DNA of 64,000 nt from Candidatus Syntrophocurvum alkaliphilum. Its GTDB lineage: Bacteria > Bacillota > Syntrophomonadia > Syntrophomonadales > Syntrophomonadaceae. Below the pieces are notes generated by a model. The model did no database searches. It saw nothing but the letters and a program-made list of their open reading frames with translations, and was not told the DNA's origin. The DNA is taken from contig NZ_CP046457.1 in the NCBI RefSeq assembly GCF_009734445.1, forward strand, positions 1,358,001 to 1,422,000, in the 5' to 3' direction. Shown piece by piece: positions 1 to 64,000 of this stretch. The position numbers were made by a program, and so were the translations under genes. The stretch's first letter is position 1. Each line of letters begins with the position of its first letter.

Positions 1-889
1 AGATTCCACAAAATCTTAAGTTTTCATCAGTTACCGGTAAAGCTTTTGCTTTGCTATCTAGTAGTTGTTTGGATGTTATTTCTGATATGGTGTTTAGGTT
101 TATGCTTGGTAATTTTGTATTTAGTACATCTTTTACTTTGATTAAGTTTAATCTTTTGATTGAGCGATTGCTTCCAATTAATGATTCTACAAAGCTATCT
201 GCTGGAGAACTTAATAAGTTGTTGGGTTCATCATACTGTATAAGGTTGCCTTCGCGCATTACCGCAATTTTATCTCCCATTTTTATTGCCTCATCTATAT
301 CATGAGTTACAAATATTATGGTTTTGTTTATCTCTTTTTGTAGTCTTATAAACTCATTTTGTAAGTGGGTTCTTGTTATTGGATCAACTGCTCCAAATGG
401 TTCATCCATTAATAATATAGGTGGATCAGCTGCTAAGGCTCTTGCTACTCCCACTCGTTGCCTTTGACCACCACTTAGTGCATCTGGTTTCCTGTTTCTA
501 TAAATTTCAGGATCTAATCCAACTAAATTTAATAGTTCATCTATCCTTGAATTTATTTTTGATTGCGACCACTTTTTCTCTTTTGGTACTGTTGCAATGT
601 TTTCTGCTATTGTCATATGTGGAAATAAGCCTATTTCTTGTATTACATAACCTATGTTTTGGCGCAGTTCTATTGGGTTTAGATTGGTTGTATCAGAATC
701 ATTTATTTTTATTATTCCTGATGTTGGTTTTACTAAGCGATTTATCATCTTCATCGTGGTTGTTTTACCACAACCTGATGGACCTACAAATACACATGTT
801 TCTCCTTCGTTTATTTGCATATTTAAATTATTAACTGCTGGTACTTCTGAACCCGGAAAAACTTTATGCAGATTCTCTAGTTTTATCAA
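1..889 (-). CDS. Glycine betaine/choline (OpuC/OpuB-type) ABC transporter ATP-binding protein, C-terminus cut by window edge
   Basis: This is the ATPase subunit of an osmoprotectant importer. Translation from a TTG start preceded by AGGAGG (8-nt spacing) gives a Walker A motif GPSGCGKTT near residue 40, the ABC signature LSGGQRQRVGVARALA near 145, and Walker B LLMDEPFGAVDP. The last part in the window (ALPVTDEN) looks like the start of a C-terminal CBS domain, as in OpuCA. The frame stays open to position 1, so the end of the protein lies outside. Its start is 19 nt after the stop of the permease gene, so the two are one operon. The substrate (betaine, carnitine or choline) cannot be told from the ATPase. 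Confidence 0.9.
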   Translation of the reverse strand, partial: MIKLENLHKVFPGSEVPAVNNLNMQINEGETCVFVGPSGCGKTTTMKMINRLVKPTSGIIKINDSDTTNLNPIELRQNIGYVIQEIGLFPHMTIAENIATVPKEKKWSQSKINSRIDELLNLVGLDPEIYRNRKPDALSGGQRQRVGVARALAADPPILLMDEPFGAVDPITRTHLQNEFIRLQKEINKTIIFVTHDIDEAIKMGDKIAVMREGNLIQYDEPNNLLSSPADSFVESLIGSNRSIKRLNLIKVKDVLNTKLPSINLNTISEITSKQLLDSKAKALPVTDENLRFCGI

Positions 890-908
890 AGCACTACACC
901 TCCTTTTT

Positions 909-1529
909 TTAGACTCTAGTGCGATGTTCTGCCCACTTTAATAGTCGGTCTGCTACTATTGCTACAATTGAAACAAAAATTGCTCCTACTAGTACTGAGT
1001 TCATATTCCACTGTGAGATTCCTCGGAATATGAATTCTCCTAATCCACCTGCTCCTACAAAGGATGCTATGGCTCCTATTCCTATTATCATTACTACTGA
1101 TGTTCTAATTCCTGCCATTATAATAGGCCATGCAAGTGGTAGTTTGATTTTGCGCAATATATTAGTTTCATTCATTCCCATACCTTGTGCAGCTTGTATT
1201 ACAGCAGGATCTATCTCCTCTATACCTGTATATGTGTTACGTACTATTGGTAATAAAGAGTATAGAACCAATGCTATTACACCTGTTTTAAAACCTATGC
1301 CAAATAGGGGTATTAACAGGCCAAATACTGCTAAGCTTGGTATGGTCATTATTACTTGGCATATGTAAAGTACACCTCTTGCCAAGACTTGGTAATAGCT
1401 AATTAGGACACCTAATCCTACTCCTATTAGCACTGCAAAACCTACAGATACTCCGACTAATACAATATGCTCTGCTGTTAATCTGATTACATTGTCTAGA
1501 TTGTTAATAAAGTAATACCATAAATCCAT
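909..1529 (-). CDS. Glycine betaine/choline ABC transporter permease (OpuCB/OpuBB-like)
   Basis: This is the membrane subunit of the osmoprotectant importer, about 206 residues with five or six hydrophobic segments. It contains the typical permease loop around ALPIVRNTYTGIEEIDPAV in the degenerate form LLPIVRNTYTGIEEIDPAV, followed by AAQGMGM and LPLAWPIIMAGIRTS, characteristic of OpuCB/CD and ProW-like proteins. I chose the ATG giving MDLWYYF because it has GGTGAT six bases upstream; a longer frame upstream has no ribosome-binding site. No substrate-binding subunit is visible; it would lie beyond the left edge after the ATPase gene, as in opuC operons. Confidence 0.88.
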   Translation of the reverse strand: MDLWYYFINNLDNVIRLTAEHIVLVGVSVGFAVLIGVGLGVLISYYQVLARGVLYICQVIMTIPSLAVFGLLIPLFGIGFKTGVIALVLYSLLPIVRNTYTGIEEIDPAVIQAAQGMGMNETNILRKIKLPLAWPIIMAGIRTSVVMIIGIGAIASFVGAGGLGEFIFRGISQWNMNSVLVGAIFVSIVAIVADRLLKWAEHRTRV

Positions 1530-1552
1530 ATAATCACCATTTATACAGGAAA

Positions 1553-1740
1553 CGGGTAAAAAAAGAAAAAAGGCATGCAATAAATTCAGTCTAGATTATA
1601 TTTTAAAAATCTAAACCTAGAGTATGTACATTCTTCACCAAATGCCTACAAATAACTAGTTAACAAATGAGTTGTAAACTAGCCCTACCACTTTACGTGG
1701 ATATCCCCCCCTATATAAATTCATTCCCCCTGCTTTTTAA
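1553..1740 (-). promoter_or_regulatory. Candidate structured 5' leader / transcription attenuator of the osmoprotectant transporter operon
   Basis: On the minus strand this leader holds, in order, two G-runs, the hairpin CCAC-GTGG (1688-1700), an 11-bp stem-loop with one mismatch (1656-1682), a 9-bp stem GTTTAGATT/AATCTAGAC, and a possible closing pair GGCAT...ATGCC that is followed directly by TTTTTTCTTTTTTT before the gene. Such a poly-U tract just upstream of a start fits a riboswitch-type terminator. I could not match it to a known riboswitch class; the conserved c-di-AMP (ydaO) motifs are not evident. Confidence 0.4.
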
Positions 1741-1910
1741 ATTTTTTAACTTAGCGTTTCTATAAAGTAATATTAGCATATTTTTCTATTTTTTTCTATT
1801 TTTTGGCATTAGTATGTTTTATTTAAATTATTGTTGTTTTAACCTGTGTTAAAATTAGCTTGCAGTAAACTTATAAAAACTCTAAAACATTGTATGTATT
1901 ATAGTGAAAT

Positions 1911-1947
1911 AAAAAAACCTGTTCTTTAAAAAAAGATCAGGTTTTTA
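1911..1947 (-). terminator. Rho-independent terminator of the glycosyltransferase gene
   Basis: On the minus strand AAACCTGATC pairs with GAACAGGTTT (one mismatch), followed by a T-run. It lies about 35 nt after the stop codon of the glycosyltransferase. Confidence 0.8.
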
Positions 1948-1980
1948 TTTCTATATCACTTTAAATTTAAAAAATACACT

Positions 1981-3030
1981 TTATAAATGGTTTCTTATGC
2001 TTCTTATAACTGTTTTCGCCCTTTCTTGCCATGAATTAAGTTGGGCAGTTTCCATTCGACGTTTCTTGATAACCATAGAGTCTTCTTTTATTGCTTTTTC
2101 TATTGTTCGAAAACAGTTTTCCTTATTTATAAAATACGTTAAATCTGAATATCTTCTTTTGATCTCATAAATATCAGTTGCTAATATAGGCTTACCCGCA
2201 CTAAGGTATTCATAATACTTTACTGGATCACATGCTTTTACTAGTTCAGTCAATCTGAAAGGAATTAAAGCAAGATCAAACTGTGAAAGATAATAAGGTA
2301 GCACATTATAATCTTTGTGTTCTAAGACCGTTATATTTGGATGATTCAAGTCATAATTATAGTATTTGTTGTTCCCAATAAGAACTACATGATATCTTTC
2401 AGCTATGGTTTTAATTAAATCAAAGTCTACCCAAGAAGCAAGGGCTCCATAAAAACCAACAACTATGCTAGATGTAGCTGGAAAATCAATGGGTTTTGGT
2501 AATTTTTCTGCTGCTTTAGCAAAATGATTATAATCAGCTCCATTTGGACAATAATATATGGCTTTACCGTATTTTTGATAATAATTAATTAATGCTTCTG
2601 ATGTACACATAATTAAATTAGATCTTTGAAGAGCTTTGTCTAGATTTTCTAACCAAAAATTCAGTTCTTCTACTGGGCTATCAATAGCATCGAAAACAAT
2701 TAGATCATAGTGTTCTTGATCTGCATAATAGTAATAGTTGGGATAACTCAGCCAAAGTATTTTTTTCCCCTTTACTAGGTGACTAAAATCAACATCTTTT
2801 TTTACAACATATAAGTTAGGTTCCATTTCTATAATAGGTTCTTTTAATTGCCTAAATTCTTCACTACTAATAAATATTGAAGTAACACCCTCAAAAGTAG
2901 ATAAAGCATTTAGAAGTTGTTGAGGACGTTGATATAATAAATACCAATCAACTACAGGTGGATAAACAATAGTTATTTTTAAATCTGTATTAATTTTAGT
3001 AGATTTTACTCTACTTTTTTTTATTTGCAT
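1981..3030 (-). CDS. Glycosyltransferase, GT-B fold (TuaH-like)
   Basis: This 349-residue cytoplasmic protein looks like a family-1/4 glycosyltransferase. The N-terminal half has the DWYLLYQRPQQL motif seen in TuaH-like enzymes. The C-terminal half has the donor-sugar region ALIPFRLTELVKACDPVK followed by YYEYLSAGKPILATD, where E and K would contact the nucleotide sugar (family knowledge). There is no signal peptide or membrane segment. The start ATG has AAAGGGG upstream. The neighbour on the same strand is an acyl-CoA dehydrogenase-like gene 88 nt upstream, with no obvious shared pathway. Acceptor and sugar are unknown; a cell-wall or exopolysaccharide role is a guess. Confidence 0.75.
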   Translation of the reverse strand: MQIKKSRVKSTKINTDLKITIVYPPVVDWYLLYQRPQQLLNALSTFEGVTSIFISSEEFRQLKEPIIEMEPNLYVVKKDVDFSHLVKGKKILWLSYPNYYYYADQEHYDLIVFDAIDSPVEELNFWLENLDKALQRSNLIMCTSEALINYYQKYGKAIYYCPNGADYNHFAKAAEKLPKPIDFPATSSIVVGFYGALASWVDFDLIKTIAERYHVVLIGNNKYYNYDLNHPNITVLEHKDYNVLPYYLSQFDLALIPFRLTELVKACDPVKYYEYLSAGKPILATDIYEIKRRYSDLTYFINKENCFRTIEKAIKEDSMVIKKRRMETAQLNSWQERAKTVIRSIRNHL

Positions 3031-3118
3031 ATAAATCCCCTTTATACATTTATCAGCATGTCAAGAGACATTAGACAATATAGAAAAAACAATAATAATT
3101 TTGATTAGAATTTTTATC

Positions 3119-4723
3119 TTAGAGTTTTTTTAAAACTTGCTGACGAGCAAGTTCTTGAAATGCCATCATAAAATCATCTGATAATTTATCCCATCTTTTT
3201 GCAATACAGATGGTCTTTTCATCTAAGTTATATAAATTTGGATGAGCTATTATTTCATTTATTAATTGAGTATAATGTTCAATTTCTTCTTTGTCAGAAC
3301 CTGTTAATGATTCATTAACAAATTCTTCAATAGAAAACCAATCTGCATTTATTTTAAAATCATTGTATAATTTAGTAAGTAGTTCATTTCTAGGTCCTTC
3401 ACACAGCTCAAATATATTAGAATTTCTATATAACCGAGGAAGGCAAGTAAAATCTTCTATTACTCCTTGAGTGCCTAAGATAGACATAGCTTCGTGAATA
3501 ATATTGGTGCTCACTTTTGAATTGTATATTTTTGCAAATAAAACTAATTGTCTTGCTAAAAACTTTTTCTTGCGGACTTCAATTGGATCAGCCTTGTTTA
3601 TTACTTTAAACTTACCTCCACTTTGTAAAAATAAATCAAATAGCTTAAATGAACCAGCTACTATTCTTTCTAGTTCTGCTTGTAATTCACGCAATTTAAC
3701 TACCACTAACGGAAATTGATTTATTTTAACACCAAATGTTTCTTTAAATTCACTATATAGTTTAGCTTCTCTTACTGCCCTTATAGCCGCACCAATAGTA
3801 GTAGTACCGATTCCAAGCTTAGAATGTAACAAAATTGTTTCTAATACATTATTTGTTTCATAATCAAAATCACCTAAGAGGTATGCTATGCTACCATTAA
3901 ATGTCATCTCAGCAGTAGGTAGTTCAACAGTACCTAATTTCCATTCTAAACTCTCTATGGTATACCCATTCCTATAATTATTTTTCTTCTCTTCTGGTAA
4001 ATAAGCAGGTAGTAGAAATATACCGGTTTTTTCAGAGTTTTTGATTTTAGCAATTATAATGAAATAATCAGCGTGAATTGCGGAACAAAAAAACTTAGAC
4101 CCAAATAATCTCCAATTATCCTCTTCATATTGGGCTTCTAACGTAATGGTAGCTACATCTAATTCATTTTGTATTCCAGATAAAAACTGAGCTCCTATGC
4201 CAAATTCTCCATTAATCCCTTCTTTACAATGTCGTAAGATTTTGTTAATTTCGGAATGACGATTTGAGGAATCGGTTAGTTCGTCGATGATATGGATTAA
4301 GCCTTGAGTACATAGTAATGGATACATTATCCCAATTTCACCATTTTGGTTTAATAACATTATTTTAATGAATCTTTCCCAATCTCCTGTGGTTTCAGAA
4401 AATAATCCTGAGGCAAATATTTCTTTTTCCATTAGCTCCATTGTTATAGGTCTTACTACACGATCTATTCTATTATTAAAATTATCGTAATTTATAATAT
4501 AAGGTCTATTTTCGATTTTTGTACACTCATCAGCCATATCAGTCCATCTAAAAGAAACATTGTTACCATATTCCTTAAGCTTTTCATTTAAATAATCATA
4601 ATCATTTTTTATATAATGCTTGATGCATCTTTGCAAAAATATATCGTGTTCAAAAAAATTTATTCGCCGTTTTTCAAGCCATTCTTTAAAACTGTAAGGG
4701 TTGTTTTTTTCTGGCAAACTCAT
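3119..4723 (-). CDS. Acyl-CoA dehydrogenase family protein (AidB-like)
   Basis: The 534-residue length and an extended N-terminus of about 100 residues match the AidB branch of flavin-dependent acyl-CoA dehydrogenases. Visible elements are GAQFLSGIQNELDVAT, standing where family members have the MTE.GGSD flavin-binding loop; the beta-domain piece WRLFGSKFFCSAIHADYFII; and the helical GIGTTTIGAAIRAVREA and ELCEGPRNELLT regions that contact FAD. The start ATG has GGGGTGAA upstream. The usual MTE triad is lost, so either substrate binding has diverged or activity is weak. A role in lipid oxidation or a response to alkylation damage is possible but cannot be decided here. Confidence 0.72.
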   Translation of the reverse strand: MSLPEKNNPYSFKEWLEKRRINFFEHDIFLQRCIKHYIKNDYDYLNEKLKEYGNNVSFRWTDMADECTKIENRPYIINYDNFNNRIDRVVRPITMELMEKEIFASGLFSETTGDWERFIKIMLLNQNGEIGIMYPLLCTQGLIHIIDELTDSSNRHSEINKILRHCKEGINGEFGIGAQFLSGIQNELDVATITLEAQYEEDNWRLFGSKFFCSAIHADYFIIIAKIKNSEKTGIFLLPAYLPEEKKNNYRNGYTIESLEWKLGTVELPTAEMTFNGSIAYLLGDFDYETNNVLETILLHSKLGIGTTTIGAAIRAVREAKLYSEFKETFGVKINQFPLVVVKLRELQAELERIVAGSFKLFDLFLQSGGKFKVINKADPIEVRKKKFLARQLVLFAKIYNSKVSTNIIHEAMSILGTQGVIEDFTCLPRLYRNSNIFELCEGPRNELLTKLYNDFKINADWFSIEEFVNESLTGSDKEEIEHYTQLINEIIAHPNLYNLDEKTICIAKRWDKLSDDFMMAFQELARQQVLKKL

Positions 4724-5381
4724 AATTTCACCCCTTTATAAATAAATCTTTTTAGTAATTAAGATATTCTTGAAACTGTTAGCCTATTCCTAACTAAATA
4801 CTAGTTAACAGTTTTAGAAACAAAATTGCCGCCTTTTGTTAGGCGGCTAAGCTCTTTTTTTATTGTTACTTAATAACTGACTTGAGAAATATTAAATTTA
4901 AGCTTTTAAAAAAGAGGGGAAAGTGGTTAGGTTAACAATCAAGTTAATAAGGAGGTTAACAGTTAAGTTCATAAACTTGAAACTGTTTTTAGGTATTTAA
5001 TAAATACCTGTGAAGGTTGTAAGCTGGATTTATGGGGCACTTCACTTGATTGCCTAACCTAATAATAACTTATGAACTATATGATAAAAAAGTGCTAACT
5101 ATTTATAATTTTTTTTATTTTTATTAACAAACTTTAATTTAACTGCAAAAAGAAGTTAACAAAAATTTTAAGGTTGAGCTAAATTATTCATTTAGCCCCT
5201 TAAGCAACTAGGCATGTGCATAGGTTGCAAAAAATAATAAATAAAATTTTAGGTTAATAATTAACTTAACATTTTAATATATTTTAATAGTAACAACTAA
5301 TTTAGCATTTTAGTTTTCGTTAATAATGCTAGTGGCAATTTTTCTATTTGCCTATTAGTAAATGGTTAGGAGGAGATAAGA
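4724..5381. other. Gene-free 658-bp region dense in inverted repeats
   Basis: No plausible protein is encoded. Hairpins seen are a 9-bp AAACTGTTA/TAACAGTTT (4773-4814), GCCGCCT/AGGCGGC followed on the plus strand by a T-run (4828-4858), the cloverleaf listed separately, TTAAGG..GCTAAAT/ATTTAGC.CCTTAA (5168-5203), GCAAC/GTTGC (5204-5228), TAGCATT/AATGCTA (5303-5331) and GGCAA/TTGCC (5334-5352). The palindrome GTTAAC occurs at 4804, 4931, 4955 and 5155. The spacing suggests a regulatory or protein-binding region, an RNA gene, or both. Confidence 0.6.
4925..5059. ncRNA. Candidate structured RNA/DNA element with a four-way junction (cloverleaf)
   Basis: The outer stem pairs 4925-4931 with 5053-5059 and 4936-4944 with 5044-5052, sixteen base pairs interrupted only by a 4-nt bulge (TTAA). 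Inside are P2, 4958-4969 with 4974-4987 (12 bp, CATA loop, 2-nt bulge); P3, AGGTATTT/AAATACCT (4991-5009, 3-nt loop); and P4, GTGAAG/CTTCAC (5010-5045, two bases shared with the outer stem). No known RNA family is recognised; T-box, SRP and tmRNA signatures are absent. The transcribed strand is unknown and no expression evidence exists. Confidence 0.45.
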
Positions 5382-5876
5382 GTGAGAGAGATACGTTATA
5401 AAATAAGTGAAGTTTCGGATTTATTAGGTATAGAACAGCATACATTAAGATACTTAGAAAATAGTTTAAAATTAAAAATAAAAAGAGACGAACGTGGTGA
5501 TAGAGTATATAATGATTCTGATTTAGAAACATTTAGATTAATATTAAGTCTTAGGGATAAAGGGCTTAATACTACAGCAATAAAAATGGCCTTAGAAAAT
5601 TTAAATCAATCGGATGAAACATCAGTTGCACCAAAAACCTCTACTAACAATAATATAGAAATTTATGAAGCAATTGCAAACATAGAAAAAATAGTAGAAC
5701 AAAATGATAAACTAATTAAGCAAAATGAAAACCTTGAAAAAAGAATTGAGAATCTAGAAAAAAAAATAGACGAAAAAGAAAGCAATCGTCAAAGTAAGAT
5801 TGATGAGTTAATAAGACTTTGGAAAGCAGAACAAGAAAAAAATAAATCCTGGCTTTCTAAATTGCGAGGTAGGTAG
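5382..5876 (+). CDS. RacA/MerR-like DNA-binding protein with coiled coil
   Basis: The 164-residue protein has an N-terminal MerR-type winged helix (RYKISEVSDLLGIEQHTLRY, residues 4-23, ending near 65). A low-complexity linker follows, then a long charged coiled coil (residues 95-145) and a tryptophan-containing basic tail (KSWLSKLRGR). This layout resembles RacA, which anchors chromosome origins to DivIVA in sporulating Bacillus, and also plasmid or phage HTH-coiled-coil proteins. No ligand-binding domain is present, so a classical MerR sensor is unlikely. The start is GTG with AGGAGG eight bases upstream. It sits directly after the inverted-repeat-rich region, which may hold its binding sites (inference). 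Confidence 0.7.
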   Translation: MREIRYKISEVSDLLGIEQHTLRYLENSLKLKIKRDERGDRVYNDSDLETFRLILSLRDKGLNTTAIKMALENLNQSDETSVAPKTSTNNNIEIYEAIANIEKIVEQNDKLIKQNENLEKRIENLEKKIDEKESNRQSKIDELIRLWKAEQEKNKSWLSKLRGR

Positions 5877-5894
5877 CCAAGATTAAGAATACTA

Positions 5895-6515
5895 TTAAAA
5901 TCCTAGTTCTTCATTTATAATTATGACTTTCATTTTACTAGATAAAGGTTGTTTTTCTATTATAGTAGTAACATTACACATTCTTTCTGGACTATTACAA
6001 TCTCTACACTCACCTATTTGTGCACAAGGTGTTTTGCGATCTAGTCTTCTAGCATTTTTATAAGCATTAGCTTTTACATGTTTTATAGCTGCATGTACGT
6101 CTTTAACAATTTTGTTTTTACCACATACTATTATAACCTTCTCATGACCATATATCATCGATGAAACCCTATTGCCAACACCATCAATATTCACAAGCTG
6201 TCCATTTTCAGTTAATGCATTTGTACTTGATAAGTAGACATCTGTAGTCATTGCTTTTCTTAGTACTTCTTGTTTCTTTTCAGGTGCTTCTTCAAGCCAA
6301 TGAAAATACACTTCATTCCCTCTATTAATTAACTTCTCAGGTATTTTTAGTGAGTCTATAGTTACTGAACCACCTATTCCTACTGTTTGGTTTTGTTCAA
6401 TTTCTTTTAATAGGTAATCTACAGCCTCATTAGAGTTTTCAAAGTACTCTGCTTCAATATTGTTTTTATTAAGTGCTTGTATTGTTTTTTCTATTGTTGT
6501 ATCGATTGCTATCAC
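5895..6515 (-). CDS. LUD-domain protein (LutC/YkgG, DUF162 family)
   Basis: The 206-residue LUD-domain protein has the family landmarks VGIGGSVTI, a central TDVYLSSTNALTENGQLVN, and the C-terminal cysteine cluster TPCAQIGECRDCNSPERMCN that is common in stand-alone clostridial members. LutC relatives take part in lactate oxidation, but no lutA or lutB is nearby, so the function is open. The GTG start is poorly placed, with the Shine-Dalgarno-like AAGAGGTG overlapping it, so the true start is uncertain. It is convergent with the RacA-like gene. Confidence 0.78.
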   Translation of the reverse strand: MIAIDTTIEKTIQALNKNNIEAEYFENSNEAVDYLLKEIEQNQTVGIGGSVTIDSLKIPEKLINRGNEVYFHWLEEAPEKKQEVLRKAMTTDVYLSSTNALTENGQLVNIDGVGNRVSSMIYGHEKVIIVCGKNKIVKDVHAAIKHVKANAYKNARRLDRKTPCAQIGECRDCNSPERMCNVTTIIEKQPLSSKMKVIIINEELGF

Positions 6516-6652
6516 CTCTTAAATAATTGTTTATTGGTTCCACTAGCAAGATGTTATACTATCTAAGGTATTTGCAATGGAATATTTATTTATTTTAAAT
6601 CAATTTATAAATAATGTGTACCTAAAACTATTAAGTCTTGAGGTGACATGCA

Positions 6653-9052
6653 CTAATACTCTGCTTTAAAGGTTCTTAAGCGTAGAGAGTTTAATAAAAC
6701 TGATATGGAGCTAAATGTCATTGCTGCTGCAGCTATAATGGGTGATAAAAAGCCAGCAGCTGCAAATGGTATTGCCGAGGTATTGTATATAAATGCCCAA
6801 AATAGATTTTGTCTTATAGTTTTTATAGTTCTTTTTGATAGTTTTATAGCAATGGGTATACCACGTAGGTCACCACGCATTAATGTAATATTTGCTGTTT
6901 CCATAGCTACATCTGTTCCTGTGCCTATTGCTATACCAGAATTAGCAGTTGCCAAAGCAGGAGCATCATTTATACCATCCCCAACCATCGCTACTGTTTT
7001 GCCTTCTTTTTGTAGTGTTATTATTTCTTCAGCTTTATACTCTGGTAAAACCTCTGCCAATATATTCTCTATTCCTACTTGTCCAGCTATTGCTTTAGCA
7101 GTTCTATAGTTGTCACCAGTAATCATATATACTTCTAATCCCATATCTTTCAAATCACTTATTGCTTCATATGAATATTCTTTAATAGTATCAGCTACCG
7201 CTATAATTCCTTGTAGCTTATCTTTTATTGCAAATAACATAGCTGTTTTTCCTTGATTCTCTAATTTATCAATTATGTCATTAGCTTGATTTACTGAAAT
7301 TTGTTTAATATCTAATAATCTTTTGTTACCTAAAATTATGGTTTCGCCTTTATAATGTGCAATAATCCCATGACCAGGAATTGCTTCAAAATCTTCTGGA
7401 TCAGGCAATTTAGAGTTGTCTTCTTTGGCTTTATTGTATATTGCTTCACCTAATGGATGTTCGGAACCTTTTTCTGAAATTCCCGCATAAAAAAGAATAT
7501 CTTTTTCGGATAAATCTCCTAAGCTAATGATATCAGTGACTTCTGGTTTGCCTTTAGTAATAGTACCGGTTTTATCTAACACAACAGTATCTATCTTATA
7601 CGCATTTTCTAAATACTCTCCACCTTTTATTAAAATCCCATTTTCTGCTCCCTTTCCTGTTCCAACCATTATAGCTGTAGGTGTAGCAAGTCCTAATGCA
7701 CATGGACATGCTATTACCAATACTGCTACTGCACTAAGTATAGCAATAGAAGCATTAGTAGTAATAAAGTATTGAACGATAATTGTTAAAATAGCAAACA
7801 CAACAACTGCTGGAACAAAAATTGATGAAACTTTATCAACAAGCTTTTGGATAGGAGCTTTGGCTCCTTGTGCTTCTTCTACCATTTTTATTATTTGAGC
7901 TAGCGCTGTATCCTTACCTACCTTTGTTGCTTCAAATTTCAAGCTTCCTGTTTTATTTATTGTTGCCCCTATGACAGCATCTCCTTTTGCTTTTTCCACT
8001 GGTATACTTTCACCAGTCAGCATTGACTCATCTACTGAGGACCTTCCTTCTATAACCTTCCCGTCTACTGGCATCTTTTCACCTGGTCTGATTAATACAA
8101 CATCACCTACATTTACATCCTCTAAAGGTATATCTATTTCCCCTTCTTCTCTTAACACCCTAGCAGTTTTAGGTTGTAATCCACTTAATTTGCGAATCGC
8201 CTCTGATGTTTTACCTTTGGCTACTGTTTCCATGTACTTACCTAATATTACTAAAGTAATAATAATTACTGAAATTTCAAAGTATATTTCATGCATATTG
8301 CCTTGCAGGATATTATAAATACTATAAAAATAAGCAGCAGTTGTACCCATTGCTATCAGTACATCCATATTTGCACCTCCACCTCGAAGTGCAATATAAC
8401 TGTTTTTGTAAAATCTATAACCTATAATAAACTGTACAGGAGTTGATAATATTAGTTGAAATATTGGGTGATGAAATGGCATTAAGCTTATACCAAAAAG
8501 CATAAGTACCATAGCTATAATTAATGGTAAGCCTAGAATAACTGAAGCTATTAGAAGATAACGTAATTCTCGTTCTTCATCTTTATCTAAATTTATATGT
8601 TCATTTTTATTTGCTTCATCTGCAATTTCAGCTTTAAAGCCTAATTTATCAATTTTGTTTTTAATATCGGTAACTGATACTTTATTATTTTCAAATCTTA
8701 CACTAGCTTTGTTAGTTGCTAAATTAATATTTGCTTCTATTATGCCATCAAGTTTATTTAACCTATTATCAATACGAGCTGAACATGCAGCACAAGACAT
8801 TCCAGTTATATCAAGGCTTACTTCAGATATATCATCATCTTCAACTATAGCTTTATATCCTGTTTTCTCAACTTCAGATACTAAGGTTTTAGAATCAGTT
8901 TGCTTTTTATCATAAGAAATTAGTGCTTTATTAGTCATCAAGTTAACACTAACTTCATCTACCCCTTGGATACTTTGAAGTTTTTTCTCCACTCGTTGTG
9001 AACAAGCAGCACATGTCATTCCAGATATTTTTAACACTGTTTTTTTATTCAA
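6653..9052 (-). CDS. copA: Copper-exporting P1B-type ATPase
   Basis: This 799-residue membrane pump carries two N-terminal heavy-metal domains (GMTCAAC at 11-17, GMSCAAC at 84-90), an actuator TGES near 346, the transmembrane copper motif CPC at 449-451, the phosphorylation site DKTGT at 493-497, SEHPL near 530 and the hinge GDGIND near 691. Together these define a Cu(I)-exporting CopA. The start is TTG with GGAG upstream. No CsoR, CopY or CopZ gene is adjacent, so copper control must come from elsewhere. The gene is divergent from the MOSC gene, sharing a 186-bp spacer. Confidence 0.96.
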
Positions 9053-9238
9053 AATATATTCTCCTTAACAAAAAAATAGTTGGGGTTATTCTTTACTAGT
9101 TAGCTTTTTTTTAATTATTAGTTTAGAATAATGTTATAATTTTATAGCCTAAATAATCCAATATTATGTTATACATTATAATAAAGATATTTAAATTAAA
9201 AATCTACCAATAAACTACTATAAACAGGGGGAATAGAT

Positions 9239-9682
9239 TTGTATAAAGGCGAAATTTTAGCAGTTTGTTTAAGTGCTAGAAAAGGTGAAAAGAAAAAAGA
9301 TATGGGTAGAGGTTTCTTAGAGGTTGATTCTGGACTTAAAGGAGATGCTCATTCAGGACCTTGGCATAGACAAGTTAGTCTTTTAGCTCTAGAAAGTATT
9401 GATAAAATGAAAAAACACGGGTTGGATTTGGAATATGGAGATTTTGCTGAAAATCTTGTAGTTAAAGGAATAGAGTTAGATAAACTTCCAGTTGGGACGA
9501 TATTAAATCTAGGTAGTGGTGCAGTTTTAGAGGTTACTCAAATCGGTAAAGACTGCCACAATAGTGAGTGTGCAATTAAACAACAAACTGGTGAATGTGT
9601 AATGCCATTAGAAGGTATTTTTGCTAAAGTATTAAATGGCGGACTAGTATCTGCTGGAGATACAATTGAAGTAGTAAAATAA
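9239..9682 (+). CDS. MOSC domain protein
   Basis: The 147-residue protein matches the MOSC (molybdenum cofactor sulfurase C-terminal) fold. Landmarks are GLKGDAHSGPWHRQVSLL, YGDFAENLVVKGIEL, GAVLEVTQIGKDCH and CAIKQQTGECVMPLEGIF with the conserved cysteine. Small MOSC proteins are thought to handle sulfur or molybdenum cofactor; no moa or mod genes are in the window. The start is TTG with GGGGGA upstream. An extended -10 (TGTTATAAT, 9132-9140) precedes it. Its 3' end is partly duplicated just downstream. Confidence 0.87.
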   Translation: MYKGEILAVCLSARKGEKKKDMGRGFLEVDSGLKGDAHSGPWHRQVSLLALESIDKMKKHGLDLEYGDFAENLVVKGIELDKLPVGTILNLGSGAVLEVTQIGKDCHNSECAIKQQTGECVMPLEGIFAKVLNGGLVSAGDTIEVVK

Positions 9683-9715
9683 TAGTTTGAAAAACATACT
9701 AGGAAACTGGAGGAG

Positions 9716-9780
9716 GGAAGCACGGGGACGGTTCTTTTGCTTCCTAAAAAAGGAAGCAAAAGAACCGTCCCCGTGCTTCC
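9716..9780. repeat. REP-like palindrome, copy 1
   Basis: This is a perfect 30-bp inverted repeat (9716-9745 with 9751-9780) around an AAAAA loop. Each arm has the core GGGGACGGTTCTTTT between GGAAGC and GCTTCC. It belongs to the same family as the elements near 18.1, 20.2 and 25.0 kb. It lies exactly between the MOSC gene end and the duplicated MOSC fragment. Confidence 0.93.
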
Positions 9781-9874
9781 TTGAATGTGCAATGCCATTA
9801 GAAGGTATTTTTGTTAAGGTGTTAAAAGGTGGACTAGTATCTGCTGGAGACAAAAATGAGGTAGTTGAACAATA
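9781..9874 (+). pseudogene. Truncated second copy of the MOSC C-terminus
   Basis: About 92 bp repeat the last 90 bp of the MOSC gene at roughly 85% identity. The encoded tail ECAMPLEGIFVKVLKGGLVS matches ECVMPLEGIFAKVLNGGLVS of the intact gene. It has its own stop codon but no start or N-terminal part, because the palindrome abuts its left end. The divergence suggests the remains of an old tandem paralogue rather than a fresh duplication. Confidence 0.8.
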
Positions 9875-9902
9875 AAATATAATTTAATTTCGTATAAATT
9901 AA

Positions 9903-9931
9903 GGAAACAATAAAAATTGTTTCCTTTTTTT
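9903..9931 (+). terminator. Rho-independent terminator after the MOSC locus
   Basis: GGAAACAAT pairs perfectly with ATTGTTTCC, followed by seven T residues. Confidence 0.9.
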
Positions 9932-9932
9932 A

Positions 9933-9961
9933 TTTACAAAACAATAATTAAAGATTATAAT
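9933..9961 (+). promoter_or_regulatory. Sigma-A-type promoter of the GntR-ABC operon
   Basis: TTTACA (9933-9938), a 17-bp spacer and a consensus TATAAT (9956-9961) lie just before the regulator gene. Confidence 0.75.
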
Positions 9962-9976
9962 CAAATTGTATCATGT

Positions 9977-9995
9977 GTACTACGCATAATAATAC
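9977..9995 (+). promoter_or_regulatory. Probable YtrA-type operator
   Basis: An imperfect palindrome of form GTAnTA-N7-TAnTAC sits just downstream of the -10 box. YtrA-family regulators usually bind such sites to repress their own ABC operon. Confidence 0.45.
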
Positions 9996-10023
9996 GCGCA
10001 AAACTCGAGGAAGGAGGGGCTTA

Positions 10024-10428
10024 ATGTTTGAACTTGATTTACGCAGTAGATTACCGATTTATGAGCAGTTGGTTGAAAAGATTAAGGATTTAATTATAAA
10101 CAATGTGTTAAAACCTGATGAAAAACTACCTACGGTTCGGGAATTAGCCAGTGAATTAACAGTTAATCCTAATACAGTTCAAAAAGCCTATCGTGAGCTT
10201 GAGCATTTAGGGTTTATTTACTCTGTACCTGGTAAAGGTAATTTTGTTAGAGAAGTAGCTCCTGAGCATAATACTGCAAGATTACAAGCTTTAGAAAATG
10301 AGTTATCAAGGATTATTAATGAGATGCTTTACCTAGGTACTAGTCCAGAAGAAATAGATGCTCAGATTAATGCCTTATTACCAAAAGATAAAGGGGGTAA
10401 CAGTAATGATTCAAGTCCAGAAGGTTAG
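10024..10428 (+). CDS. GntR-family transcriptional regulator, YtrA subfamily
   Basis: The 134-residue protein has a GntR winged helix (LRSRLPIYEQLVEKIKDLI, then LPTVRELASELTVNPNTVQK) and only a short C-terminal dimerisation helix, the hallmark of the YtrA branch. I use the ATG preceded by GGAAGGAGGGG rather than an earlier in-frame ATG without a ribosome-binding site. It overlaps the ABC ATPase gene by 23 nt and is first in a three-gene operon. Family members are repressors of adjacent ABC transporters, often induced by cell-envelope antibiotics. Confidence 0.92.
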   Translation: MFELDLRSRLPIYEQLVEKIKDLIINNVLKPDEKLPTVRELASELTVNPNTVQKAYRELEHLGFIYSVPGKGNFVREVAPEHNTARLQALENELSRIINEMLYLGTSPEEIDAQINALLPKDKGGNSNDSSPEG

Positions 10429-11305
10429 TAAAAGTTATCAAGATTTAGAAGCATTAAATGATGTAAGTTTATCAGTTAATAAGGGCTCAATATATGGTTT
10501 AGTTGGATCTAATGGAGCGGGAAAAACAACTCTACTGAAACTGCTAGCTGGGATATATAGACAAGATTCAGGTGAGCTTTCTATTGATTCTCAATCAGTA
10601 TATGAAAATGAATTAATAAAAGATAAAATAGCTTTTATCCCTGATTCTTTATACTTTTTTCCTAACTATACTATTCAGAACATGGCAACCTTTTATTCCC
10701 GTATTTACTCAAATTGGAATCAAGAGCGTTATGAAAAATTAGGTAATGTTTTTAATATTGCACCTAATAGACGCTTAAAAACATTATCCAAAGGTATGCA
10801 ACGCCAAGTTGCCTTTTGGTTGTATTTGTCTATTATGCCTGATGTTATGATTTTAGATGAGCCTATTGATGGTCTAGATGCAGTTATGCGTCAAAAAATC
10901 AAAAATCTTATTATCCAGGATGTAGCTGAACGAGATATGACTGTTATTATATCATCTCATAATTTACGAGACTTAGAGGATATCTGTGATTATATAGGGA
11001 TTTTACACCAAGGAACAATGCTTATTCAAAGAGATTTAGATGATTTAAAAGCAGATGTACATAAAATACAAATTGCATTTAACGGTGAAGTGCCTAAAGA
11101 CTTACTAGCCAAAATACAACCACTCTATCAAGAGAAAAGAGGTAGTGTCCTTATTTTAATTGTACGTGGTGACCGTGAGGAAGTAATCAAAATAATGCAG
11201 TCTTTTAATCCTGCTATTATAGACATTCTACCCCTCACGTTAGAAGAAATTTTTATTTATGAAATGGGGGATAATGGATATGAAATTCAAAACATCCTTT
11301 ATTAA
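10406..11305 (+). CDS. ABC transporter ATP-binding protein
   Basis: This 299-residue ATPase has Walker A GSNGAGKTT (near residue 37), a variant signature LSKGMQRQ, Walker B VMILDEPIDGLD and the H-loop SSHNLRDLED. The C-terminal 80 residues are the extra domain typical of exporters of the YtrB/EcsA type. The start ATG follows AAAGGGGGTAACAGTA inside the end of the regulator gene, indicating translational coupling. It should drive the large permease encoded next. Confidence 0.92.
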   Translation: MIQVQKVSKSYQDLEALNDVSLSVNKGSIYGLVGSNGAGKTTLLKLLAGIYRQDSGELSIDSQSVYENELIKDKIAFIPDSLYFFPNYTIQNMATFYSRIYSNWNQERYEKLGNVFNIAPNRRLKTLSKGMQRQVAFWLYLSIMPDVMILDEPIDGLDAVMRQKIKNLIIQDVAERDMTVIISSHNLRDLEDICDYIGILHQGTMLIQRDLDDLKADVHKIQIAFNGEVPKDLLAKIQPLYQEKRGSVLILIVRGDREEVIKIMQSFNPAIIDILPLTLEEIFIYEMGDNGYEIQNILY

Positions 11306-13319
11306 TACAGGTATACTGCTAAATGATTTAAGAAGATATTCAATGGTAGGTTTAGTATATTTATTAGGCCTTTTAGCTAGTATTCCCCTACAATTATTTA
11401 TGCTTTATAGCAGAGATGTAGATACTACCTTTTCATATTGGAACTATACTCGCGTTCTTGATCCTAGTTCATCTGCATTTTTAGGAATATTAACATTAAT
11501 AATACCTGTGTTAACAGGCTTATTACTATTTCGATACTTACAAACTAATAAAGCAACTGATATGGAGCACTCTCTACCTGTTAAGCGCAATACTCTTTAT
11601 ACAACACGTGTTGTAGCTGGTATAATTCTTCTTTGTACACCTATAATCATAACTGCTTTAACTACTTGGGGAGTAGTCAATGGACTAGGTTTAGAAGCCA
11701 TCAGCAATAATCATATTTTTACATGGATGAGTGTATCATTATTATTTAACCTTATCCTATTTATGACTAGTGTTGCTATAGGTATGGTTACAGGTATGTC
11801 ATGGATCCAAGGTATCTTAACATATATAGTTTTATTCTTACCCAGCGGCTTATCTATGCTAGTATTATATAATTTAGAGATTTACGTTTATGGTTTAGCT
11901 ACTTCCGCTTATAGTCGGGGTATAGAGGGACTGTCTCCTTTAGTAAGATTAATGGAACAGCATAGAACTCCAATTGAGCTTAATGAAGTTATAATTTATT
12001 TAATATTGATTGTTGCATTATTCTTTATAGGTAAATATCTATATCAAAAGCGTCATTTAGAATCAGCAGGAAATGCTATTACATTTGATATATTACGACC
12101 TATATTTAAATATGGTGTAACTTTTAGCTTTATGTTAGTATTAGGTGCTTATTTTTATGGTGTTCAAGGTGGTTTAGCTTGGACTTACTTTGGCTATGTT
12201 ATAGGTGCATTAATAGGATATTTCTTAGCTGAGATATTACTAAATAGGTCTATATATGTTTTTAAGTGGAAAAATATTAAAGGGTTTGGAATTTATTCTT
12301 TAATTATTATTTTACTAATTGGACTTCTAAATACTAATATCATAGGTTACGAAACTAGACAACCTGATTTAGCTGAGGTTGAAAGTATTTATCTTAATAA
12401 TTCCTTTTACCAGTTATATCAAAGTGATAGAGTAGTACCAAAACATATAATAGATTATGATATGCATCGAGCTGTTCCAATTTATACAAAACAAGAAAAT
12501 ATAGAAAACATACATGCTTTACATGAGGCAATAATTGATAATATTGATGAAGAAAAGGAAGAACTGGATTCAATAAATCGTTATGAAAGACGTAAGCATG
12601 TAGCTTTAGTTTATAACTTAAAAAATGGTAATAAAATGTATCGTCACTATCATATTTCTTATGTAAAATATGGTGAGTTATTAAAGCCTATATATGAGTC
12701 TAGAGAATATAAGGAGTTTAACTACGAAATTTTAAAGCTTGATTCGAATAGAGTTAATTCAATAAACTTTAATGCTATTCATACCAATAAAAATTTACAA
12801 ATTTCAGATCAACAGTTAATAAAAGAAACAATATCTGTAATTCAAAAAGATATTTATGAGTTAACTTTCGAAGAAATGATGCGAGGAAATTCTAGAAAAC
12901 CAGCTTGGGCAACTGGAAGTATATTCTTTAATAATGATGAACACAGAACAAGTATAACTTTTGAAAAATCATACAATAATTTTGAGCAGTGGCTAAAGGA
13001 TAATGGAAAACTTGAACAAGTACGCATAATGCCAAATGAAATTGATAGGATTATAGTTACAGGTATAAAGGATCAACAAGTTGATGATTTAATGCACTGG
13101 GAAAGGCGCGCTCGATTAACAGATAGACATTATATAGAACAATTACTAGAAAAGCCCGATACTATCATAGTTGATGAAAAAGATAAGATAGAAATATGTC
13201 TTCGCGCTTTTTATGAACGTACAGACCAACCACAAAAAGAAGTTATCTTACAGCTAAAAAATGGTGATAATTTTGGTGGTTACTTAATAGAAGATGAAAT
13301 ACCCGAGTTTTTAAGGTAA
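11274..13319 (+). CDS. Large ABC-2-type permease with C-terminal extramembrane domain
   Basis: About 681 residues. The first 360 or so hold roughly nine or ten hydrophobic segments, with the DMEHSLPVKRNTLYTTR loop typical of YtrC/D-like permeases. The last 310 residues are hydrophilic and rich in charged residues, probably an exported sensory or binding domain. The start overlaps the ATPase gene. ATG at 11274 has GGGGG five bases upstream, and ATG at 11280 is also possible. Together with the regulator and ATPase it forms an exporter or resistance system of unknown substrate. Confidence 0.82.
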   Translation: MDMKFKTSFINTGILLNDLRRYSMVGLVYLLGLLASIPLQLFMLYSRDVDTTFSYWNYTRVLDPSSSAFLGILTLIIPVLTGLLLFRYLQTNKATDMEHSLPVKRNTLYTTRVVAGIILLCTPIIITALTTWGVVNGLGLEAISNNHIFTWMSVSLLFNLILFMTSVAIGMVTGMSWIQGILTYIVLFLPSGLSMLVLYNLEIYVYGLATSAYSRGIEGLSPLVRLMEQHRTPIELNEVIIYLILIVALFFIGKYLYQKRHLESAGNAITFDILRPIFKYGVTFSFMLVLGAYFYGVQGGLAWTYFGYVIGALIGYFLAEILLNRSIYVFKWKNIKGFGIYSLIIILLIGLLNTNIIGYETRQPDLAEVESIYLNNSFYQLYQSDRVVPKHIIDYDMHRAVPIYTKQENIENIHALHEAIIDNIDEEKEELDSINRYERRKHVALVYNLKNGNKMYRHYHISYVKYGELLKPIYESREYKEFNYEILKLDSNRVNSINFNAIHTNKNLQISDQQLIKETISVIQKDIYELTFEEMMRGNSRKPAWATGSIFFNNDEHRTSITFEKSYNNFEQWLKDNGKLEQVRIMPNEIDRIIVTGIKDQQVDDLMHWERRARLTDRHYIEQLLEKPDTIIVDEKDKIEICLRAFYERTDQPQKEVILQLKNGDNFGGYLIEDEIPEFLR

Positions 13320-13329
13320 TGGTTAAACT

Positions 13330-13365
13330 AATAAGGAAGCAAAGGTTACCCTTTGCTTCCTTATT
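13330..13365 (+). terminator. Strong hairpin terminator after the ABC operon
   Basis: This is a perfect 16-bp stem (AATAAGGAAGCAAAGG with its complement) around a 4-nt loop, ending in TTATT. The inner sequence GGAAGCAAAGG resembles the arms of the REP-like palindromes. Confidence 0.75.
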
Positions 13366-13435
13366 AATATCCAATTTTTGGTATCCTAGATAATAATTCC
13401 TTAGTTCTTTTCATCAAGTTCTTTAAATAAGAAAA

Positions 13436-14242
13436 TTATTGCTCACTTAGTACTCTAAGATTGTCAAACAATTCTGCTACAGTAATTCCCCCTACACCAC
13501 CAGGAACCGCACTTGCCATCGCAGCTTTATTTTTAGCTGCTTCATCTACATCTCCACACATTTTGCCATCTACAAAATTAATTCCAGCATCTATGATTAC
13601 TGCATCTTCTCTTACCATATCTGCAGTAATAAAGTTAGCTTGTCCTAGTGCAGCTACTATAATATCAGCGTTTCTGATTTCATCTTCTATGTTTTTGGTA
13701 CGAGAGTGACAAAGGGTTACTGTTGCATTTTCATTAGTCATCATTACTGCTAGTGGATGCCCTAATATTTTACTTCTTCCAATTATAGTTACTTTTTTAC
13801 CTTGTAAGTCTACATTATGTTCTTTGAGCATTCTAATTACAGCTTTTGGTGTTGATGGTTTTATACCATCCTCTTTGCTAATGAGTTTACCTAAATTTAT
13901 ATTGTTGATACCCTCTACATCTTTTTCTACGTAATCAATTAGGTTATTTATATCTAATTGTTTAGGTAATGGTGTTTGAATCATAATTCCGGTAACACTA
14001 TTATCATTATTGAGCTTAGTTATAACATCTTTTAATTCATTTTCACTTGATTGTTCGGGTAGGTTTAAAATTTCTAGTTCTACTTCTGCTTCATCAGCGA
14101 ATTTTTTAATTCCCCTAATATACGCTTCTGAGGTTTTATCATCTCCCACTTGTATAACCACAAGTTTCATCGATTTTTTGGCAGCTTCCTCTTTAATAGA
14201 TTGTTTCATTTTAGCAACTATTTCTTTACCATAAATTATCAC
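13436..14242 (-). CDS. folD: Bifunctional methylenetetrahydrofolate dehydrogenase/methenyltetrahydrofolate cyclohydrolase
   Basis: FolD interconverts 5,10-methylene-, methenyl- and 10-formyl-tetrahydrofolate. The 268-residue protein has the catalytic YIRGIKK region, GIMIQTPLPKQ, the Rossmann motif GRSKILGHPLAVMM and the C-terminal PGGVGGITVAELFDN. Two family positions differ from what I usually expect: PSTP in place of PCTP, and GGVGGIT in place of GGVGPMT. I take the GTG start because GGGAGG lies six bases upstream; a longer TTG frame overlaps that site. It follows nfo by 20 nt on the same strand. Confidence 0.94.
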   Translation of the reverse strand: MIIYGKEIVAKMKQSIKEEAAKKSMKLVVIQVGDDKTSEAYIRGIKKFADEAEVELEILNLPEQSSENELKDVITKLNNDNSVTGIMIQTPLPKQLDINNLIDYVEKDVEGINNINLGKLISKEDGIKPSTPKAVIRMLKEHNVDLQGKKVTIIGRSKILGHPLAVMMTNENATVTLCHSRTKNIEDEIRNADIIVAALGQANFITADMVREDAVIIDAGINFVDGKMCGDVDEAAKNKAAMASAVPGGVGGITVAELFDNLRVLSEQ

Positions 14243-14262
14243 TTTTCTTCCTCCCAATTAAA

Positions 14263-15114
14263 TTATTTATTTTTTATACTCTTTAGAGTATTTATGTCTG
14301 TATCTATGGTATCAATCGGAGTTTCTAGAATAAAGGGAAGGTTTTTAAAAAATTTATTATGCATAAGCGCTTTAAAACCTTGTATACCTATAAATCCTTC
14401 TCCTATCATAGTATGACGATCTCTATGTGAGCCTAATTCTTTGGCACTATCGTTAGCATGTACTACTTTTATTTTTTCTGTTCCCACGGTAATATTTATA
14501 ATATTTAATAATTCATCTATATCATCAGTGGTTCTACATTCATATCCTGCGGCAAATGCATGACATGTATCATAACAAACTCCTACTTTTTCAGATTTTG
14601 TTATACCATTTATAATTTGATTAAGCTCGGCGAAGTTTTTTCCCACTTCTGTTCCTTGTCCAGACATTAATTCAAGTAGTATTTGCGTTTTTCCATTGTG
14701 CTGATCTATAACTCTATTTAGTAAATCAATAACCCTTTCTATTCCTTGATCTAAAGTAGAAGTAGTATGAGAACCTGGGTGTAAAACTAAATAATCAGCT
14801 CCTACTAAGGAGCATCTTTTTAAATCCTCTAAAACTACTTCATAGGCAAAACTATAAATGTCATTTTTTACTGATGCTGGGTTACAAATATAAGGGATAT
14901 GAACTACGATTGGTGAAATATTATAATCTTTAGTAATTCTTTTAAAGTAGTTTATCTCATCATCTGTTAAATTACGTGCTCCACGGCCTCTTGGATTGCG
15001 TAAAAAGATTTGTAAGGATTCTAAGCCTTTTTTCACAGCTTCATCTGAAGTGCTTTTTAGTCCTTTAGATATTGGTAGATGTGCTCCTATTCTTGGGTTG
15101 TTAATTTTCTTCAC
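14263..15114 (-). CDS. nfo: Endonuclease IV (AP endonuclease)
   Basis: The enzyme cuts DNA 5' of abasic sites. The metal ligands of the TIM-barrel family are visible along the 283 residues: GAHLPISKG, VVHIPYICN, LHPGSHTT, LLELMSGQG, CYDTCHAFAAGY, VVHANDS, GSHRDRHTMIGEG and LETP. Length is normal for the family. The ATG start follows a GAGGTG site. It is read in the same direction as yraN and folD, with very short gaps, suggesting cotranscription. Confidence 0.95.
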   Translation of the reverse strand: MKKINNPRIGAHLPISKGLKSTSDEAVKKGLESLQIFLRNPRGRGARNLTDDEINYFKRITKDYNISPIVVHIPYICNPASVKNDIYSFAYEVVLEDLKRCSLVGADYLVLHPGSHTTSTLDQGIERVIDLLNRVIDQHNGKTQILLELMSGQGTEVGKNFAELNQIINGITKSEKVGVCYDTCHAFAAGYECRTTDDIDELLNIINITVGTEKIKVVHANDSAKELGSHRDRHTMIGEGFIGIQGFKALMHNKFFKNLPFILETPIDTIDTDINTLKSIKNK

Positions 15115-15123
15115 CTCTATATA

Positions 15124-15471
15124 TTAAAATGCGTTTTCTATATGGTTTATTTTAATAGTATTGCCTTGTAAGTTTATTGCAATAACATCAAACCTTATTT
15201 CATCGTAATAAGCATTGCTTTTATTAAGATAAGCTGCTGCTAATTTTCGTATTCTAGCTACCTTTCTATAATCTACCGCTTCTTCTGGTACTCCAAAGTT
15301 ATAGTTAGTTCTAGTTTTAACCTCCACAAATATAATACTATTATCTTGTATGCAAATTATATCTAATTCTCCTTGCTTTGTATGAAGATTTCTTTCTAGT
15401 ATTCTATAACCTTTTTTGATTAAGTAGTCTGCAGCTATATCTTCGCCCTTTTTTCCAATCTGTTTTTTCAT
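15124..15471 (-). CDS. YraN family protein (UPF0102, endonuclease-like fold)
   Basis: The 115-residue protein begins KKQIGKKGEDIAADYLIKKG and contains ERNLHTKQGELDIICIQD and IIFVEVKTR. These are the YraN signature, with an E...D...EVK nuclease-like core. YraN proteins have a Holliday-junction-resolvase-like fold, but their biological role is unsettled. It is usually found near rnhB, as here, and is two bases from the FlhB-like gene. Confidence 0.92.
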   Translation of the reverse strand: MKKQIGKKGEDIAADYLIKKGYRILERNLHTKQGELDIICIQDNSIIFVEVKTRTNYNFGVPEEAVDYRKVARIRKLAAAYLNKSNAYYDEIRFDVIAINLQGNTIKINHIENAF

Positions 15472-15473
15472 TA

Positions 15474-15752
15474 CTAATATTCTCCTTGATAATCCCTATC
15501 CATGGTAAAAATAAATGCTAATATTTCTGCCACTACACCATAAAGTTCAGGAGGTATTTCTTCGTATAAATCGAGCTTGGTAAGGTATTCTACTAATTGG
15601 TTGTCCTCTTTTATAGGGATATTATATTCTTCTGCTAATTCTTCAATTTGCTTAGCTATATAACCCCTTCCCTTTGCTATTACACGCGGTGCATTATCAT
15701 TTTCAGGTTGATACCGGAGAGCAACTGCCTTTTTTTGTTGATTATCATGCAT
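15474..15752 (-). CDS. ylqH: FlhB C-terminal-like protein (YlqH family)
   Basis: The 92-residue protein resembles only the cytoplasmic tail of the flagellar export switch FlhB: KKAVALRYQPENDNAPRVIAK, then IPIKEDNQLVEYLTKLDL and EIPPELYGVVAEILAFI. It has no transmembrane part and lacks the NPTH autocleavage site. The same small gene sits between ylqG and downstream genes in Bacillus. No flagellar genes are present here, so a link to flagellar export is inferred only from homology. Confidence 0.88.
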   Translation of the reverse strand: MHDNQQKKAVALRYQPENDNAPRVIAKGRGYIAKQIEELAEEYNIPIKEDNQLVEYLTKLDLYEEIPPELYGVVAEILAFIFTMDRDYQGEY

Positions 15753-15764
15753 ACTATACCCTCC

Positions 15765-17339
15765 TTATACTGTCACATCTATAGAAAATGTTTTCATAAC
15801 AGGAACTTCTTCTTCTATTTTTGGTCTCATTACATCAATTTCACTGCTATCTTCAGCTACTTTAATTCCTAAATCAGTTACTGAAAAACCTAATGTTTTA
15901 AGCTTTTGTAACAATTTATTGATGTTTTTTGATAAATGCTTACTTACTTCTTCACTTTCTACCACACCTTTAAGCGTTAATTCACCACTTTTATACCAAT
16001 TTATGTGAAATAAAACTATCCCCATATTATTGGTATCATGGGAAACTATTAGCTTAAAATTATCAAGTTGGGAAGTAGTTTTGTTTTTAAAACCTTTGTT
16101 TATTTTTATAGAAAATAATTTATACTCTTCCTCAACTAATACTGGTATTGAAAAATAATAATAGTTAACTGAGTTGTCACCAGTTAACCTTGGCAAGCTA
16201 TTAAAAGCTCTTTGACCAGACAATTCTTTTTCAAAGCTTTCAATACTATTAAAAATTTGATTTATTACCGGATTATTAATTCTCGTATTTTTTACAAACT
16301 CCTTCAAAAGTACAAGATTTTTTAATAATTCATTTTCAGCTAAAACATTGTTTTGAATAGCATTGCTAATTTGCTGTAATGATGATTGATTTGGATTAAT
16401 CTCTATACTCCTTACCATTTGTGTAAATATGTTTTGCAAGCCAGTAAATAGTAGGTTGCTTGCTATGCTTCTTGAAGGCAAGGTATTGTTAGTTAAGTTA
16501 CTAGCATCTGATATATTAATGTTTTGGTTTGTTTGATTTTGAGTTAAAATTGGTCTATTCTGATTTGGCTCCATAGTATTACCTCTAGGGGTATCTGAAC
16601 TAGTAATATTTATCTGTGGTTGGGATGGATTAGAATTAATATTTCCTGTATTAGTACTTGTATTGATCTGTTGACTAGCATTATTAGAAACTGTAGGCTG
16701 CTGTGTATTGGGAGCACGATTAGGCGTAGTATTGGTACTAGTGTTTTGATTAGCACTTGAGTTATTTAAGTTGTTTAATAGTGTTTTAATATCAGAAAAC
16801 ATATTTGCCATATTATTTCCACTTAAAAATTGGCTAAGGGCATTTAATGTCTGGGAGTTTATTTCCATTCCACGTGAAATAGCAAAGGCAGTTATTTCTA
16901 GATTTCTTTGATTAAATTCTCCTAATATTCTGCTACCTTGTTCTAGCTGTGATAAATTAGATTGTGTAACTGGCATGTTATGTTGAATTAGTTTTTTTGC
17001 CATCATAATATTTTCATTTCTTGCCGGTATACCCTGCTCTGATAACTGTGCTCTAATATTGGCATTTTCCATTTGCTCCATCTGAACAGGAGTTACTGGT
17101 TTTAAATATGCTTTCCCATCTCTAAATCCATCTACTATCAAAAAAAGTTCTTGTCCCGGTCTAACCGCAAACTGACAAAATGCTTCTGTCATTCTACCTT
17201 TTAACGCTAACATAATTAAACCATTATCTCTTACACCATGAACTAAGCCCTTTACTACCTCTCCTTTTTTCAAGTTTAGACCTTGTACTGAAGTTGTTAG
17301 GTTTAGCATTACCCGATCAAAAGAGACCTGGTTGTTCAC
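15765..17339 (-). CDS. ylqG: YlqG/FliK-like protein with Asn/Thr/Gln-rich linker
   Basis: The 524-residue protein has an N-terminal domain of about 190 residues and a low-complexity Asn/Ser/Thr/Gln-rich linker (about residues 190-290). A C-terminal domain (about 380-524) then resembles the hook-length-control domain of FliK (NMGIVLFHINWYKSGELTLK). The GTG start has GGAGG nine bases upstream and overlaps rnhB by 23 nt, implying coupled translation. The order rnhB-ylqG-ylqH is conserved with Bacillus. Its function is unknown; it may be a ruler-like protein or a relic of one. Confidence 0.82.
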   Translation of the reverse strand: MNNQVSFDRVMLNLTTSVQGLNLKKGEVVKGLVHGVRDNGLIMLALKGRMTEAFCQFAVRPGQELFLIVDGFRDGKAYLKPVTPVQMEQMENANIRAQLSEQGIPARNENIMMAKKLIQHNMPVTQSNLSQLEQGSRILGEFNQRNLEITAFAISRGMEINSQTLNALSQFLSGNNMANMFSDIKTLLNNLNNSSANQNTSTNTTPNRAPNTQQPTVSNNASQQINTSTNTGNINSNPSQPQINITSSDTPRGNTMEPNQNRPILTQNQTNQNINISDASNLTNNTLPSRSIASNLLFTGLQNIFTQMVRSIEINPNQSSLQQISNAIQNNVLAENELLKNLVLLKEFVKNTRINNPVINQIFNSIESFEKELSGQRAFNSLPRLTGDNSVNYYYFSIPVLVEEEYKLFSIKINKGFKNKTTSQLDNFKLIVSHDTNNMGIVLFHINWYKSGELTLKGVVESEEVSKHLSKNINKLLQKLKTLGFSVTDLGIKVAEDSSEIDVMRPKIEEEVPVMKTFSIDVTV

Positions 17340-18003
17340 TATAATTTCCTCCTACTATCAATGTTTTAACTGGTTGAAAACTAACTCTATGAATTGGTGT
17401 TACACCATTTTTAAATAATGCTTGAATATGCTTTTTGGTAGCATAACCTTTATGCTTACCAAAGCCATAATAAGGATATAATGAATCATATGAGTTTAAA
17501 AGATTATCCCTTTCTACTTTGGCTAATATCGAAGCACAAGCAATAGACATGCTTTTACTGTCACCTCTAATAATAGATTGCTGTTTAATATTTATATCGT
17601 TAATTTTTAGTGCATCTATTAATAAAAAATCTGGTTGCAGTGTTAGTCCATTTATAGCAAGCTTCATAGCTTCTATAGTTGCATTTAATATATTAATCTC
17701 ATCTAAGTAAGGAGGATTTATAAAGGCAACTGCCCATGCTAAAGCCTGTTTTTTTATTTCCTGAGATAAGTACAAGCGTTTTTTTTCAGTTAATTTTTTG
17801 GAATCATCTACTTCTTCTAATATAAAATCAGGAGGGAGTATAACAGCACTAGCTGCTACAGGCCCAGCTATGCACCCTCTCCCTACTTCATCAACACCTG
17901 CGATTAACTCGTAACCCTGTTTATGTAATTCAGACTCATACATTTTCATTTCTTCTAAACGATTTAACTCTTCTAATCTTAAGAATCTTATCTTTTCTTG
18001 CAT
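17317..18003 (-). CDS. rnhB: Ribonuclease HII
   Basis: RNase HII removes ribonucleotides and RNA primers from DNA. The 228-residue protein has the catalytic motif GVDEVGRGCIAGPV (near residue 36), VDDSKKLTEKKR, DFLLIDALKI with its active-site Asp, and KGYATKKHIQAL. The N-terminal extension of about 30 residues is typical of the Bacillus form. The ATG has GGTGA upstream. It lies downstream of rbgA in the conserved order, but here the oxidoreductase and yedE loci separate the two. Confidence 0.95.
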   Translation of the reverse strand: MQEKIRFLRLEELNRLEEMKMYESELHKQGYELIAGVDEVGRGCIAGPVAASAVILPPDFILEEVDDSKKLTEKKRLYLSQEIKKQALAWAVAFINPPYLDEINILNATIEAMKLAINGLTLQPDFLLIDALKINDINIKQQSIIRGDSKSMSIACASILAKVERDNLLNSYDSLYPYYGFGKHKGYATKKHIQALFKNGVTPIHRVSFQPVKTLIVGGNYSEQPGLF

Positions 18004-18044
18004 TCTTAATTCACCTTTTTTATTATCAATTTTTCAAAACTAGA

Positions 18045-18114
18045 GGGGAAGCACGGGGACGGTTCTTTTGCTTCCTTTTTTTAGGAAGCAAAAGAACCGT
18101 CCCCGTGCTTCCCC
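18045..18114. repeat. REP-like palindrome, copy 2
   Basis: This is a perfect 32-bp inverted repeat (18045-18076 with 18083-18114) around a T6 loop, with the GGGGACGGTTCTTTT core inside GGAAGC/GCTTCC arms. A fragment of another arm (CCCGTGCTTTC) follows. It separates the oxidoreductase gene end from rnhB. Confidence 0.93.
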
Positions 18115-18126
18115 ACCCGTGCTTTC

Positions 18127-20070
18127 TTATTTATTTTTTAATATATAATATACTTGTTCACCTACCATATATCCTTCTAACATAGCATCCCTAATACCTC
18201 TAACTTCTACTGCATCACCTATAGCAAAAACCAGAGGTATTGATTTTTTAACTTTATTATATATTTCATTAGAAGGTGTTCTACCTACAGCATAAACCAC
18301 ATAATCAAAATCGATTATTTCTTCTTTTTGAGAATTATTAATCAAAGCTTGATTAATATCTATTTTAACAATTAGAGAATTAACTTTCTTAATTAAACCT
18401 TTATTTTCTAAACGATTCATTAAATCACGTCGATTTTTCTTTTCCATATTTTGAGCCAGGTGGGGTTTTTGTTCTAATATTATTACATTATTACTTTCCA
18501 ATAAAAATTCAGCTGTCTCACAGCCTACTGCTCCCCCTCCTATAACTAATACTTTTTTATTTTTAATCACTGTTTTGTGATTTAAAATATCATCTGCACT
18601 TATAAATTTGGAATAATCGTTAGATTTTATATCTAACATGTTTGGTTCTGAACCAGTTGCCAAAACCAATATATCTGTATCTATAGCTATGTCCTTAAAA
18701 TCAATATAAGTATTTAGAACTACATTTACTTTTGATTTATAAACTCTTTTTTTTAAATTTTCTTTAAATAATTTAATCCTTTGTTTATATGGTGGTATTG
18801 ATGCAATGTTTAGTTGGCCTCCTAATGATGATTCCTTTTCATAAATTGTTACATCAAAACCCTTCTCACTTAATGATAAAGATGTCTGCATGCCAGCAGG
18901 ACCACCACCTATTACTACAGCTTTAAATTTACCATTTATACTTCGTTTTTCTCCATTATTTTCTACTCTTCCAATCATAGGGTTTACACTACATTTTACA
19001 GGTAAACCTTTAAATCTATTTCCAACACACATATTGCACATTATACATGGTGTAATATCAGCTAATTTATCATCATGAGCTTTATTAACCCAGTCACTGT
19101 CAGCTAATAATGCTCTCCCCAAAAATACATAATCTGCTTGATTTTTTGCAATAATATTATTGGCCATTATTGGACTACATATTACCCCCCCGGTAATAAC
19201 TGGTATACTTACAGCTTTTTTCACCTTTTCCGCTAAATATACTCGCCAGCCTTCTGGATATGAAACTGGTTCTACACTAGTTAACCCAGACTCATAAGTA
19301 CCACAAGAGGTATGAATTATATCAACACCACTTTTTTCAAGCACTTGACATATTTTTATTGCTTCATCTGGCTTTAAACCTCCTTTTACAAAATCATCTA
19401 TGTTAATTCGTACAGATAATGCAAGCTTAATAGGTAAGTTTTTTATACCATTAACAATTTCTAGCAAAAAACGTATTCTATTATTAAAGCTTCCACCATA
19501 TTCATCATTTCTTTTGTTGGTGTGGGGTGATAAAAATTGATTTATTAAATAGCCATGTGCAGCATGTAATTCCACACCTTCAAACCCAGCCACATGTGCA
19601 TACTCAGCAGATGTTATAAATTTTTTAATTAAATTTTCTATTTCATCTTTTGTTAGCTCTCTAGGATTTTCTTTTACCATAGAACATGGAATTGAAGAAG
19701 GAGCAACTGGTTGGTTACCAGTAACTTTTTCTGAAGATTGCCTACCTCCATGAAATAACTGAATAAAACATTTACTACCATAACATTTTATAGACTTAGA
19801 TAAGTTAAACAATCCATTTATATATCGTGGATGATCTATATTAAGCTGATTTGTTCCTTCTCTACCATAAGCACTGTCTACACATGCAGCTTCAACTATT
19901 ATAAGACCCACACCACCAGCAGCTCTAGCTTCATAGCATTTAATTAGTGAATCAGTAACTTTTCCTTGAGTACTTGCATAACCGAATGTCACAGGTGCCA
20001 TTACTATGCGATTTTTTGTAAATAGATTACAAATATACCCCCTTTTAAAAATATGAGGAAATCTACTCAT
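18127..20070 (-). CDS. Old Yellow Enzyme-type NADH:flavin oxidoreductase with 4Fe-4S cluster (2,4-dienoyl-CoA reductase/enoate reductase-like)
   Basis: The 647-residue protein has three parts. First is an FMN-binding TIM barrel (GVELHAAHGYLINQFLSPHT with the catalytic His pair, then RNDEYGGSFNNR). Next is a cysteine cluster CIMCNMC followed 11 residues later by Cys, about residue 340. Last are FAD and NAD(P) Rossmann motifs (VIGGGPAGMQT near 390, VIGGGAVGCETAE near 505). This is the FadH/BaiCD/enoate reductase layout. It reduces C=C bonds of unsaturated acids, acyl-CoAs or steroids; the substrate cannot be deduced. The first cysteine spacing is one residue tighter than the pattern I expect. 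It stands alone between two REP-like elements. Confidence 0.9.
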   Translation of the reverse strand: MSRFPHIFKRGYICNLFTKNRIVMAPVTFGYASTQGKVTDSLIKCYEARAAGGVGLIIVEAACVDSAYGREGTNQLNIDHPRYINGLFNLSKSIKCYGSKCFIQLFHGGRQSSEKVTGNQPVAPSSIPCSMVKENPRELTKDEIENLIKKFITSAEYAHVAGFEGVELHAAHGYLINQFLSPHTNKRNDEYGGSFNNRIRFLLEIVNGIKNLPIKLALSVRINIDDFVKGGLKPDEAIKICQVLEKSGVDIIHTSCGTYESGLTSVEPVSYPEGWRVYLAEKVKKAVSIPVITGGVICSPIMANNIIAKNQADYVFLGRALLADSDWVNKAHDDKLADITPCIMCNMCVGNRFKGLPVKCSVNPMIGRVENNGEKRSINGKFKAVVIGGGPAGMQTSLSLSEKGFDVTIYEKESSLGGQLNIASIPPYKQRIKLFKENLKKRVYKSKVNVVLNTYIDFKDIAIDTDILVLATGSEPNMLDIKSNDYSKFISADDILNHKTVIKNKKVLVIGGGAVGCETAEFLLESNNVIILEQKPHLAQNMEKKNRRDLMNRLENKGLIKKVNSLIVKIDINQALINNSQKEEIIDFDYVVYAVGRTPSNEIYNKVKKSIPLVFAIGDAVEVRGIRDAMLEGYMVGEQVYYILKNK

Positions 20071-20161
20071 TTAGCTCTTCAACCTTTCTTTACTAATTAT
20101 TGCATATTATACCACATGAAGCTAAAAGCATATAGATTTAAAAACTTTTACATCCTGGGAA

Positions 20162-20250
20162 AAGCACGGGGGTCGGAAGCACGGGGGCGGTCTTTTGCTT
20201 CCTTTTCAGGAAGCAAAAGAACCGTCCCCGTGCTTCCGACCCCCGTGCTT
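20162..20250. repeat. REP-like palindrome, copy 3 (extended, imperfect)
   Basis: This is an 89-nt palindrome with arms of 42 and 43 nt. It is longer than copies 1 and 2 because the outer part AAGCACGGGGGTCGG is added, itself a partial copy of the arm. The left core has mutated (GGGGGCGGTCTTTT) while the right arm keeps the family sequence. It lies between tusA-like and oxidoreductase genes. Confidence 0.9.
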
Positions 20251-20278
20251 CCGCATATCCCTCATGCTCATAAATTAT

Positions 20279-20488
20279 TTATTTTTTTATTTCCATTTCC
20301 CAATCGTTTTTCTCATCTACTGTAAGATTAGCATCAAAACCTTGGGACTTTACTAATCTTAATACATTTTCTTTGGCAACTTGAGAGGTGCCTAAGATTA
20401 ATAATTCTTTGGCCCCCTTATCAATAGCTTTTTTTGTTTGTAATACCGGCATGGGACAACTTAGTCCTCTAACATCTAATTTATCCAT
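20279..20488 (-). CDS. TusA/SirA-like sulfurtransferase
   Basis: The 69-residue protein carries the TusA signature LDVRGLSCPMPVLQTKKAI, with the active cysteine in CPMP, and the fold's second half ENVLRLVKSQGF. TusA-like proteins carry persulfide (or selenide) sulfur to acceptors. It is 11 nt downstream of a YedE-type transporter, a pairing known from selenium and sulfur metabolism (yedE-yedF). It lacks the extra C-terminal DUF3343 part of YedF. It is probably a carrier working with the transporter. Confidence 0.92.
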   Translation of the reverse strand: MDKLDVRGLSCPMPVLQTKKAIDKGAKELLILGTSQVAKENVLRLVKSQGFDANLTVDEKNDWEMEIKK

Positions 20489-20499
20489 ATTTTTACCCC

Positions 20500-21576
20500 C
20501 TACTCCTCTCGATAGCTATAACCAATCCAGAACATAAATAAAATACCTACAACACAAGCAATTTGACCATATATACCAACACCATCTGGACTTGCAGCAA
20601 ATAAGAAGTTATGTGCAAATGCTGCTCCTACTACCATACCAGCCACAACTGCAGCAGCATCCATATCACCTTCACCGGTTAGAATTAGTTGTCTTAAAGG
20701 ACATCCTCCTAGTAGACATGCTGCTAATCCAACAAGGTATAGACCTAGGAAGTTCCAAATATGCATAGTGTGTGCTATTGGTTGATCTTCAAATCCTGGA
20801 TTAAAGAAGCCAAAAGGTATATTAAGTATTAACGCACCAGCAAATATACCTAAAAATCCGATAAGTAAATAATTGTCTCTTATTAAAATATAATCTCTAA
20901 TACCCCCACTCAAGCACAGTCTAGTACGTTGAGCTAACACTCCAACTATTAAGCCTGCGGCTAGTGCTACAAAAATCGGAGCAAACATTGAACCTGGTCC
21001 AGTTTCACTGAAGAACAGTGGACCACCTGCATCAGGATTGAAAACAGTGCCTTTTAATAATAGGAAATAGAAAAACACAAATACCAGTGGTAGTACAACC
21101 CCACCAGCATTAGAATGGCTATAATCTTGTCTTCCTAAATTAAATCCATTTCTTAAAAAGTATACTCCAGTTGCTACCCCAGCTACAAATCCTAAAAAAC
21201 CTATGTAGGCATTAAAGTCTCCACCAGCCATTCTAAGAACATCTCTTAAAGGACAACCTAAAAATACAAGTGCACCTATCATCATGAATACACCCATAAT
21301 AAACCTTAAAAATGTAGAAGAACCTCCGCGAGCTTTAAATTCCCCTGAAAACATAGCAATTAGCATTGCACCTAATATAAGACCAATAATCTCAGGACGC
21401 ATATACTGAACTACAGCCGCACGATGTAATCCAACAGCTCCAGCAATATCCCTTTCAAAGCATGCAATACAAAATCCCATGTTCAAGGGATTACCTAGCT
21501 TAACCAAAATTGCAGCAATTACACCTACAGATAAACCAGTAGCTAAAATTAACCACTTACTCCTATCCAACAACAT
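20500..21576 (-). CDS. yedE: YedE family putative selenium/sulfur transporter
   Basis: The 358-residue integral membrane protein has about nine or ten hydrophobic segments and the paired family motifs FLGCPLRDVLRMAGGD and LGGCPLRQLILTGEGD. The N-terminal NMGFCIACFERDIAGAVGLH is typical of the selenium-associated YedE/FdhT subgroup. YeeE/YedE proteins import thiosulfate or reduced selenium through conserved cysteines. The ATG lies only 2 nt after GGGAGG, so one of the two following TTG codons may be the true start. Two small hairpins (21589-21623) precede it. No selD or selenoprotein gene is in the window. Confidence 0.9.
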   Translation of the reverse strand: MLLDRSKWLILATGLSVGVIAAILVKLGNPLNMGFCIACFERDIAGAVGLHRAAVVQYMRPEIIGLILGAMLIAMFSGEFKARGGSSTFLRFIMGVFMMIGALVFLGCPLRDVLRMAGGDFNAYIGFLGFVAGVATGVYFLRNGFNLGRQDYSHSNAGGVVLPLVFVFFYFLLLKGTVFNPDAGGPLFFSETGPGSMFAPIFVALAAGLIVGVLAQRTRLCLSGGIRDYILIRDNYLLIGFLGIFAGALILNIPFGFFNPGFEDQPIAHTMHIWNFLGLYLVGLAACLLGGCPLRQLILTGEGDMDAAAVVAGMVVGAAFAHNFLFAASPDGVGIYGQIACVVGILFMFWIGYSYREE

Positions 21577-21697
21577 TACCTCCCACTTATAACCAAAGGT
21601 TATGGCTATAACTTTTAGTTATATTATTTATGTTTAATTATAATAGATTTATTCTTTATGTTTTTGTTTATTCCTGCTTTTGTTTGACAAAATTCTC

Positions 21698-21726
21698 AAA
21701 AAAAATACGCCCATATAAGGACGCAA
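21698..21726 (-). terminator. Terminator downstream of rbgA
   Basis: On the minus strand TGCGTCC pairs with GGGCGTA (two G-U pairs), followed by eight T residues, shortly after the rbgA stop. Confidence 0.75.
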
Positions 21727-21738
21727 GTTTTTTTATTA

Positions 21739-22575
21739 TTAATCAAGACATATTTTGCCTAAAAAACCTTTACGAAAGTCATTTAAAATTAGTTGATAGG
21801 TTTTTTGTATGTTCACGTCTCCTCCTTTATATATATGACCTCTTTTTCTTGCAATTTCAATTAATATTTCTCCTATCTCTTTATCTAAACTTTCAATTTT
21901 ATACTTTTCTTTTAATGTCTGCGAAAATGTCTTTTTTAAGTATTCAACAAGAAATATTGCTACCTCCTCATTATCATATGCATTTTCCCCGACGAGACTT
22001 AAAAGTGCAAGTTTTAACCCCTGTTCCTCACTTTCTACTTTAGGCCACATTAAACCTGGGGTATCCATAAATTCAATATCTTCTCGAATCCTTACCCATT
22101 GTTTTCCTCTGGTCAAACCAGGCTTAGCACCTGTTTTAGCCATTTTTTTACCAACTAGGTTATTTAAAAAGGTTGATTTGCCAACATTAGGGACCCCCAC
22201 TACCATTACCCTAGCTGGCCTAACTCGTCGGCCACGCTTTACCATCTCTTCAGCTAGTGGTTTGTAAGCTAGCTTTATCGTGTTAATAACGTCTTTAGAA
22301 CCTTTACCTTTAATAGAATCTATTGCTGTTACCCAAAACCCTTCTTCTTTAAAGTTACGCAAATGCTTATTAGTATCCTCTTTTTTTATTAGGTCTTTTT
22401 TGTTTAACACATATATTATTTTTTTCTTTTTCGCGATCTCTTCTAGATCCATATTTCTACATGACAATGGCGCTCTTGCATCAACTAATATTAATACTAT
22501 ATCAACTAACTTTATATTTTCTTCAATTTCTCTTTTGGCCTTAACCATATGCCCTGGGTACCAGTTAATTGCCAC
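21739..22575 (-). CDS. rbgA: Ribosome biogenesis GTPase RbgA (YlqF)
   Basis: RbgA is a circularly permuted GTPase needed for late 50S assembly. Its motifs run G4-G1-G3: NKKDLI, then VGVPNVGKST, then DTPGLMWPK. I start it at GTG (AINWYPGHMVKAKREI), ten bases after GGGGG. An upstream in-frame ATG would run back through rplS and is spurious. The resulting 278 residues is the normal size. A hairpin terminator lies just ahead of it, so its expression may depend on read-through from rplS. Confidence 0.95.
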   Translation of the reverse strand: MAINWYPGHMVKAKREIEENIKLVDIVLILVDARAPLSCRNMDLEEIAKKKKIIYVLNKKDLIKKEDTNKHLRNFKEEGFWVTAIDSIKGKGSKDVINTIKLAYKPLAEEMVKRGRRVRPARVMVVGVPNVGKSTFLNNLVGKKMAKTGAKPGLTRGKQWVRIREDIEFMDTPGLMWPKVESEEQGLKLALLSLVGENAYDNEEVAIFLVEYLKKTFSQTLKEKYKIESLDKEIGEILIEIARKRGHIYKGGDVNIQKTYQLILNDFRKGFLGKICLD

Positions 22576-22594
22576 TATATAAACCCCCATATTT

Positions 22595-22623
22595 AAAAAG
22601 AGAATACCAAAACTGGTATTCTC
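22595..22623 (-). terminator. Terminator/attenuator between rplS and rbgA
   Basis: GAGAATACCA pairs perfectly with TGGTATTCTC, followed by TTTTT on the minus strand. It lies 22 nt after the rplS stop and only about 20 nt before the rbgA start. Confidence 0.85.
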
Positions 22624-22645
22624 CTCATTTCTCGTTATGTTTATT

Positions 22646-22996
22646 TTAGTATCTACCTTTTTCTTTAACTCTAGCCTTTTTACCAGTTCTGCCACGTAGA
22701 TAAAACAATCTAGCTCTTCTAACTTTACCACGTCTGGTAACTTCTATTTTTGCTACTCTGGGTGAATGAAATGGAAAAGTTCTTTCTACTGCTACACCAT
22801 AAGAGAGTCTTCTAACAGTAAATGTTTTAGATAGCCCTTCTCCTCTTATTTTCATTACAGTTCCTTCAAAAATCTGAATTCTTTCTCTTGTTCCTTCAAT
22901 AACTTTTACATGCACCTTCACAGTATCCCCAGGTCCAAAATTAGGCCTATCGTCTTTATAATGTTCTTGTTCAATAAATTTAATTATATCTTGCAT
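22646..22996 (-). CDS. rplS: 50S ribosomal protein bL19
   Basis: The 116-residue protein has the L19 landmarks [40 protein letters not shown] and [17 protein letters not shown]. It has its own likely promoter and a good GGAGG site. It follows trmD and an RNA methyltransferase gene in the same direction, the usual rpsP-rimM-trmD-rplS order. Confidence 0.98.
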
Positions 22997-23073
22997 TATC
23001 TTTTACCTCCTTCCAGGAAATGTTCGTACATTCTATATTTAATGCAGCGGAACACGTATTATACAACAAGGGT

Positions 23074-23103
23074 ATTATATCACAAGTAAAGATATAACCT
23101 CAA
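23074..23103 (-). promoter_or_regulatory. Likely promoter of rplS
   Basis: On the minus strand TTGAGG, an 18-bp spacer and an extended -10 (TGATATAAT) lie in the 113-bp gap ahead of rplS. A second -10-like TATAAT lies about 15 bp closer. Confidence 0.5.
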
Positions 23104-23109
23104 GAAAAA

Positions 23110-23688
23110 CTAGATACTAAACCAGAATTCTCCTAATAATCTATCTAAAATAATTGAAACTGCACTTCTTACAGAAAGATGATTATAAGTACCTCCTGGC
23201 TCTATTGGATGTAATATATAATCACACTTGTTAATAAGTTCTTCTGCAATCCCCCAACCTGTCCCAAACAAAATTAAAAAGCATTTATCTTCATTAAATA
23301 TTTTATTTTTTAAACTTTTATAACTTACACTATTTTTATATATACGTGCATCAGTAGCTACAGTAGTAACTTTCTGCCCAGTTTCATTTTCAATTTTATC
23401 TACTGTTTCTTTAAAATCATGAGTTAATCTCATTATATTAAAGGCTTCTTTTCTATCCGGATTATAGACTCCACCATACCCTTCCTGCCAATAGCTCATT
23501 ATATCTTTTATTAGACTCTGCTGGTTTGGCGAAGGATGTACTATGAAAAAAGAATCTACATTATAAGTCTTAGCACATCTTGATATATCATGTAAATCTA
23601 AGTTGGTAATAGAAGTAGTTATTGTTTCCATTTGTTTATTATACATAGGATAATGCATTAAAGCTATATATACCTTCGAGTTTCTCAC
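23110..23688 (-). CDS. SpoU/TrmD-superfamily RNA methyltransferase (Methyltrn_RNA_4 type)
   Basis: The 192-residue protein has the knotted-methyltransferase pattern. It opens with VYIALMHYPMYNKQ and TNLDLHDISRCAKTYNV; the SAM-binding end is FLILFGTGWGIAEE, then HPIEPGGTYNHLSVRSAVSI. This family is often encoded between trmD and rplS in Clostridia, but its RNA target is unknown. I use the GTG start ten bases after GGGAG, directly after the trmD stop. Confidence 0.88.
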   Translation of the reverse strand: MRNSKVYIALMHYPMYNKQMETITTSITNLDLHDISRCAKTYNVDSFFIVHPSPNQQSLIKDIMSYWQEGYGGVYNPDRKEAFNIMRLTHDFKETVDKIENETGQKVTTVATDARIYKNSVSYKSLKNKIFNEDKCFLILFGTGWGIAEELINKCDYILHPIEPGGTYNHLSVRSAVSIILDRLLGEFWFSI

Positions 23689-23689
23689 T

Positions 23690-24421
23690 TTAACTATACT
23701 CCCTATCAAACAGTATTTCTTTTAAAATTTTTTCTTCTTCTTCATCAAATTCTTTTGATAATAAAAGATCAGGACGTTTTATTAGTGTTCTTAACAAGCT
23801 TTGCTTTTTTCTGAATAACCTTATGTTTTCATGATGACCAGAAAGTAATATATCAGGAACTTTTAATCCATTAAATTCTGCAGGTCTTGTATAATGTGGA
23901 TATTCAAGTAAATAATCAGTAAACGATTCATCTATAGCAGAGTTATCATCTCCTAAAACACCAGGTATTAACCTCGTCACAGCATCAGTTAAAACTAAAG
24001 CCGGAAGTTCTCCACCTGTTAGAACATAGTCACCAATAGATATTTCTTCATCAACTTCTGTTAATGCTCTTTCGTCTACACCTTCATAATGTCCACAAAG
24101 AACTACTAAATGGCTTTTTTCAGATAACTCTTTTACTTTTTTTTGATTTAGGACTTTCCCTTGTGGTGACATATATATAACCCATGAATTCACTTTTTTA
24201 ATATCATTAATAGCAGATATTAACACATCAGCCTTTAATACCATACCTGAACCGCCACCATATGGGTAATCATCAACCTGGCGGTGTTTGTTGAGAGCAT
24301 AATTACGAATATTTATTGTTTCTACTTCGATCTTTCCTTTATCTATAGCCCTACCAACTATACTTTCATTTAATGGATTAATAAAAAAATCGGGAAATAG
24401 TGTTAAGATGTCTATCTTCAT
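23690..24421 (-). CDS. trmD: tRNA (guanine-37-N1)-methyltransferase
   Basis: TrmD methylates G37 of tRNAs reading CNN codons and prevents frameshifting. The 243 residues hold the trefoil-knot SAM site (LCGHYEGVDERAL, then EISIGDYVLTGGELPALVLTD) and the early motif KIDILTLFPDFF. The second methionine is chosen because GGAGG lies five bases upstream. It overlaps nothing and follows rimM by 11 nt in the conserved operon. Confidence 0.97.
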   Translation of the reverse strand: MKIDILTLFPDFFINPLNESIVGRAIDKGKIEVETINIRNYALNKHRQVDDYPYGGGSGMVLKADVLISAINDIKKVNSWVIYMSPQGKVLNQKKVKELSEKSHLVVLCGHYEGVDERALTEVDEEISIGDYVLTGGELPALVLTDAVTRLIPGVLGDDNSAIDESFTDYLLEYPHYTRPAEFNGLKVPDILLSGHHENIRLFRKKQSLLRTLIKRPDLLLSKEFDEEEEKILKEILFDREYS

Positions 24422-24432
24422 TTTAACCTCCA

Positions 24433-24948
24433 TTATTCTAGCAAACCAGGTAAGAGCTCTACTTTCATTAAATTATTGTCTATATCTGTATCTTTAATAA
24501 CCTGTTTTATCGCAGGTAATAATATTTCTCCATAAACTTCAGATTTAATTACATAGACATCATTAGCACCTGTTTCAATAATGTCTATAATTTTTCCTAG
24601 CTCCCCCTTTTCCTCATCATAAACATTTAAACCAATTAATTGAAAATGATAATAATACCCAGGGGGTAAAGGATATACTTGATTTTCAGGTATTTTTAAA
24701 TGGGCGTGATTAATAGTTTGCGCTTCCTCTCTAGTATTGATTTCCTTTAGTTTTAACAATATATGTTGCTTATGTTTACCTACTGACTCAATGTTAAATG
24801 TTTTAGACTCACTATCCTTATTTATAATGACTTCTTCGAGGTCATTAAACCGTTCTGGGAATTCAGTTAGTGGTATTACTTTGATTATTCCCCTCACGCC
24901 ATGAGTTCCACTTATTTTACCAATACTAATTAATTCTTTTGATTGCAT
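24433..24948 (-). CDS. rimM: Ribosome maturation factor RimM
   Basis: The 171-residue protein has the N-terminal RimM barrel (ISIGKISGTHGVRGIIKVIP) and the PRC-barrel half (GLNVYDEEKGELGKIIDIIE, LLPAIKQVI). It assists 16S rRNA processing and 30S maturation together with S19. It is placed between khpA and trmD, but a REP-like palindrome and a hairpin intervene between khpA and rimM. Confidence 0.96.
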   Translation of the reverse strand: MQSKELISIGKISGTHGVRGIIKVIPLTEFPERFNDLEEVIINKDSESKTFNIESVGKHKQHILLKLKEINTREEAQTINHAHLKIPENQVYPLPPGYYYHFQLIGLNVYDEEKGELGKIIDIIETGANDVYVIKSEVYGEILLPAIKQVIKDTDIDNNLMKVELLPGLLE

Positions 24949-24987
24949 TTTATACCCCCAAATAAAAAACTGTTAGGAGTCAGAGGG

Positions 24988-25055
24988 TGAGTCAAAGGGG
25001 ACGGTTCTTTTTGACTCATATTAATGAGTCAAAAAGAACCGTCCCCTTTGACTCA
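24988..25055. repeat. REP-like palindrome, copy 4 (variant arms)
   Basis: This is a perfect 32-bp inverted repeat with a 4-nt loop. It keeps the GGGGACGGTTCTTT core of the other copies, but the flanking arms are GAGTCA/TGACTC instead of GGAAGC/GCTTCC. It lies within the SRP/ribosome operon between khpA and rimM. Confidence 0.93.
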
Positions 25056-25062
25056 AAAGCAA

Positions 25063-25083
25063 TAGGGCTAATAATTAGCCCTA
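25063..25083 (-). terminator. Perfect hairpin overlapping the khpA stop (weak terminator)
   Basis: TAGGGCTAA and TTAGCCCTA form a perfect 9-bp stem that includes the end of the stop codon region; the T-tail (ATTGCTTTT) is poor. It may slow transcription or protect the upstream mRNA end. Confidence 0.45.
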
Positions 25084-25311
25084 TCTCATAATTTCTACTG
25101 CTACTCTTTTTCCTTCTTTGGCTGCAGCAGCCTTTGTTAATGTGCGAATAGATTTCGCAATTTTCCCCTGTTTGCCAATAACTTTGCCCATATCATCAGG
25201 CGCAACCCTTAATTCAAGGATTATTGATCTATCACCCTCTACTTCTTGGACATCAACTTCATCGGGGTTATCTACCAGTGATCTGGCAATAAGTTCAACT
25301 AGGTCTTTCAC
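25081..25311 (-). CDS. khpA: RNA-binding protein KhpA (YlqC, KH domain)
   Basis: The 76-residue single KH-domain protein has the GxxG loop in VIGKQGKIAKSIRTL. KhpA pairs with KhpB/Jag and binds many RNAs in Firmicutes. Start is GTG behind a GGGGGTGAAATAG site, 16 nt after rpsP. Position after rpsP in the SRP operon is conserved. Confidence 0.95.
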   Translation of the reverse strand: MKDLVELIARSLVDNPDEVDVQEVEGDRSIILELRVAPDDMGKVIGKQGKIAKSIRTLTKAAAAKEGKRVAVEIMR

Positions 25312-25327
25312 CTATTTCACCCCCAGG

Positions 25328-25591
25328 TTATTTCCGACTTGCAAATTTAGCTGTAATACCTTGTTTTTGTAAAATTGATTTTGCTGTAGCTGAAGGTTTT
25401 GCACCATCTGATAGCCATTTAATTGCTTTTTCTTCATCAATTTTAATGGTAGCTGGATTAGTGGTTGGATCATAATATCCTATTTCCTCTATAAAACGAC
25501 CATCTCTTGGTGACCTAGCGTCAGCTACTACAACTCTATAAAAAGGTCTTTTTTTAGCTCCCATTCTTCTCAATCTTATTTTTGTCGCCAC
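25328..25591 (-). CDS. rpsP: 30S ribosomal protein bS16
   Basis: The 87-residue protein begins [20 protein letters not shown] and continues [19 protein letters not shown], the bS16 signature. It lies 39 nt after ffh in the same operon with a GGAGG-type site. Confidence 0.98.
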
Positions 25592-25630
25592 AATTTCACC
25601 TCCCTTTATATTTCACGGATTTATGTTTAA

Positions 25631-26977
25631 TTAAAAAGGAAATTTAAAAGGCATTCCTCCGCGTTTTCCTTTTTTATTATTAGTAGCTTCAGAAAACTGT
25701 TTCATTAGTTTTCTAGATTCTTGGAATTGCTTTATTGTTCGGTTAACATCTTGAACTTTTGTCCCACTTCCCCTAGCAATCCTTTTCTTTCTACTTCCAT
25801 TTAATATACTAGGATCTACTCTTTCTTCAGGAGTCATTGATTGAATTATGCATTCTATTTTAACAAGCTCTTTTTCATCTAATTGTCCCTGCATCCCCTT
25901 AAGCTGTTTTCCCATTCCAGGTATCATTCCCAATAAGTCTTCTAAAGGACCCATTGATTTAACCTGTTGCATCTGCTCCAAGAAATCTTCTAGCGTAAAT
26001 TCTTGCTTACGTATTTTTCTTTCCATTTCTTTAGCTTTATCTTCATTAAAATTAGCTTGAGCCTTTTCAACTAGGCTTACTATATCTCCCATTCCTAAAA
26101 TCCTAGAAGCCATTCTTTCAGGGAAAAACACTTCTAAGGCATCTAGCTTTTCACCTAAACCAACATATTTTACCGGACAACCAGTTACTGCTTTAACTGA
26201 TAATGCAGCCCCTCCACGTGTATCTCCATCTAGTTTAGTTAAAACTACTCCAGTAAGGTCTAACTCATTATTAAAGCTTTCAGCTACATTAACCGCATCT
26301 TGCCCAGTCATTGCATCTACTACAAGTAATATTTCTTGAGGTTTTACATTAGATTTTATTTGTTTTAGTTCATCCATCAATTCTTCATTAACATGTAATC
26401 TACCCGCTGTATCTAAAATTACTACATCTCTATTATTTGATTTTGCATATTCAATTGATCCTCGTGCTATATCAACGGGATTACCCTGTCCCATACTAAA
26501 TACAGGCACCCCTACTTGTTCTCCTAACACTTGAAGTTGTTTAATTGCTGCAGGTCTATAGACATCACATGCAACTAATAGTGGTTTTTTTCCCTGTTTT
26601 AAAAGGTTTTTAGCCAATTTGCCTACAGATGTAGTTTTACCCGCACCTTGAAGTCCAACAGCCATAACTATTGTTGGCGGTTTCGTTGCTATTTCTAACT
26701 TACTCTCGGTACCTCCCATTAATTCGGTCATTTCATCATGAACTATTTTAATAACTTGTTGACCGGGAGTTAAGCTATCTAAAACCTCTTGACCTACTGC
26801 TCTTTCTCTAATTTTAGATATAAAGTCTTTGACTACCTTATAATTTACGTCAGCTTCTAGTAAAGCAAGACGTACTTCCCGCATAGCAATTTTTACATCA
26901 TCTTCTGTTATTTTGCCCTTGCCACGTAACTTTTTAAATATATCCTGTAGCCTATCTGATAATCCTTCAAAAGCCAC
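25631..26977 (-). CDS. ffh: Signal recognition particle protein Ffh
   Basis: Ffh is the SRP GTPase that targets nascent membrane proteins. The 448 residues contain the N domain, then the G domain motifs GLQGAGKTTSVGKLA, VILDTAGRLHV and TKLDGDTRGGAA. The Met-rich M domain follows (about 300-430; MQQVKSMGPLEDLLGMIPGM, SRKKRIARGSGT). It follows ylxM by 15 nt. The SRP RNA gene is not in this window. Confidence 0.98.
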   Translation of the reverse strand: MAFEGLSDRLQDIFKKLRGKGKITEDDVKIAMREVRLALLEADVNYKVVKDFISKIRERAVGQEVLDSLTPGQQVIKIVHDEMTELMGGTESKLEIATKPPTIVMAVGLQGAGKTTSVGKLAKNLLKQGKKPLLVACDVYRPAAIKQLQVLGEQVGVPVFSMGQGNPVDIARGSIEYAKSNNRDVVILDTAGRLHVNEELMDELKQIKSNVKPQEILLVVDAMTGQDAVNVAESFNNELDLTGVVLTKLDGDTRGGAALSVKAVTGCPVKYVGLGEKLDALEVFFPERMASRILGMGDIVSLVEKAQANFNEDKAKEMERKIRKQEFTLEDFLEQMQQVKSMGPLEDLLGMIPGMGKQLKGMQGQLDEKELVKIECIIQSMTPEERVDPSILNGSRKKRIARGSGTKVQDVNRTIKQFQESRKLMKQFSEATNNKKGKRGGMPFKFPF

Positions 26978-26992
26978 TTTACCTCTCCTTTT

Positions 26993-27334
26993 CTAGATCA
27001 GTTCAACTGCGCGTCTCAACACCTCAATAGCCTTCTTCACACTATGTTCATTTATGTTATCATTATTTAATAATTCATAAGCTTCATCAATATAACCTCG
27101 AGTAAACTCAAATTTTTTAACAAGACCTAGTTTTGTTTCATAGTCTTCTAAAGCATTTTCAGCCCTACGTAAAATATCATATACTGCCTGTCTAGTACTA
27201 TTAGTATCATCTGCTATTTCAGTTAATGATAAATCATTTTCATAATATAAACTCATTATATATTGTTGTTTTTCTGTTAAAAGAGGTCCATAAAAGTCTT
27301 TTAACAAAGTAATATAGTTCCATTTTTCTAGCAC
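26993..27334 (-). CDS. ylxM: YlxM family (UPF0122) sigma-70 region-4-like protein
   Basis: The 113-residue protein is a helix-turn-helix resembling sigma factor region 4: LTEKQQYIMSLYYENDLSL, then EIADDTNSTRQAVYDILRRA. In Firmicutes it precedes ffh and is thought to assist SRP assembly. The start is GTG eleven bases after AGGAGG. It is first in the operon, directly behind a consensus promoter. Confidence 0.95.
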   Translation of the reverse strand: MLEKWNYITLLKDFYGPLLTEKQQYIMSLYYENDLSLTEIADDTNSTRQAVYDILRRAENALEDYETKLGLVKKFEFTRGYIDEAYELLNNDNINEHSVKKAIEVLRRAVELI

Positions 27335-27351
27335 AGAACATTTAACCTCCT

Positions 27352-27377
27352 GATGTAAAGTATTTATACTTTACATC
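27352..27377 (-). promoter_or_regulatory. Perfect 26-nt palindrome at the transcript start of the SRP operon
   Basis: GATGTAAAGTAT and ATACTTTACATC form a perfect 12-bp inverted repeat with only two bases between. It begins at the expected transcription start and ends one base before the AGGAGG site. It can be a 5' stabilising hairpin or a dimeric repressor's operator. Confidence 0.6.
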
Positions 27378-27382
27378 TTGTA

Positions 27383-27411
27383 ATTTTACCTTTCCTGCTC
27401 TCTTGTGTCAA
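27383..27411 (-). promoter_or_regulatory. Consensus promoter of the ylxM-ffh-rpsP operon
   Basis: TTGACA, an exact 17-bp spacer and TAAAAT lie on the minus strand. Confidence 0.88.
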
Positions 27412-27492
27412 GTTTGGATAAAAAATATAAAGTATTCTTTGATTTTATATTCAAAATATTCTAAAATTTAATTGTTAAGGAGGTAATCGAAC

Positions 27493-28341
27493 ATGCATGA
27501 AAAAATTGCTTTAATGACTGATAGTGGCTCAGATTTACCACAACATATTATTGATAAGTATAACATTAAGGTTGTACCTTTAAAGGTGATTTATCCTGAT
27601 AGGGAATATTCAGATAGAGTTGATATTCAACCACAAGAAGTATATAAACGAATGCCTGATGAAATACCAACTACTTCTATGCCATCCTTAGAAATAATAA
27701 ACTCTACTATTAAGGAAATAAAAGAAGAAGGATTTACTCATCTAATTGCTATACATATCTCAAGTGGGTTATCAGGAACTTATCAATCAGTAGAACTAGT
27801 AGCAAAAGATTTTACTGATGATCTAGTTATAAAAATTATTGATTCAAAAACATTGTCAATGGCAACTGGACTTATGGTATTAGATGCAGCACGAAATATT
27901 GCAGATGGAGTAAGTTTTGAAAATGTAATTGATAAATTAAATAATTTACAACCAAATGTAAAAGCTTATTATGTAATTGAAACACTAGAATATCTCCGAC
28001 GAGGTGGACGTATCGGACGAGTTGCCGGTATGTTAGGGCAATTTTTAAGCCTTAAACCTATAATATCAGTAGATACAGAAGGAACATATTATACTTACTG
28101 TAAAGCAAGAGGAAGAACAAAATCTATTGAAAAGCTAATTCAAATAGTAGAAGATGCTGTTAAAGACAAACAAATAAATTTAGCAGTTTTAAATGGTGGC
28201 GCAGATGATGAGTTTGACAATCTATTAGAAAAAATTAAAAAGTTACCGAATATTAAGGGACTTATAACTTCTGAAGTTAGTCCTGCTCTATGTGTTCACA
28301 CTGGCCCCGGTTTATTAGCAGTTTGTTTGCATGAGGTATAA
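27493..28341 (+). CDS. DegV family fatty-acid-binding protein
   Basis: The 282-residue protein shows the DegV pattern: LMTDSGSDLPQHIIDKY, PTTSMPSLEI, HISSGLSGTYQS, then LEYLRRGGRIGRVAGMLG and LSLKPIISVDTEGTYY. DegV proteins (FakB-like) bind a fatty acid for phosphorylation by FakA. No fakA is nearby. The ATG has GGAGG upstream. It is divergent from the SRP operon and ends in a strong terminator, so it is monocistronic. Confidence 0.94.
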   Translation: MHEKIALMTDSGSDLPQHIIDKYNIKVVPLKVIYPDREYSDRVDIQPQEVYKRMPDEIPTTSMPSLEIINSTIKEIKEEGFTHLIAIHISSGLSGTYQSVELVAKDFTDDLVIKIIDSKTLSMATGLMVLDAARNIADGVSFENVIDKLNNLQPNVKAYYVIETLEYLRRGGRIGRVAGMLGQFLSLKPIISVDTEGTYYTYCKARGRTKSIEKLIQIVEDAVKDKQINLAVLNGGADDEFDNLLEKIKKLPNIKGLITSEVSPALCVHTGPGLLAVCLHEV

Positions 28342-28342
28342 T

Positions 28343-28384
28343 AAAAAAACTGTTATTGCTTTTTAAGCAATAACAGTTTTTTTA
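28343..28384 (+). terminator. Rho-independent terminator of degV
   Basis: AAAAACTGTTATTGCTT pairs with AAGCAATAACAGTTTTT, ending in a T-run. Confidence 0.93.
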
Positions 28385-28723
28385 TTTTATAATTCTTACC
28401 CTAACCACAAAATCATTTATATTAGCCTCTAAGTTATGAAATTTTTCATCAGTAACCCCATCATTTCAAACTTACCTTCCTTTTTTTGTATTTTTATCAA
28501 AAAAATTGCCAGAATTATTATTTAAAATAAGTGTTTATAAATTATATTTGTGATAATTGTTATTTATCCCAGCGAATTTTTCGACTAGTTTTGTTTTGTA
28601 TGTTTTTTCCATATTGTTATAATGTGTAATAGATTATAAGGAAGCTAAGATATATAAACTTTTTAATTATCTATTAACTTAAGTTATTAGAGATTTTTAA
28701 GGAATAAGGAAGGTTTTTTATGT
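28385..28723. other. Non-coding spacer with promoter of the following gene
   Basis: No complete gene is visible. An extended -10 (TGTTATAAT, 28615-28623) probably starts the next gene. On the minus strand, 28382-28465 encodes 27 codons that read like the end of a protein (tail DFVVRVRIIK) but stop codons lie directly upstream, so it may be a gene remnant or chance. Confidence 0.5.
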
Positions 28724-29254
28724 ATGTATAAAATTTTTCCCAAATTATTGTTATTATTATTAATATTTAAATTTTTTATTGGAGTTTCAACTTCATCAAT
28801 CTGGGCATCTCATTTAATTAAAGATGATAATATTAATGAACAGGTTTTTATTGGTATCATTGAAAGTTTTAATTTATACTCCAACTTTTTTAATGAAGTA
28901 AAGTATATTAATAATGAGTCTTCTCCTGTTAATGCAAACACTTTCGAGGAAGCAATTGATTATTTTTCCAAGGGCTTTGATTGTAAATTAGCAAAGGACA
29001 TTGTTGTTTCATTTACTACAATGGATAAAAATAGTCAAAATCTTTTAATAATCCCAACTGATGGAATTCCAATAATTGAAAAAGAAGATTATGATAAGTT
29101 AGAATTTTTTATAATAAATAATTATAAAGTCGTTGTTAAGAAAGAGTTTAAAAATTACTTTGCAATGGATGATAATTATGTTTATTTTATAATAGTTAAA
29201 AAGATTAATGATAAATGGAAAATATCAAATTTAGCACTTTTACCTACAAAATAA
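28724..29254 (+). CDS. Predicted secreted protein of unknown function
   Basis: The 176-residue protein starts with a clear signal peptide (basic MYK, then LLLLLLIFKFFIGV, with a likely cleavage after the WAS triplet). The mature part is acidic and neutral with a C-terminal half of alternating hydrophobic and lysine-rich stretches (IINNYKVVVKKEFKNYF, YFIIVKKINDKWKISNLAL), like a small beta-rich extracytoplasmic domain. No lipobox cysteine is present. I do not recognise the family. It is monocistronic, with its own extended -10 promoter and terminator. The second of two nearby ATGs is used because the first frame stops after three codons. Confidence 0.7.
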   Translation: MYKIFPKLLLLLLIFKFFIGVSTSSIWASHLIKDDNINEQVFIGIIESFNLYSNFFNEVKYINNESSPVNANTFEEAIDYFSKGFDCKLAKDIVVSFTTMDKNSQNLLIIPTDGIPIIEKEDYDKLEFFIINNYKVVVKKEFKNYFAMDDNYVYFIIVKKINDKWKISNLALLPTK

Positions 29255-29268
29255 AAATCTAAAAAATA

Positions 29269-29302
29269 AAAAACACTTGATATAAATTCAAGTGTTTTTT
29301 TA
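29269..29302. terminator. Bidirectional terminator
   Basis: AACACTTGA/TCAAGTGTT with A-runs on one side and T-runs on the other. It ends the secreted-protein gene on the plus strand and the tRNA cluster on the minus strand. Confidence 0.9.
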
Positions 29303-29311
29303 TTTAAGTTA

Positions 29312-29387
29312 TGGTGGGCGATGCAGGACTTGAACCTACGACCCCCTGCTTGTAAGGCAGGTGCTCTCCCAGCTGAGCTAATCGCCC
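29312..29387 (-). tRNA. tRNA-Val (anticodon UAC)
   Basis: The 76-nt sequence folds as a full cloverleaf with encoded CCA. The acceptor stem is GGGCGAT with its complement ATCGCCC, the D arm is AGCTCAGCTGGGAGAGC, and the anticodon loop CTTACAA carries TAC. It is last in a three-tRNA cluster. Confidence 0.96.
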
Positions 29388-29390
29388 TAA

Positions 29391-29465
29391 TGGTGACCCC
29401 TAGGGGACTCGAACCCCTGTTACCGGCGTGAAAGGCCGGTGTCTTAACCGCTTGACCAAGGGGCC
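29391..29465 (-). tRNA. tRNA-Glu (anticodon UUC)
   Basis: The 75-nt cloverleaf has encoded CCA, acceptor GGCCCCT with AGGGGTC (one G-U pair), and anticodon loop CTTTCAC. It is only 3 nt from the valine tRNA. Confidence 0.96.
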
Positions 29466-29471
29466 ATAATA

Positions 29472-29547
29472 TGGTGGGCCTACCAGGATTTGAACCTGGG
29501 ACCAACCGGTTATGAGCCGGTGGCTCTTCCAACTGAGCTATAGGCCC
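29472..29547 (-). tRNA. tRNA with CAU anticodon (elongator Met; Ile2 not excluded)
   Basis: The 76-nt cloverleaf has encoded CCA, acceptor GGGCCTA/TAGGCCC and anticodon loop CTCATAA. The paired first base and the absence of the initiator GGG/CCC anticodon stem argue against initiator tRNA. Whether C34 is modified to lysidine (Ile) cannot be seen. Confidence 0.93.
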
Positions 29548-29577
29548 CAGTTGTGAACCTTTGACCCTGCAAGAGAT

Positions 29578-29606
29578 AGTATATTAAAAATCTCTTCCGG
29601 AGTCAA
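29578..29606 (-). promoter_or_regulatory. Promoter of the tRNA-Met-Glu-Val cluster
   Basis: TTGACT, an exact 17-bp spacer and TATACT lie on the minus strand, about 30 nt before the first tRNA of the cluster. Confidence 0.85.
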
Positions 29607-29642
29607 GGGGTAATTCTTTTTTTTAAAAGGTTTTTTCCAAGT

Positions 29643-29673
29643 AAAAAGCGGTAACTTGTTTAGCGTTACCGCT
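29643..29673 (-). terminator. Terminator after tRNA-Asn
   Basis: AGCGGTAAC pairs perfectly with GTTACCGCT and is followed by TTTTT on the minus strand. This separates tRNA-Asn from the next tRNA cluster. Confidence 0.88.
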
Positions 29674-29686
29674 AGAACCTTCAATA

Positions 29687-29761
29687 TGGCTCCTCGGGTA
29701 GGATTCGAACCTACAGCCCTCCGGTTAACAGCCGGATGCTCTACCGTTGAGCTACCGAGGA
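29687..29761 (-). tRNA. tRNA-Asn (anticodon GUU)
   Basis: The 75-nt cloverleaf has acceptor TCCTCGG/CCGAGGA, discriminator G, encoded CCA and anticodon loop CTGTTAA. It has its own promoter and terminator. Confidence 0.96.
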
Positions 29762-29779
29762 ATGCCCTCAACGAGATTT

Positions 29780-29808
29780 ATTATATCTAGATTTTTGTTT
29801 TATGTCAA
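29780..29808 (-). promoter_or_regulatory. Perfect-consensus promoter of tRNA-Asn
   Basis: TTGACA, 17 bp, TATAAT exactly match the sigma-A consensus on the minus strand, about 20 nt ahead of the tRNA. Confidence 0.92.
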
Positions 29809-29829
29809 CAACTATAAGCATTTTTTTTA

Positions 29830-30912
29830 TTATTCAATATAATCTTTTAATTTTTTGCTTCTTGATGGGTGTCTAAGCTTTCTTAGGGCCTTTGCTTCAA
29901 TCTGTCTTATTCTTTCCCGAGTAACCCCAAATTCTTGTCCTACCTCTTCAAGAGTTCTAGGCCTTCCATCATCTAAACCAAATCTTAGCCTTAAAACTTT
30001 TTCCTCTCTCTCTGTTAGAGTATGTAAGATTCCGTCTAGGTGCTCACGTAACAAGACAAATGAAGCAGATTCTTCTGGGGATTCAGCATCTTCATCAGTA
30101 ATGAAATCTCCTAAATGGCTATCATCTTCTTCTCCTATTGGGGTTTCTAGCGAAACTGGTTCCTGAGCCACTTTCATTATTTCAATAACCCTATTTACAG
30201 GAATATCCATTTCAACTGCAACTTCTGCTGGGGTTGGCTCTCTACCAAGGCTCTGCAACAGGTTTCTTTGAACCCTAGATAATTTATTTATGGTTTCTAC
30301 CATATGGACTGGTATTCTAATAGTCCTTGCCTGATCTGCTATTGCTCTTGTTATAGCCTGCCTTATCCACCAAGTCGCATAAGTACTAAATTTATAACCT
30401 TTACGGTAATCAAACTTTTCTACAGCTTTCATTAAACCTAAGTTACCTTCTTGGATTAAGTCCAAAAAGAGCATACCTCTTCCGACATATCTTTTAGCTA
30501 TACTTACAACTAATCTTAGGTTTGCTTCAACTAGTTGTCTTTTAGCCTCTTCTTCTGAAGCTTCTATCCTTTGAGCTAAATCAATTTCTTCCGTAGCTGT
30601 TAACAAAGGTACTCTGCCAATTTCTTTAAGGTACATTCGGACTGGGTCATCTATCTCTATACCATCAGGTATTATAACCTCTTCCGTTTCTATATTCTCT
30701 GTTTCTAATTCTTCTTCGGAATCAATCTCACCCTCTGCTCCTACAGCAATTCCCAAAGATTGTAAATGTTCAAAAATATCATCTATTTGATCGGGTTCTA
30801 GATTAAAACCCTGTAAATCATCAACGATTTCTTCATATGTCAGATTTTTTTTCTTTTTCCCTTTTTCGGCTAAAACACTTATTGCTTCTGCAAGCTTTCC
30901 ATCCAGTTTCAT
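29830..30912 (-). CDS. rpoD: RNA polymerase primary sigma factor SigA
   Basis: The 360-residue housekeeping sigma factor has region 1.2 [18 protein letters not shown], region 2 ([55 protein letters not shown]), region 3 and the region 4 helix-turn-helix [20 protein letters not shown]. Region 1.1 is short, as in Gram-positives. The ATG has GGGGGG upstream and overlaps dnaG by 4 nt, the classic dnaG-rpoD coupling. Confidence 0.98.
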
Positions 30913-32678
30913 TTTGTCCCCCCTTTCTGGGCTTTATTCAGTAATTTATCAATTTTTAAAATGAAATCTAAAACACTATAAAAATCACCTTCATCAGATA
31001 GTTGACGTATTTTGGCAAAAAGTTTTTGCCATTTTGCATCTTGTTTCATAATTTTTACTCTTTTTACATAATCCATAATCTCTATTTTATTTAATTCTTC
31101 ATCACCAATAAATGTTATTCTAGCAAATTCAGAATTTAAGTCCTGTTCTACGGCTATAGTAAAAAGTTGATTAATTTTATCTTTGTGTGATCCCTGTAAG
31201 CCTTGATATATTTTTAATAATGCTTTATATTGTTGATTATGAATAAAGTCAATGCCTATTGTATCTACAATATAATTGAAAAATTCCTCATCTTTTAACA
31301 TTTTTGCCATTATTTTCTCTTGTATACTGTAATTACCGTATCTTTTATTATCCCTTGATATTTGTATTTTATTCCTTTTGTGTGGTAAATTACTTGACTT
31401 TTTCGATTTTATCTCTCTATATACTGTATTTTCTTCTAATTTTAGTTTTTCTGACAATAAGCGAATGAAATAATCTTTTTCAATCTCACTATTTAGACCA
31501 TTTATGTCTTTTTTTACTTCATTTATTATTTTATTTTTGTTCTCTAAGTTTAATTCTTCTGTCGAATTTATATTACTGTTTATCTTAAATTCTATATAAT
31601 TATAACTATTATTCTTTATATATCTTAAAAATTCCTCTTTTCCATTTAAAGCAATATATTCGTCTGGATCTTTTCCTGGCGGCAGGGCAACTACATCAGT
31701 CTTTAGATTAGCCTTTAATAGAGAATTTATTGCCTTTATTGCTTCTCTTTGTCCTGCTTCATCTCCATCATATAGAATTATAACTTTTTCTGTGTACTTT
31801 TGTAGTAATTTAGCTTGATCTACAGTAAAAGCTGTACCTAAAGAAGCAACAACATTAGTAATATCAGCTTGACCTAGTTTTATACAATCCATATATCCTT
31901 CTACTAAAACAACTTCATTTCGTTTTCTAATACTGTCTTTAGCTTGGTATAATCCATATAAATTCTTTCTCTTAGAAAATAGATCTGTTTCAGGAGAATT
32001 TATATATTTAGGTAAACTATCATCTAATACTCTGCCTCCAAAACCTATAATATCTCCACGAAAATTTTGTATCGGAAATATAATTCTGTTTCTAAATAGA
32101 TCATAATGGTTTGTACCTTTTTTATTTAGTGATATTAGTCCCGACTTTTCTATTATTTTTTTAGAAAAACCATGTTTTAGTAGATAGTTTTTCAAGCCAT
32201 CCCATTCATCTAATGCATACCCTATTATATAACGTTTTAATGATTCATCAGAGACCTTCCGTTTTTTCAAATATTTCAAAGCTTTTGTAGACGCAGGTGT
32301 AAATAAGTTTTTATTGTAATAATCTGCTGCATTTTTGTTAACTTCTAGTACCTGTTTAACTTCATTATTTTCATTTTTTAAAGACCTTAATTCAATTCCA
32401 GCTTTGTCAGCTAAAAGTTCAACAGCTTCTTTGAAACTTGCCCCATCCCTTTTCATTACAAAAGAAAATACATCCCCGCCTGTTCGGCATCCGAAACAAT
32501 AAAACATTTCTTTTTCTGGTGTAACACTAAAAGATGGAGTCTTTTCTTGATGAAAAGGGCATAAACCCCAATAGCGATTTCCTTTACGATTTAACTGCAC
32601 TGTTTCACCAATTATTTCTACAATATCTATTCTAAATAAGATATCTCGAATAAGCTGATCATCAAAATATTTTGTCAT
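30909..32678 (-). CDS. dnaG: DNA primase
   Basis: DnaG makes the RNA primers of replication. The roughly 589 residues show the CHC2 zinc finger ([11 protein letters not shown]...CFGC), the RNA polymerase/TOPRIM domain ([45 protein letters not shown]) and a C-terminal helicase-binding part. I take the ATG just after GGTGGAGG; a GTG three codons earlier sits inside that ribosome-binding site. It is transcribed with rpoD. Confidence 0.96.
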
Positions 32679-32802
32679 TGCCTCCACCTACAATTCTATA
32701 TTTACAAGAAAATCCCTTCTATTTATTCGAATTTTGTCTAAATATCTATTTGTATACATTGAAAATTAGTATTGTGATCTATGCACCACGCCTTGCTCTT
32801 AA

Positions 32803-32866
32803 GGACTTAGATAAACATGTTTGCTCAGCCTTAAGTTTTATGTAGTTACTTTTTGCAGCAGAATCA
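32803..32866. repeat. Dispersed repeat family B, copy near dgt
   Basis: This 64-nt unit is nearly 90% identical to 62094-62158. Its left part, 32798-32835, folds as an imperfect hairpin closed by CTTAAGG/CCTTAAG around AAACATGTTT. It lies 12 nt after the dgt stop codon, in the gap before dnaG. Confidence 0.8.
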
Positions 32867-32877
32867 TATTTTATAAA

Positions 32878-33939
32878 CTAATATAAAATATCTTTAACTG
32901 CACTAGGCACTAATGACTGAGGAATATAGATATCCTGAAACAATGAAACACAGTAGGCATCGCTCATTCCCGAAATATAATCACCAACAGCTTGCTCTAA
33001 ACCATCTTCATCAGCAATCGTTTGAAAAACAGGACTCATTTTGTGTGGATTATTCATAAAGTATTTTAGTAAATGTTCAATTATAAACATTGCTCTTGTT
33101 CTTTCAGCTTGACATACTGGACCTCGATATATAGTTTCGAACATATACTCTCGTAAACCTTTTAAAGCGCGCTCCACTTCCTCACTCGGCTCTACTTTAA
33201 CAACATTATTTTTTTCGATTATTTTTTTTGTATTATTAATAATATCGCTAACCAATGTTCCTATTCTCATACTATGTGTATAACCTAATATTTCAAGATA
33301 CTCTACTGGTATATCATCTAAATTTAAAAGTCCTGCTCTTATTGAGTCGTCAATATCATGTTGCACGTAAGCAATTTTGTCACTAAGACGTACTACTTGG
33401 CCTTCTAAAGTGTAAGAACTACTTTCACTTTTACCATAACCACTATGGTTAAGTACTCCATCTAAAACTTCCACAGTCAAATTTAAACCATTTCTGTTTT
33501 TATGTTGTTCAATCTTAGTTAAAACTCGTATACTGTTTTCGTTATGTTTAAAACCATTACTTAATAAAATATCTAGTATTTGTTCACCTGCATGAGCAAA
33601 AGGGGTATGCCCAACATCGTGACCTAATGACATGGCTTCAATTAAATCTAAATTAAGATTTAATCCTGCACCTATAGTTCTAGCTATTTGATTCACCTCA
33701 AGAGTATGGGTTAGTCGAGTTCGATAATGATCTCCTGGAGGAGCTATAAAAACTTGGGTTTTATGCTTCAACCTTCTAAACGCCTTAGAATGAACAATTC
33801 TATCTCTATCAATCATAAAGCATGTACGTATAGGGTCAGGTTCTTCAAAATTTAGCCTCCCCTTACTATTAGAAGCTAAACATGCATGAGGGCTTAGTAT
33901 GGATTTTTCTCTTTGTTCAATTTCATTTCGCACTCTCAT
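32878..33939 (-). CDS. dgt: Deoxyguanosinetriphosphate triphosphohydrolase-like HD protein
   Basis: The protein of about 353 residues hydrolyses dNTPs to nucleosides and triphosphate. It has the HD-domain sequence RTRLTHTLEVNQIARTIG, then LGHDVGHTPFAHAGE with the metal-binding His-Asp pairs, and VRLSDKIAYVQHDIDD. The chosen ATG is the fourth codon of the longest frame, because GAGGTGG lies five bases upstream. It is alone upstream of dnaG and carries the family-B repeat in its 3' region. Confidence 0.92.
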   Translation of the reverse strand: MRVRNEIEQREKSILSPHACLASNSKGRLNFEEPDPIRTCFMIDRDRIVHSKAFRRLKHKTQVFIAPPGDHYRTRLTHTLEVNQIARTIGAGLNLNLDLIEAMSLGHDVGHTPFAHAGEQILDILLSNGFKHNENSIRVLTKIEQHKNRNGLNLTVEVLDGVLNHSGYGKSESSSYTLEGQVVRLSDKIAYVQHDIDDSIRAGLLNLDDIPVEYLEILGYTHSMRIGTLVSDIINNTKKIIEKNNVVKVEPSEEVERALKGLREYMFETIYRGPVCQAERTRAMFIIEHLLKYFMNNPHKMSPVFQTIADEDGLEQAVGDYISGMSDAYCVSLFQDIYIPQSLVPSAVKDILY

Positions 33940-34006
33940 ATTATCCACCTCTTATTAGTCATAAACCCATCTACCCATAAATCAACACAACTTGTCTTGA
34001 AAGACA

Positions 34007-34038
34007 AAAAAATCCTTAGCCATATAGGTTAAGGATTT
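34007..34038 (-). terminator. Terminator of the flavodoxin-like gene
   Basis: On the minus strand AATCCTTAACC pairs with GGCTAAGGATT (one mismatch), followed by a T-run. Confidence 0.85.
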
Positions 34039-34069
34039 TATATTTTATTAATAATAAAATTAAAAAACC

Positions 34070-34678
34070 TTACCTTTTTCGCAAATCTTTAGTATGTTTT
34101 GCAACTTCAGCTATTCTTTTACCTAAAATACGCGATCTATTTATTCCATTTTCATCCAGTTTAGCCGGTCGCTGAGCAGCAGCTCCACTATGACCACAGT
34201 CATTATCATAATGACCATCACCAACAACTATCATACCTTGAACTAAAAGAATATCATGTATTGCTTTTAATGTAGTTTCTTGTCCACCAAAACGGGAGTT
34301 TCCTACAGATAAAGCACCCCCTATAGTATTCATTAAGCTTTTTTCTGTTCTAAGCCATCTTGTTTTATCAAAAAAAGCCTTTAACTGAGCTGAAACAGTT
34401 CCAAAATAAACTGGACTCCCCACTATTATTCCATCTGCTAAAGCCATTAATTTATATGCATCAAATATTTCGTTATCTTCTATACATTTTGCTGTGCAAG
34501 GAGATGAACATGCATGACAAAAAGGATTATTAATTTTTTTTAGCTCAGAACTACAATGAATTACTTTGGTTATGGCACCATATTTTTTAGTTTCGTTTAA
34601 AGCTTGATCTAATAAAAAGGCCGTATTATCTGAAGAATTAGGACTGCCATTAACTCCTACGATTAGTAAATCAGACAT
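34070..34678 (-). CDS. Flavodoxin-family / iron-sulfur flavoprotein-like NAD(P)H reductase
   Basis: The 202-residue protein has the FMN-binding start LLIVGVNGSPNSSDNTAFLL, a compact cysteine cluster (CHACSSPCTAKC, four Cys near residue 52), and the flavin loop GIIVGSPVYFGTVSAQLKAF. Proteins of the NADPH-dependent FMN reductase/Isf group bind FMN and, with such cysteines, often a 4Fe-4S cluster. They shuttle electrons in anaerobes, commonly reducing oxygen or peroxide. The start ATG follows AGGAGG. No partner is adjacent. Confidence 0.87.
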   Translation of the reverse strand: MSDLLIVGVNGSPNSSDNTAFLLDQALNETKKYGAITKVIHCSSELKKINNPFCHACSSPCTAKCIEDNEIFDAYKLMALADGIIVGSPVYFGTVSAQLKAFFDKTRWLRTEKSLMNTIGGALSVGNSRFGGQETTLKAIHDILLVQGMIVVGDGHYDNDCGHSGAAAQRPAKLDENGINRSRILGKRIAEVAKHTKDLRKR

Positions 34679-34760
34679 TAATATTACACACCTCCTAATA
34701 CATGAATACTACACTTTAGCCTTTTTTTCCTTCATATTGAATTAAATTTTTAGCAGTAAG

Positions 34761-34790
34761 AAAAACTCACCTAAAATATAGGTGAGTTTT
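34761..34790 (-). terminator. Terminator of the LysM protein gene
   Basis: AAAACTCACCTA pairs perfectly with TAGGTGAGTTTT and leads into a T-rich tail on the minus strand. Confidence 0.9.
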
Positions 34791-34829
34791 CATTTTCTCT
34801 AGAGTAAGATTTATTTGTTATTATTATAG

Positions 34830-35738
34830 TTACCTTCCTGCTGCCTTCCTTACCATGGCTTGGTGATTAGGACATACTCTATTAGTACCATGAGTTCTGC
34901 TATTTAAAAAGTGTACACAAAAATGACCATTAAAATTGTTATCCCATATTGCTTGTTGAGCATGAGGCATTCCGTTCATAGAACCAGCAAATGTCCTTCC
35001 ATTAGTTGTTACTAATACTGCTTTTCTTGCCCAACTCCACTGGCCACCATATATTTGTCTTAATTTCTCAGTGTCTGCTGCTGTTAGTGGTTCAACATCA
35101 GCATGATAACCACCACCATATCTTCTTGCTTGAAATGAAATGCCTGTATCCAAATCTGTAATTGTCGCAATTCCTCCTATTGTCCAAGTGCTATCCACAA
35201 CACTCCACCAATCTACATATTCACCATATCTTGAGGCTCCTCTTGAAGGATTCGAGGTCGAGGTATTTGAGCTATTAGGAATTACAATTTGTATTCCAGG
35301 ATATATATTATCGGGATCTACGCTATTTGCTTGCATAATAGCATCTACACTTGTCCCATATTGCATAGCTATTTTAAAAAGGGTATCTCCTCTCTGAGTT
35401 GTATGTACTGTATTTTGATTATTCATATGTTTGTTTAATGCATTTTTGGTCATGCTTGCTACAACACCAGTAGTTGGTAGGTCATTATCTCTTTGGAAAC
35501 TAACTACTGCATCATGTGTATTAGCCCCAAAAACACCATCTATACCATATGTATTATATCCTAAATTTGTTAAGTCTCTCTGTACGTTTTTCACATCATC
35601 TCCTCGTACACCCCAATATAAATTCCTATCTCCGTAGTTTGCCCATACAGGATTAGCTATTAACATGCTACTTAAAATAAATATTAATGTTGTAACTATT
35701 GCTATGATTTTTTTATTCTTTATTAACAAAACTCTCAT
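34830..35738 (-). CDS. Secreted peptidoglycan-binding protein with LysM and an uncharacterised C-terminal domain
   Basis: The 302 residues begin with a signal peptide (about 1-33, LLIKNKKIIAIVTTLIFILS). A PG_binding_1 domain follows (about 40-100; VKNVQRDLTNLGYNTYGIDG), then a LysM repeat (about 115-155; TTQRGDTLFKIAMQYGTSVD). The last 130 residues hold a conserved-looking domain with YGGGYHADVEP, SMNGMPHAQQAIWDNN and HFCVHFLNSRTHG, then a CPNHQ motif. The clustered His and Cys suggest metal binding or hydrolase activity. I do not recognise a catalytic family, so cell-wall or spore-cortex hydrolysis is only a guess. Confidence 0.82.
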   Translation of the reverse strand: MRVLLIKNKKIIAIVTTLIFILSSMLIANPVWANYGDRNLYWGVRGDDVKNVQRDLTNLGYNTYGIDGVFGANTHDAVVSFQRDNDLPTTGVVASMTKNALNKHMNNQNTVHTTQRGDTLFKIAMQYGTSVDAIMQANSVDPDNIYPGIQIVIPNSSNTSTSNPSRGASRYGEYVDWWSVVDSTWTIGGIATITDLDTGISFQARRYGGGYHADVEPLTAADTEKLRQIYGGQWSWARKAVLVTTNGRTFAGSMNGMPHAQQAIWDNNFNGHFCVHFLNSRTHGTNRVCPNHQAMVRKAAGR

Positions 35739-35927
35739 CTCCCTAATGCTTTTAAGATATTACCTCTTATTTTATAATTGCAACTGACTTTTGGACAAAG
35801 AGTATGTAACTACAGTTTAGGGCATGTCCAAGTTTATAATCTTATTAAAATACAGTTGTTGTGCATTGTTGCTAATTCCTAATAATCCTAAATGCATGGG
35901 ACTTTTTGGCTATTTATTTAGGCATTT

Positions 35928-35961
35928 AAAAGAGGTAACGCTTAAAAACGTTACCTCTTTT
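35928..35961 (-). terminator. Terminator of the ppdK operon
   Basis: AAAAGAGGTAACG pairs with CGTTACCTCTTTT, ending in T residues on the minus strand. Confidence 0.92.
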
Positions 35962-36015
35962 ATACTAATTTGTATATATATTTTAAATTATTAAACCATT
36001 TATATAATTATAGCT

Positions 36016-38658
36016 TTACTTGTTTTTAAGATTAGCTTGTGCAGCAGCTAGTCTAGCTACTGGTATTCTATATGGAGAACAACTAACATAGTCTAAACCT
36101 AGAAGATGGCAAAACTCTATTGAATTTGGGTCTCCTCCATGTTCTCCACATATGCCAATTAAAATATTCTCTCTAGTAGCTTTAGCTTTTTCCACTGCAA
36201 TTTTCATTAAAGAACCTACACCTTGTCGATCTAATACTGCAAATGGATTTTCTTTTATTATTTTCTTTTCTAGATAGGTTGGTATAAATTTTCCTTCTGC
36301 ATCATCTCTACTAAACCCAAGTGTTGTTTGGGTTAAATCATTCGTACCAAAAGAGAAAAATTCGGCTTCTTGAGCAATTTCATCAGCTACAATACAAGCA
36401 CGTGGAAGCTCAATCATAGTTCCAATTACAAAGTTTAGTTCAATACCGGTTTTTTGTTGCAATTCCTCATAAACAGTTAATATTTCTTGTTTTAATAATT
36501 CAAACTCCGATAAATCCATTACTAATGGTATTTCTATTTCTGTAATATTATTAATTCCTTCTTTGGTTAAATCAGTCATAGCTTCAAAAATTGCTTTTGC
36601 CTGCATTCTATAAATTTCAGGGTAAGTTAGTCCTAGCCTACAACCTCTGTGGCCAAGCATTGGATTAGATTCTGATAAACTATTTATTTTCTTAAGTAAT
36701 TCTTCTTTTTCATTAATTAGTTTTTCATCAACTTTATTATGTTTCATTTCAGCAATTTCAAGCAATAAAGTATCATGATCAGGCAAAAATTCATGTAATG
36801 GTGGATCTAGCAAACGAATTGTTACTGGATGTGGTGACATCGCTTTAATAATTCCATAAAAATCTTCTTTTTGGAATGGTAGTAACTGGTCAAGTGCATA
36901 TTCTCTAGCAACTTGATCCTCTGCTAAAATCATTACTTGAACTATTGGCAACCTTTCCGGAGACATAAACATGTGCTCTGTACGACATAATCCAATACCA
37001 TGAGCTCCAAATTCTTTAGCTTTTGCAGCATCTTCAGGAGTATCAGCATTAGCTCTTACCTCAAGTTTCTTCACCTCATCTGACCACTCTAATAAAGTTT
37101 CAAATTCTTTTGATAAAGTTGGTTCAATCATTTCTACTTCACCAAGCATTACATTTCCGGTGTTACCATCTAAACTTATAATATCTCCTTCTTTAACAAC
37201 TGTATCATCTACAAAAAACTCTTTTGATTTATAATCTATTTTTATGCTTTCACACCCACAAACACATGGTTTGCCCATACCTCTAGCAACAACAGCTGCA
37301 TGAGAAGTCATTCCACCACGTGATGTTAATATACCTTGTGCATAAACTATTCCATGAATATCATCTGGACTGGTTTCAGCTTTAACCAGTATTACTTTTT
37401 CTCCTGCTTCACCATACTTTTCCGCAAGATCAGCATTAAATAACACCTTACCAGAAGCTGCTCCTGGTGATGCAGGTAAGCCTTTAGCTATTGAGTCTAT
37501 TTTTATTTCAGTATTTATTTGCCTATGTAACAATTGATTAATTTGTTCAGGGTCAACTCTTAATAATGCTTCTTCTTTAGTAATTAAACCCTCAGCTACC
37601 ATATCTACAGCAGTCTTAACTGCTGCTTTAGCAGTTCTTTTACCATTTCTTGTCTGAAGCATATAAAGTTTTCCCTTTTCAACAGTAAACTCAATATCTT
37701 GTAAGTCGCGATAATGTATTTCTAATTTATTACATGTATCAACAAATTGCTCATATACATTTGGTAGTTCTTCTTGTAGTTTTGATATAGGGGTTGGAGT
37801 TCTAATTCCTGCTACAACATCTTCCCCTTGTGCATTAACTAAAAATTCTCCATACAATTCTTTTTCACCTGTTGATGGATTGCGAGTAAAAGCTACTCCT
37901 GTTCCAGAGTCACTACCCATATTACCAAAAGCCATAGATTGTACAGTTACAGCTGTCCCTAAGTCATCCGGTATTTTGTTAATTCTCCTATATACAATAG
38001 CTCTTTGATTTTTCCATGAACCAAATACAGCTTGAATTGAAATTTTAAGCTGTTCGTTAACATCTTGAGGAAAATCAAACCCTTTTTCTCTTTTTACTAT
38101 TTCATTGTATTCTTGAATCATTTGTTTTAGTTCGTTTGCAGGTATTTCATAATCAAAAATTGCACTTAGTTTACGCTTATATCTTTCTACAACATCATCA
38201 AACATAGAGTGGTCTAACTCTAGAACAACATTACTAAACATTTGTATAAAACGCCTATAACAATCATAGGCAAATCTTTCATCACCTGTTAATTTTGCTA
38301 GACCTAAAACAGTTTCATCATTAAGCCCTAAGTTTAATATTGTATCCATCATTCCAGGCATTGAAATTGCAGCACCAGATCTTACTGAAACTAATAAAGG
38401 ATTATCTCTATCACCAAATTTTTTGCCCGTTTTTGTTTCTATAGTTTTTAATGCTTCAAGTGCTTGATCCATTAGTCCTGTGGGGAACTCTTGATTTAAT
38501 TCCAAATATTTATTACACGCCTCGGTAGTAATAGTAAAACCCGGTGGTACCGGTAAACCTATTCTGGTCATTTCTGCTAAATTTGCCCCTTTACCTCCCA
38601 ACAAGGAGACCATATTGGTTTTACCTTCTTCAAAAAGATAGACATACTTGTTAGACAT
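36016..38658 (-). CDS. ppdK: Pyruvate, phosphate dikinase
   Basis: PPDK interconverts pyruvate + ATP + Pi and phosphoenolpyruvate + AMP + PPi. The 880 residues contain the N-terminal ATP-grasp (LLGGKGANLAEMTRIGLPVP), the swivelling phosphohistidine domain GGMTSHAAVVARGMGKPCV, and the C-terminal PEP site (GTNDLTQTTLGFSRDD, GICGEHGGDP). The Thr two residues before the catalytic His is the known target of PpsR. It overlaps ppsR by 8 nt and ends a three-gene unit ccpN-ppsR-ppdK. Confidence 0.97.
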   Translation of the reverse strand: MSNKYVYLFEEGKTNMVSLLGGKGANLAEMTRIGLPVPPGFTITTEACNKYLELNQEFPTGLMDQALEALKTIETKTGKKFGDRDNPLLVSVRSGAAISMPGMMDTILNLGLNDETVLGLAKLTGDERFAYDCYRRFIQMFSNVVLELDHSMFDDVVERYKRKLSAIFDYEIPANELKQMIQEYNEIVKREKGFDFPQDVNEQLKISIQAVFGSWKNQRAIVYRRINKIPDDLGTAVTVQSMAFGNMGSDSGTGVAFTRNPSTGEKELYGEFLVNAQGEDVVAGIRTPTPISKLQEELPNVYEQFVDTCNKLEIHYRDLQDIEFTVEKGKLYMLQTRNGKRTAKAAVKTAVDMVAEGLITKEEALLRVDPEQINQLLHRQINTEIKIDSIAKGLPASPGAASGKVLFNADLAEKYGEAGEKVILVKAETSPDDIHGIVYAQGILTSRGGMTSHAAVVARGMGKPCVCGCESIKIDYKSKEFFVDDTVVKEGDIISLDGNTGNVMLGEVEMIEPTLSKEFETLLEWSDEVKKLEVRANADTPEDAAKAKEFGAHGIGLCRTEHMFMSPERLPIVQVMILAEDQVAREYALDQLLPFQKEDFYGIIKAMSPHPVTIRLLDPPLHEFLPDHDTLLLEIAEMKHNKVDEKLINEKEELLKKINSLSESNPMLGHRGCRLGLTYPEIYRMQAKAIFEAMTDLTKEGINNITEIEIPLVMDLSEFELLKQEILTVYEELQQKTGIELNFVIGTMIELPRACIVADEIAQEAEFFSFGTNDLTQTTLGFSRDDAEGKFIPTYLEKKIIKENPFAVLDRQGVGSLMKIAVEKAKATRENILIGICGEHGGDPNSIEFCHLLGLDYVSCSPYRIPVARLAAAQANLKNK

Positions 38659-39472
38659 TACTTAACCTCCTATAGTATATTTCTAAAATCTTACTAGATG
38701 TTTCTTCAACTGCCTTGTTGGTCACATCGATAACAGGACAGCCTAATTTTCTCATAATTTGATTTGAATATTCTATTTCCTCTTCTATTCTTAAAGGATC
38801 AGCGTAATTAGCATGGGCCTTTAACCCTAGTGTTTTTAGTCTTTCAGTTCTGATATAGTTTAACTGTTCAGGTTTAATTGTAAGACCTATGACTTTACCT
38901 TTTACAGCTTTAAATAATTCACTTGGTGGAGTTACTTCAGGTACTAATGGTACATTAGCAACTTTTATGCGCTTGTGAGCTAGATACATAGATAGAGGTG
39001 TTTTTGAAGTCCGAGAGATGCCTACTAAAACTATATCAGCTAAATCTATTCCACGAGGGTCTTTACCATCATCATAACGAACAGCAAACTCAACAGCTTC
39101 TACACGACGATAGTACATTTCATCAACTTTTCGCAAAAGACCTGGTTCTCTTTTTGGTTCTAAACTGCTAATACTTTTAATTGCATCTACCATTGGACCT
39201 AACACATCTATGCAAATAACACCGTGGATCTTAGCTTCAGCCTTTAAAAATTCTGCTAAGTTATCAATTACTAATGTATATGCTATTAAACAGTTGTTTT
39301 CGGCCGCTTGGTGTACTACTTCTTGCAGGGTATCAGTATCGGATATATTAGGAACACGTCTAACTTCCATTTTGCCAGAATTAAACTGTGTAGCTGCAGC
39401 TCTTACTACCATCTCAGCTGTTTCACCGATTGAGTCTGATACTATATATATCCCTGGTAAACTATTTGCCAA
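38651..39472 (-). CDS. ppsR: PPDK regulatory protein (PpsR/PSRP, bifunctional kinase-pyrophosphorylase)
   Basis: The DUF299 protein phosphorylates PPDK with ADP and removes the phosphate with Pi. The 273 residues show the start GIYIVSDSIGETAEMVVRAA, the P-loop GISRTSKTPLSMYLA near residue 153, and the C-terminal GCPVIDVTNKAVEETS. It overlaps ppdK and lies 3 nt after ccpN, so its substrate is encoded beside it, strong support for the assignment. Confidence 0.96.
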   Translation of the reverse strand: MANSLPGIYIVSDSIGETAEMVVRAAATQFNSGKMEVRRVPNISDTDTLQEVVHQAAENNCLIAYTLVIDNLAEFLKAEAKIHGVICIDVLGPMVDAIKSISSLEPKREPGLLRKVDEMYYRRVEAVEFAVRYDDGKDPRGIDLADIVLVGISRTSKTPLSMYLAHKRIKVANVPLVPEVTPPSELFKAVKGKVIGLTIKPEQLNYIRTERLKTLGLKAHANYADPLRIEEEIEYSNQIMRKLGCPVIDVTNKAVEETSSKILEIYYRRLSNV

Positions 39473-39475
39473 GAT

Positions 39476-40129
39476 TTAACCCCCCTCGTCTTTTTTGTTT
39501 GCTAAATCAAGAAATAATCTAGCAATATTAGTTTTAGTAATTCTCCCTACAACTTCCAGCTTCTCTTCATCATCAAAGTCTATATAACACTTGACTACAG
39601 GCAAACTATCAACTTCATGTTCTACTATTTTTTTTATTGCCTCTACAACAGTTTCATCACCTGAAGTTGTAATAATATTAGGCATGCGAGTCATAATTAC
39701 ACTTACAGGTACCATGTGAATATCAGCCTGACCTAAGGTGGTCTTAAGAAAGTCTTTTCTTGATACTATTCCAGTTAAGAAATTATCATCATTAACAACA
39801 AATATGCTACCCGTATCTTCAATAAATAAAGTTACTATAGCATCATAAATGCTACACGATTCTTTAACTACAACCGGACGTGACTGAATATCCTTAACCC
39901 TATATAAATTTAGAACTCTTCTTATTTCACTTTCTACTCCTTCTGATTTATAGGTATAACCTACTCGTGGTTTTGCTTCCAAAAAACCCGACATAGTTAA
40001 CACGGCCAAATCCGGTCGGAGTGCAGCTCGTGTAACATCTAATAGCTCAGCTAATTTTTCTCCTGTTATTGGTCCATTTTCCTTTACTATCCCTAAAATC
40101 TTCTCTTGCCTATCATTTAAATCAATCAT
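39476..40129 (-). CDS. ccpN: CcpN-like transcriptional repressor (HTH plus CBS pair)
   Basis: The 217-residue protein has an N-terminal winged helix (RQEKILGIVKENGPITGEKL, RAALRPDLAVLTMSGFLEAK) and two CBS domains (about 75-205) that could sense adenine nucleotides. CcpN represses gluconeogenic genes in Bacillus subtilis. The ATG has GGTGG upstream. The consensus CcpN site found just ahead suggests it controls itself and ppsR-ppdK. In Bacillus, ccpN-yqfL (ppsR) also sits between glyS and dnaG. Confidence 0.93.
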   Translation of the reverse strand: MIDLNDRQEKILGIVKENGPITGEKLAELLDVTRAALRPDLAVLTMSGFLEAKPRVGYTYKSEGVESEIRRVLNLYRVKDIQSRPVVVKESCSIYDAIVTLFIEDTGSIFVVNDDNFLTGIVSRKDFLKTTLGQADIHMVPVSVIMTRMPNIITTSGDETVVEAIKKIVEHEVDSLPVVKCYIDFDDEEKLEVVGRITKTNIARLFLDLANKKDEGG

Positions 40130-40143
40130 TATTCACCACCCAA

Positions 40144-40154
40144 TATGCTATACT
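40144..40154 (+). promoter_or_regulatory. CcpN operator-like site
   Basis: TATGCTATACT fully matches the degenerate CcpN consensus TRTGHYATAYW. It overlaps a possible -10 (TATAGC on the minus strand) and is flanked by an ACCCAA/TTGGGT inverted repeat. A perfect 19-bp AT palindrome (40176-40194) lies further upstream. Confidence 0.55.
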
Positions 40155-40226
40155 TTTTGGGTAAAATACAACAAATTATATATACTATATATAATAATAA
40201 AACTCTGTTTGAATTTCTACTTTTTT

Positions 40227-42299
40227 TTATTGAACTACTTTAACAAAATATGCGGTGGTGTTACACAGAATACTAATTGATTTTAACAAACCTAGTCGCG
40301 TAGCCTTTAGTTCTTCATTATCAGTCATCACCATAACTGAATCAAAAAATTTATCTAACTGTGGTCTGAGTTTTGATAATAATTCAAGTGATTTTAAATA
40401 TTGATTATTTGCTATGTTTTCTTTTATTTGCTGCTCTAATTTAATAAAAATTTCATAGAGTTCTTTTTCACTTTCATCTTCTAAGAGTTCAAGTTTAATG
40501 TGTGTTTGCTCCCAATTTTTGGTTAAATTGTTGGAGCGATTATATACAACCATAAAATCCTCAAATAAATCTGATCTTTTAAATTCTTGTACTACTTGAG
40601 CTCTAAGATGTATATCAGTCAAATCACTAGCAGGTACTTCCATAACTGCATCTACAACATCATACGTCATACCTGTTTCTGATAAGATACCACGCATTCT
40701 TTGCAAAATAAATTCAAAAACGTCAGTAACAGTTTCTTCTAAACTTAAATCAGGATTAATTGCTTCTAATTCATTATATGCTTGAGTAATAAATTTCTTT
40801 AAATCAATTTTTAAGTTATTTTCAATTATAATGTTAACAATTCCCAGTGACTGTCTTCGAAGTGCATACGGATCCTGCGAACCAGTTGGTTTTATACCAA
40901 TGGCAAAACTACCTACTAAATTGTCCATTTTTTCAGCTAAACTAAGTGCTGTACCAGTTTCTGTTCTTGGTAATTCATCTCCTGTAAATCGTGGTAGATA
41001 GTGTTCAAATATTGCTTCACTAACTTCTTGATTTTCACCACTTTCCATAGCATAATATCTTCCCATAATCCCTTGCAACTCAGGAAATTCATATACCATA
41101 CTAGTGATCAAATCAGCTTTGCACAATAAAGCAGCTCTTTCTAAATTTTCTTTCGAACCTAAACTATATTCTTGTCCTAAATAAATAGCCAAATTTTTAA
41201 TTCTTTTAACTTTGTCAAATATAGTTCCTAAACGTTCGTGGAATAAAACATCATTTAATGCCTCAACAAAATCAGCTAAAGGTTTTTTGGTATCTTCTTT
41301 CCAGAAGAAAAGTGCATCTTCTAAACGAGCTTTTAATACTCTTTCATTACCTGCTCTCACCTCATCGATATTGTAATCAGTTCCATTTCTAACACCAATA
41401 AATGCCGGTAATAGCTTACCATCAACATTAAATACCGGAAAATATCTTTGGTGTTCTATCATACTTGTAGTTAATACTTCTGGTGGCACTTCTAAATAAG
41501 ATTCAGAGAAGTTACCATAAAAGGCTGTAGGGTATTCAACTAAATGAGTTACCTCCTCTAGTAATTCGTCATTATCCATTGGTTGTCCATTATTAGCTTT
41601 TGCTACAGAATTTATTTGTTCCCATATCATATTTTTCCTAATATTTTGATCTAGGATTACAAAATTGTTTTTAAGTTTATTGAAATAATCGGCAATAGTT
41701 TGTATTTCTAATTTTCCTTCTGATAAAAAGCGATGTCCATAAGTAAAGTTTTCACTTTTTACATTCTCTATGTTTATATCAATTTTGTTATCATCATAAA
41801 TTGCTAATATCCATCTAATTGGACGTGCAAATCGTGTAGCAAAATAACCCCAACGCATAGATTTGGGAAATGATATAGAGTATATTATTTCTTTTAATAA
41901 TTCGGGTAATATTTCACTTGTTTTCTTACCTGTCTCAGTTTTAACTGCAAAAAGATACTCTACTCCAGATACCTCTCTAATCTCTAGTTCGCTAGCCTCT
42001 ATTCCTTGTCCCCGAGCAAAACCTAGTGCTGCTTTAGAAAAGTTACCCTCTTTATCATATGCTATATCTTTTTTAGGACCACGATTTTCTATTAAAGCAT
42101 CTTCTTGCTTATCTAAAAGACCATTTATATAGAGTACTAATCTACGTGGTGTGCCATAAGTTTTAATTTCCTTATATTCAATACGATTATCTTTTAATTT
42201 GGTTTGGGTTATTACAGCCAAATCATTAATAGCCTTTTCCATATATGCTGATGGTATCTCTTCAACTCCAATTTCTAATAATAACTCTTTATTAGCCAT
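40227..42299 (-). CDS. glyS: Glycyl-tRNA synthetase beta subunit
   Basis: The 690-residue beta chain of the bacterial alpha2beta2 enzyme starts [20 protein letters not shown], with [18 protein letters not shown], an HD-like [17 protein letters not shown] and the C-terminal anticodon-binding region. It overlaps glyQ by 8 nt. The pair is under a glycine T-box. Confidence 0.97.
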
Positions 42300-43218
42300 T
42301 AGAACGCACCTCCTCAGAACAATCTAGTAATAATTGCTTTCTTAAATTTTCATCTTTTAATAATGGATATCCTAAACGTTGACGTTGGTCTAGGTACTCC
42401 TTTGCAACCATACGCGCTAAGTTGCGCACTCTTTGTATATAACCTGTACGTTCTGTAACACTTATAGCACCTCTTGCATCAAGTAGATTAAATAAGTGTG
42501 AGCATTTTAATACATAATCATACGCAGGCTGAACTAATTGCTTAGCTGCTATATTTTTAGCTTCTTTTTCACAAATATTAAACATTGTAACTAATGATGG
42601 TACATCAGCTATTTCAAAATTATAATGTGAAAATTCTACTTCTGCCTGATGATGTACATCAGCATAAGTTATTCCATCGACCCATTCAATATCAAAAACA
42701 CTGTCTTTATTTTGAATATACATAGCTATTCTTTCTATTCCATAGGTAATTTCAGCACAAACTGGATTACAATCATAGCCACCACATTGTTGGAAGTAAG
42801 TAAATTGAGTTATTTCCATGCCATCTAACCAAACTTCCCATCCTAAACCCCAAGCACCTAATGTTGGAGATTCCCAGTTATCTTCAACAAGCCTTATATC
42901 ATGTTTTTGGGGGTCTATTCCCAAATCTTTTAGGCTTTCAAGATACAAGTCTATAACATCATCTGGTGAAGGCTTTAGGATTACTTGATACTGGTAATAG
43001 TGCTGAAGCCTATTTGGATTTTCACCATATCTACCATCAGTAGGTCTTCTTGAAGGCTCTACATAAGCTACGTTATATGGCTCAGGACCAAGTGCTCTTA
43101 AAAATGTAGCTGGGTTCATGGTCCCTGCACCCTTTTCGATATCATATGGTTGTTGGATTATACACCCATTTTTCCCCCAAAAATTTTGTAATTTTAATGT
43201 AATCTCTTGAAAGTTCAT
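42292..43218 (-). CDS. glyQ: Glycyl-tRNA synthetase alpha subunit
   Basis: The 308-residue alpha chain carries the class II catalytic core: [59 protein letters not shown] and [11 protein letters not shown]. It is the first gene after the T-box leader. Confidence 0.98.
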
Positions 43219-43336
43219 ATTTGACCTCCTAATAAATAATGTTTATTTGCACCATAGCCGTAAAAGCGAATTCATTCGCTGGCAAAATGCTTAGCTATTT
43301 AGCGTCAAAAAATTTTTTAGCTAAAAAAACAAAAAA

Positions 43337-43566
43337 TAAAACCCATCCCTTATAACAGGGACGGGTTTTTACCCGCGGTTCCACCCTAATTGGTTATTAT
43401 GTTTAATAACCCACCTCATGGAATCAGGCTTTACTAACCATACTGGCTTTCTTCCTGTAGCTCAAAAGTGCCTTCGGAAAAATCCTTACTAGGTCCCAGC
43501 ACCCCTAGCTCTCTTAAAAGAATTTATTTTCCTACTACTCTTTATCATCGCTATTTTATTAAATTA
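43337..43566 (-). promoter_or_regulatory. Glycine T-box leader of glyQS
   Basis: On the minus strand the leader shows the specifier loop with GGC (Gly) in GAAGGCACTTTTGAG, the T-box GGGTGGAACCGCGGG (about 43371-43391), and a terminator stem AAACCCGTCCCT/AGGGATGGGTTT with poly-T (about 43337-43369). Uncharged tRNA-Gly(GCC) should favour the antiterminator. About 120 nt separate the terminator from glyQ. Confidence 0.95.
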
Positions 43567-43572
43567 ATACTA

Positions 43573-43601
43573 AGTTTACCAACAGCTTAATGCCTTGTCA
43601 A
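43573..43601 (-). promoter_or_regulatory. Promoter of the glyQS T-box transcript
   Basis: TTGACA, an exact 17-bp spacer and TAAACT lie on the minus strand, starting one base after the recO stop. Confidence 0.85.
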
Positions 43602-44348
43602 TTAAAGCTTGAGAGCTTTTTTAATTACTTTTATAGTATTTTTTGTATTAAATCTTCTCTCTAAATGATATTCTAAATACTTTTCAAAAAAATATTCCAA
43701 TTGTTTCAAAGCATTGGGTGAAGCTTTTACTCTCGCTATTATATTAAAATCATTTTTTAAAAACAATTTTAATAATGCTAAAACTTCCCCTGATATTCCC
43801 ATTGTTTTATTTTGCTTTGAACACCCCTTACATACAATTCCACCTTCTTGCAAACTAAAGCTACTTGAATATTCTTTACTACCACACACAACACAACAAT
43901 CTACAACTGGTTTATAACCAAGTTCATTTAACAGTTGCAATTCATAGAATCTTAAAATTAAATTATTACTTCCATGATTATTAAAAAAACTTAAAACCTC
44001 TACTGTTTTATTATATAAATTTGGAATAGCGACTTTTTCCATTAAGCTTTTATCAAGTAATTCCATTATGTATATTGAATATAAGGTTAAAGTTAAGTCT
44101 TCACGACAATTACCATAAAAATCAATTAATTTCCCTTGTGTAATTAAATCTAAACTTTTCCCTTTACTTACAAACAAAAAAGAATGACAAAATGGTTGAA
44201 CACATGCTCTAAGGCTACTACTCGGTTTTTTGACCCCTTTTGCTATCGCATTTGTTTTTCCATGTTTTTCAGAAAAAATAGTAACTAATTTATCACTTTC
44301 CCTATAATCATTGTTTTTAATTATTAAAACTTTACTGTTATAATACAT
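43602..44348 (-). CDS. recO: DNA repair protein RecO
   Basis: RecO loads RecA on SSB-coated DNA with RecR. The 248 residues have an N-terminal OB fold (VLIIKNNDYRESDKLVTIFS), a helical middle and a zinc-finger-like CCVCGS...CKGC. The ATG overlaps the stop of the upstream gene by one base (TAATG). A longer GTG frame runs into that gene and is not needed, as AGGTGG lies eight bases before this ATG. Confidence 0.94.
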   Translation of the reverse strand: MYYNSKVLIIKNNDYRESDKLVTIFSEKHGKTNAIAKGVKKPSSSLRACVQPFCHSFLFVSKGKSLDLITQGKLIDFYGNCREDLTLTLYSIYIMELLDKSLMEKVAIPNLYNKTVEVLSFFNNHGSNNLILRFYELQLLNELGYKPVVDCCVVCGSKEYSSSFSLQEGGIVCKGCSKQNKTMGISGEVLALLKLFLKNDFNIIARVKASPNALKQLEYFFEKYLEYHLERRFNTKNTIKVIKKALKL

Positions 44349-45271
44349 TATTTTACCCACCTAATAAGTGCATCACTTACTCTTATTGGCTCATTTACTA
44401 TTACTACCTTAGTATTTAAAACATCTTGCAGTTTAGATACATATTCGTTTGCTTCTTTTAAAGTTATTACACCATAATCAAATGCTACATATATTTTATC
44501 TTTGTTATTAATATCTAATTTCCTACAGTACTCTATAAGTAAATCTTGATTTAAGTAGTAGTGACTATTTATATATACATATATGTTGTTTTTTAATTTG
44601 CTTATTCTAGGCTTTGTGTTAACGATTAGCTCTTGTGAATGGTTTTCTTTATAATTAAGTTCTTGAATTATTTTTTTAGTTATATTTGTAAGTGAATATT
44701 CTGTCTTAACTAATGCCCAACGTGGTATTGTTACTAAAACCGAATTAGAATTATTTTCTTTAAAAAGTTTCTTAATAGTTAATACTTTCATACCATCTTG
44801 CATATAACCATGAGCAGCATAACCTGCTGTTACAGGTATAATTACTATATCAGGGTTAAGCCCTATAGTTGGAAGGTGATGGCCACCATCAAAAACAACT
44901 ACTCGGTATCCTTTATTATATATTTCATGTAAGTAGCTACTACCTAATTCACTAGTATGCCAAGTATCCATGGCAGAACATTGTACTATTGCATGCCAAT
45001 CCCCAGTTAAGAAATCATTAATTTCATATTCATAATTTTTATTATTTGGTAAGACTACTTTTACACTAATTTCATCAGTATTTTTACCAATATCTCTTAG
45101 TGATTTTCCATATATTATTTCAAAATCAACTATTCGAGAAACTAATACAGAGTATCCTTCTAAAACTTGATTATATCCAAGCTTTTTAAAGTTGTCATTA
45201 GGATGATTAGCTATTATATAAAAATATAATGCGATAAATAGTAAGACTATTATCACCTTTTTTTTTCTCAT
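44348..45271 (-). CDS. Conserved-looking membrane-anchored protein of unknown function
   Basis: The 307 residues begin with one transmembrane helix (VIIVLLFIALYFYIIANHP). The rest is probably outside the membrane, or a single-pass cytoplasmic domain if the anchor is inverted. Noticeable stretches are WHAIVQCSAMDTWHTSELGS, VVVFDGGHHLPTIGL, PVTAGYAAHGYMQDGMKVL and the alpha/beta tail DKIYVAFDYGVITLKEA. I recognise no family. It is translationally coupled to recO (TAATG) and sits where Bacillus carries other small genes in the era-recO block. A DGGHH motif hints at metal binding. Confidence 0.78.
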   Translation of the reverse strand: MRKKKVIIVLLFIALYFYIIANHPNDNFKKLGYNQVLEGYSVLVSRIVDFEIIYGKSLRDIGKNTDEISVKVVLPNNKNYEYEINDFLTGDWHAIVQCSAMDTWHTSELGSSYLHEIYNKGYRVVVFDGGHHLPTIGLNPDIVIIPVTAGYAAHGYMQDGMKVLTIKKLFKENNSNSVLVTIPRWALVKTEYSLTNITKKIIQELNYKENHSQELIVNTKPRISKLKNNIYVYINSHYYLNQDLLIEYCRKLDINNKDKIYVAFDYGVITLKEANEYVSKLQDVLNTKVVIVNEPIRVSDALIRWVK

Positions 45272-45287
45272 AAACTAATTCAACCTT

Positions 45288-45941
45288 TTAAGCATTATGT
45301 AATATTAGATGCTTTGCAGAACTAGTTCCTAAGCGAGAAACACCCGCATTGATTAAATCTAATGCAAAATTAAAATCTTTAATACCACCTGATGCTTTTA
45401 TCTTTAATTTATTAGATTTATGATTGTTTATAATCTTAATATCTTGCATATTTACTCCTCTTGAAGCAAAACCAGTTGATGTCTTTATATAATCTGCTTC
45501 CAAATAACTAATTAGCTCAGTTAGTTTTATAAGTTCTTTTTGTGTTAATAATGCTGTTTCTACAATAACCTTTAAAATAAAATTATAGTTTAGTTTTAGC
45601 TTAAGCATTTCTTCTATTTCGTTACTAACCACTTTTATATTATTATCTTTTACTGCCCCAATATTTATTACTAAGTCTAGTTCTTTAGCCCCCTGTTCTA
45701 ATGCTGTATTTGCGCTATATAATTTAACCTCTACACCATCAGCACCAAGAGGAAATCCTATTACAGTACAGGGTTTTACCGAGCTACTAGATAAAAATTC
45801 TGCTACTTTTTTTACTCTATAGGGTTGAACACAAACGGCAGCCATATTATAATTGACTGCCTCTTCACAAAGATTGCTTATATCTAATTCAGTAGCTTCC
45901 GGTTTAAGATTAGTGCTGTCTATAAATGGCGCTATCTCCAC
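45288..45941 (-). CDS. deoC: Deoxyribose-phosphate aldolase
   Basis: DeoC splits deoxyribose-5-phosphate to acetaldehyde and glyceraldehyde-3-phosphate. The 217-residue TIM barrel has FIDSTNLKPEATELDISNLC, the Schiff-base lysine in YIKTSTGF, and the second lysine in KIKASGGIKDF. It lies 19 nt after era. Together with cdd two genes further upstream it would salvage deoxynucleosides. Confidence 0.96.
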   Translation of the reverse strand: MEIAPFIDSTNLKPEATELDISNLCEEAVNYNMAAVCVQPYRVKKVAEFLSSSSVKPCTVIGFPLGADGVEVKLYSANTALEQGAKELDLVINIGAVKDNNIKVVSNEIEEMLKLKLNYNFILKVIVETALLTQKELIKLTELISYLEADYIKTSTGFASRGVNMQDIKIINNHKSNKLKIKASGGIKDFNFALDLINAGVSRLGTSSAKHLILHNA

Positions 45942-45960
45942 ATTTAAACACTCCTTAAAA

Positions 45961-46842
45961 TTATAGCTTAAAACCTAATTGACTAAGGTTTGATTCATTA
46001 TCTCTCCAGTTTTTCTTTATTTTCACCCATAAGTCTAAATAAACTGAAGTGTCTAGTAAGTTTTCAATATCTTGTCTAGAATCTTGACCTATTTGTTTTA
46101 GCATTTTACCATTTTTGCCAATTATTATACCTTTTTGTGAGTCTCGTTCTGCATATATTACTGCTCTTACATATACTTTTCCATTTTCTTGAGTTTTAAA
46201 CTCCTCAATATCTACAGCTATTGAGTGTGGCACCTCATCACGTGTTAAAAGTAAAGCCTTTTCTCTTATCATCTCCGAAACTAGAAATGACATAGGTTGA
46301 TCAGTAAGATCTTCCTCAGGATAATACAATGGACCTTCTGGTAAATAAGCAAAAGTTTTATCAAGTAATTCTGGTATATTTGTTCCTAAAACTGCTGACA
46401 AAGGAATTACTTCAGCAAATGACATATGACTTTTGAATTCATTAATATAATCATTAATTTGATCTTTACTTACTAAATCTATTTTATTTACAAGCAAGAA
46501 AATAGGCACTTTACTTCCGCTTAGCGATTCAATTATATGCTGTTCACCAGAACCAAAAGGACGAGTAACATCTGTCATATAATAAATAAGATCCACTTCC
46601 TCTAAGCTTCTAGTAGAAACTTTAACCATATATTCACCCAACCTATGACGAGGCTTATGTATCCCTGGAGTATCAACAAATATTATTTGGCCATCCTTAC
46701 AAGTATGGATGCCTTGTATTCTAGTTCTTGTAGTCTGAGGCTTTTCCGTTACTATAGCTATTTTTTCTCCAATAATATTATTCATTAAAGTGGATTTTCC
46801 TACATTAGGTCTTCCAACAATACTTACAAATCCAGATCTCAC
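45961..46842 (-). CDS. era: GTPase Era
   Basis: Era checks 30S assembly. The 293 residues show the G1 GRPNVGKSTLMN, switch TRTRIQGI, G3 VDTPGIHKP, G4 NKIDL and a C-terminal KH domain with IIGKNGKMLKQIG. It follows cdd by 14 nt in the conserved block. Confidence 0.97.
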   Translation of the reverse strand: MRSGFVSIVGRPNVGKSTLMNNIIGEKIAIVTEKPQTTRTRIQGIHTCKDGQIIFVDTPGIHKPRHRLGEYMVKVSTRSLEEVDLIYYMTDVTRPFGSGEQHIIESLSGSKVPIFLLVNKIDLVSKDQINDYINEFKSHMSFAEVIPLSAVLGTNIPELLDKTFAYLPEGPLYYPEEDLTDQPMSFLVSEMIREKALLLTRDEVPHSIAVDIEEFKTQENGKVYVRAVIYAERDSQKGIIIGKNGKMLKQIGQDSRQDIENLLDTSVYLDLWVKIKKNWRDNESNLSQLGFKL

Positions 46843-46856
46843 TTACATAACCCCTC

Positions 46857-47246
46857 CTATTTTTGTAAGGAAAAAGCTTGTGGCAACATATCCTTAAGAG
46901 CATATTCTACTATATTATTTGAATCATCTACAACAATAATATTAATATCCTTTGCAAATTCAGCTATTACCTGAAGACATGCTCCACATGGAAAAGTATA
47001 ACCTTCACCACTACCTGCTATTCCAATCGCCATAAATTCTGTTTCACCTTCTGTAACTGCTTTAAAAATTGCTATTCTTTCTGCACAAACAGTTAAACCA
47101 TAAGAGCTATTTTCAACATTAGCACCTGTATATATTTCACCTTTGCTTGTTAATAGAGCAGCTCCAACTTTAAACCCAGAGTAGGGTGCATATGCATTGA
47201 GTCTTTGGGTTAATGCTTCTTTTATCAAACGCTGTTTATGGTCCAT
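46857..47246 (-). CDS. cdd: Cytidine deaminase
   Basis: The 129-residue tetrameric enzyme has SGFKVGAALLTSKGEIYTGANVE minus its edges, the zinc site CAERIAIFKAV, and PCGACLQVIAEF. It converts (deoxy)cytidine to (deoxy)uridine. Placement between dgkA and era matches Bacillus. Confidence 0.97.
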   Translation of the reverse strand: MDHKQRLIKEALTQRLNAYAPYSGFKVGAALLTSKGEIYTGANVENSSYGLTVCAERIAIFKAVTEGETEFMAIGIAGSGEGYTFPCGACLQVIAEFAKDINIIVVDDSNNIVEYALKDMLPQAFSLQK

Positions 47247-47266
47247 TTTGAACCTCCATTAACTAA

Positions 47267-47623
47267 CTACTTTAATATATAAGGTATAAAAATAATAAAA
47301 CCTATAATCACAGCATTTATAGCTGCTAGTAATACTGCACCTGCAGCAATGTTTTTAACTAAACCCGCAAGTGGGTGATATTTATTAGTTATTAAATCAA
47401 CCGTTTTTTCTAATGAAGTATTTATAGTTTCAGCAATTAAAACAATAAATATAGTAAGTATTAGTATACCCCATTCTATCTTTGAAACACCTAAAAATAA
47501 AGCAAAAAAAACGACCACTATTGCTACTAATAAGTGTATTTTCATATTTCGCTGACTAACTATTGTATATAACAAACCAGAAAATGCATCAGAAAACCTC
47601 TGTTTTAAACTCCGTTTCCCCAT
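47267..47623 (-). CDS. dgkA: Diacylglycerol/undecaprenol kinase
   Basis: The 118-residue membrane kinase has three hydrophobic segments and the catalytic stretch AETINTSLEKTVDLITNKYH. In Firmicutes DgkA-type proteins phosphorylate undecaprenol. It is 6 nt after ybeY. Confidence 0.94.
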   Translation of the reverse strand: MGKRSLKQRFSDAFSGLLYTIVSQRNMKIHLLVAIVVVFFALFLGVSKIEWGILILTIFIVLIAETINTSLEKTVDLITNKYHPLAGLVKNIAAGAVLLAAINAVIIGFIIFIPYILK

Positions 47624-47629
47624 TAAATT

Positions 47630-48091
47630 TTACCTTTCTAGTTTTATCGACTTTAGTATTTTTTCCTCAAGTTCGCGCATTACTAATCTTTCTTCATCTA
47701 ACTCATGGTCATAACCTAGAAGGTGGAGCATGCCGTGTACAACTAAATAAGCTAACTCTCTTTCAAAACTGTGTTGATATTCTTCACTTTGTATTATGGT
47801 CATTTCAAGGGAGATAACAATATCCCCTAAAACATTAAGATCTTCCGTAAAATCAAAATCTGGTTCGTCTTCGGTTAATTCATTCATAGCAAAGGATAAT
47901 ACATCAGTTGGTTGATTTATTTTACGATAAATAAAATTCAGTTCTTGAATATAGCTATTATCCACTAATAAAATACTAACCTCTGAATTTGGTGAAAGCT
48001 TAATCTTATTTGCTGTTGTCTTTATTACTTTTTTAATAATCTGTTGTATCTGTTTAGTATAGTTCACCTTACTTTGCTGATTAATTATCAT
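47630..48091 (-). CDS. ybeY: Endoribonuclease/rRNA maturation factor YbeY
   Basis: The 153-residue protein has the zinc-binding signature HGMLHLLGYDHELDE and TDVLSFAM. It processes the 16S rRNA 3' end. I start at the ATG of MIINQQSKVNY, overlapping pgpH by 11 nt with GGAG just upstream; a longer frame within pgpH is unlikely. Confidence 0.93.
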   Translation of the reverse strand: MIINQQSKVNYTKQIQQIIKKVIKTTANKIKLSPNSEVSILLVDNSYIQELNFIYRKINQPTDVLSFAMNELTEDEPDFDFTEDLNVLGDIVISLEMTIIQSEEYQHSFERELAYLVVHGMLHLLGYDHELDEERLVMRELEEKILKSIKLER

Positions 48092-50267
48092 TATCTCCAT
48101 CATGCTCTCTCCTTTTTTCAAACTCACGAACGATTGTATCGGGATATTCTATGCGTTTATGATATACCCCGTCTAGGATTTTGCAGAAGGAATTAGAAAT
48201 TATATCTAAATCTTTAAATGTTAAATCACATTCATCTAACTGACCATCATTAAGTTTTTCTTTAATTATTTTTGTAACCATTTCTTTTATATTTTCCGGA
48301 GTAGGAGCATTTAATGACCTTACTGCTGCTTCAGCTGCATCAGCAAGCATTACTAACGCTATTTCTTTTGTTTGAGGTTTAGGTCCTTCATATCTAAAAC
48401 TATCTTCACTAATATTACCTTCACGGTCTTCTTCTAAGGCACGACTATAAAAGTATTTAGCTAGACCAGTACCTTGATGCTGCTCTATAAAATCTATTAT
48501 TATTTGTGGCAAACGTGCTTCTTTTGCTAACTCTACACCCTCTTTAACATGTGATGTAATTATTAGTGCACTTAAAGCAGGCGCAATTTTTTCATGAGGA
48601 TTTTCAAACCCCCGTTGATTTTCCACAAAATACTCTGGTCTTTTTATTTTTCCTATATCATGGTAATAAGCACCAACTCTAACTAGTAAGGGATTAGCAG
48701 CAATATCTTCTGCTGATGCCTCTGCAAGGTTGCCAACCAAAAGACTGTGATGGTAAGTTCCTGGTGCCTCTAATAGTAATCTTTTTAACAAAGGATGATT
48801 AGGATTTGATAACTCTAATAACTTTATCATACTTGTAATGGAAAATGCACTCTCTAAATAAGGCAGTGCCCCTATCATAAGTACAGCTGAAAGTATACCA
48901 CTAACACCACCAAGAAGTATACCTATTAATAACATATCCAAATTTACATTACCTGCTATTAGTGATAATCCTGTTATAGTGATTATGTTAGCTAAAGCAA
49001 TATAAACCCCTGATCTGGCTAGATCTGAGGTTTGACTAAGTTTGGAAACTCTATACACACCTACAGTTCCACCCACAAAGGCAGTTATAGCAAAAAATAC
49101 TTGATTTCCTGTTGTTATTAATCCTACATAAAGTGCCAATAACATGGTCATAAAATACGCAAGTCGATTATCTATTAATATTGCTATAGTCATAGAACCT
49201 GCAGCAACTGGTGCTAAGTATCCTATTAAGGCATTTATTTCTGGCCTGTCACTTATTTCAATAGCTGTTAAAATTCTAGTAAATAAAAGAACTATGATAA
49301 AAATAAGTCCAATTAGAAGCATTTGTTTATCATTTTTCAGTATTTTTTCATAGTATCTTTTCATATATTCCACTAATAACCATATAGTTAATAAAACAAA
49401 AAGAGCTGCTCCAATAAGTGCTATTGGATAGCTTTTAGTTCTCTGGATTCCCAACTGTTCCAAAGTCGATATTTGCTCTTGTGTTACTCTATCTCCCTCA
49501 CGAACAATAATTTCTCCAGATTTTATAGTTTTTTGAACAGGCTGAACAGCTTCTTTAGCCTCCTGTATGGCTCGCTCAGTGGCTTCCTGGTTAAATATCA
49601 TGTTAGGCCTTATTACATTTATACTAGCAATTTTTATAACTTCTCTAGCTTCTTCTGCATAAGGAAGATTCTCAATCTGATTTAAAGCTTCATTCAAAAC
49701 GTTGGTTAAAGCCTCTTCAGTAATAGGCTTGTCCATATAATTGGTTACAACTTCTAAAGAAACCTCACGCATTCTTTCTAAGTCTTCTTCAGAGGTAGTA
49801 ATCAAATAATTTGCCAACTGCGAAGTATCTAGACTTAAATTAAGGTTAGTCGGTTTAGTAACAATCAATAACGTTTCTACGTCTTTTTTAATTTCTTCGT
49901 CAATGCCCTCTTCATTCATTATAATATCAGATACTTTGCTAAAAAAATAATTTACATCTGACCTAGCATTACTTAAAGCATATTTATCTTCCTGATAGAC
50001 CTTTTGTACATTGTCAATAGCTTGCTGTCTTAGTTCTTCAGTTTTCTCCTCATCTACTATAACTGCAGTTACATTAGAAGTAATATTTCGCTTTGCAACT
50101 TCATCAACACTAAGCGTAACCTGCTTAGGAATAAAATTACTAAATAATATACCTACAATAATAATAGAAAATAATGATATGCTAATTATTTTTTTTGTAT
50201 TTGATTCTTTCCAATAGGAATATATTCTTTCCCAGTAAAAGTATTTTAACAGATTAGTTAATTTCAT
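48081..50267 (-). CDS. pgpH: PgpH-like HD hydrolase (probable c-di-AMP phosphodiesterase)
   Basis: The 728-residue membrane protein has an N-terminal helix, an extracellular 7TMR-HDED region (about 40-260), seven or so transmembrane segments (about 270-480), and a C-terminal HD domain (GTYHHSLLVGNLAEASAEDI, VGAYYHDIGKIKRPEYF). PgpH hydrolyses the osmotic second messenger c-di-AMP. The position between phoH and ybeY is conserved. Confidence 0.94.
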   Translation of the reverse strand: MKLTNLLKYFYWERIYSYWKESNTKKIISISLFSIIIVGILFSNFIPKQVTLSVDEVAKRNITSNVTAVIVDEEKTEELRQQAIDNVQKVYQEDKYALSNARSDVNYFFSKVSDIIMNEEGIDEEIKKDVETLLIVTKPTNLNLSLDTSQLANYLITTSEEDLERMREVSLEVVTNYMDKPITEEALTNVLNEALNQIENLPYAEEAREVIKIASINVIRPNMIFNQEATERAIQEAKEAVQPVQKTIKSGEIIVREGDRVTQEQISTLEQLGIQRTKSYPIALIGAALFVLLTIWLLVEYMKRYYEKILKNDKQMLLIGLIFIIVLLFTRILTAIEISDRPEINALIGYLAPVAAGSMTIAILIDNRLAYFMTMLLALYVGLITTGNQVFFAITAFVGGTVGVYRVSKLSQTSDLARSGVYIALANIITITGLSLIAGNVNLDMLLIGILLGGVSGILSAVLMIGALPYLESAFSITSMIKLLELSNPNHPLLKRLLLEAPGTYHHSLLVGNLAEASAEDIAANPLLVRVGAYYHDIGKIKRPEYFVENQRGFENPHEKIAPALSALIITSHVKEGVELAKEARLPQIIIDFIEQHQGTGLAKYFYSRALEEDREGNISEDSFRYEGPKPQTKEIALVMLADAAEAAVRSLNAPTPENIKEMVTKIIKEKLNDGQLDECDLTFKDLDIISNSFCKILDGVYHKRIEYPDTIVREFEKRREHDGDNDN

Positions 50268-50322
50268 TTTTTCTCTCCTCTAGAACAATTGCATCAAATA
50301 ACACTTTTACTCTGCAAATTTA

Positions 50323-51282
50323 TTATTCATCTTCATATATCTCATATGCATCAATTATTTCTTGTACAAGCGGATGTCTTACAACATCTTTTTTACTTAA
50401 ATATTCAAAAGCTACCCCTTTAACACTGGATAATATTTTTTGTACTTCTATTAAACCAGAATAATCGTCTTTAGGTAAATCTACTTGCGTAACATCACCA
50501 GTTATGATTGCTTTTGAACCAAACCCTAATCTGGTTAAAAACATTTTCATTTGTTGTGGGGTTGTATTTTGAGCTTCATCTAATATTATAAAAGCATCAT
50601 TTAGAGTACGCCCCCGCATATATGCTAACGGCGCAATTTCTATAATATTTTTTTCTAAGTAACGTTGAGTTACATCTACACCTAATATATCAAACAAACC
50701 ATCATATAAAGGTCTAAGATAAGGATTTACTTTTTCAATAAAATCTCCTGGAAGAAATCCTAATTTTTCCCCTGCTTCAACAGCTGGTCGAACTAAAATT
50801 ATTCTTTCCACATCTTTATTGCGTAAGGCACGAACTGCCATAACTACTGCTAAATAAGTTTTACCAGTTCCGGCTGGTCCAACGCCAAAAACTATATCAT
50901 TATGCAAAATAGCTTGAATATATTTCTTTTGCCCTATTGTTTTAGCTTTAATAGTTTTTCCACGTGCTGTAGTTAATATTGTCCCTGACACTATATCTTG
51001 TCGTCTTGGTTTGTTCCCTTCTTTATATATATTACTTATATAATTGATATCATTAATATTTAATTCACCTTTATCTTGAACAATATCAAGCAAGCTGTGT
51101 ATCAAATTATAAGCTTTATCTACACTTTCTTTTTGTCCTTTAATGTGAATATCAGACCCTCTTGCTGATACATCAGCATCACATAGTTGTTTTAGGTGTT
51201 TAAAGTTTTCATCTCCAGTACCAAAAAAAATTGCCGCTTTTTGGTTATCATTTATTAGTATTTTCGTTTCTTTTTCGACCAA
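50323..51282 (-). CDS. phoH: PhoH-like ATPase
   Basis: The 319-residue protein has a KH-like N-terminus and the PhoH ATPase core: GPAGTGKTYLAVVMAVRAL, then AFIILDEAQNTTPQQMKMFL and TRLGFGSKAIITGDVTQ. I use the TTG start (VEKETKILI) eight bases after AGGAGG; the earlier ATG overlaps that site. It stands between yqfD and pgpH. Confidence 0.95.
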   Translation of the reverse strand: MVEKETKILINDNQKAAIFFGTGDENFKHLKQLCDADVSARGSDIHIKGQKESVDKAYNLIHSLLDIVQDKGELNINDINYISNIYKEGNKPRRQDIVSGTILTTARGKTIKAKTIGQKKYIQAILHNDIVFGVGPAGTGKTYLAVVMAVRALRNKDVERIILVRPAVEAGEKLGFLPGDFIEKVNPYLRPLYDGLFDILGVDVTQRYLEKNIIEIAPLAYMRGRTLNDAFIILDEAQNTTPQQMKMFLTRLGFGSKAIITGDVTQVDLPKDDYSGLIEVQKILSSVKGVAFEYLSKKDVVRHPLVQEIIDAYEIYEDE

Positions 51283-51338
51283 ATAACATCCTCCTAAAAA
51301 ACTCATTGTTCCTAGATTATTATAACATACACTATTAT

Positions 51339-52577
51339 TTAATTACTATTTTCAGTTTCCTTTATTATCGGCTCAGGTAATGCAATATCTTCAATACTTT
51401 CAACTATTACTTTTACCCTTAAAATTGAATCACTAGGTGCTGACAATATTTCTACTTTTGTATCTTTTATTTTTCCTGAATTTTGCATTTTTTGCTCTAG
51501 CTCTTGCATCGCTTTTTCTTTGGCAATTTTTATTGCTTCTTCTTCACTATATTCTGTTACTTTTTTTATTTTTTCTTTTATTGTTACCTTAAATAAATTA
51601 AATTCACCTAAAGGTGTATTTAAAGTTTGTTTGGTTATTTTTTGTTCTGCTTCAGGAAAACCTACATTACGATCACCTCGAATATTAATGGTTCTCCAAG
51701 GAGTTTCCAAATATATTTTTTTTGCTTCCTTTCCACTTGTAAATTGCTTTTCAGATATCATGCTACATTCTCCATACCCTTCATACCAAACTCTTGCTTT
51801 AACTACACCTCTCGCTCTAACGGTATATGGTAGGGTAGGTTCTACTTCTTCAATGCTTTCATCAGATTCTTCAATAACCTCTTGTTCAGGAGGAAATACT
51901 ATACCTGATATTAAAATATCTCCCCTAGATACAACATCACCTACCTTAACATTTGCTTGACCATCTAATAAAAGTATTTCCTCTATAACACCGTCTTTCG
52001 ATGCCACTATATGACATGGACCTGTAATTTCTTCATTAGGTAAAACCTTTTCTACAACTTTAATATTTGCTTTTACTCCCCTTATATTTAATTGAACATA
52101 ACTTAATTCACTTATATTTCTTAATAATGCCTCTTCAACCTCGGTTTTACTAAAGCTCCATTTTGGTGCACCTTTATGCACTCCTTGTTGTGCAGCTACA
52201 AAAACAATTTTACTTTTATCTACAGTGTTATTACCACTCACCTCAACAAACCAAATAAATGAAGACATTAAATATAGGGCAAATATAAATATTAAAGCAC
52301 CTGTAATAAAACCAACTCTTCGCTTTAAAATATTTTTATAATATGGCAAACCACTTCTATTAGTAATTTCAAGCTCAAAATTATTTTCCTCAGCAATAGT
52401 TTGCAAAGCATCAAAACCACTTGTTCGAACCTTAAAGGTCATTCGTTCTGCACTTTTTTTTATGTCCCATATATAAATACCCCTAGTTAAAGCCATGTTT
52501 ATTATTTTTTCTTGACCCTTACCCCTTAGTGAAACTTCAATAATACCACTCACTTGATCAAATAGCTTATTAGCCAT
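51339..52577 (-). CDS. yqfD: Sporulation protein YqfD
   Basis: The 412-residue protein has an N-terminal HTH-like/MacB-type soluble region, one transmembrane helix (near 90-112, FITGALIFIFALYLMSSFIW), and an extracytoplasmic part with VEVSGNNTVDKSKI and CHIVASKDGVIEEILLLDG. The C-terminal EEAIKIAKEKAMQELEQ is coiled-coil-like. YqfD is a conserved sigma-E-controlled sporulation protein of unclear biochemical role. It follows yqfC by 15 nt. Confidence 0.94.
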   Translation of the reverse strand: MANKLFDQVSGIIEVSLRGKGQEKIINMALTRGIYIWDIKKSAERMTFKVRTSGFDALQTIAEENNFELEITNRSGLPYYKNILKRRVGFITGALIFIFALYLMSSFIWFVEVSGNNTVDKSKIVFVAAQQGVHKGAPKWSFSKTEVEEALLRNISELSYVQLNIRGVKANIKVVEKVLPNEEITGPCHIVASKDGVIEEILLLDGQANVKVGDVVSRGDILISGIVFPPEQEVIEESDESIEEVEPTLPYTVRARGVVKARVWYEGYGECSMISEKQFTSGKEAKKIYLETPWRTINIRGDRNVGFPEAEQKITKQTLNTPLGEFNLFKVTIKEKIKKVTEYSEEEAIKIAKEKAMQELEQKMQNSGKIKDTKVEILSAPSDSILRVKVIVESIEDIALPEPIIKETENSN

Positions 52578-52592
52578 ATTGAAATACCTCCA

Positions 52593-52871
52593 CTAATCAT
52601 AATATTTTATAGCTCTAACTCGGCCTAGTATGCTCATTTCTTCGGGCATCAGAGCTTTAATTTCTAAGTTTTCTCCCTCTATTTCAAGATAACCCCTACT
52701 TAAATTAATTCTTAGCTTATTCACACTGTATTCAATAATACCGCGGTGATTTTCAATATAAAGCTCATCTCTACCTATTACAGTTAATTTAGGAAGATCT
52801 AAAACTAAATCTTTAGGTATTTCTAAAAAATCTGCCATAGCTTTACTAATAATTTCACGTCTTTTCTCCAT
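52593..52871 (-). CDS. yqfC: Sporulation protein YqfC
   Basis: The 92-residue protein matches YqfC: AMADFLEIPKDLVLDLPKLT, VIGRDELYIENHRGIIEYS and a YabP-like beta pattern. It is always paired with yqfD in spore formers. I start at the ATG nine bases after AGGAGG; the longer frame begins without a site. Confidence 0.94.
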   Translation of the reverse strand: MEKRREIISKAMADFLEIPKDLVLDLPKLTVIGRDELYIENHRGIIEYSVNKLRINLSRGYLEIEGENLEIKALMPEEMSILGRVRAIKYYD

Positions 52872-52912
52872 GATTATCCTCCTCATAAACAATTCACTAA
52901 GCCGCTACTGAA

Positions 52913-52941
52913 AATATATGCCTCGCTATAATTCTAAATTC
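52913..52941 (-). promoter_or_regulatory. Possible sigma-E-type promoter of yqfCD
   Basis: On the minus strand GAATTT, a 15-bp spacer and CATATATT resemble the sigma-E pattern (-35 gaATAtt, -10 CATAcaaT). No sigma-A box fits as well in this gap. It is weak evidence alone. Confidence 0.35.
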
Positions 52942-53100
52942 TGATTTAGCGCAAAAAAGCAAATTTTGATAAAAATAAATTCAGGAAAATAAGTACCATC
53001 TTATTGTGGAATTTGTTTCTAGTAATAAAAGTTATTAAAAGTGAACAATTTTTAATCATAATTAATAGTATGTAAAAAGACTATTTTAGAGGATGATATT

Positions 53101-53949
53101 ATGATTTATGCAAGCCGTTTCTTACGTTTATCACAAGGCTTAATGAGAGGCCCTGATGTTTTACACTTACAAGAAGGATTAAGGATATTAGGATATTATA
53201 ACGGATCCCTAGATAGTATTTTTGGACCCAAAACACATACTGCTGTATTAGATTTTCAAAAAGCCATGAATTTAAATGCAAATGGTATTGTTGGCCCTGA
53301 GACTTGGCATAAATTGAACACTAATACTAGCTTTAATGCGCTAAATATTACACAACAAAGTGAAAGCAAACCACATATAAGTATTGATGTAGTAAAAAAA
53401 AGATTATCTTATAATCACGAAGAAACAAGTAAATCTTATCCCGTAGCTGTAGGCAAACCATCCACACCTTCTCCTCTAGGCAATTGGCTGATTATTGAGA
53501 AAATAGTTGATCCAGGCGGCCCCTTTGGTGCAAGATGGATGAGGTTAAGTGTGCCTTGGGGCGGCTATGGTATTCATGGTACTAACAATCCTAATTCTAT
53601 AGGAACTGCTGCTAGTCATGGTTGTATTCGTATGTACAATGAAGATGTAATAGAATTATATGATATGACACCTATAGGTACTACAGTAAATATTTTTGGA
53701 AATGCTTATACTAGTAGAACATTAAGTCGTGGGGACAGAGGAACAGATGTAAAAGAAGTTCAAAAAATGCTTAATAAACTTGGTTATTATAAATACAAAA
53801 TTGATGGTATTTTTGGTCGCTTTACACAAGAAGCTGTGATTCGTTTTCAACGAAACAAAAAACTAAAACAAGACGGAATAGTAGGCCCTATTACCTTGGA
53901 AGCATTACAAAAATACTATGACCAAGCCACTAATGACACCTCACCATAA
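53101..53949 (+). CDS. L,D-transpeptidase with two flanking peptidoglycan-binding domains
   Basis: The 282-residue protein has a PG_binding_1 domain (about 12-72; VLHLQEGLRILGYYNGSLD), a YkuD catalytic domain (about 93-200; YGIHGTNNP, then SHGCIRMYNEDV with the active cysteine) and a second PG_binding_1 domain (about 208-270; VKEVQKMLNKLGYYKYKIDG). It would form 3-3 peptidoglycan cross-links. There is no signal peptide, so export by another route or, if sporulation-linked, action inside the forespore coat is conceivable. ATG start with GAGG upstream. It is divergent from yqfC. Confidence 0.93.
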   Translation: MIYASRFLRLSQGLMRGPDVLHLQEGLRILGYYNGSLDSIFGPKTHTAVLDFQKAMNLNANGIVGPETWHKLNTNTSFNALNITQQSESKPHISIDVVKKRLSYNHEETSKSYPVAVGKPSTPSPLGNWLIIEKIVDPGGPFGARWMRLSVPWGGYGIHGTNNPNSIGTAASHGCIRMYNEDVIELYDMTPIGTTVNIFGNAYTSRTLSRGDRGTDVKEVQKMLNKLGYYKYKIDGIFGRFTQEAVIRFQRNKKLKQDGIVGPITLEALQKYYDQATNDTSP

Positions 53950-54062
53950 TTAGGAAATTTATTATAAAGGGTACCATACTAATAAAAATTGATTACACTG
54001 CTAAAAGCTAAAAGAATCATAATTTTGTAGTCAAATCAAGATTTGTCTTAAATAAAATAAAA

Positions 54063-54107
54063 GAGGATAGGCCCTTCATCTTTGTTATAGACCTATCCTC
54101 GTTTTTT
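54063..54107. terminator. Bidirectional terminator
   Basis: GAGGATAGG pairs with CCTATCCTC, with T-rich tails on both strands. It ends the transpeptidase gene and, on the minus strand, the small membrane protein gene. Confidence 0.85.
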
Positions 54108-54133
54108 ACTTAGATAATTTAGTATATGTTTAT

Positions 54134-54250
54134 TTAAACAAATGCTACAGCTATTATACTTAAAAGAAAAGCAATTATTATTATAAGGGAGATTACGGTT
54201 ATTACTTTTCTTTGTTTTTTGTTTTGTGCGCCTCTATTCATAAACGTCAT
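54134..54250 (-). CDS. Small single-pass membrane protein (38 residues)
   Basis: The frame encodes a basic N-terminus (MTFMNRGAQNKKQRK) and one hydrophobic helix (VITVISLIIIIAFLLSIIAV). The ATG has GGGG ten bases upstream, and terminators flank the gene on both sides. Basic-helix miniproteins of this size are common in Firmicutes, but I do not recognise this one. The ribosome-binding site, composition and boundaries support a real gene. Confidence 0.65.
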   Translation of the reverse strand: MTFMNRGAQNKKQRKVITVISLIIIIAFLLSIIAVAFV

Positions 54251-54278
54251 TTTGTAAACACCCCTAACAACTAAAACT

Positions 54279-54310
54279 AATAGCCTGATAAGAAATCCTA
54301 TCAGACTATT
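54279..54310 (-). terminator. Terminator of rpsU
   Basis: AATAGTCTGATA pairs with TATCAGGCTATT (one mismatch), followed by AGTTTTAG on the minus strand, between rpsU and the small membrane protein. Confidence 0.65.
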
Positions 54311-54380
54311 ATGGTATATATTAAAAATTTTTTACATTTTTAATATCGCTTTGGTGGGGAGGCAAATCTCTCTCCTAAAA

Positions 54381-54557
54381 CTAAAACTTTTTCTTCTTAC
54401 GGGCAGCTTCTGACTTTTTTTTCCTTTTTATACTTGGTTTTTCATAATGATCTTTTTTTCTAATATCCTGCATAACTCCTTGCTTTTGGCAAGAACGTTT
54501 AAATCTTTTTAACGCAGCATCTAGGGATTCGTTTTTACCCACTTTTATTTCGCTCAT
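54381..54557 (-). CDS. rpsU: 30S ribosomal protein bS21
   Basis: The frame encodes 58 residues beginning [20 protein letters not shown], with [20 protein letters not shown] and a Lys/Arg-rich tail, the bS21 pattern. The ATG follows a GGGAGGGAAACA site. It is downstream of the HIT protein gene, as in Bacillus (yqeY region). Confidence 0.96.
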
Positions 54558-54631
54558 TGTTTCCCTCCCCTCGTTGAATAAGGCTATATAAATGCTATTT
54601 TATTTTACTACCTTATTAGTTTATAGTCAAG

Positions 54632-54982
54632 TTAACCAGGAGGCCAACCAAATTCTCTTCCACCCAATAAATGATAATGTATATGATAGACTGTCTGTCC
54701 GCCTAATTTACCACAATTATTAACTACACGATAGCCATTCTCAGATAATTTAAGATCTTTAGCTATTTGGGAAGCAATTATTTGTATATTTCCCACTATC
54801 ACACTATCTTGTTCGGTGACTTTGTCTAATGATTCTATATGTTTCTTAGGAATCAATAGAATATGTACAGGTGCTACTGGATTTATATCTTCTATAGCTA
54901 TTACTTGCTCATCTTCATATACAATTTTAGCATCCAGCTCATGCGAAATAATTTTACAAAATAAACAGTTGCTCTCTGACAT
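54632..54982 (-). CDS. hit: HIT family protein (HinT-like)
   Basis: The 116-residue histidine-triad hydrolase has CLFCKIISHELDAKIVYED, VHILLIPKKHIESLD and the active-site YHIHYHLLGGREFGWPPG. It hydrolyses nucleoside phosphoramidates. It lies after mtaB on the same strand. Confidence 0.95.
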   Translation of the reverse strand: MSESNCLFCKIISHELDAKIVYEDEQVIAIEDINPVAPVHILLIPKKHIESLDKVTEQDSVIVGNIQIIASQIAKDLKLSENGYRVVNNCGKLGGQTVYHIHYHLLGGREFGWPPG

Positions 54983-55099
54983 ATCTTCTTAATCACCTCC
55001 TTTATAAACTTACAATCATAATTAATTATATAATTTATTTATGGGGATTATTAATGTTTAATTATACCACTTATATAGGCTATTGCCAAAATGTCATTA

Positions 55100-56395
55100 T
55101 TATATTAGCTGACCTAGTGCAAATTTTTCTTTTATGCCTGTTAAGACAATATTTGCAAATTTCTTTTCTAAATTTTTTTCACAGCTAAACAATACTTCTA
55201 TATAGTTTTCTGATGTTCCTCGAAACAATTGAGATGTTTCCTTTTTTTCTACTAATACTTTTATTTCTTTTCCTAAACGTTCATTTATAAAATTAAACCT
55301 TTTCTTTTCAGCAAGACTTAACAGCTCTTTGCTTCTTTTTTGTTTATCATCATTAGAAACTTGTGGTGTTAAATCATATGCGGGTGTCCCAGGTCTTTTG
55401 GAATACTTAAATACATGCAAATCTAAAAATGGTAAGGTTTTTATTAACTCATAAGTTAATGCATAATCTTCTTCATTTTCACCGGGAAACCCAACCATTA
55501 CGTCTGTGGTTATACCAGCATCAGGTATAACATCATTAATTTCTTTTATTAATTTTGCATAGCTTTCTCGAGTATATTTTCTATTCATAGATTTTAAAAT
55601 GCGATTACTTCCACTTTGGAGTGGTATATGAAAATGATTGCAAATCTTATCATTTTTAGCCACTAACTGAATTAATTTATTATTAACTTCAAGTGGCTCT
55701 ATAGAACTTAATCTTATTCTATAATCTCCCTTAATTGAATTAGTTATTTCATTTAATAATTTAACCAAATTCCAATCTATAAGATCAGCTCCATAAAACC
55801 CCGTGTGAATTCCAGTTAACACTATTTCTTTGTATCCAATATTAACCATATTGCTTACTTCTTCTAGTACATCCTCTGGTGCCTTGCTTCTTATAGGACC
55901 TCTTGCATATGGTACTATGCAATATGAACAAAAACTTTCACAGCCATCCTGAATTTTTATAAATGCACGAGTACGATCATGGGTAGTGTTATAGATAACT
56001 TTATTTGGTTTGTCATTATCTTCAAAAGATGTATTTATTATTTTATTTTCTAAAAGTTCTAATTCTTCAATTATTTCTACTATATTTTCCTTAGATTTGT
56101 TCCCAATTATTAAATCTAATCCTTCAATCTTAGATAATTCTTCAGCATTAACCTGAGCAGTACAACCTATAGCCACAACTACTGCTTCAGGATTTGTCCT
56201 TATAGCCCTTCTTATCATCGCTCGTGATTTCCGGTCACTAACATGTGTAACTGTACAGGTATTTATTATATATACATCAGCTAGTTCATTGAAATTAACT
56301 ATGGAAAATCCTCGATTAATGAAGTTTTCTTTAATAGTCTCAGTTTCTACTTGGTTAACCTTACATCCTAAAGTATGAAACGCTATTTTTTGCAA
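55100..56395 (-). CDS. mtaB: tRNA t6A37 methylthiotransferase MtaB
   Basis: The 431-residue radical-SAM enzyme converts t6A to ms2t6A at position 37. It has an N-terminal UPF0004 domain (HTLGCKVNQVETE, INTCTVTHVSDRKSR), the radical-SAM cluster CESFCSYC followed by IVPYARGP, and a C-terminal TRAM domain. It is 25 nt after rsmE. Confidence 0.95.
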   Translation of the reverse strand: MQKIAFHTLGCKVNQVETETIKENFINRGFSIVNFNELADVYIINTCTVTHVSDRKSRAMIRRAIRTNPEAVVVAIGCTAQVNAEELSKIEGLDLIIGNKSKENIVEIIEELELLENKIINTSFEDNDKPNKVIYNTTHDRTRAFIKIQDGCESFCSYCIVPYARGPIRSKAPEDVLEEVSNMVNIGYKEIVLTGIHTGFYGADLIDWNLVKLLNEITNSIKGDYRIRLSSIEPLEVNNKLIQLVAKNDKICNHFHIPLQSGSNRILKSMNRKYTRESYAKLIKEINDVIPDAGITTDVMVGFPGENEEDYALTYELIKTLPFLDLHVFKYSKRPGTPAYDLTPQVSNDDKQKRSKELLSLAEKKRFNFINERLGKEIKVLVEKKETSQLFRGTSENYIEVLFSCEKNLEKKFANIVLTGIKEKFALGQLI

Positions 56396-56420
56396 TCCAT
56401 TTCCATCCTTTATCCTAAAT

Positions 56421-57173
56421 CTAATCTAACTCCCCAAACTCATACATTGTAGCTCCTAAAGCTACTATAGCTGCTGTTTCTGTTCTAAGTATCCTTTTAC
56501 CTAGGCCTGCTAGAACAGCTCCTTGTTCTAAAGCCATTTTAGTTTCTTTCTCAGAAAAGCCTCCTTCTGGTCCAATAAGAATATATAGCGGTTTCTCTTT
56601 ATACTTATTTTTATTATTTTTCAATATATCGTTTAGCGATATAGTTTTTTCGTTTTCGTATAGCATAATAATATTTTCCGATTTAATATCATGTAATAAA
56701 TCATAGAGCTTAATCACTCGATTAATTGGAGGAACTACACTCCTTCTAGACTGTTTACATGCTTCAATAGCAATAGATTGCCACCGTTGTATACGGTTTT
56801 GAGCTTTTGATTCATCTAGTTTTACTACTGTATAATCAGTAATAACAGGATAAAAACTACTTACACCTATCTCAACCGCTTTTTGAATAATAGTATCCAT
56901 TTTTTCGCCTTTGGCTATTCCTTGTATTAGTCTTAAATCTAGTTTAGGATCATTATTACTAATTTCTGCATTTATTATTTCACCTATAAAACAACCATTT
57001 GTTTTATCAATTAATTTAACTATATATTCTTTTCCTAATCCATCAAAGCAAAGAATTTTTTCTCCCTTTTTTATTCTTAAAACCTTATCTATATGTTTGC
57101 TTTGTTCTTTATCAATAATAGCAGTATTATTAGTATTATTTATGCAATCGGGAGAAATAAAAAAGCGGTGCAT
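56421..57173 (-). CDS. rsmE: 16S rRNA (uracil-1498-N3)-methyltransferase
   Basis: The 250-residue SPOUT enzyme has a PUA-like start (MHRFFISPDCI) and the knot motifs LRLIQGIAKGEKMDTIIQKA, then LIGPEGGFSEKETK and LGKRILRTETAAIVAL. I use the ATG ten bases after AAAGGAG; the frame extends further upstream but without a site. Confidence 0.95.
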   Translation of the reverse strand: MHRFFISPDCINNTNNTAIIDKEQSKHIDKVLRIKKGEKILCFDGLGKEYIVKLIDKTNGCFIGEIINAEISNNDPKLDLRLIQGIAKGEKMDTIIQKAVEIGVSSFYPVITDYTVVKLDESKAQNRIQRWQSIAIEACKQSRRSVVPPINRVIKLYDLLHDIKSENIIMLYENEKTISLNDILKNNKNKYKEKPLYILIGPEGGFSEKETKMALEQGAVLAGLGKRILRTETAAIVALGATMYEFGELD

Positions 57174-57203
57174 AGACCACATCTCCTTTCGCACCACTAA
57201 AAT

Positions 57204-58130
57204 TTAAGCTTTTTTTGCTACTACCCCTATCCAATCAACATCTTGTAAAACTTCTTCTATAATAAAGTTATTTTCCTCTAATTGTTTTTTAACTCCTGGC
57301 CATCTACCCTCTACAATACCAGATCCAAATATATACCCACCCGGCTTTAAACTTCTATACGCTTGCGGTATTAATAATGAAACAACTTCAGCAGTTATAT
57401 TAGCTAAAATAATATCAGTATCTTTTTGTTCATTAATGGCTTCAATGATATCACCTTCAGCTACATTAACAATATGATCTAATTTATTTAGATGAATATT
57501 CTCTTTAGCAACCTTAACAGCTACATCGTCTATATCTACAGCAAATATTTTGTTAGCTCCTATTTTAGCAGCAGCTATTGATAGTATTCCTGACCCACAA
57601 CCTGCATCTATAACAGTTTCTTCACCCTGCATATATTTATCAATGAATTTTAAGCAAAAACGGGTAGAAGCATGTATTCCCGTTCCAAAAGCCATACCAG
57701 GATCTAATTCTATTATTACTTCGCTCTCTTTAGGTTCATAATCCTCCCAAGATGGCTTTATTATGAGTCTATCTCCTATTTTAAAAGTATGATAGTATTT
57801 TTTCCAAGCATCTTCCCAATCTTTTTGATTAACTTCACCTATATACATCTTACACCTGTAGTTAAAGGTTTTTTCAACCTTTTCTATATTAAGCTTTAAA
57901 TCTTCTATAATCTTTCTATCTTCTGGAAAATATGCCTTTACTACAATAAATTCATGTTCTAAAACATCTAAAGAGTCAGTTCCTTCATTCCATTTGATTT
58001 TATTAACATATGTTCTAGCCGCTTGAGGATCTTCTATAATGACACCGCCTGATCCAAGCTGGTGAAATAACCCTGTAATTGCTTCAACACATACACCATG
58101 AGTTAAAACGCTTACTTCCTTCCATTTCAT
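57204..58130 (-). CDS. prmA: Ribosomal protein L11 methyltransferase
   Basis: The 308-residue SAM-dependent enzyme trimethylates L11. Landmarks are LDPGMAFGTGIHASTRFCLK, VIDAGCGSGILSIAAAKIG and DIILANITAEVVSLLIP. I use the ATG after GAGGTGCAAAA; it begins 10 nt after the dnaJ stop. Order dnaJ-prmA-rsmE-mtaB is conserved in Firmicutes. Confidence 0.96.
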   Translation of the reverse strand: MKWKEVSVLTHGVCVEAITGLFHQLGSGGVIIEDPQAARTYVNKIKWNEGTDSLDVLEHEFIVVKAYFPEDRKIIEDLKLNIEKVEKTFNYRCKMYIGEVNQKDWEDAWKKYYHTFKIGDRLIIKPSWEDYEPKESEVIIELDPGMAFGTGIHASTRFCLKFIDKYMQGEETVIDAGCGSGILSIAAAKIGANKIFAVDIDDVAVKVAKENIHLNKLDHIVNVAEGDIIEAINEQKDTDIILANITAEVVSLLIPQAYRSLKPGGYIFGSGIVEGRWPGVKKQLEENNFIIEEVLQDVDWIGVVAKKA

Positions 58131-58140
58131 TTTTGCACCT

Positions 58141-59265
58141 CTATCCAATTACATCTCTAAATTTATTAAAAATACCTTTTCTATTCTCCTTTTCCTCATC
58201 ACTTTCATAAAAATTCTGTAGTAGTTCTCTTTGTTTTTTAGTTAATTTTGTGGGTATTTTTACATCTACAATTATTTTTATATCTCCCGTTCTTTTACTG
58301 TTTAGATGTGGAACCCCTTTTCCTTTTATGGTAATAATATCACCTGGTTGCGTACCTTCAGGAATATTAACTGTGTGCTTTGCACCACCTAATAACGTAA
58401 TTTCAATTTGAGCTCCTAAAGCAGCCTCTACAAAATTGATTTCTAAATTAGTTATCAAATTATATGATTCCCGCCTAAACTTTTTGTGTGGTTTTACAAC
58501 CAAAATAATAAATAAATCACCTGGCGGGCCTCCATTAACACCTGCTTCACCTTCACCTTGTATTCTAAGACGTGCACCAGTATCTACACCAGCAGGTACC
58601 CGAATAGTAATGTTGCGCTTTTTACGCTCTTTGCCTGAGCCTTTGCAAATAGAACAAGGTTTATCTACAACCTTACCCTCACCATTACATCTGTTACAAG
58701 CTCTCACTGTTTCAAATCTACCAAATGGAGTGTTTTGTACACTTCTAACCTGACCAGCTCCATTACATTGTCCACAGGTCTTTATGTTTGTACCAGGTTC
58801 TGCACCACTACCATCGCATTTTTCACAATTTTCTAGCCTATAAAGTTCTACTTCCTTTTCAGTACCAAAAACAGCATCTTCAAATTCAATATCTAAACGC
58901 ATCTCTCGGTCTGCACCCTGCTGTGGTCCAGTTCTACTTCCACCACCTCTGCCAAAGAAGAGGTCAAAGATGTCACTAAAACCACCAAGGTCATCAAAAT
59001 CAAATCCTCCAAAACCTCCACCAGGACCTCCATTGCTATGATCAAAGGCATCGTGCCCATACCTATCATAAGCAGCTCGTTTTTGAGGATCACTTAATAC
59101 TTCATACGCAACTGATATTTCCTTAAACTTTTCGTCTGTACCCTCTTCTTTATTTACATCGGGATGATATTTTCTAGCCTTTTGTCTATAGGCCTTTTTT
59201 ATTTCATCTTCTGTTGCACCTTTTGCTACACCTAACACCTCATAAAAATCCCTCTTACCTGCCAT
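58141..59265 (-). CDS. dnaJ: Chaperone DnaJ
   Basis: The 374 residues have the J domain ([20 protein letters not shown], with HPD), a Gly/Phe-rich linker, four zinc-finger repeats CxxCxGxG ([32 protein letters not shown]) and C-terminal substrate-binding domains. It stimulates DnaK ATPase. A terminator-like hairpin precedes it. Confidence 0.98.
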
Positions 59266-59282
59266 TTGTCCCCACCTTCCTA

Positions 59283-59326
59283 AAAACGGGGCAAAACCGG
59301 AAAGACAGGTTTTCCGGGTTCACCCC
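59283..59326 (-). terminator. Hairpin terminator/attenuator between dnaK and dnaJ
   Basis: On the minus strand GGGG..AACCCGGAAA pairs with TTTCCGGTT.TGCCCC, followed by GTTTTT, about 80 nt after dnaK and 20 nt before dnaJ. It may lower dnaJ output relative to dnaK. Confidence 0.6.
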
Positions 59327-59405
59327 TCCTAATTTCAATACCTTATTCAATATACTAAATATACTAAATATATATTTAAATGTAAAACTAACCTTTATCT
59401 AAATA

Positions 59406-61232
59406 CTATTTATTTTCCTCATCTGATTTCTTTTGTTCATCTGAAATGTCATAATCAGCATCAAAAACTTCACTAGAAGGATCAGTCTCAGATTCGGGAT
59501 TAGCATTTTCATACATTTTAGCTGTAAAGGCATAAATAGCTTCAGTCAATGCTTCGGTTTTAGTTTGTATTTCATCAGTATCATCTGCCTCAATTGCTTT
59601 GGAAAGCTCTTCTTTGGCTGTTTCTATCTTGCTTTTGGATTCCTCATCTATTTGTTCTTCATATTCTTTTATAGTTTTATCTGCTTGATATAGCATACTA
59701 TCAGCTGTATTTCTAATTTCTATTTCTTTTAATCTCTTTTCATCTTCTTCTGCATATTTTTCCGCATCTTTTACCATTTGTTCAATATCGTCATCACTTA
59801 AACCACTTGATGAGGTTATAGTTATTTTTTGTTCTTTATTTGTAGCTAAATCTTTAGCTGACACATTAACTATACCATTAACATCTATGTCAAATTTTAC
59901 TTCAATTTGTGGTGTTCCTCTAGGCGCTGATGGTATGCCAACTAATTGAAATCTACCAAGTGTTACATTATGTTCAGCCATTTTTCTTTCACCTTGTAGA
60001 ACATGAATATCAACTGAGGTTTGATTGTCAGCCGCTGTAGTAAATACTTGGCTTTTTGCAGTTGGTATAGTTGTATTACGTTCAATGATTTGAGTAAATA
60101 CTCCTCCTAGTGTTTCAATACCTAAGGATAATGGTGTTACATCTAGTAAGACTACATCAGATACATCGCCTGCTAATACTCCTCCTTGAATAGCTGCACC
60201 CACAGCAACTACCTCATCCGGATTTATGCCTTTAAAAGGTTCTTTGCCTAAAAATTCTTTTATGGCATCCTGTACCGCTGGAATCCTAGTTGAACCACCA
60301 ACTAAAATAACCTTATCAATTTGTTCTGGTTTTAATTCTGAATCCTTAAGTGCTTGCCTAGTTGGACCCATAGTTTTTTCCACTAAATCAGCAGTCATTT
60401 CGTCAAATTTAGCTCTAGTTAATGTTCTTTCAAGATGTAATGGTCCTTCCTGGGTTGCAGTAATATATGGTATGTTAATATCAGTAGTTAATACTGAAGA
60501 TAATTCATGCTTAGCCTTCTCTGCTGCTTCTTTTAGTCTATGCATAGCCATTTTATCATTATTTAAATCTACACCATTTTCTTTCTTAAACTCTTCTACC
60601 AACCAGTTTATTACTTTATCATCAAAGTCATCACCACCAAGTTTATTATTACCACTCGTGGCTTTTACTTCAAATACCCCATCACCAATTTCTAGTATTG
60701 AAACATCGAATGTTCCTCCACCTAAATCAAAAACTAAAATATTTTGATTATCATCCTTATCTAAACCATAGGATAATGCTGCTGCAGTTGGTTCATTTAT
60801 TATTCTTAAAACTTCTAATCCTGCGATTTTCCCAGCATCTTTAGTAGCCTGTCGTTGAGAATCCGTAAAATAGGCTGGCACCGTAATAACAGCCTGGGTT
60901 ATCTTATGCCCTAAGTAAGCTTCTGCATCTGTTTTTAGCTTCTGTAAAACCATAGCAGAAATTTCTTGCGGACTGTAACTCTTATCATCAATAGAAACTT
61001 TATAATCAGTACCCATTCTTCTTTTAATTGATAATACAGTTCTGTCTGGATTAGTTATAGCTTGACGTCTAGCAACCCTTCCAACTAATCTTTCTCCTGC
61101 TTTAGAAAAACCAACCACAGATGGAGTTATTCTTTCCCCTTCAGCATTTGGTATAACAACAGCTTCTTTTCCTTCCATAACAGATATAACTGAGTTAGTG
61201 GTACCTAAGTCTATTCCCACAACTTTTCCCAT
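59406..61232 (-). CDS. dnaK: Chaperone DnaK (Hsp70)
   Basis: The 608 residues show the ATPase motifs [31 protein letters not shown] and [13 protein letters not shown], the [14 protein letters not shown] linker region and a lidded substrate-binding domain with an acidic C-terminus (SDEEN). I use the second methionine, with GGAGG eight bases upstream. It lies in the hrcA-grpE-dnaK-dnaJ cluster. Confidence 0.98.
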
Positions 61233-61290
61233 TAAAAACACCTCCACAATAATGAAAAATAATTACTAAAGCGTTATACGCATAATTTAT

Positions 61291-61869
61291 CTATTTGCTA
61301 ACTTTCACTAAACTTGGTCGAATTAGTCTATCATGTAGTTTGTAGCCCTTTTGCATCTCTTCAATTACAGTATTCTCTGGATATTCCTCAGACTCTTCAA
61401 CTAATAATGGCTGATGAACTTCCGGATCGAAGGGCTCTCCTACAGATTCAATAATTTCTACTCCTTCATTTTTAAGTATTTCGTTTATTTTACCAACTGT
61501 CATTTCTACTCCTTTTACTAACGAATCCAAATCATTTGTGTTTTTAGACATTGCAATAGCTCGTTCTAAATCATCTAGAATAGGTAATAAATTTTTAATA
61601 AAAGGCAAACTAGCAAATTTGGTATATTCTTCCCTTTCTTTTTGAGTCCTTTTACGTATATTTTCCGTTTCCGCTACTGCTCTCAAATACAATTCATAAT
61701 TATTTTGAGATTGTTCTTTCATTTTTTCTAACTCTTGCTTAACAACTGTTATTTCATCAATTTCCTTTTCATCTTTTTCATGATTATCTCCCTTGGTTTC
61801 TTCGTACGTTTCTTCTGGGTTAGTACCAGAAAAGTCCATATTTTTATCTTTTAAATTTTTTTCGTCCAT
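61291..61869 (-). CDS. grpE: Nucleotide exchange factor GrpE
   Basis: The 192-residue DnaK exchange factor has an acidic N-terminal tail, a long coiled coil (NYELYLRAVAETENIRKRTQ, FASLPFIKNLLPILDDLERA) and the beta wing GEPFDPEVHQPLL. It is separated from hrcA by 318 nt holding a repeat element. Confidence 0.96.
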   Translation of the reverse strand: MDEKNLKDKNMDFSGTNPEETYEETKGDNHEKDEKEIDEITVVKQELEKMKEQSQNNYELYLRAVAETENIRKRTQKEREEYTKFASLPFIKNLLPILDDLERAIAMSKNTNDLDSLVKGVEMTVGKINEILKNEGVEIIESVGEPFDPEVHQPLLVEESEEYPENTVIEEMQKGYKLHDRLIRPSLVKVSK

Positions 61870-61957
61870 TGTGTCACCCCTAAAACATCTAGTTATACTT
61901 ATTAGAATTTATTTTTATTAAACTTCTTATAGCAACCTCCTTTTTATTACTATCATT

Positions 61958-62158
61958 GATTGGTTTCACTGCGAAAAGCTAAACTTAGACTATAGAATCG
62001 GCTGAGCTAACTTGTTTATCACGCCACTCATCGGTCTTTATCTCGTTTTGGCTTAGCACTTATTATCTAAGATGAAATTTTATTTATTATTCGGGACTTA
62101 GATAAACAAGTTAGCTCAGCCTTAAGTATTTTTGTAGTTACTTTTTGCAGAAGAATCA
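61958..62158. repeat. Family B repeat: inverted pair of about 200 bp (MITE-like)
   Basis: A perfect 21-bp inverted repeat (62000-62020 with 62101-62121) is flanked by imperfect outer arms beginning GATT...CTGC.AAAAG. The right half 62094-62158 matches 32803-32866 near dgt. No coding capacity was seen. It fills most of the hrcA-grpE gap. Confidence 0.82.
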
Positions 62159-62187
62159 AACTTAATTTTTCACTAAAAAGATGGAAT

Positions 62188-63213
62188 TTAAAAGCGCTCT
62201 TTTATAATCTGTTCAACAATGGCTCGTACTGATTCAATTGTACCTGCTGCTTTCCAGTATTCCATACGAACAGGACCTATAAGTCCTATTTTCCCCATTT
62301 CACTAGAAGTTTTATATCCTGCAAAAACTAGGCTCATCTCTTTAATTTCATCTATTTCATTTTCTTTGCCTATCTTTATATTGACTTCGTCATTAACGTC
62401 ATTTGGTATTGATTCTATTAAGCCACCATCTTCATCTAAAATTGATAACATACGTTTAAGTTTTTCTATATCTTTAAATTCAGGTTCATTTAAAATATTT
62501 AGTGAGCCACTTACAATAAGCCTTTGTTCTTCTGAATTTGTTAAAAAGTTATCTAATACTTCTAGAGCCGTATCTATAACTTGTCTTCGGTTTAATAATT
62601 CATTTCTTAACGTTTGCATATCATTTCGACTCATTTGATTTAAACTTTTACCTTTAAAAGTTTGACTAAATACTTCCCCAATAATTTTCAAATCATCTGC
62701 ACCTATATATTCAGGCACATCAATTTTTCTGTGCAAAATAAGTCCTGCTTCAGTAACTATTAAAAGTAAAGCTTCACCGTTGCTTAGCGGCATTAATTGT
62801 AAAAATTTAAATTTACTAAACTTTACTGAAGGTACAATAATAAATGATGTATAACGTGTTATTTGAGATATAAATTGCCCAACTTTTTGAACTACCTCAT
62901 TCCACTCATATATATTTTCAGTTAATACTTTATGCAGCAACTCAATCTCTTCATTACAAAGGGTTTCCTTCTCCATCATACAATCAACAAAATATCTAAA
63001 ACCTAATTCAGAAGGAATCCTACCAGCTGATGTATGTGGTTGTTCAAGGTAACCCATATCTTCTAAATCCGCCATTTCATTCCTAACTGTTGCCGCACTA
63101 ATTTTTAGATTATGCTTTTTTTTAATTGCTCGTGAACCAACTGGTTCTGCAGTATTAACATAATCTTTAATAATTGATTCTAGTATGGATTTCTTCCTAT
63201 CATCAAGTATCAT
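62188..63213 (-). CDS. hrcA: Heat-inducible transcription repressor HrcA
   Basis: The 341-residue repressor has the winged helix ([40 protein letters not shown]) with [19 protein letters not shown], and a C-terminal inserted dimerising domain ending [18 protein letters not shown] use the ATG a few bases after GGTGG rather than the upstream in-frame ATG. A CIRCE operator and consensus promoter precede it. Confidence 0.97.
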
Positions 63214-63230
63214 CCCAACCACCCACTCTG

Positions 63231-63257
63231 TTAGCACTCTCTGCTGTTGAGTGCTAA
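63231..63257 (-). promoter_or_regulatory. CIRCE operator of the hrcA operon
   Basis: TTAGCACTC-N9-GAGTGCTAA is a perfect CIRCE palindrome lying between the promoter and hrcA. HrcA binds it and represses until heat stress. Confidence 0.98.
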
Positions 63258-63272
63258 TGTATGTTTAATAAA

Positions 63273-63301
63273 AAAATATCACCTGAAAAATTCTTTGTCA
63301 A
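63273..63301 (-). promoter_or_regulatory. Sigma-A promoter of the hrcA operon
   Basis: TTGACA, an exact 17-bp spacer and TATTTT on the minus strand, immediately upstream of CIRCE. Confidence 0.88.
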
Positions 63302-63308
63302 GTTCTCT

Positions 63309-64000
63309 TCAACCTAGAAATTGACAAAAAACGGAGTTTGAAAGAAAATACCCTTCTTTTGTAAGAAAAAGATATCCATCCTTATAATTTAACAAGTTAT
63401 TTTCAATACATTTGTCAATAATTTTTTTATATTTAACCAATATATCTTGGTTAAATCTATTTAAAAAGTCACTTCTATTAATTCCTTTTGTTTTTCTTAA
63501 CCCTAAAATTATGGCATCTACTAATAGTTCGTCCTCAGTCATAGTTTCTAATATTTGTTCCTTGCTTCGACCTGTTTTGTTGACTTGATCTATATAATTT
63601 ATATAGTTAGTTTCATTCATAATTCTTTTGTTATCAATAAAACTAACAGCTCCAGCCCCAAATCCTAAATAGTATCTAGCATCCCAATAAATTAGGTTGT
63701 GTTTACTTTCAAATCCACTACAAGCAAAATTTGATATTTCATAATGCTTGAAGCTATTGCTCTGTAGATATTCTATGCATTTATAATACATTTGTGATTC
63801 AAAAAGTTGATCTAGTAATTGTAGTTCATTTTTTTCAACTTTTTTTCCTAAAACTGTATTCGGCTCTAGTTGTAATAAATAAGTGGATATATGCTTGGGG
63901 CTACAATCTATAGCTAATTTTAAATTTTTTATCCAATCATTTAAACTTTGGTTGGGTAATCCATAAATTAAATCTATGTTAAAGTTGTCAAATGTTTTAT
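63309..64000 (-). CDS. hemW: HemW-like radical SAM protein, N-terminus beyond window
   Basis: About 230 C-terminal residues are present. They contain LIYGLPNQSLNDW, TYLLQLEPNTVLGKK, YEISNFACSGFESKHNLIYW, YLGFGAGAVSFI and a C-terminal winged-helix-like end, all typical of HemW (formerly HemN-like). HemW is a heme chaperone, not a coproporphyrinogen oxidase. The radical-SAM cysteines lie outside the window. Upstream of hrcA, as in Bacillus (lepA-hemW-hrcA). Confidence 0.92.
   Translation of the reverse strand, partial: KTFDNFNIDLIYGLPNQSLNDWIKNLKLAIDCSPKHISTYLLQLEPNTVLGKKVEKNELQLLDQLFESQMYYKCIEYLQSNSFKHYEISNFACSGFESKHNLIYWDARYYLGFGAGAVSFIDNKRIMNETNYINYIDQVNKTGRSKEQILETMTEDELLVDAIILGLRKTKGINRSDFLNRFNQDILVKYKKIIDKCIENNLLNYKDGYLFLTKEGYFLSNSVFCQFLG

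Follow-up and report, generated by a model that had tools for sequence, protein, structure and literature searches.

A candidate minus-strand RNA gene overlapped by a putative operator array next to a MerR-like gene in the Syntrophomonadaceae

The interval between two divergent genes of Candidatus Syntrophocurvum alkaliphilum, one acyl-CoA-dehydrogenase-like (3119-4723, minus strand) and the other encoding a MerR-type helix-turn-helix (HTH) with a coiled coil, contains a dense set of nested inverted repeats, and raises the question of whether these belong to an RNA, to a protein-binding site on the DNA, or to both. All positions refer to the window, that is, the whole stretch of 64,000 nucleotides that was analysed (1358001-1422000 of a single-contig 2.36-Mb genome).

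The element, its distribution and its neighbour gene

An earlier note on this DNA had described a four-way junction at 4925-5059, and all of its parts are present. The outer stem of 16 bp consists of 7 bp (4925-4931/5053-5059) and 9 bp (4936-4944/5044-5052) with a 4-nt bulge (4932-4935), and encloses hairpins of 12 bp (~4959-4988, with one 2-nt bulge), 8 bp (4991-4998/5001-5008) and 6 bp (CTTCAC/GTGAAG, 5010-5015/5040-5045). The low chance that the note gave to so many nested stems was borne out, as the fold of 4925-5059 was more stable than all 200 dinucleotide shuffles on either strand (z -3.49 on the plus strand and -4.48 on the minus strand). Minimum-energy folding gives the cloverleaf on the minus strand and a rod on the plus strand. 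The junction did not hold up as the core of the element, since its three inner hairpins were not conserved in 44 constrained folds. Judged from these comparisons, the four-way junction is specific to the window copy and is not a defining feature of the family, and the results suggest that its inner hairpins are largely by-products of inverted half-sites.

The note had recognised no known RNA family here, in agreement with an Rfam 15 scan at gathering and relaxed thresholds, which gave no match at 4818-5078 (best sub-threshold E>2). A tRNA/tmRNA search found none at the element. Elsewhere in the window, Rfam identified a T-box leader at 43354-43557 (minus strand; RF00230, 130.7 bits). A protein-coding reading was rejected, because locus L009 is open by chance in one frame and its close relative L010 is frame-shifted there. 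Within the element, 5012-5036 is identical at 24 of 25 nt (~22 contiguous, E about 1e-4) to L002:1501-1525, which belongs to the coding strand of another, conserved gene of the genome (..CEFPEGCKLDLWAKV..); relatives of that gene match too, and searches of it against Pfam and NCBIfam gave no match. Full-text literature searches, with subscription journals outside their coverage, returned no paper on the element and no description of a small RNA in the Syntrophomonadaceae.

A repeat search of its own genome found the element as a single copy. In a separate part of the window (9239-9875), a small gene has the end ..MPLEGIFAKVLNGGLVSAGDTIEVVK, and an altered copy of this end follows just downstream, which resembles a partial tandem duplication. 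Nucleotide similarity recovered pieces of the element in genomes of the same family, and the named relatives are Syntrophomonas, Thermosyntropha and other Syntrophomonadaceae. A covariance model of the 3′ part of the element (R1), built from 34 relatives without the window, found the window copy full-length at 4947-4818 on the minus strand, with E values of 3.6e-6 genome-wide and 9.8e-8 in the window. R1 matched one place per genome in 43 of 54 family genomes, including 28 of 28 of good quality (completeness of at least 90%, contamination of at most 5%), and two places in G004, whose contigs duplicate the locus; the places reported are at MerR-like genes. Nothing was found by R1 in nine genomes from other families of the same class, and the 12 matches in a phylum draw of 398 genomes were all in-family (0 of 386 non-family genomes). 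A gene for the MerR-like protein is present in 46 of the 54 family genomes and in all 28 good ones; at E<=1e-10 the protein has no match in the nine other genomes of the order. Comparison of these genomes establishes both the conservation of the element and its linkage: it stands once per genome, upstream of the same MerR/RacA-like gene, in 28/28 good-quality Syntrophomonadaceae genomes, and the loss from close relatives that the note had named as refuting was not observed.

Alignment of the upstream regions of all 46 MerR-like genes revealed the same order of parts in nearly all of them (features of the window copy are listed in Table 1). The distance from the end of the element to the start codon of the MerR-like gene is ~20-26 nt in relatives and about 305 nt in the window. 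The ~300-nt AT-rich spacer that accounts for the greater distance occurs only in the window genome among those compared, and shows only short low-complexity similarity elsewhere in its own genome.

Table 1. Features of the locus in the window, with the basis of each assignment
Feature	Position	Strand	Basis
Candidate non-coding RNA gene, leftward, ~235 nt	4818-5055	-	R1, P1 covariation, minus-strand terminator
P1 closing stem, 5′ arm CAATCAAGT	5044-5052	-	pairs with 4936-4944; lineage-specific compensations
P1 closing stem, 3′ arm ACTTGATTG	4936-4944	-	lineage-specific compensations
C-rich stretch ACUUUCCCCUC (consensus ACUUUCCCUUCC)	4914-4924	-	nearly invariant columns, alignment A2
Hairpin P2 (GCUCAU..AUGAGC in relatives)	4848-4904	-	compensations in relatives; degenerate in window
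Intrinsic terminator, GCCGCC..GGCGGC stem (4847-4828) and imperfect T-rich tail	4820-4847	-	sequence, R1 alignment
Putative operator O3, 22-bp MerR-type palindrome ACCTAATAA-TAAC-TTATGAACT	5057-5078	.	pattern match and relatives
Putative operator O-mid, degenerate (13 of 16 positions), 62 bp from O3	4995-5016	.	spacing in relatives
Four 12-bp direct half-site repeats AGGTTAACAATC, AAGTTAATAAGG, AGGTTAACAGTT, AAGTTCATAAAC	4929-4976	+	sequence and family autocorrelation
AT-rich spacer, element to MerR-like gene	5079-5370	.	upstream-region comparison
MerR-HTH and coiled-coil gene, RacA-like architecture	5382-5876	+	Pfam MerR_1, E 1.6e-18

The neighbour gene had been called RacA-like in the earlier note. 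The MerR-HTH/coiled-coil architecture agrees with this name, with a coiled coil that is predicted below the Pfam cut-off; the NCBIfam RacA model gave 23.3 bits against a curated cut-off of 165. The protein has a conserved, basic C-terminal tail of the SWLSRLRGK type, possibly a tip that binds a membrane or a partner. At G024:C2:435367-435765 and G002:C89:18219-18608, a further MerR-like gene of greater length (258-277 aa) lies near the first, and in G024 an additional 22-bp palindrome is found near it. In the window, 18 nt separate the end of the MerR-like gene from that of a convergent gene with a LUD domain (5876-5895), and a similarly tight convergence with other genes occurs in several relatives (e.g. 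L084 and L093).

A candidate RNA on the minus strand

Read on the minus strand, nearly all loci present the same series of parts: the closing stem P1, the ACUUUCCCUUCC stretch, the hairpin GCUCAU..AUGAGC, and a G+C-rich hairpin followed by a T-run. The C-rich stretch, hairpin and terminator occur together in nearly all of 44 loci, and the terminator hairpin with its T-run on the RNA strand was recognised automatically in 42 of them; the tail of the window copy is imperfect. Plain RNAalifold on the whole MAFFT alignment returned no structure, because the core varies. For P1, the 3′ arm was placed by its fixed distance from the operator and not by pairing, and Watson-Crick pairs still exceeded those in shuffles (P=0.0004 in a permutation that used one row per genus). 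When 19 full-length sequences were aligned separately with MAFFT, 90% of P1 cells were paired on the minus strand, and pairing fell to 23-52% when the partner was slid. The same 19 sequences contained 7 double changes in P1 against 2.4 in shuffles (0 of 500 as good). P2 and P3, tested together, showed 13 against 3.2 (0 of 500). The shuffled controls correct only partly for the relatedness of the sequences. One pair of P1 is C-G in the window copy and A-T in most relatives. Covariation in homologues, which the earlier note had proposed as a check, is therefore seen in the closing stem.

The mismatches of P1 also bear on the strand of the candidate RNA. Wobble-type mismatches in its eight core pairs were 18 A.C (G.U on the minus strand) to 1 G.T, an excess that is partly expected from column composition, as shuffles give 12 A.C to 4 G.T. 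The wobbles of P3 showed no strand polarity, with C.A mismatches as common as G.U on the minus strand. Folding energies of the 44 homologues had a mean z of -1.76 on the minus strand vs -0.70 on the plus strand. At the level of sequence comparison, these data demonstrate the pairing of P1, P2 and P3, the minus-strand polarity of P1 and the terminator.

No convincing promoter was found on either strand, the best being a weak minus-strand -10 inside the palindrome O3. The highest mean minus-strand promoter score over 480 nt lies there, with TRTTAT as the -10 and a poor -35. We infer transcription of the RNA and its start site from these features, with a predicted 5′ end near 5055, deduced from the weak -10-like site, and a 3′ end near 4820. 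The new RNA that the earlier note had thought possible is supported in these results, as a unit that is longer than it supposed (about 4820-5055), lies on the minus strand and does not conserve the inner hairpins. We consider the element a candidate new RNA family.

The gene beyond the terminator varies: in many genomes it is a plus-strand acyl-CoA dehydrogenase gene, in others another gene of that strand, and in six genomes it encodes a transporter and is read from the minus strand. Since there is no common gene beyond the terminator, and the neighbour differs in both identity and orientation, a 5′ leader or riboswitch on the minus strand was rejected; a leader of the acyl-CoA dehydrogenase gene was rejected likewise, as that neighbour is not constant. 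The acyl-CoA dehydrogenase-like gene at 3119-4723 is on the minus strand in the window; in many relatives an acyl-CoA dehydrogenase gene is found upstream on the plus strand.

The C-rich stretch, with its nearly invariant CUUUCCC, is complementary to purine-rich Shine-Dalgarno sequences. Firmicutes sRNAs of the RsaE/RoxS and IsrR class are stand-alone RNAs that end in an intrinsic terminator and carry a conserved C-rich stretch, which can pair with Shine-Dalgarno sequences. The element resembles them in being a predicted stand-alone RNA with both features. It differs in having no Rfam match, in being tied to one MerR-like gene and in its closing stem around a variable core; unlike for RsaE-like sRNAs, conserved target mRNAs did not emerge. 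The exact complement AAGGGAAAGT of the C-rich stretch was not enriched before ATG over the control. Pairing of the C-rich stretch with the ribosome site of the MerR-like gene itself was generic (-13.8 kcal/mol for matched and -13.4 kcal/mol for mismatched combinations), and co-variation between the two was weak, with 11 of 200 permutations as good. Pairing with ribosome-binding sites would be the most likely action of the RNA, a proposal that the data support weakly and to which we give low weight because there is no enrichment before start codons and the pairing with the neighbouring site is generic.

Repeats, palindromes and helical spacing

The same DNA carries putative sites for a MerR-type protein. 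Operator O3 has 9-bp half-sites with the consensus RSYTNAYAA-N4-TTRTNARSY, stands at the same place in nearly all relatives and overlaps the predicted -10 (TATTAT, 5067-5062, minus strand). The exact pattern RSYTNAYAANNNNTTRTNARSY has a single match in the 2.36-Mb genome, at 5057-5078, and its reversed control has none; family-wide, O3-type matches outside the locus were near the control level (about 24 to 16). The second and more degenerate palindrome, O-mid, lies 61-63 bp from O3 in 41 of 44 genomes, which corresponds to six helical turns, and 52 bp from it in one. Its asymmetry is inverted in three g8 genomes, as would be expected of a DNA site but not of an RNA motif. Over the first 48 nt of the array, a 12-nt repeat is evident family-wide (identity 0.52 vs 0.29, lag-12 z 15.9). 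Distances between the arms of P1 fall into classes of ~105, 116, 127, 138 and 149, so that array length changes in steps of ~10.5-11 bp; departures from the common length class fit a 10-11.5-nt period with a rough P of 0.0006, under a simple null that corrects for relatedness only in part. In one locus (L046, G037) the operator repeats carry a 33-nt tandem duplication (about three turns).

As far as sequence can tell, the 61-63 bp spacing, the repeats and the length steps are marks of helical phasing in a protein-DNA complex. The protein-binding element that the earlier note had offered as an alternative is therefore supported as a B-form array of half-sites and palindromes with helical phasing; nothing points to the cruciform that it had in mind.

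Copies that depart from the common arrangement indicate how the two layers relate. In the window copy, ~300 nt from its gene, P2, O-mid and the T-tail are degenerate. L072 (G013) lacks the array between the P1 arms, and a short unrelated hairpin (CUUUCCCC) is found where P1 stands elsewhere; this locus keeps another hairpin, the terminator and the gene-proximal palindrome O3. L068 (G006) is likewise shortened with O3 kept. Since both loci are shortened yet retain O3, they suggest that the RNA core and the operator may have separate functions.

The array shares features with several known systems. BldC is a MerR-like protein that binds cooperatively to variable numbers of direct repeats (PMC5859096), and the likeness lies in direct half-site repeats of variable number and a MerR-type HTH. 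A BldC-type array was rejected, because the repeats are 12 bp and not 9 bp, with two 22-bp palindromes in addition, and because the neighbour protein has a predicted coiled coil, which BldC lacks. O3 resembles a classical MerR operator in its ~22-bp palindrome, 9-bp half-sites and 4-bp centre; a convincing promoter with a 19-20 bp spacer was not recognised around it, and it differs in that a second palindrome lies six turns away. Bacillus subtilis RacA shares the combination of MerR HTH and coiled coil, and differs in its ram sites, as O3 is not GC-rich, not multiple and not origin-proximal. The array, with direct repeats and two phased palindromes, is a candidate for a new arrangement of MerR-type sites.

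A combined reading and its alternatives

The reading that we judge probable is that a ~235-nt RNA gene on the minus strand shares its DNA with an operator array for the neighbouring MerR-like regulator. The -10 inside O3 would place the transcription start at P1, on the side of its 5′ arm (window position about 5055), and the transcript would begin with the P1 stem, expose CUUUCCC(UUCC) and stop at the intrinsic terminator. The adjacent MerR/coiled-coil protein would bind the palindromes and 12-bp half-sites cooperatively, as a phased or looped array, and when bound to O3 would cover the predicted RNA start. In relatives O3 lies just upstream of the ribosome site of the protein gene. Since O3 both covers the RNA start and adjoins this ribosome site, the bound protein would link autoregulation of its own gene to control of the divergent RNA; we infer the identity of the binder and the autoregulation from this layout. 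A more tentative extension, less likely than not, is a clade-specific regulator of two parts: the body of the RNA gene would serve as a helically phased scaffold, on which the protein would shut or remodel the RNA gene, and the RNA would act back on the mRNA of the protein or on a wider set of mRNAs.

The alternative that survives best, although it is rather unlikely, is that the locus works as DNA only: an operator array in which P1 represents inverted protein sites and the terminator merely stops antisense or read-through transcription. The strong repeats, palindromes and helical phasing fit this explanation, as does the retention of O3 where the RNA is shortened, and convergent downstream genes often end a few nt from the MerR-like gene. 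Against it stand the differences between P1 arms, which are mostly G-U compatible on the minus strand, the compensations in P1, P2 and P3, the conservation of the C-rich stretch and P2, which are not half-sites, and the unrelated hairpin at the place of P1 in L072. In about nine genomes the genes that follow the MerR-like gene are read from the plus strand and the terminator is present all the same, so the terminator does not as a rule close a convergent operon.

It is improbable that the element acts as a plus-strand 5′ leader of the MerR-like gene, riboswitch-like or an attenuator. Its constant place immediately upstream of the ribosome site in relatives would suit a leader; the weaker plus-strand folding, the wobble polarity of P1, a T-tail that faces the minus strand and the 300 nt between the window copy and the gene all argue against it. 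Less probable still is a ram/parS-like chromosome-anchoring site for a RacA-type protein, which the architecture of the neighbour protein and the cooperative look of the array might suggest: the exact palindrome occurs in the genome only at this locus, family-wide matches elsewhere are near control, the RacA score is below cut-off, and the element lies 712 kb from dnaA in the window genome and 460 kb in G020. A mobile or repeat element (MITE or REP-like) or chance inverted repeats, which hairpin inverted repeats could evoke if one genome were viewed alone, are refuted by synteny and copy number, with a single copy in the genome and the same place in 43 genomes of one family.

The Syntrophomonadaceae live in methanogenic ecosystems, where they oxidise fatty acids at the thermodynamic limit. 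In this family, the combined reading of RNA gene and operator array would provide a structured RNA candidate fixed at one locus in every good-quality genome, with phased protein sites within the gene itself. If true, it would widen the modes by which MerR-fold proteins assemble on DNA to include direct repeats together with phased palindromes.
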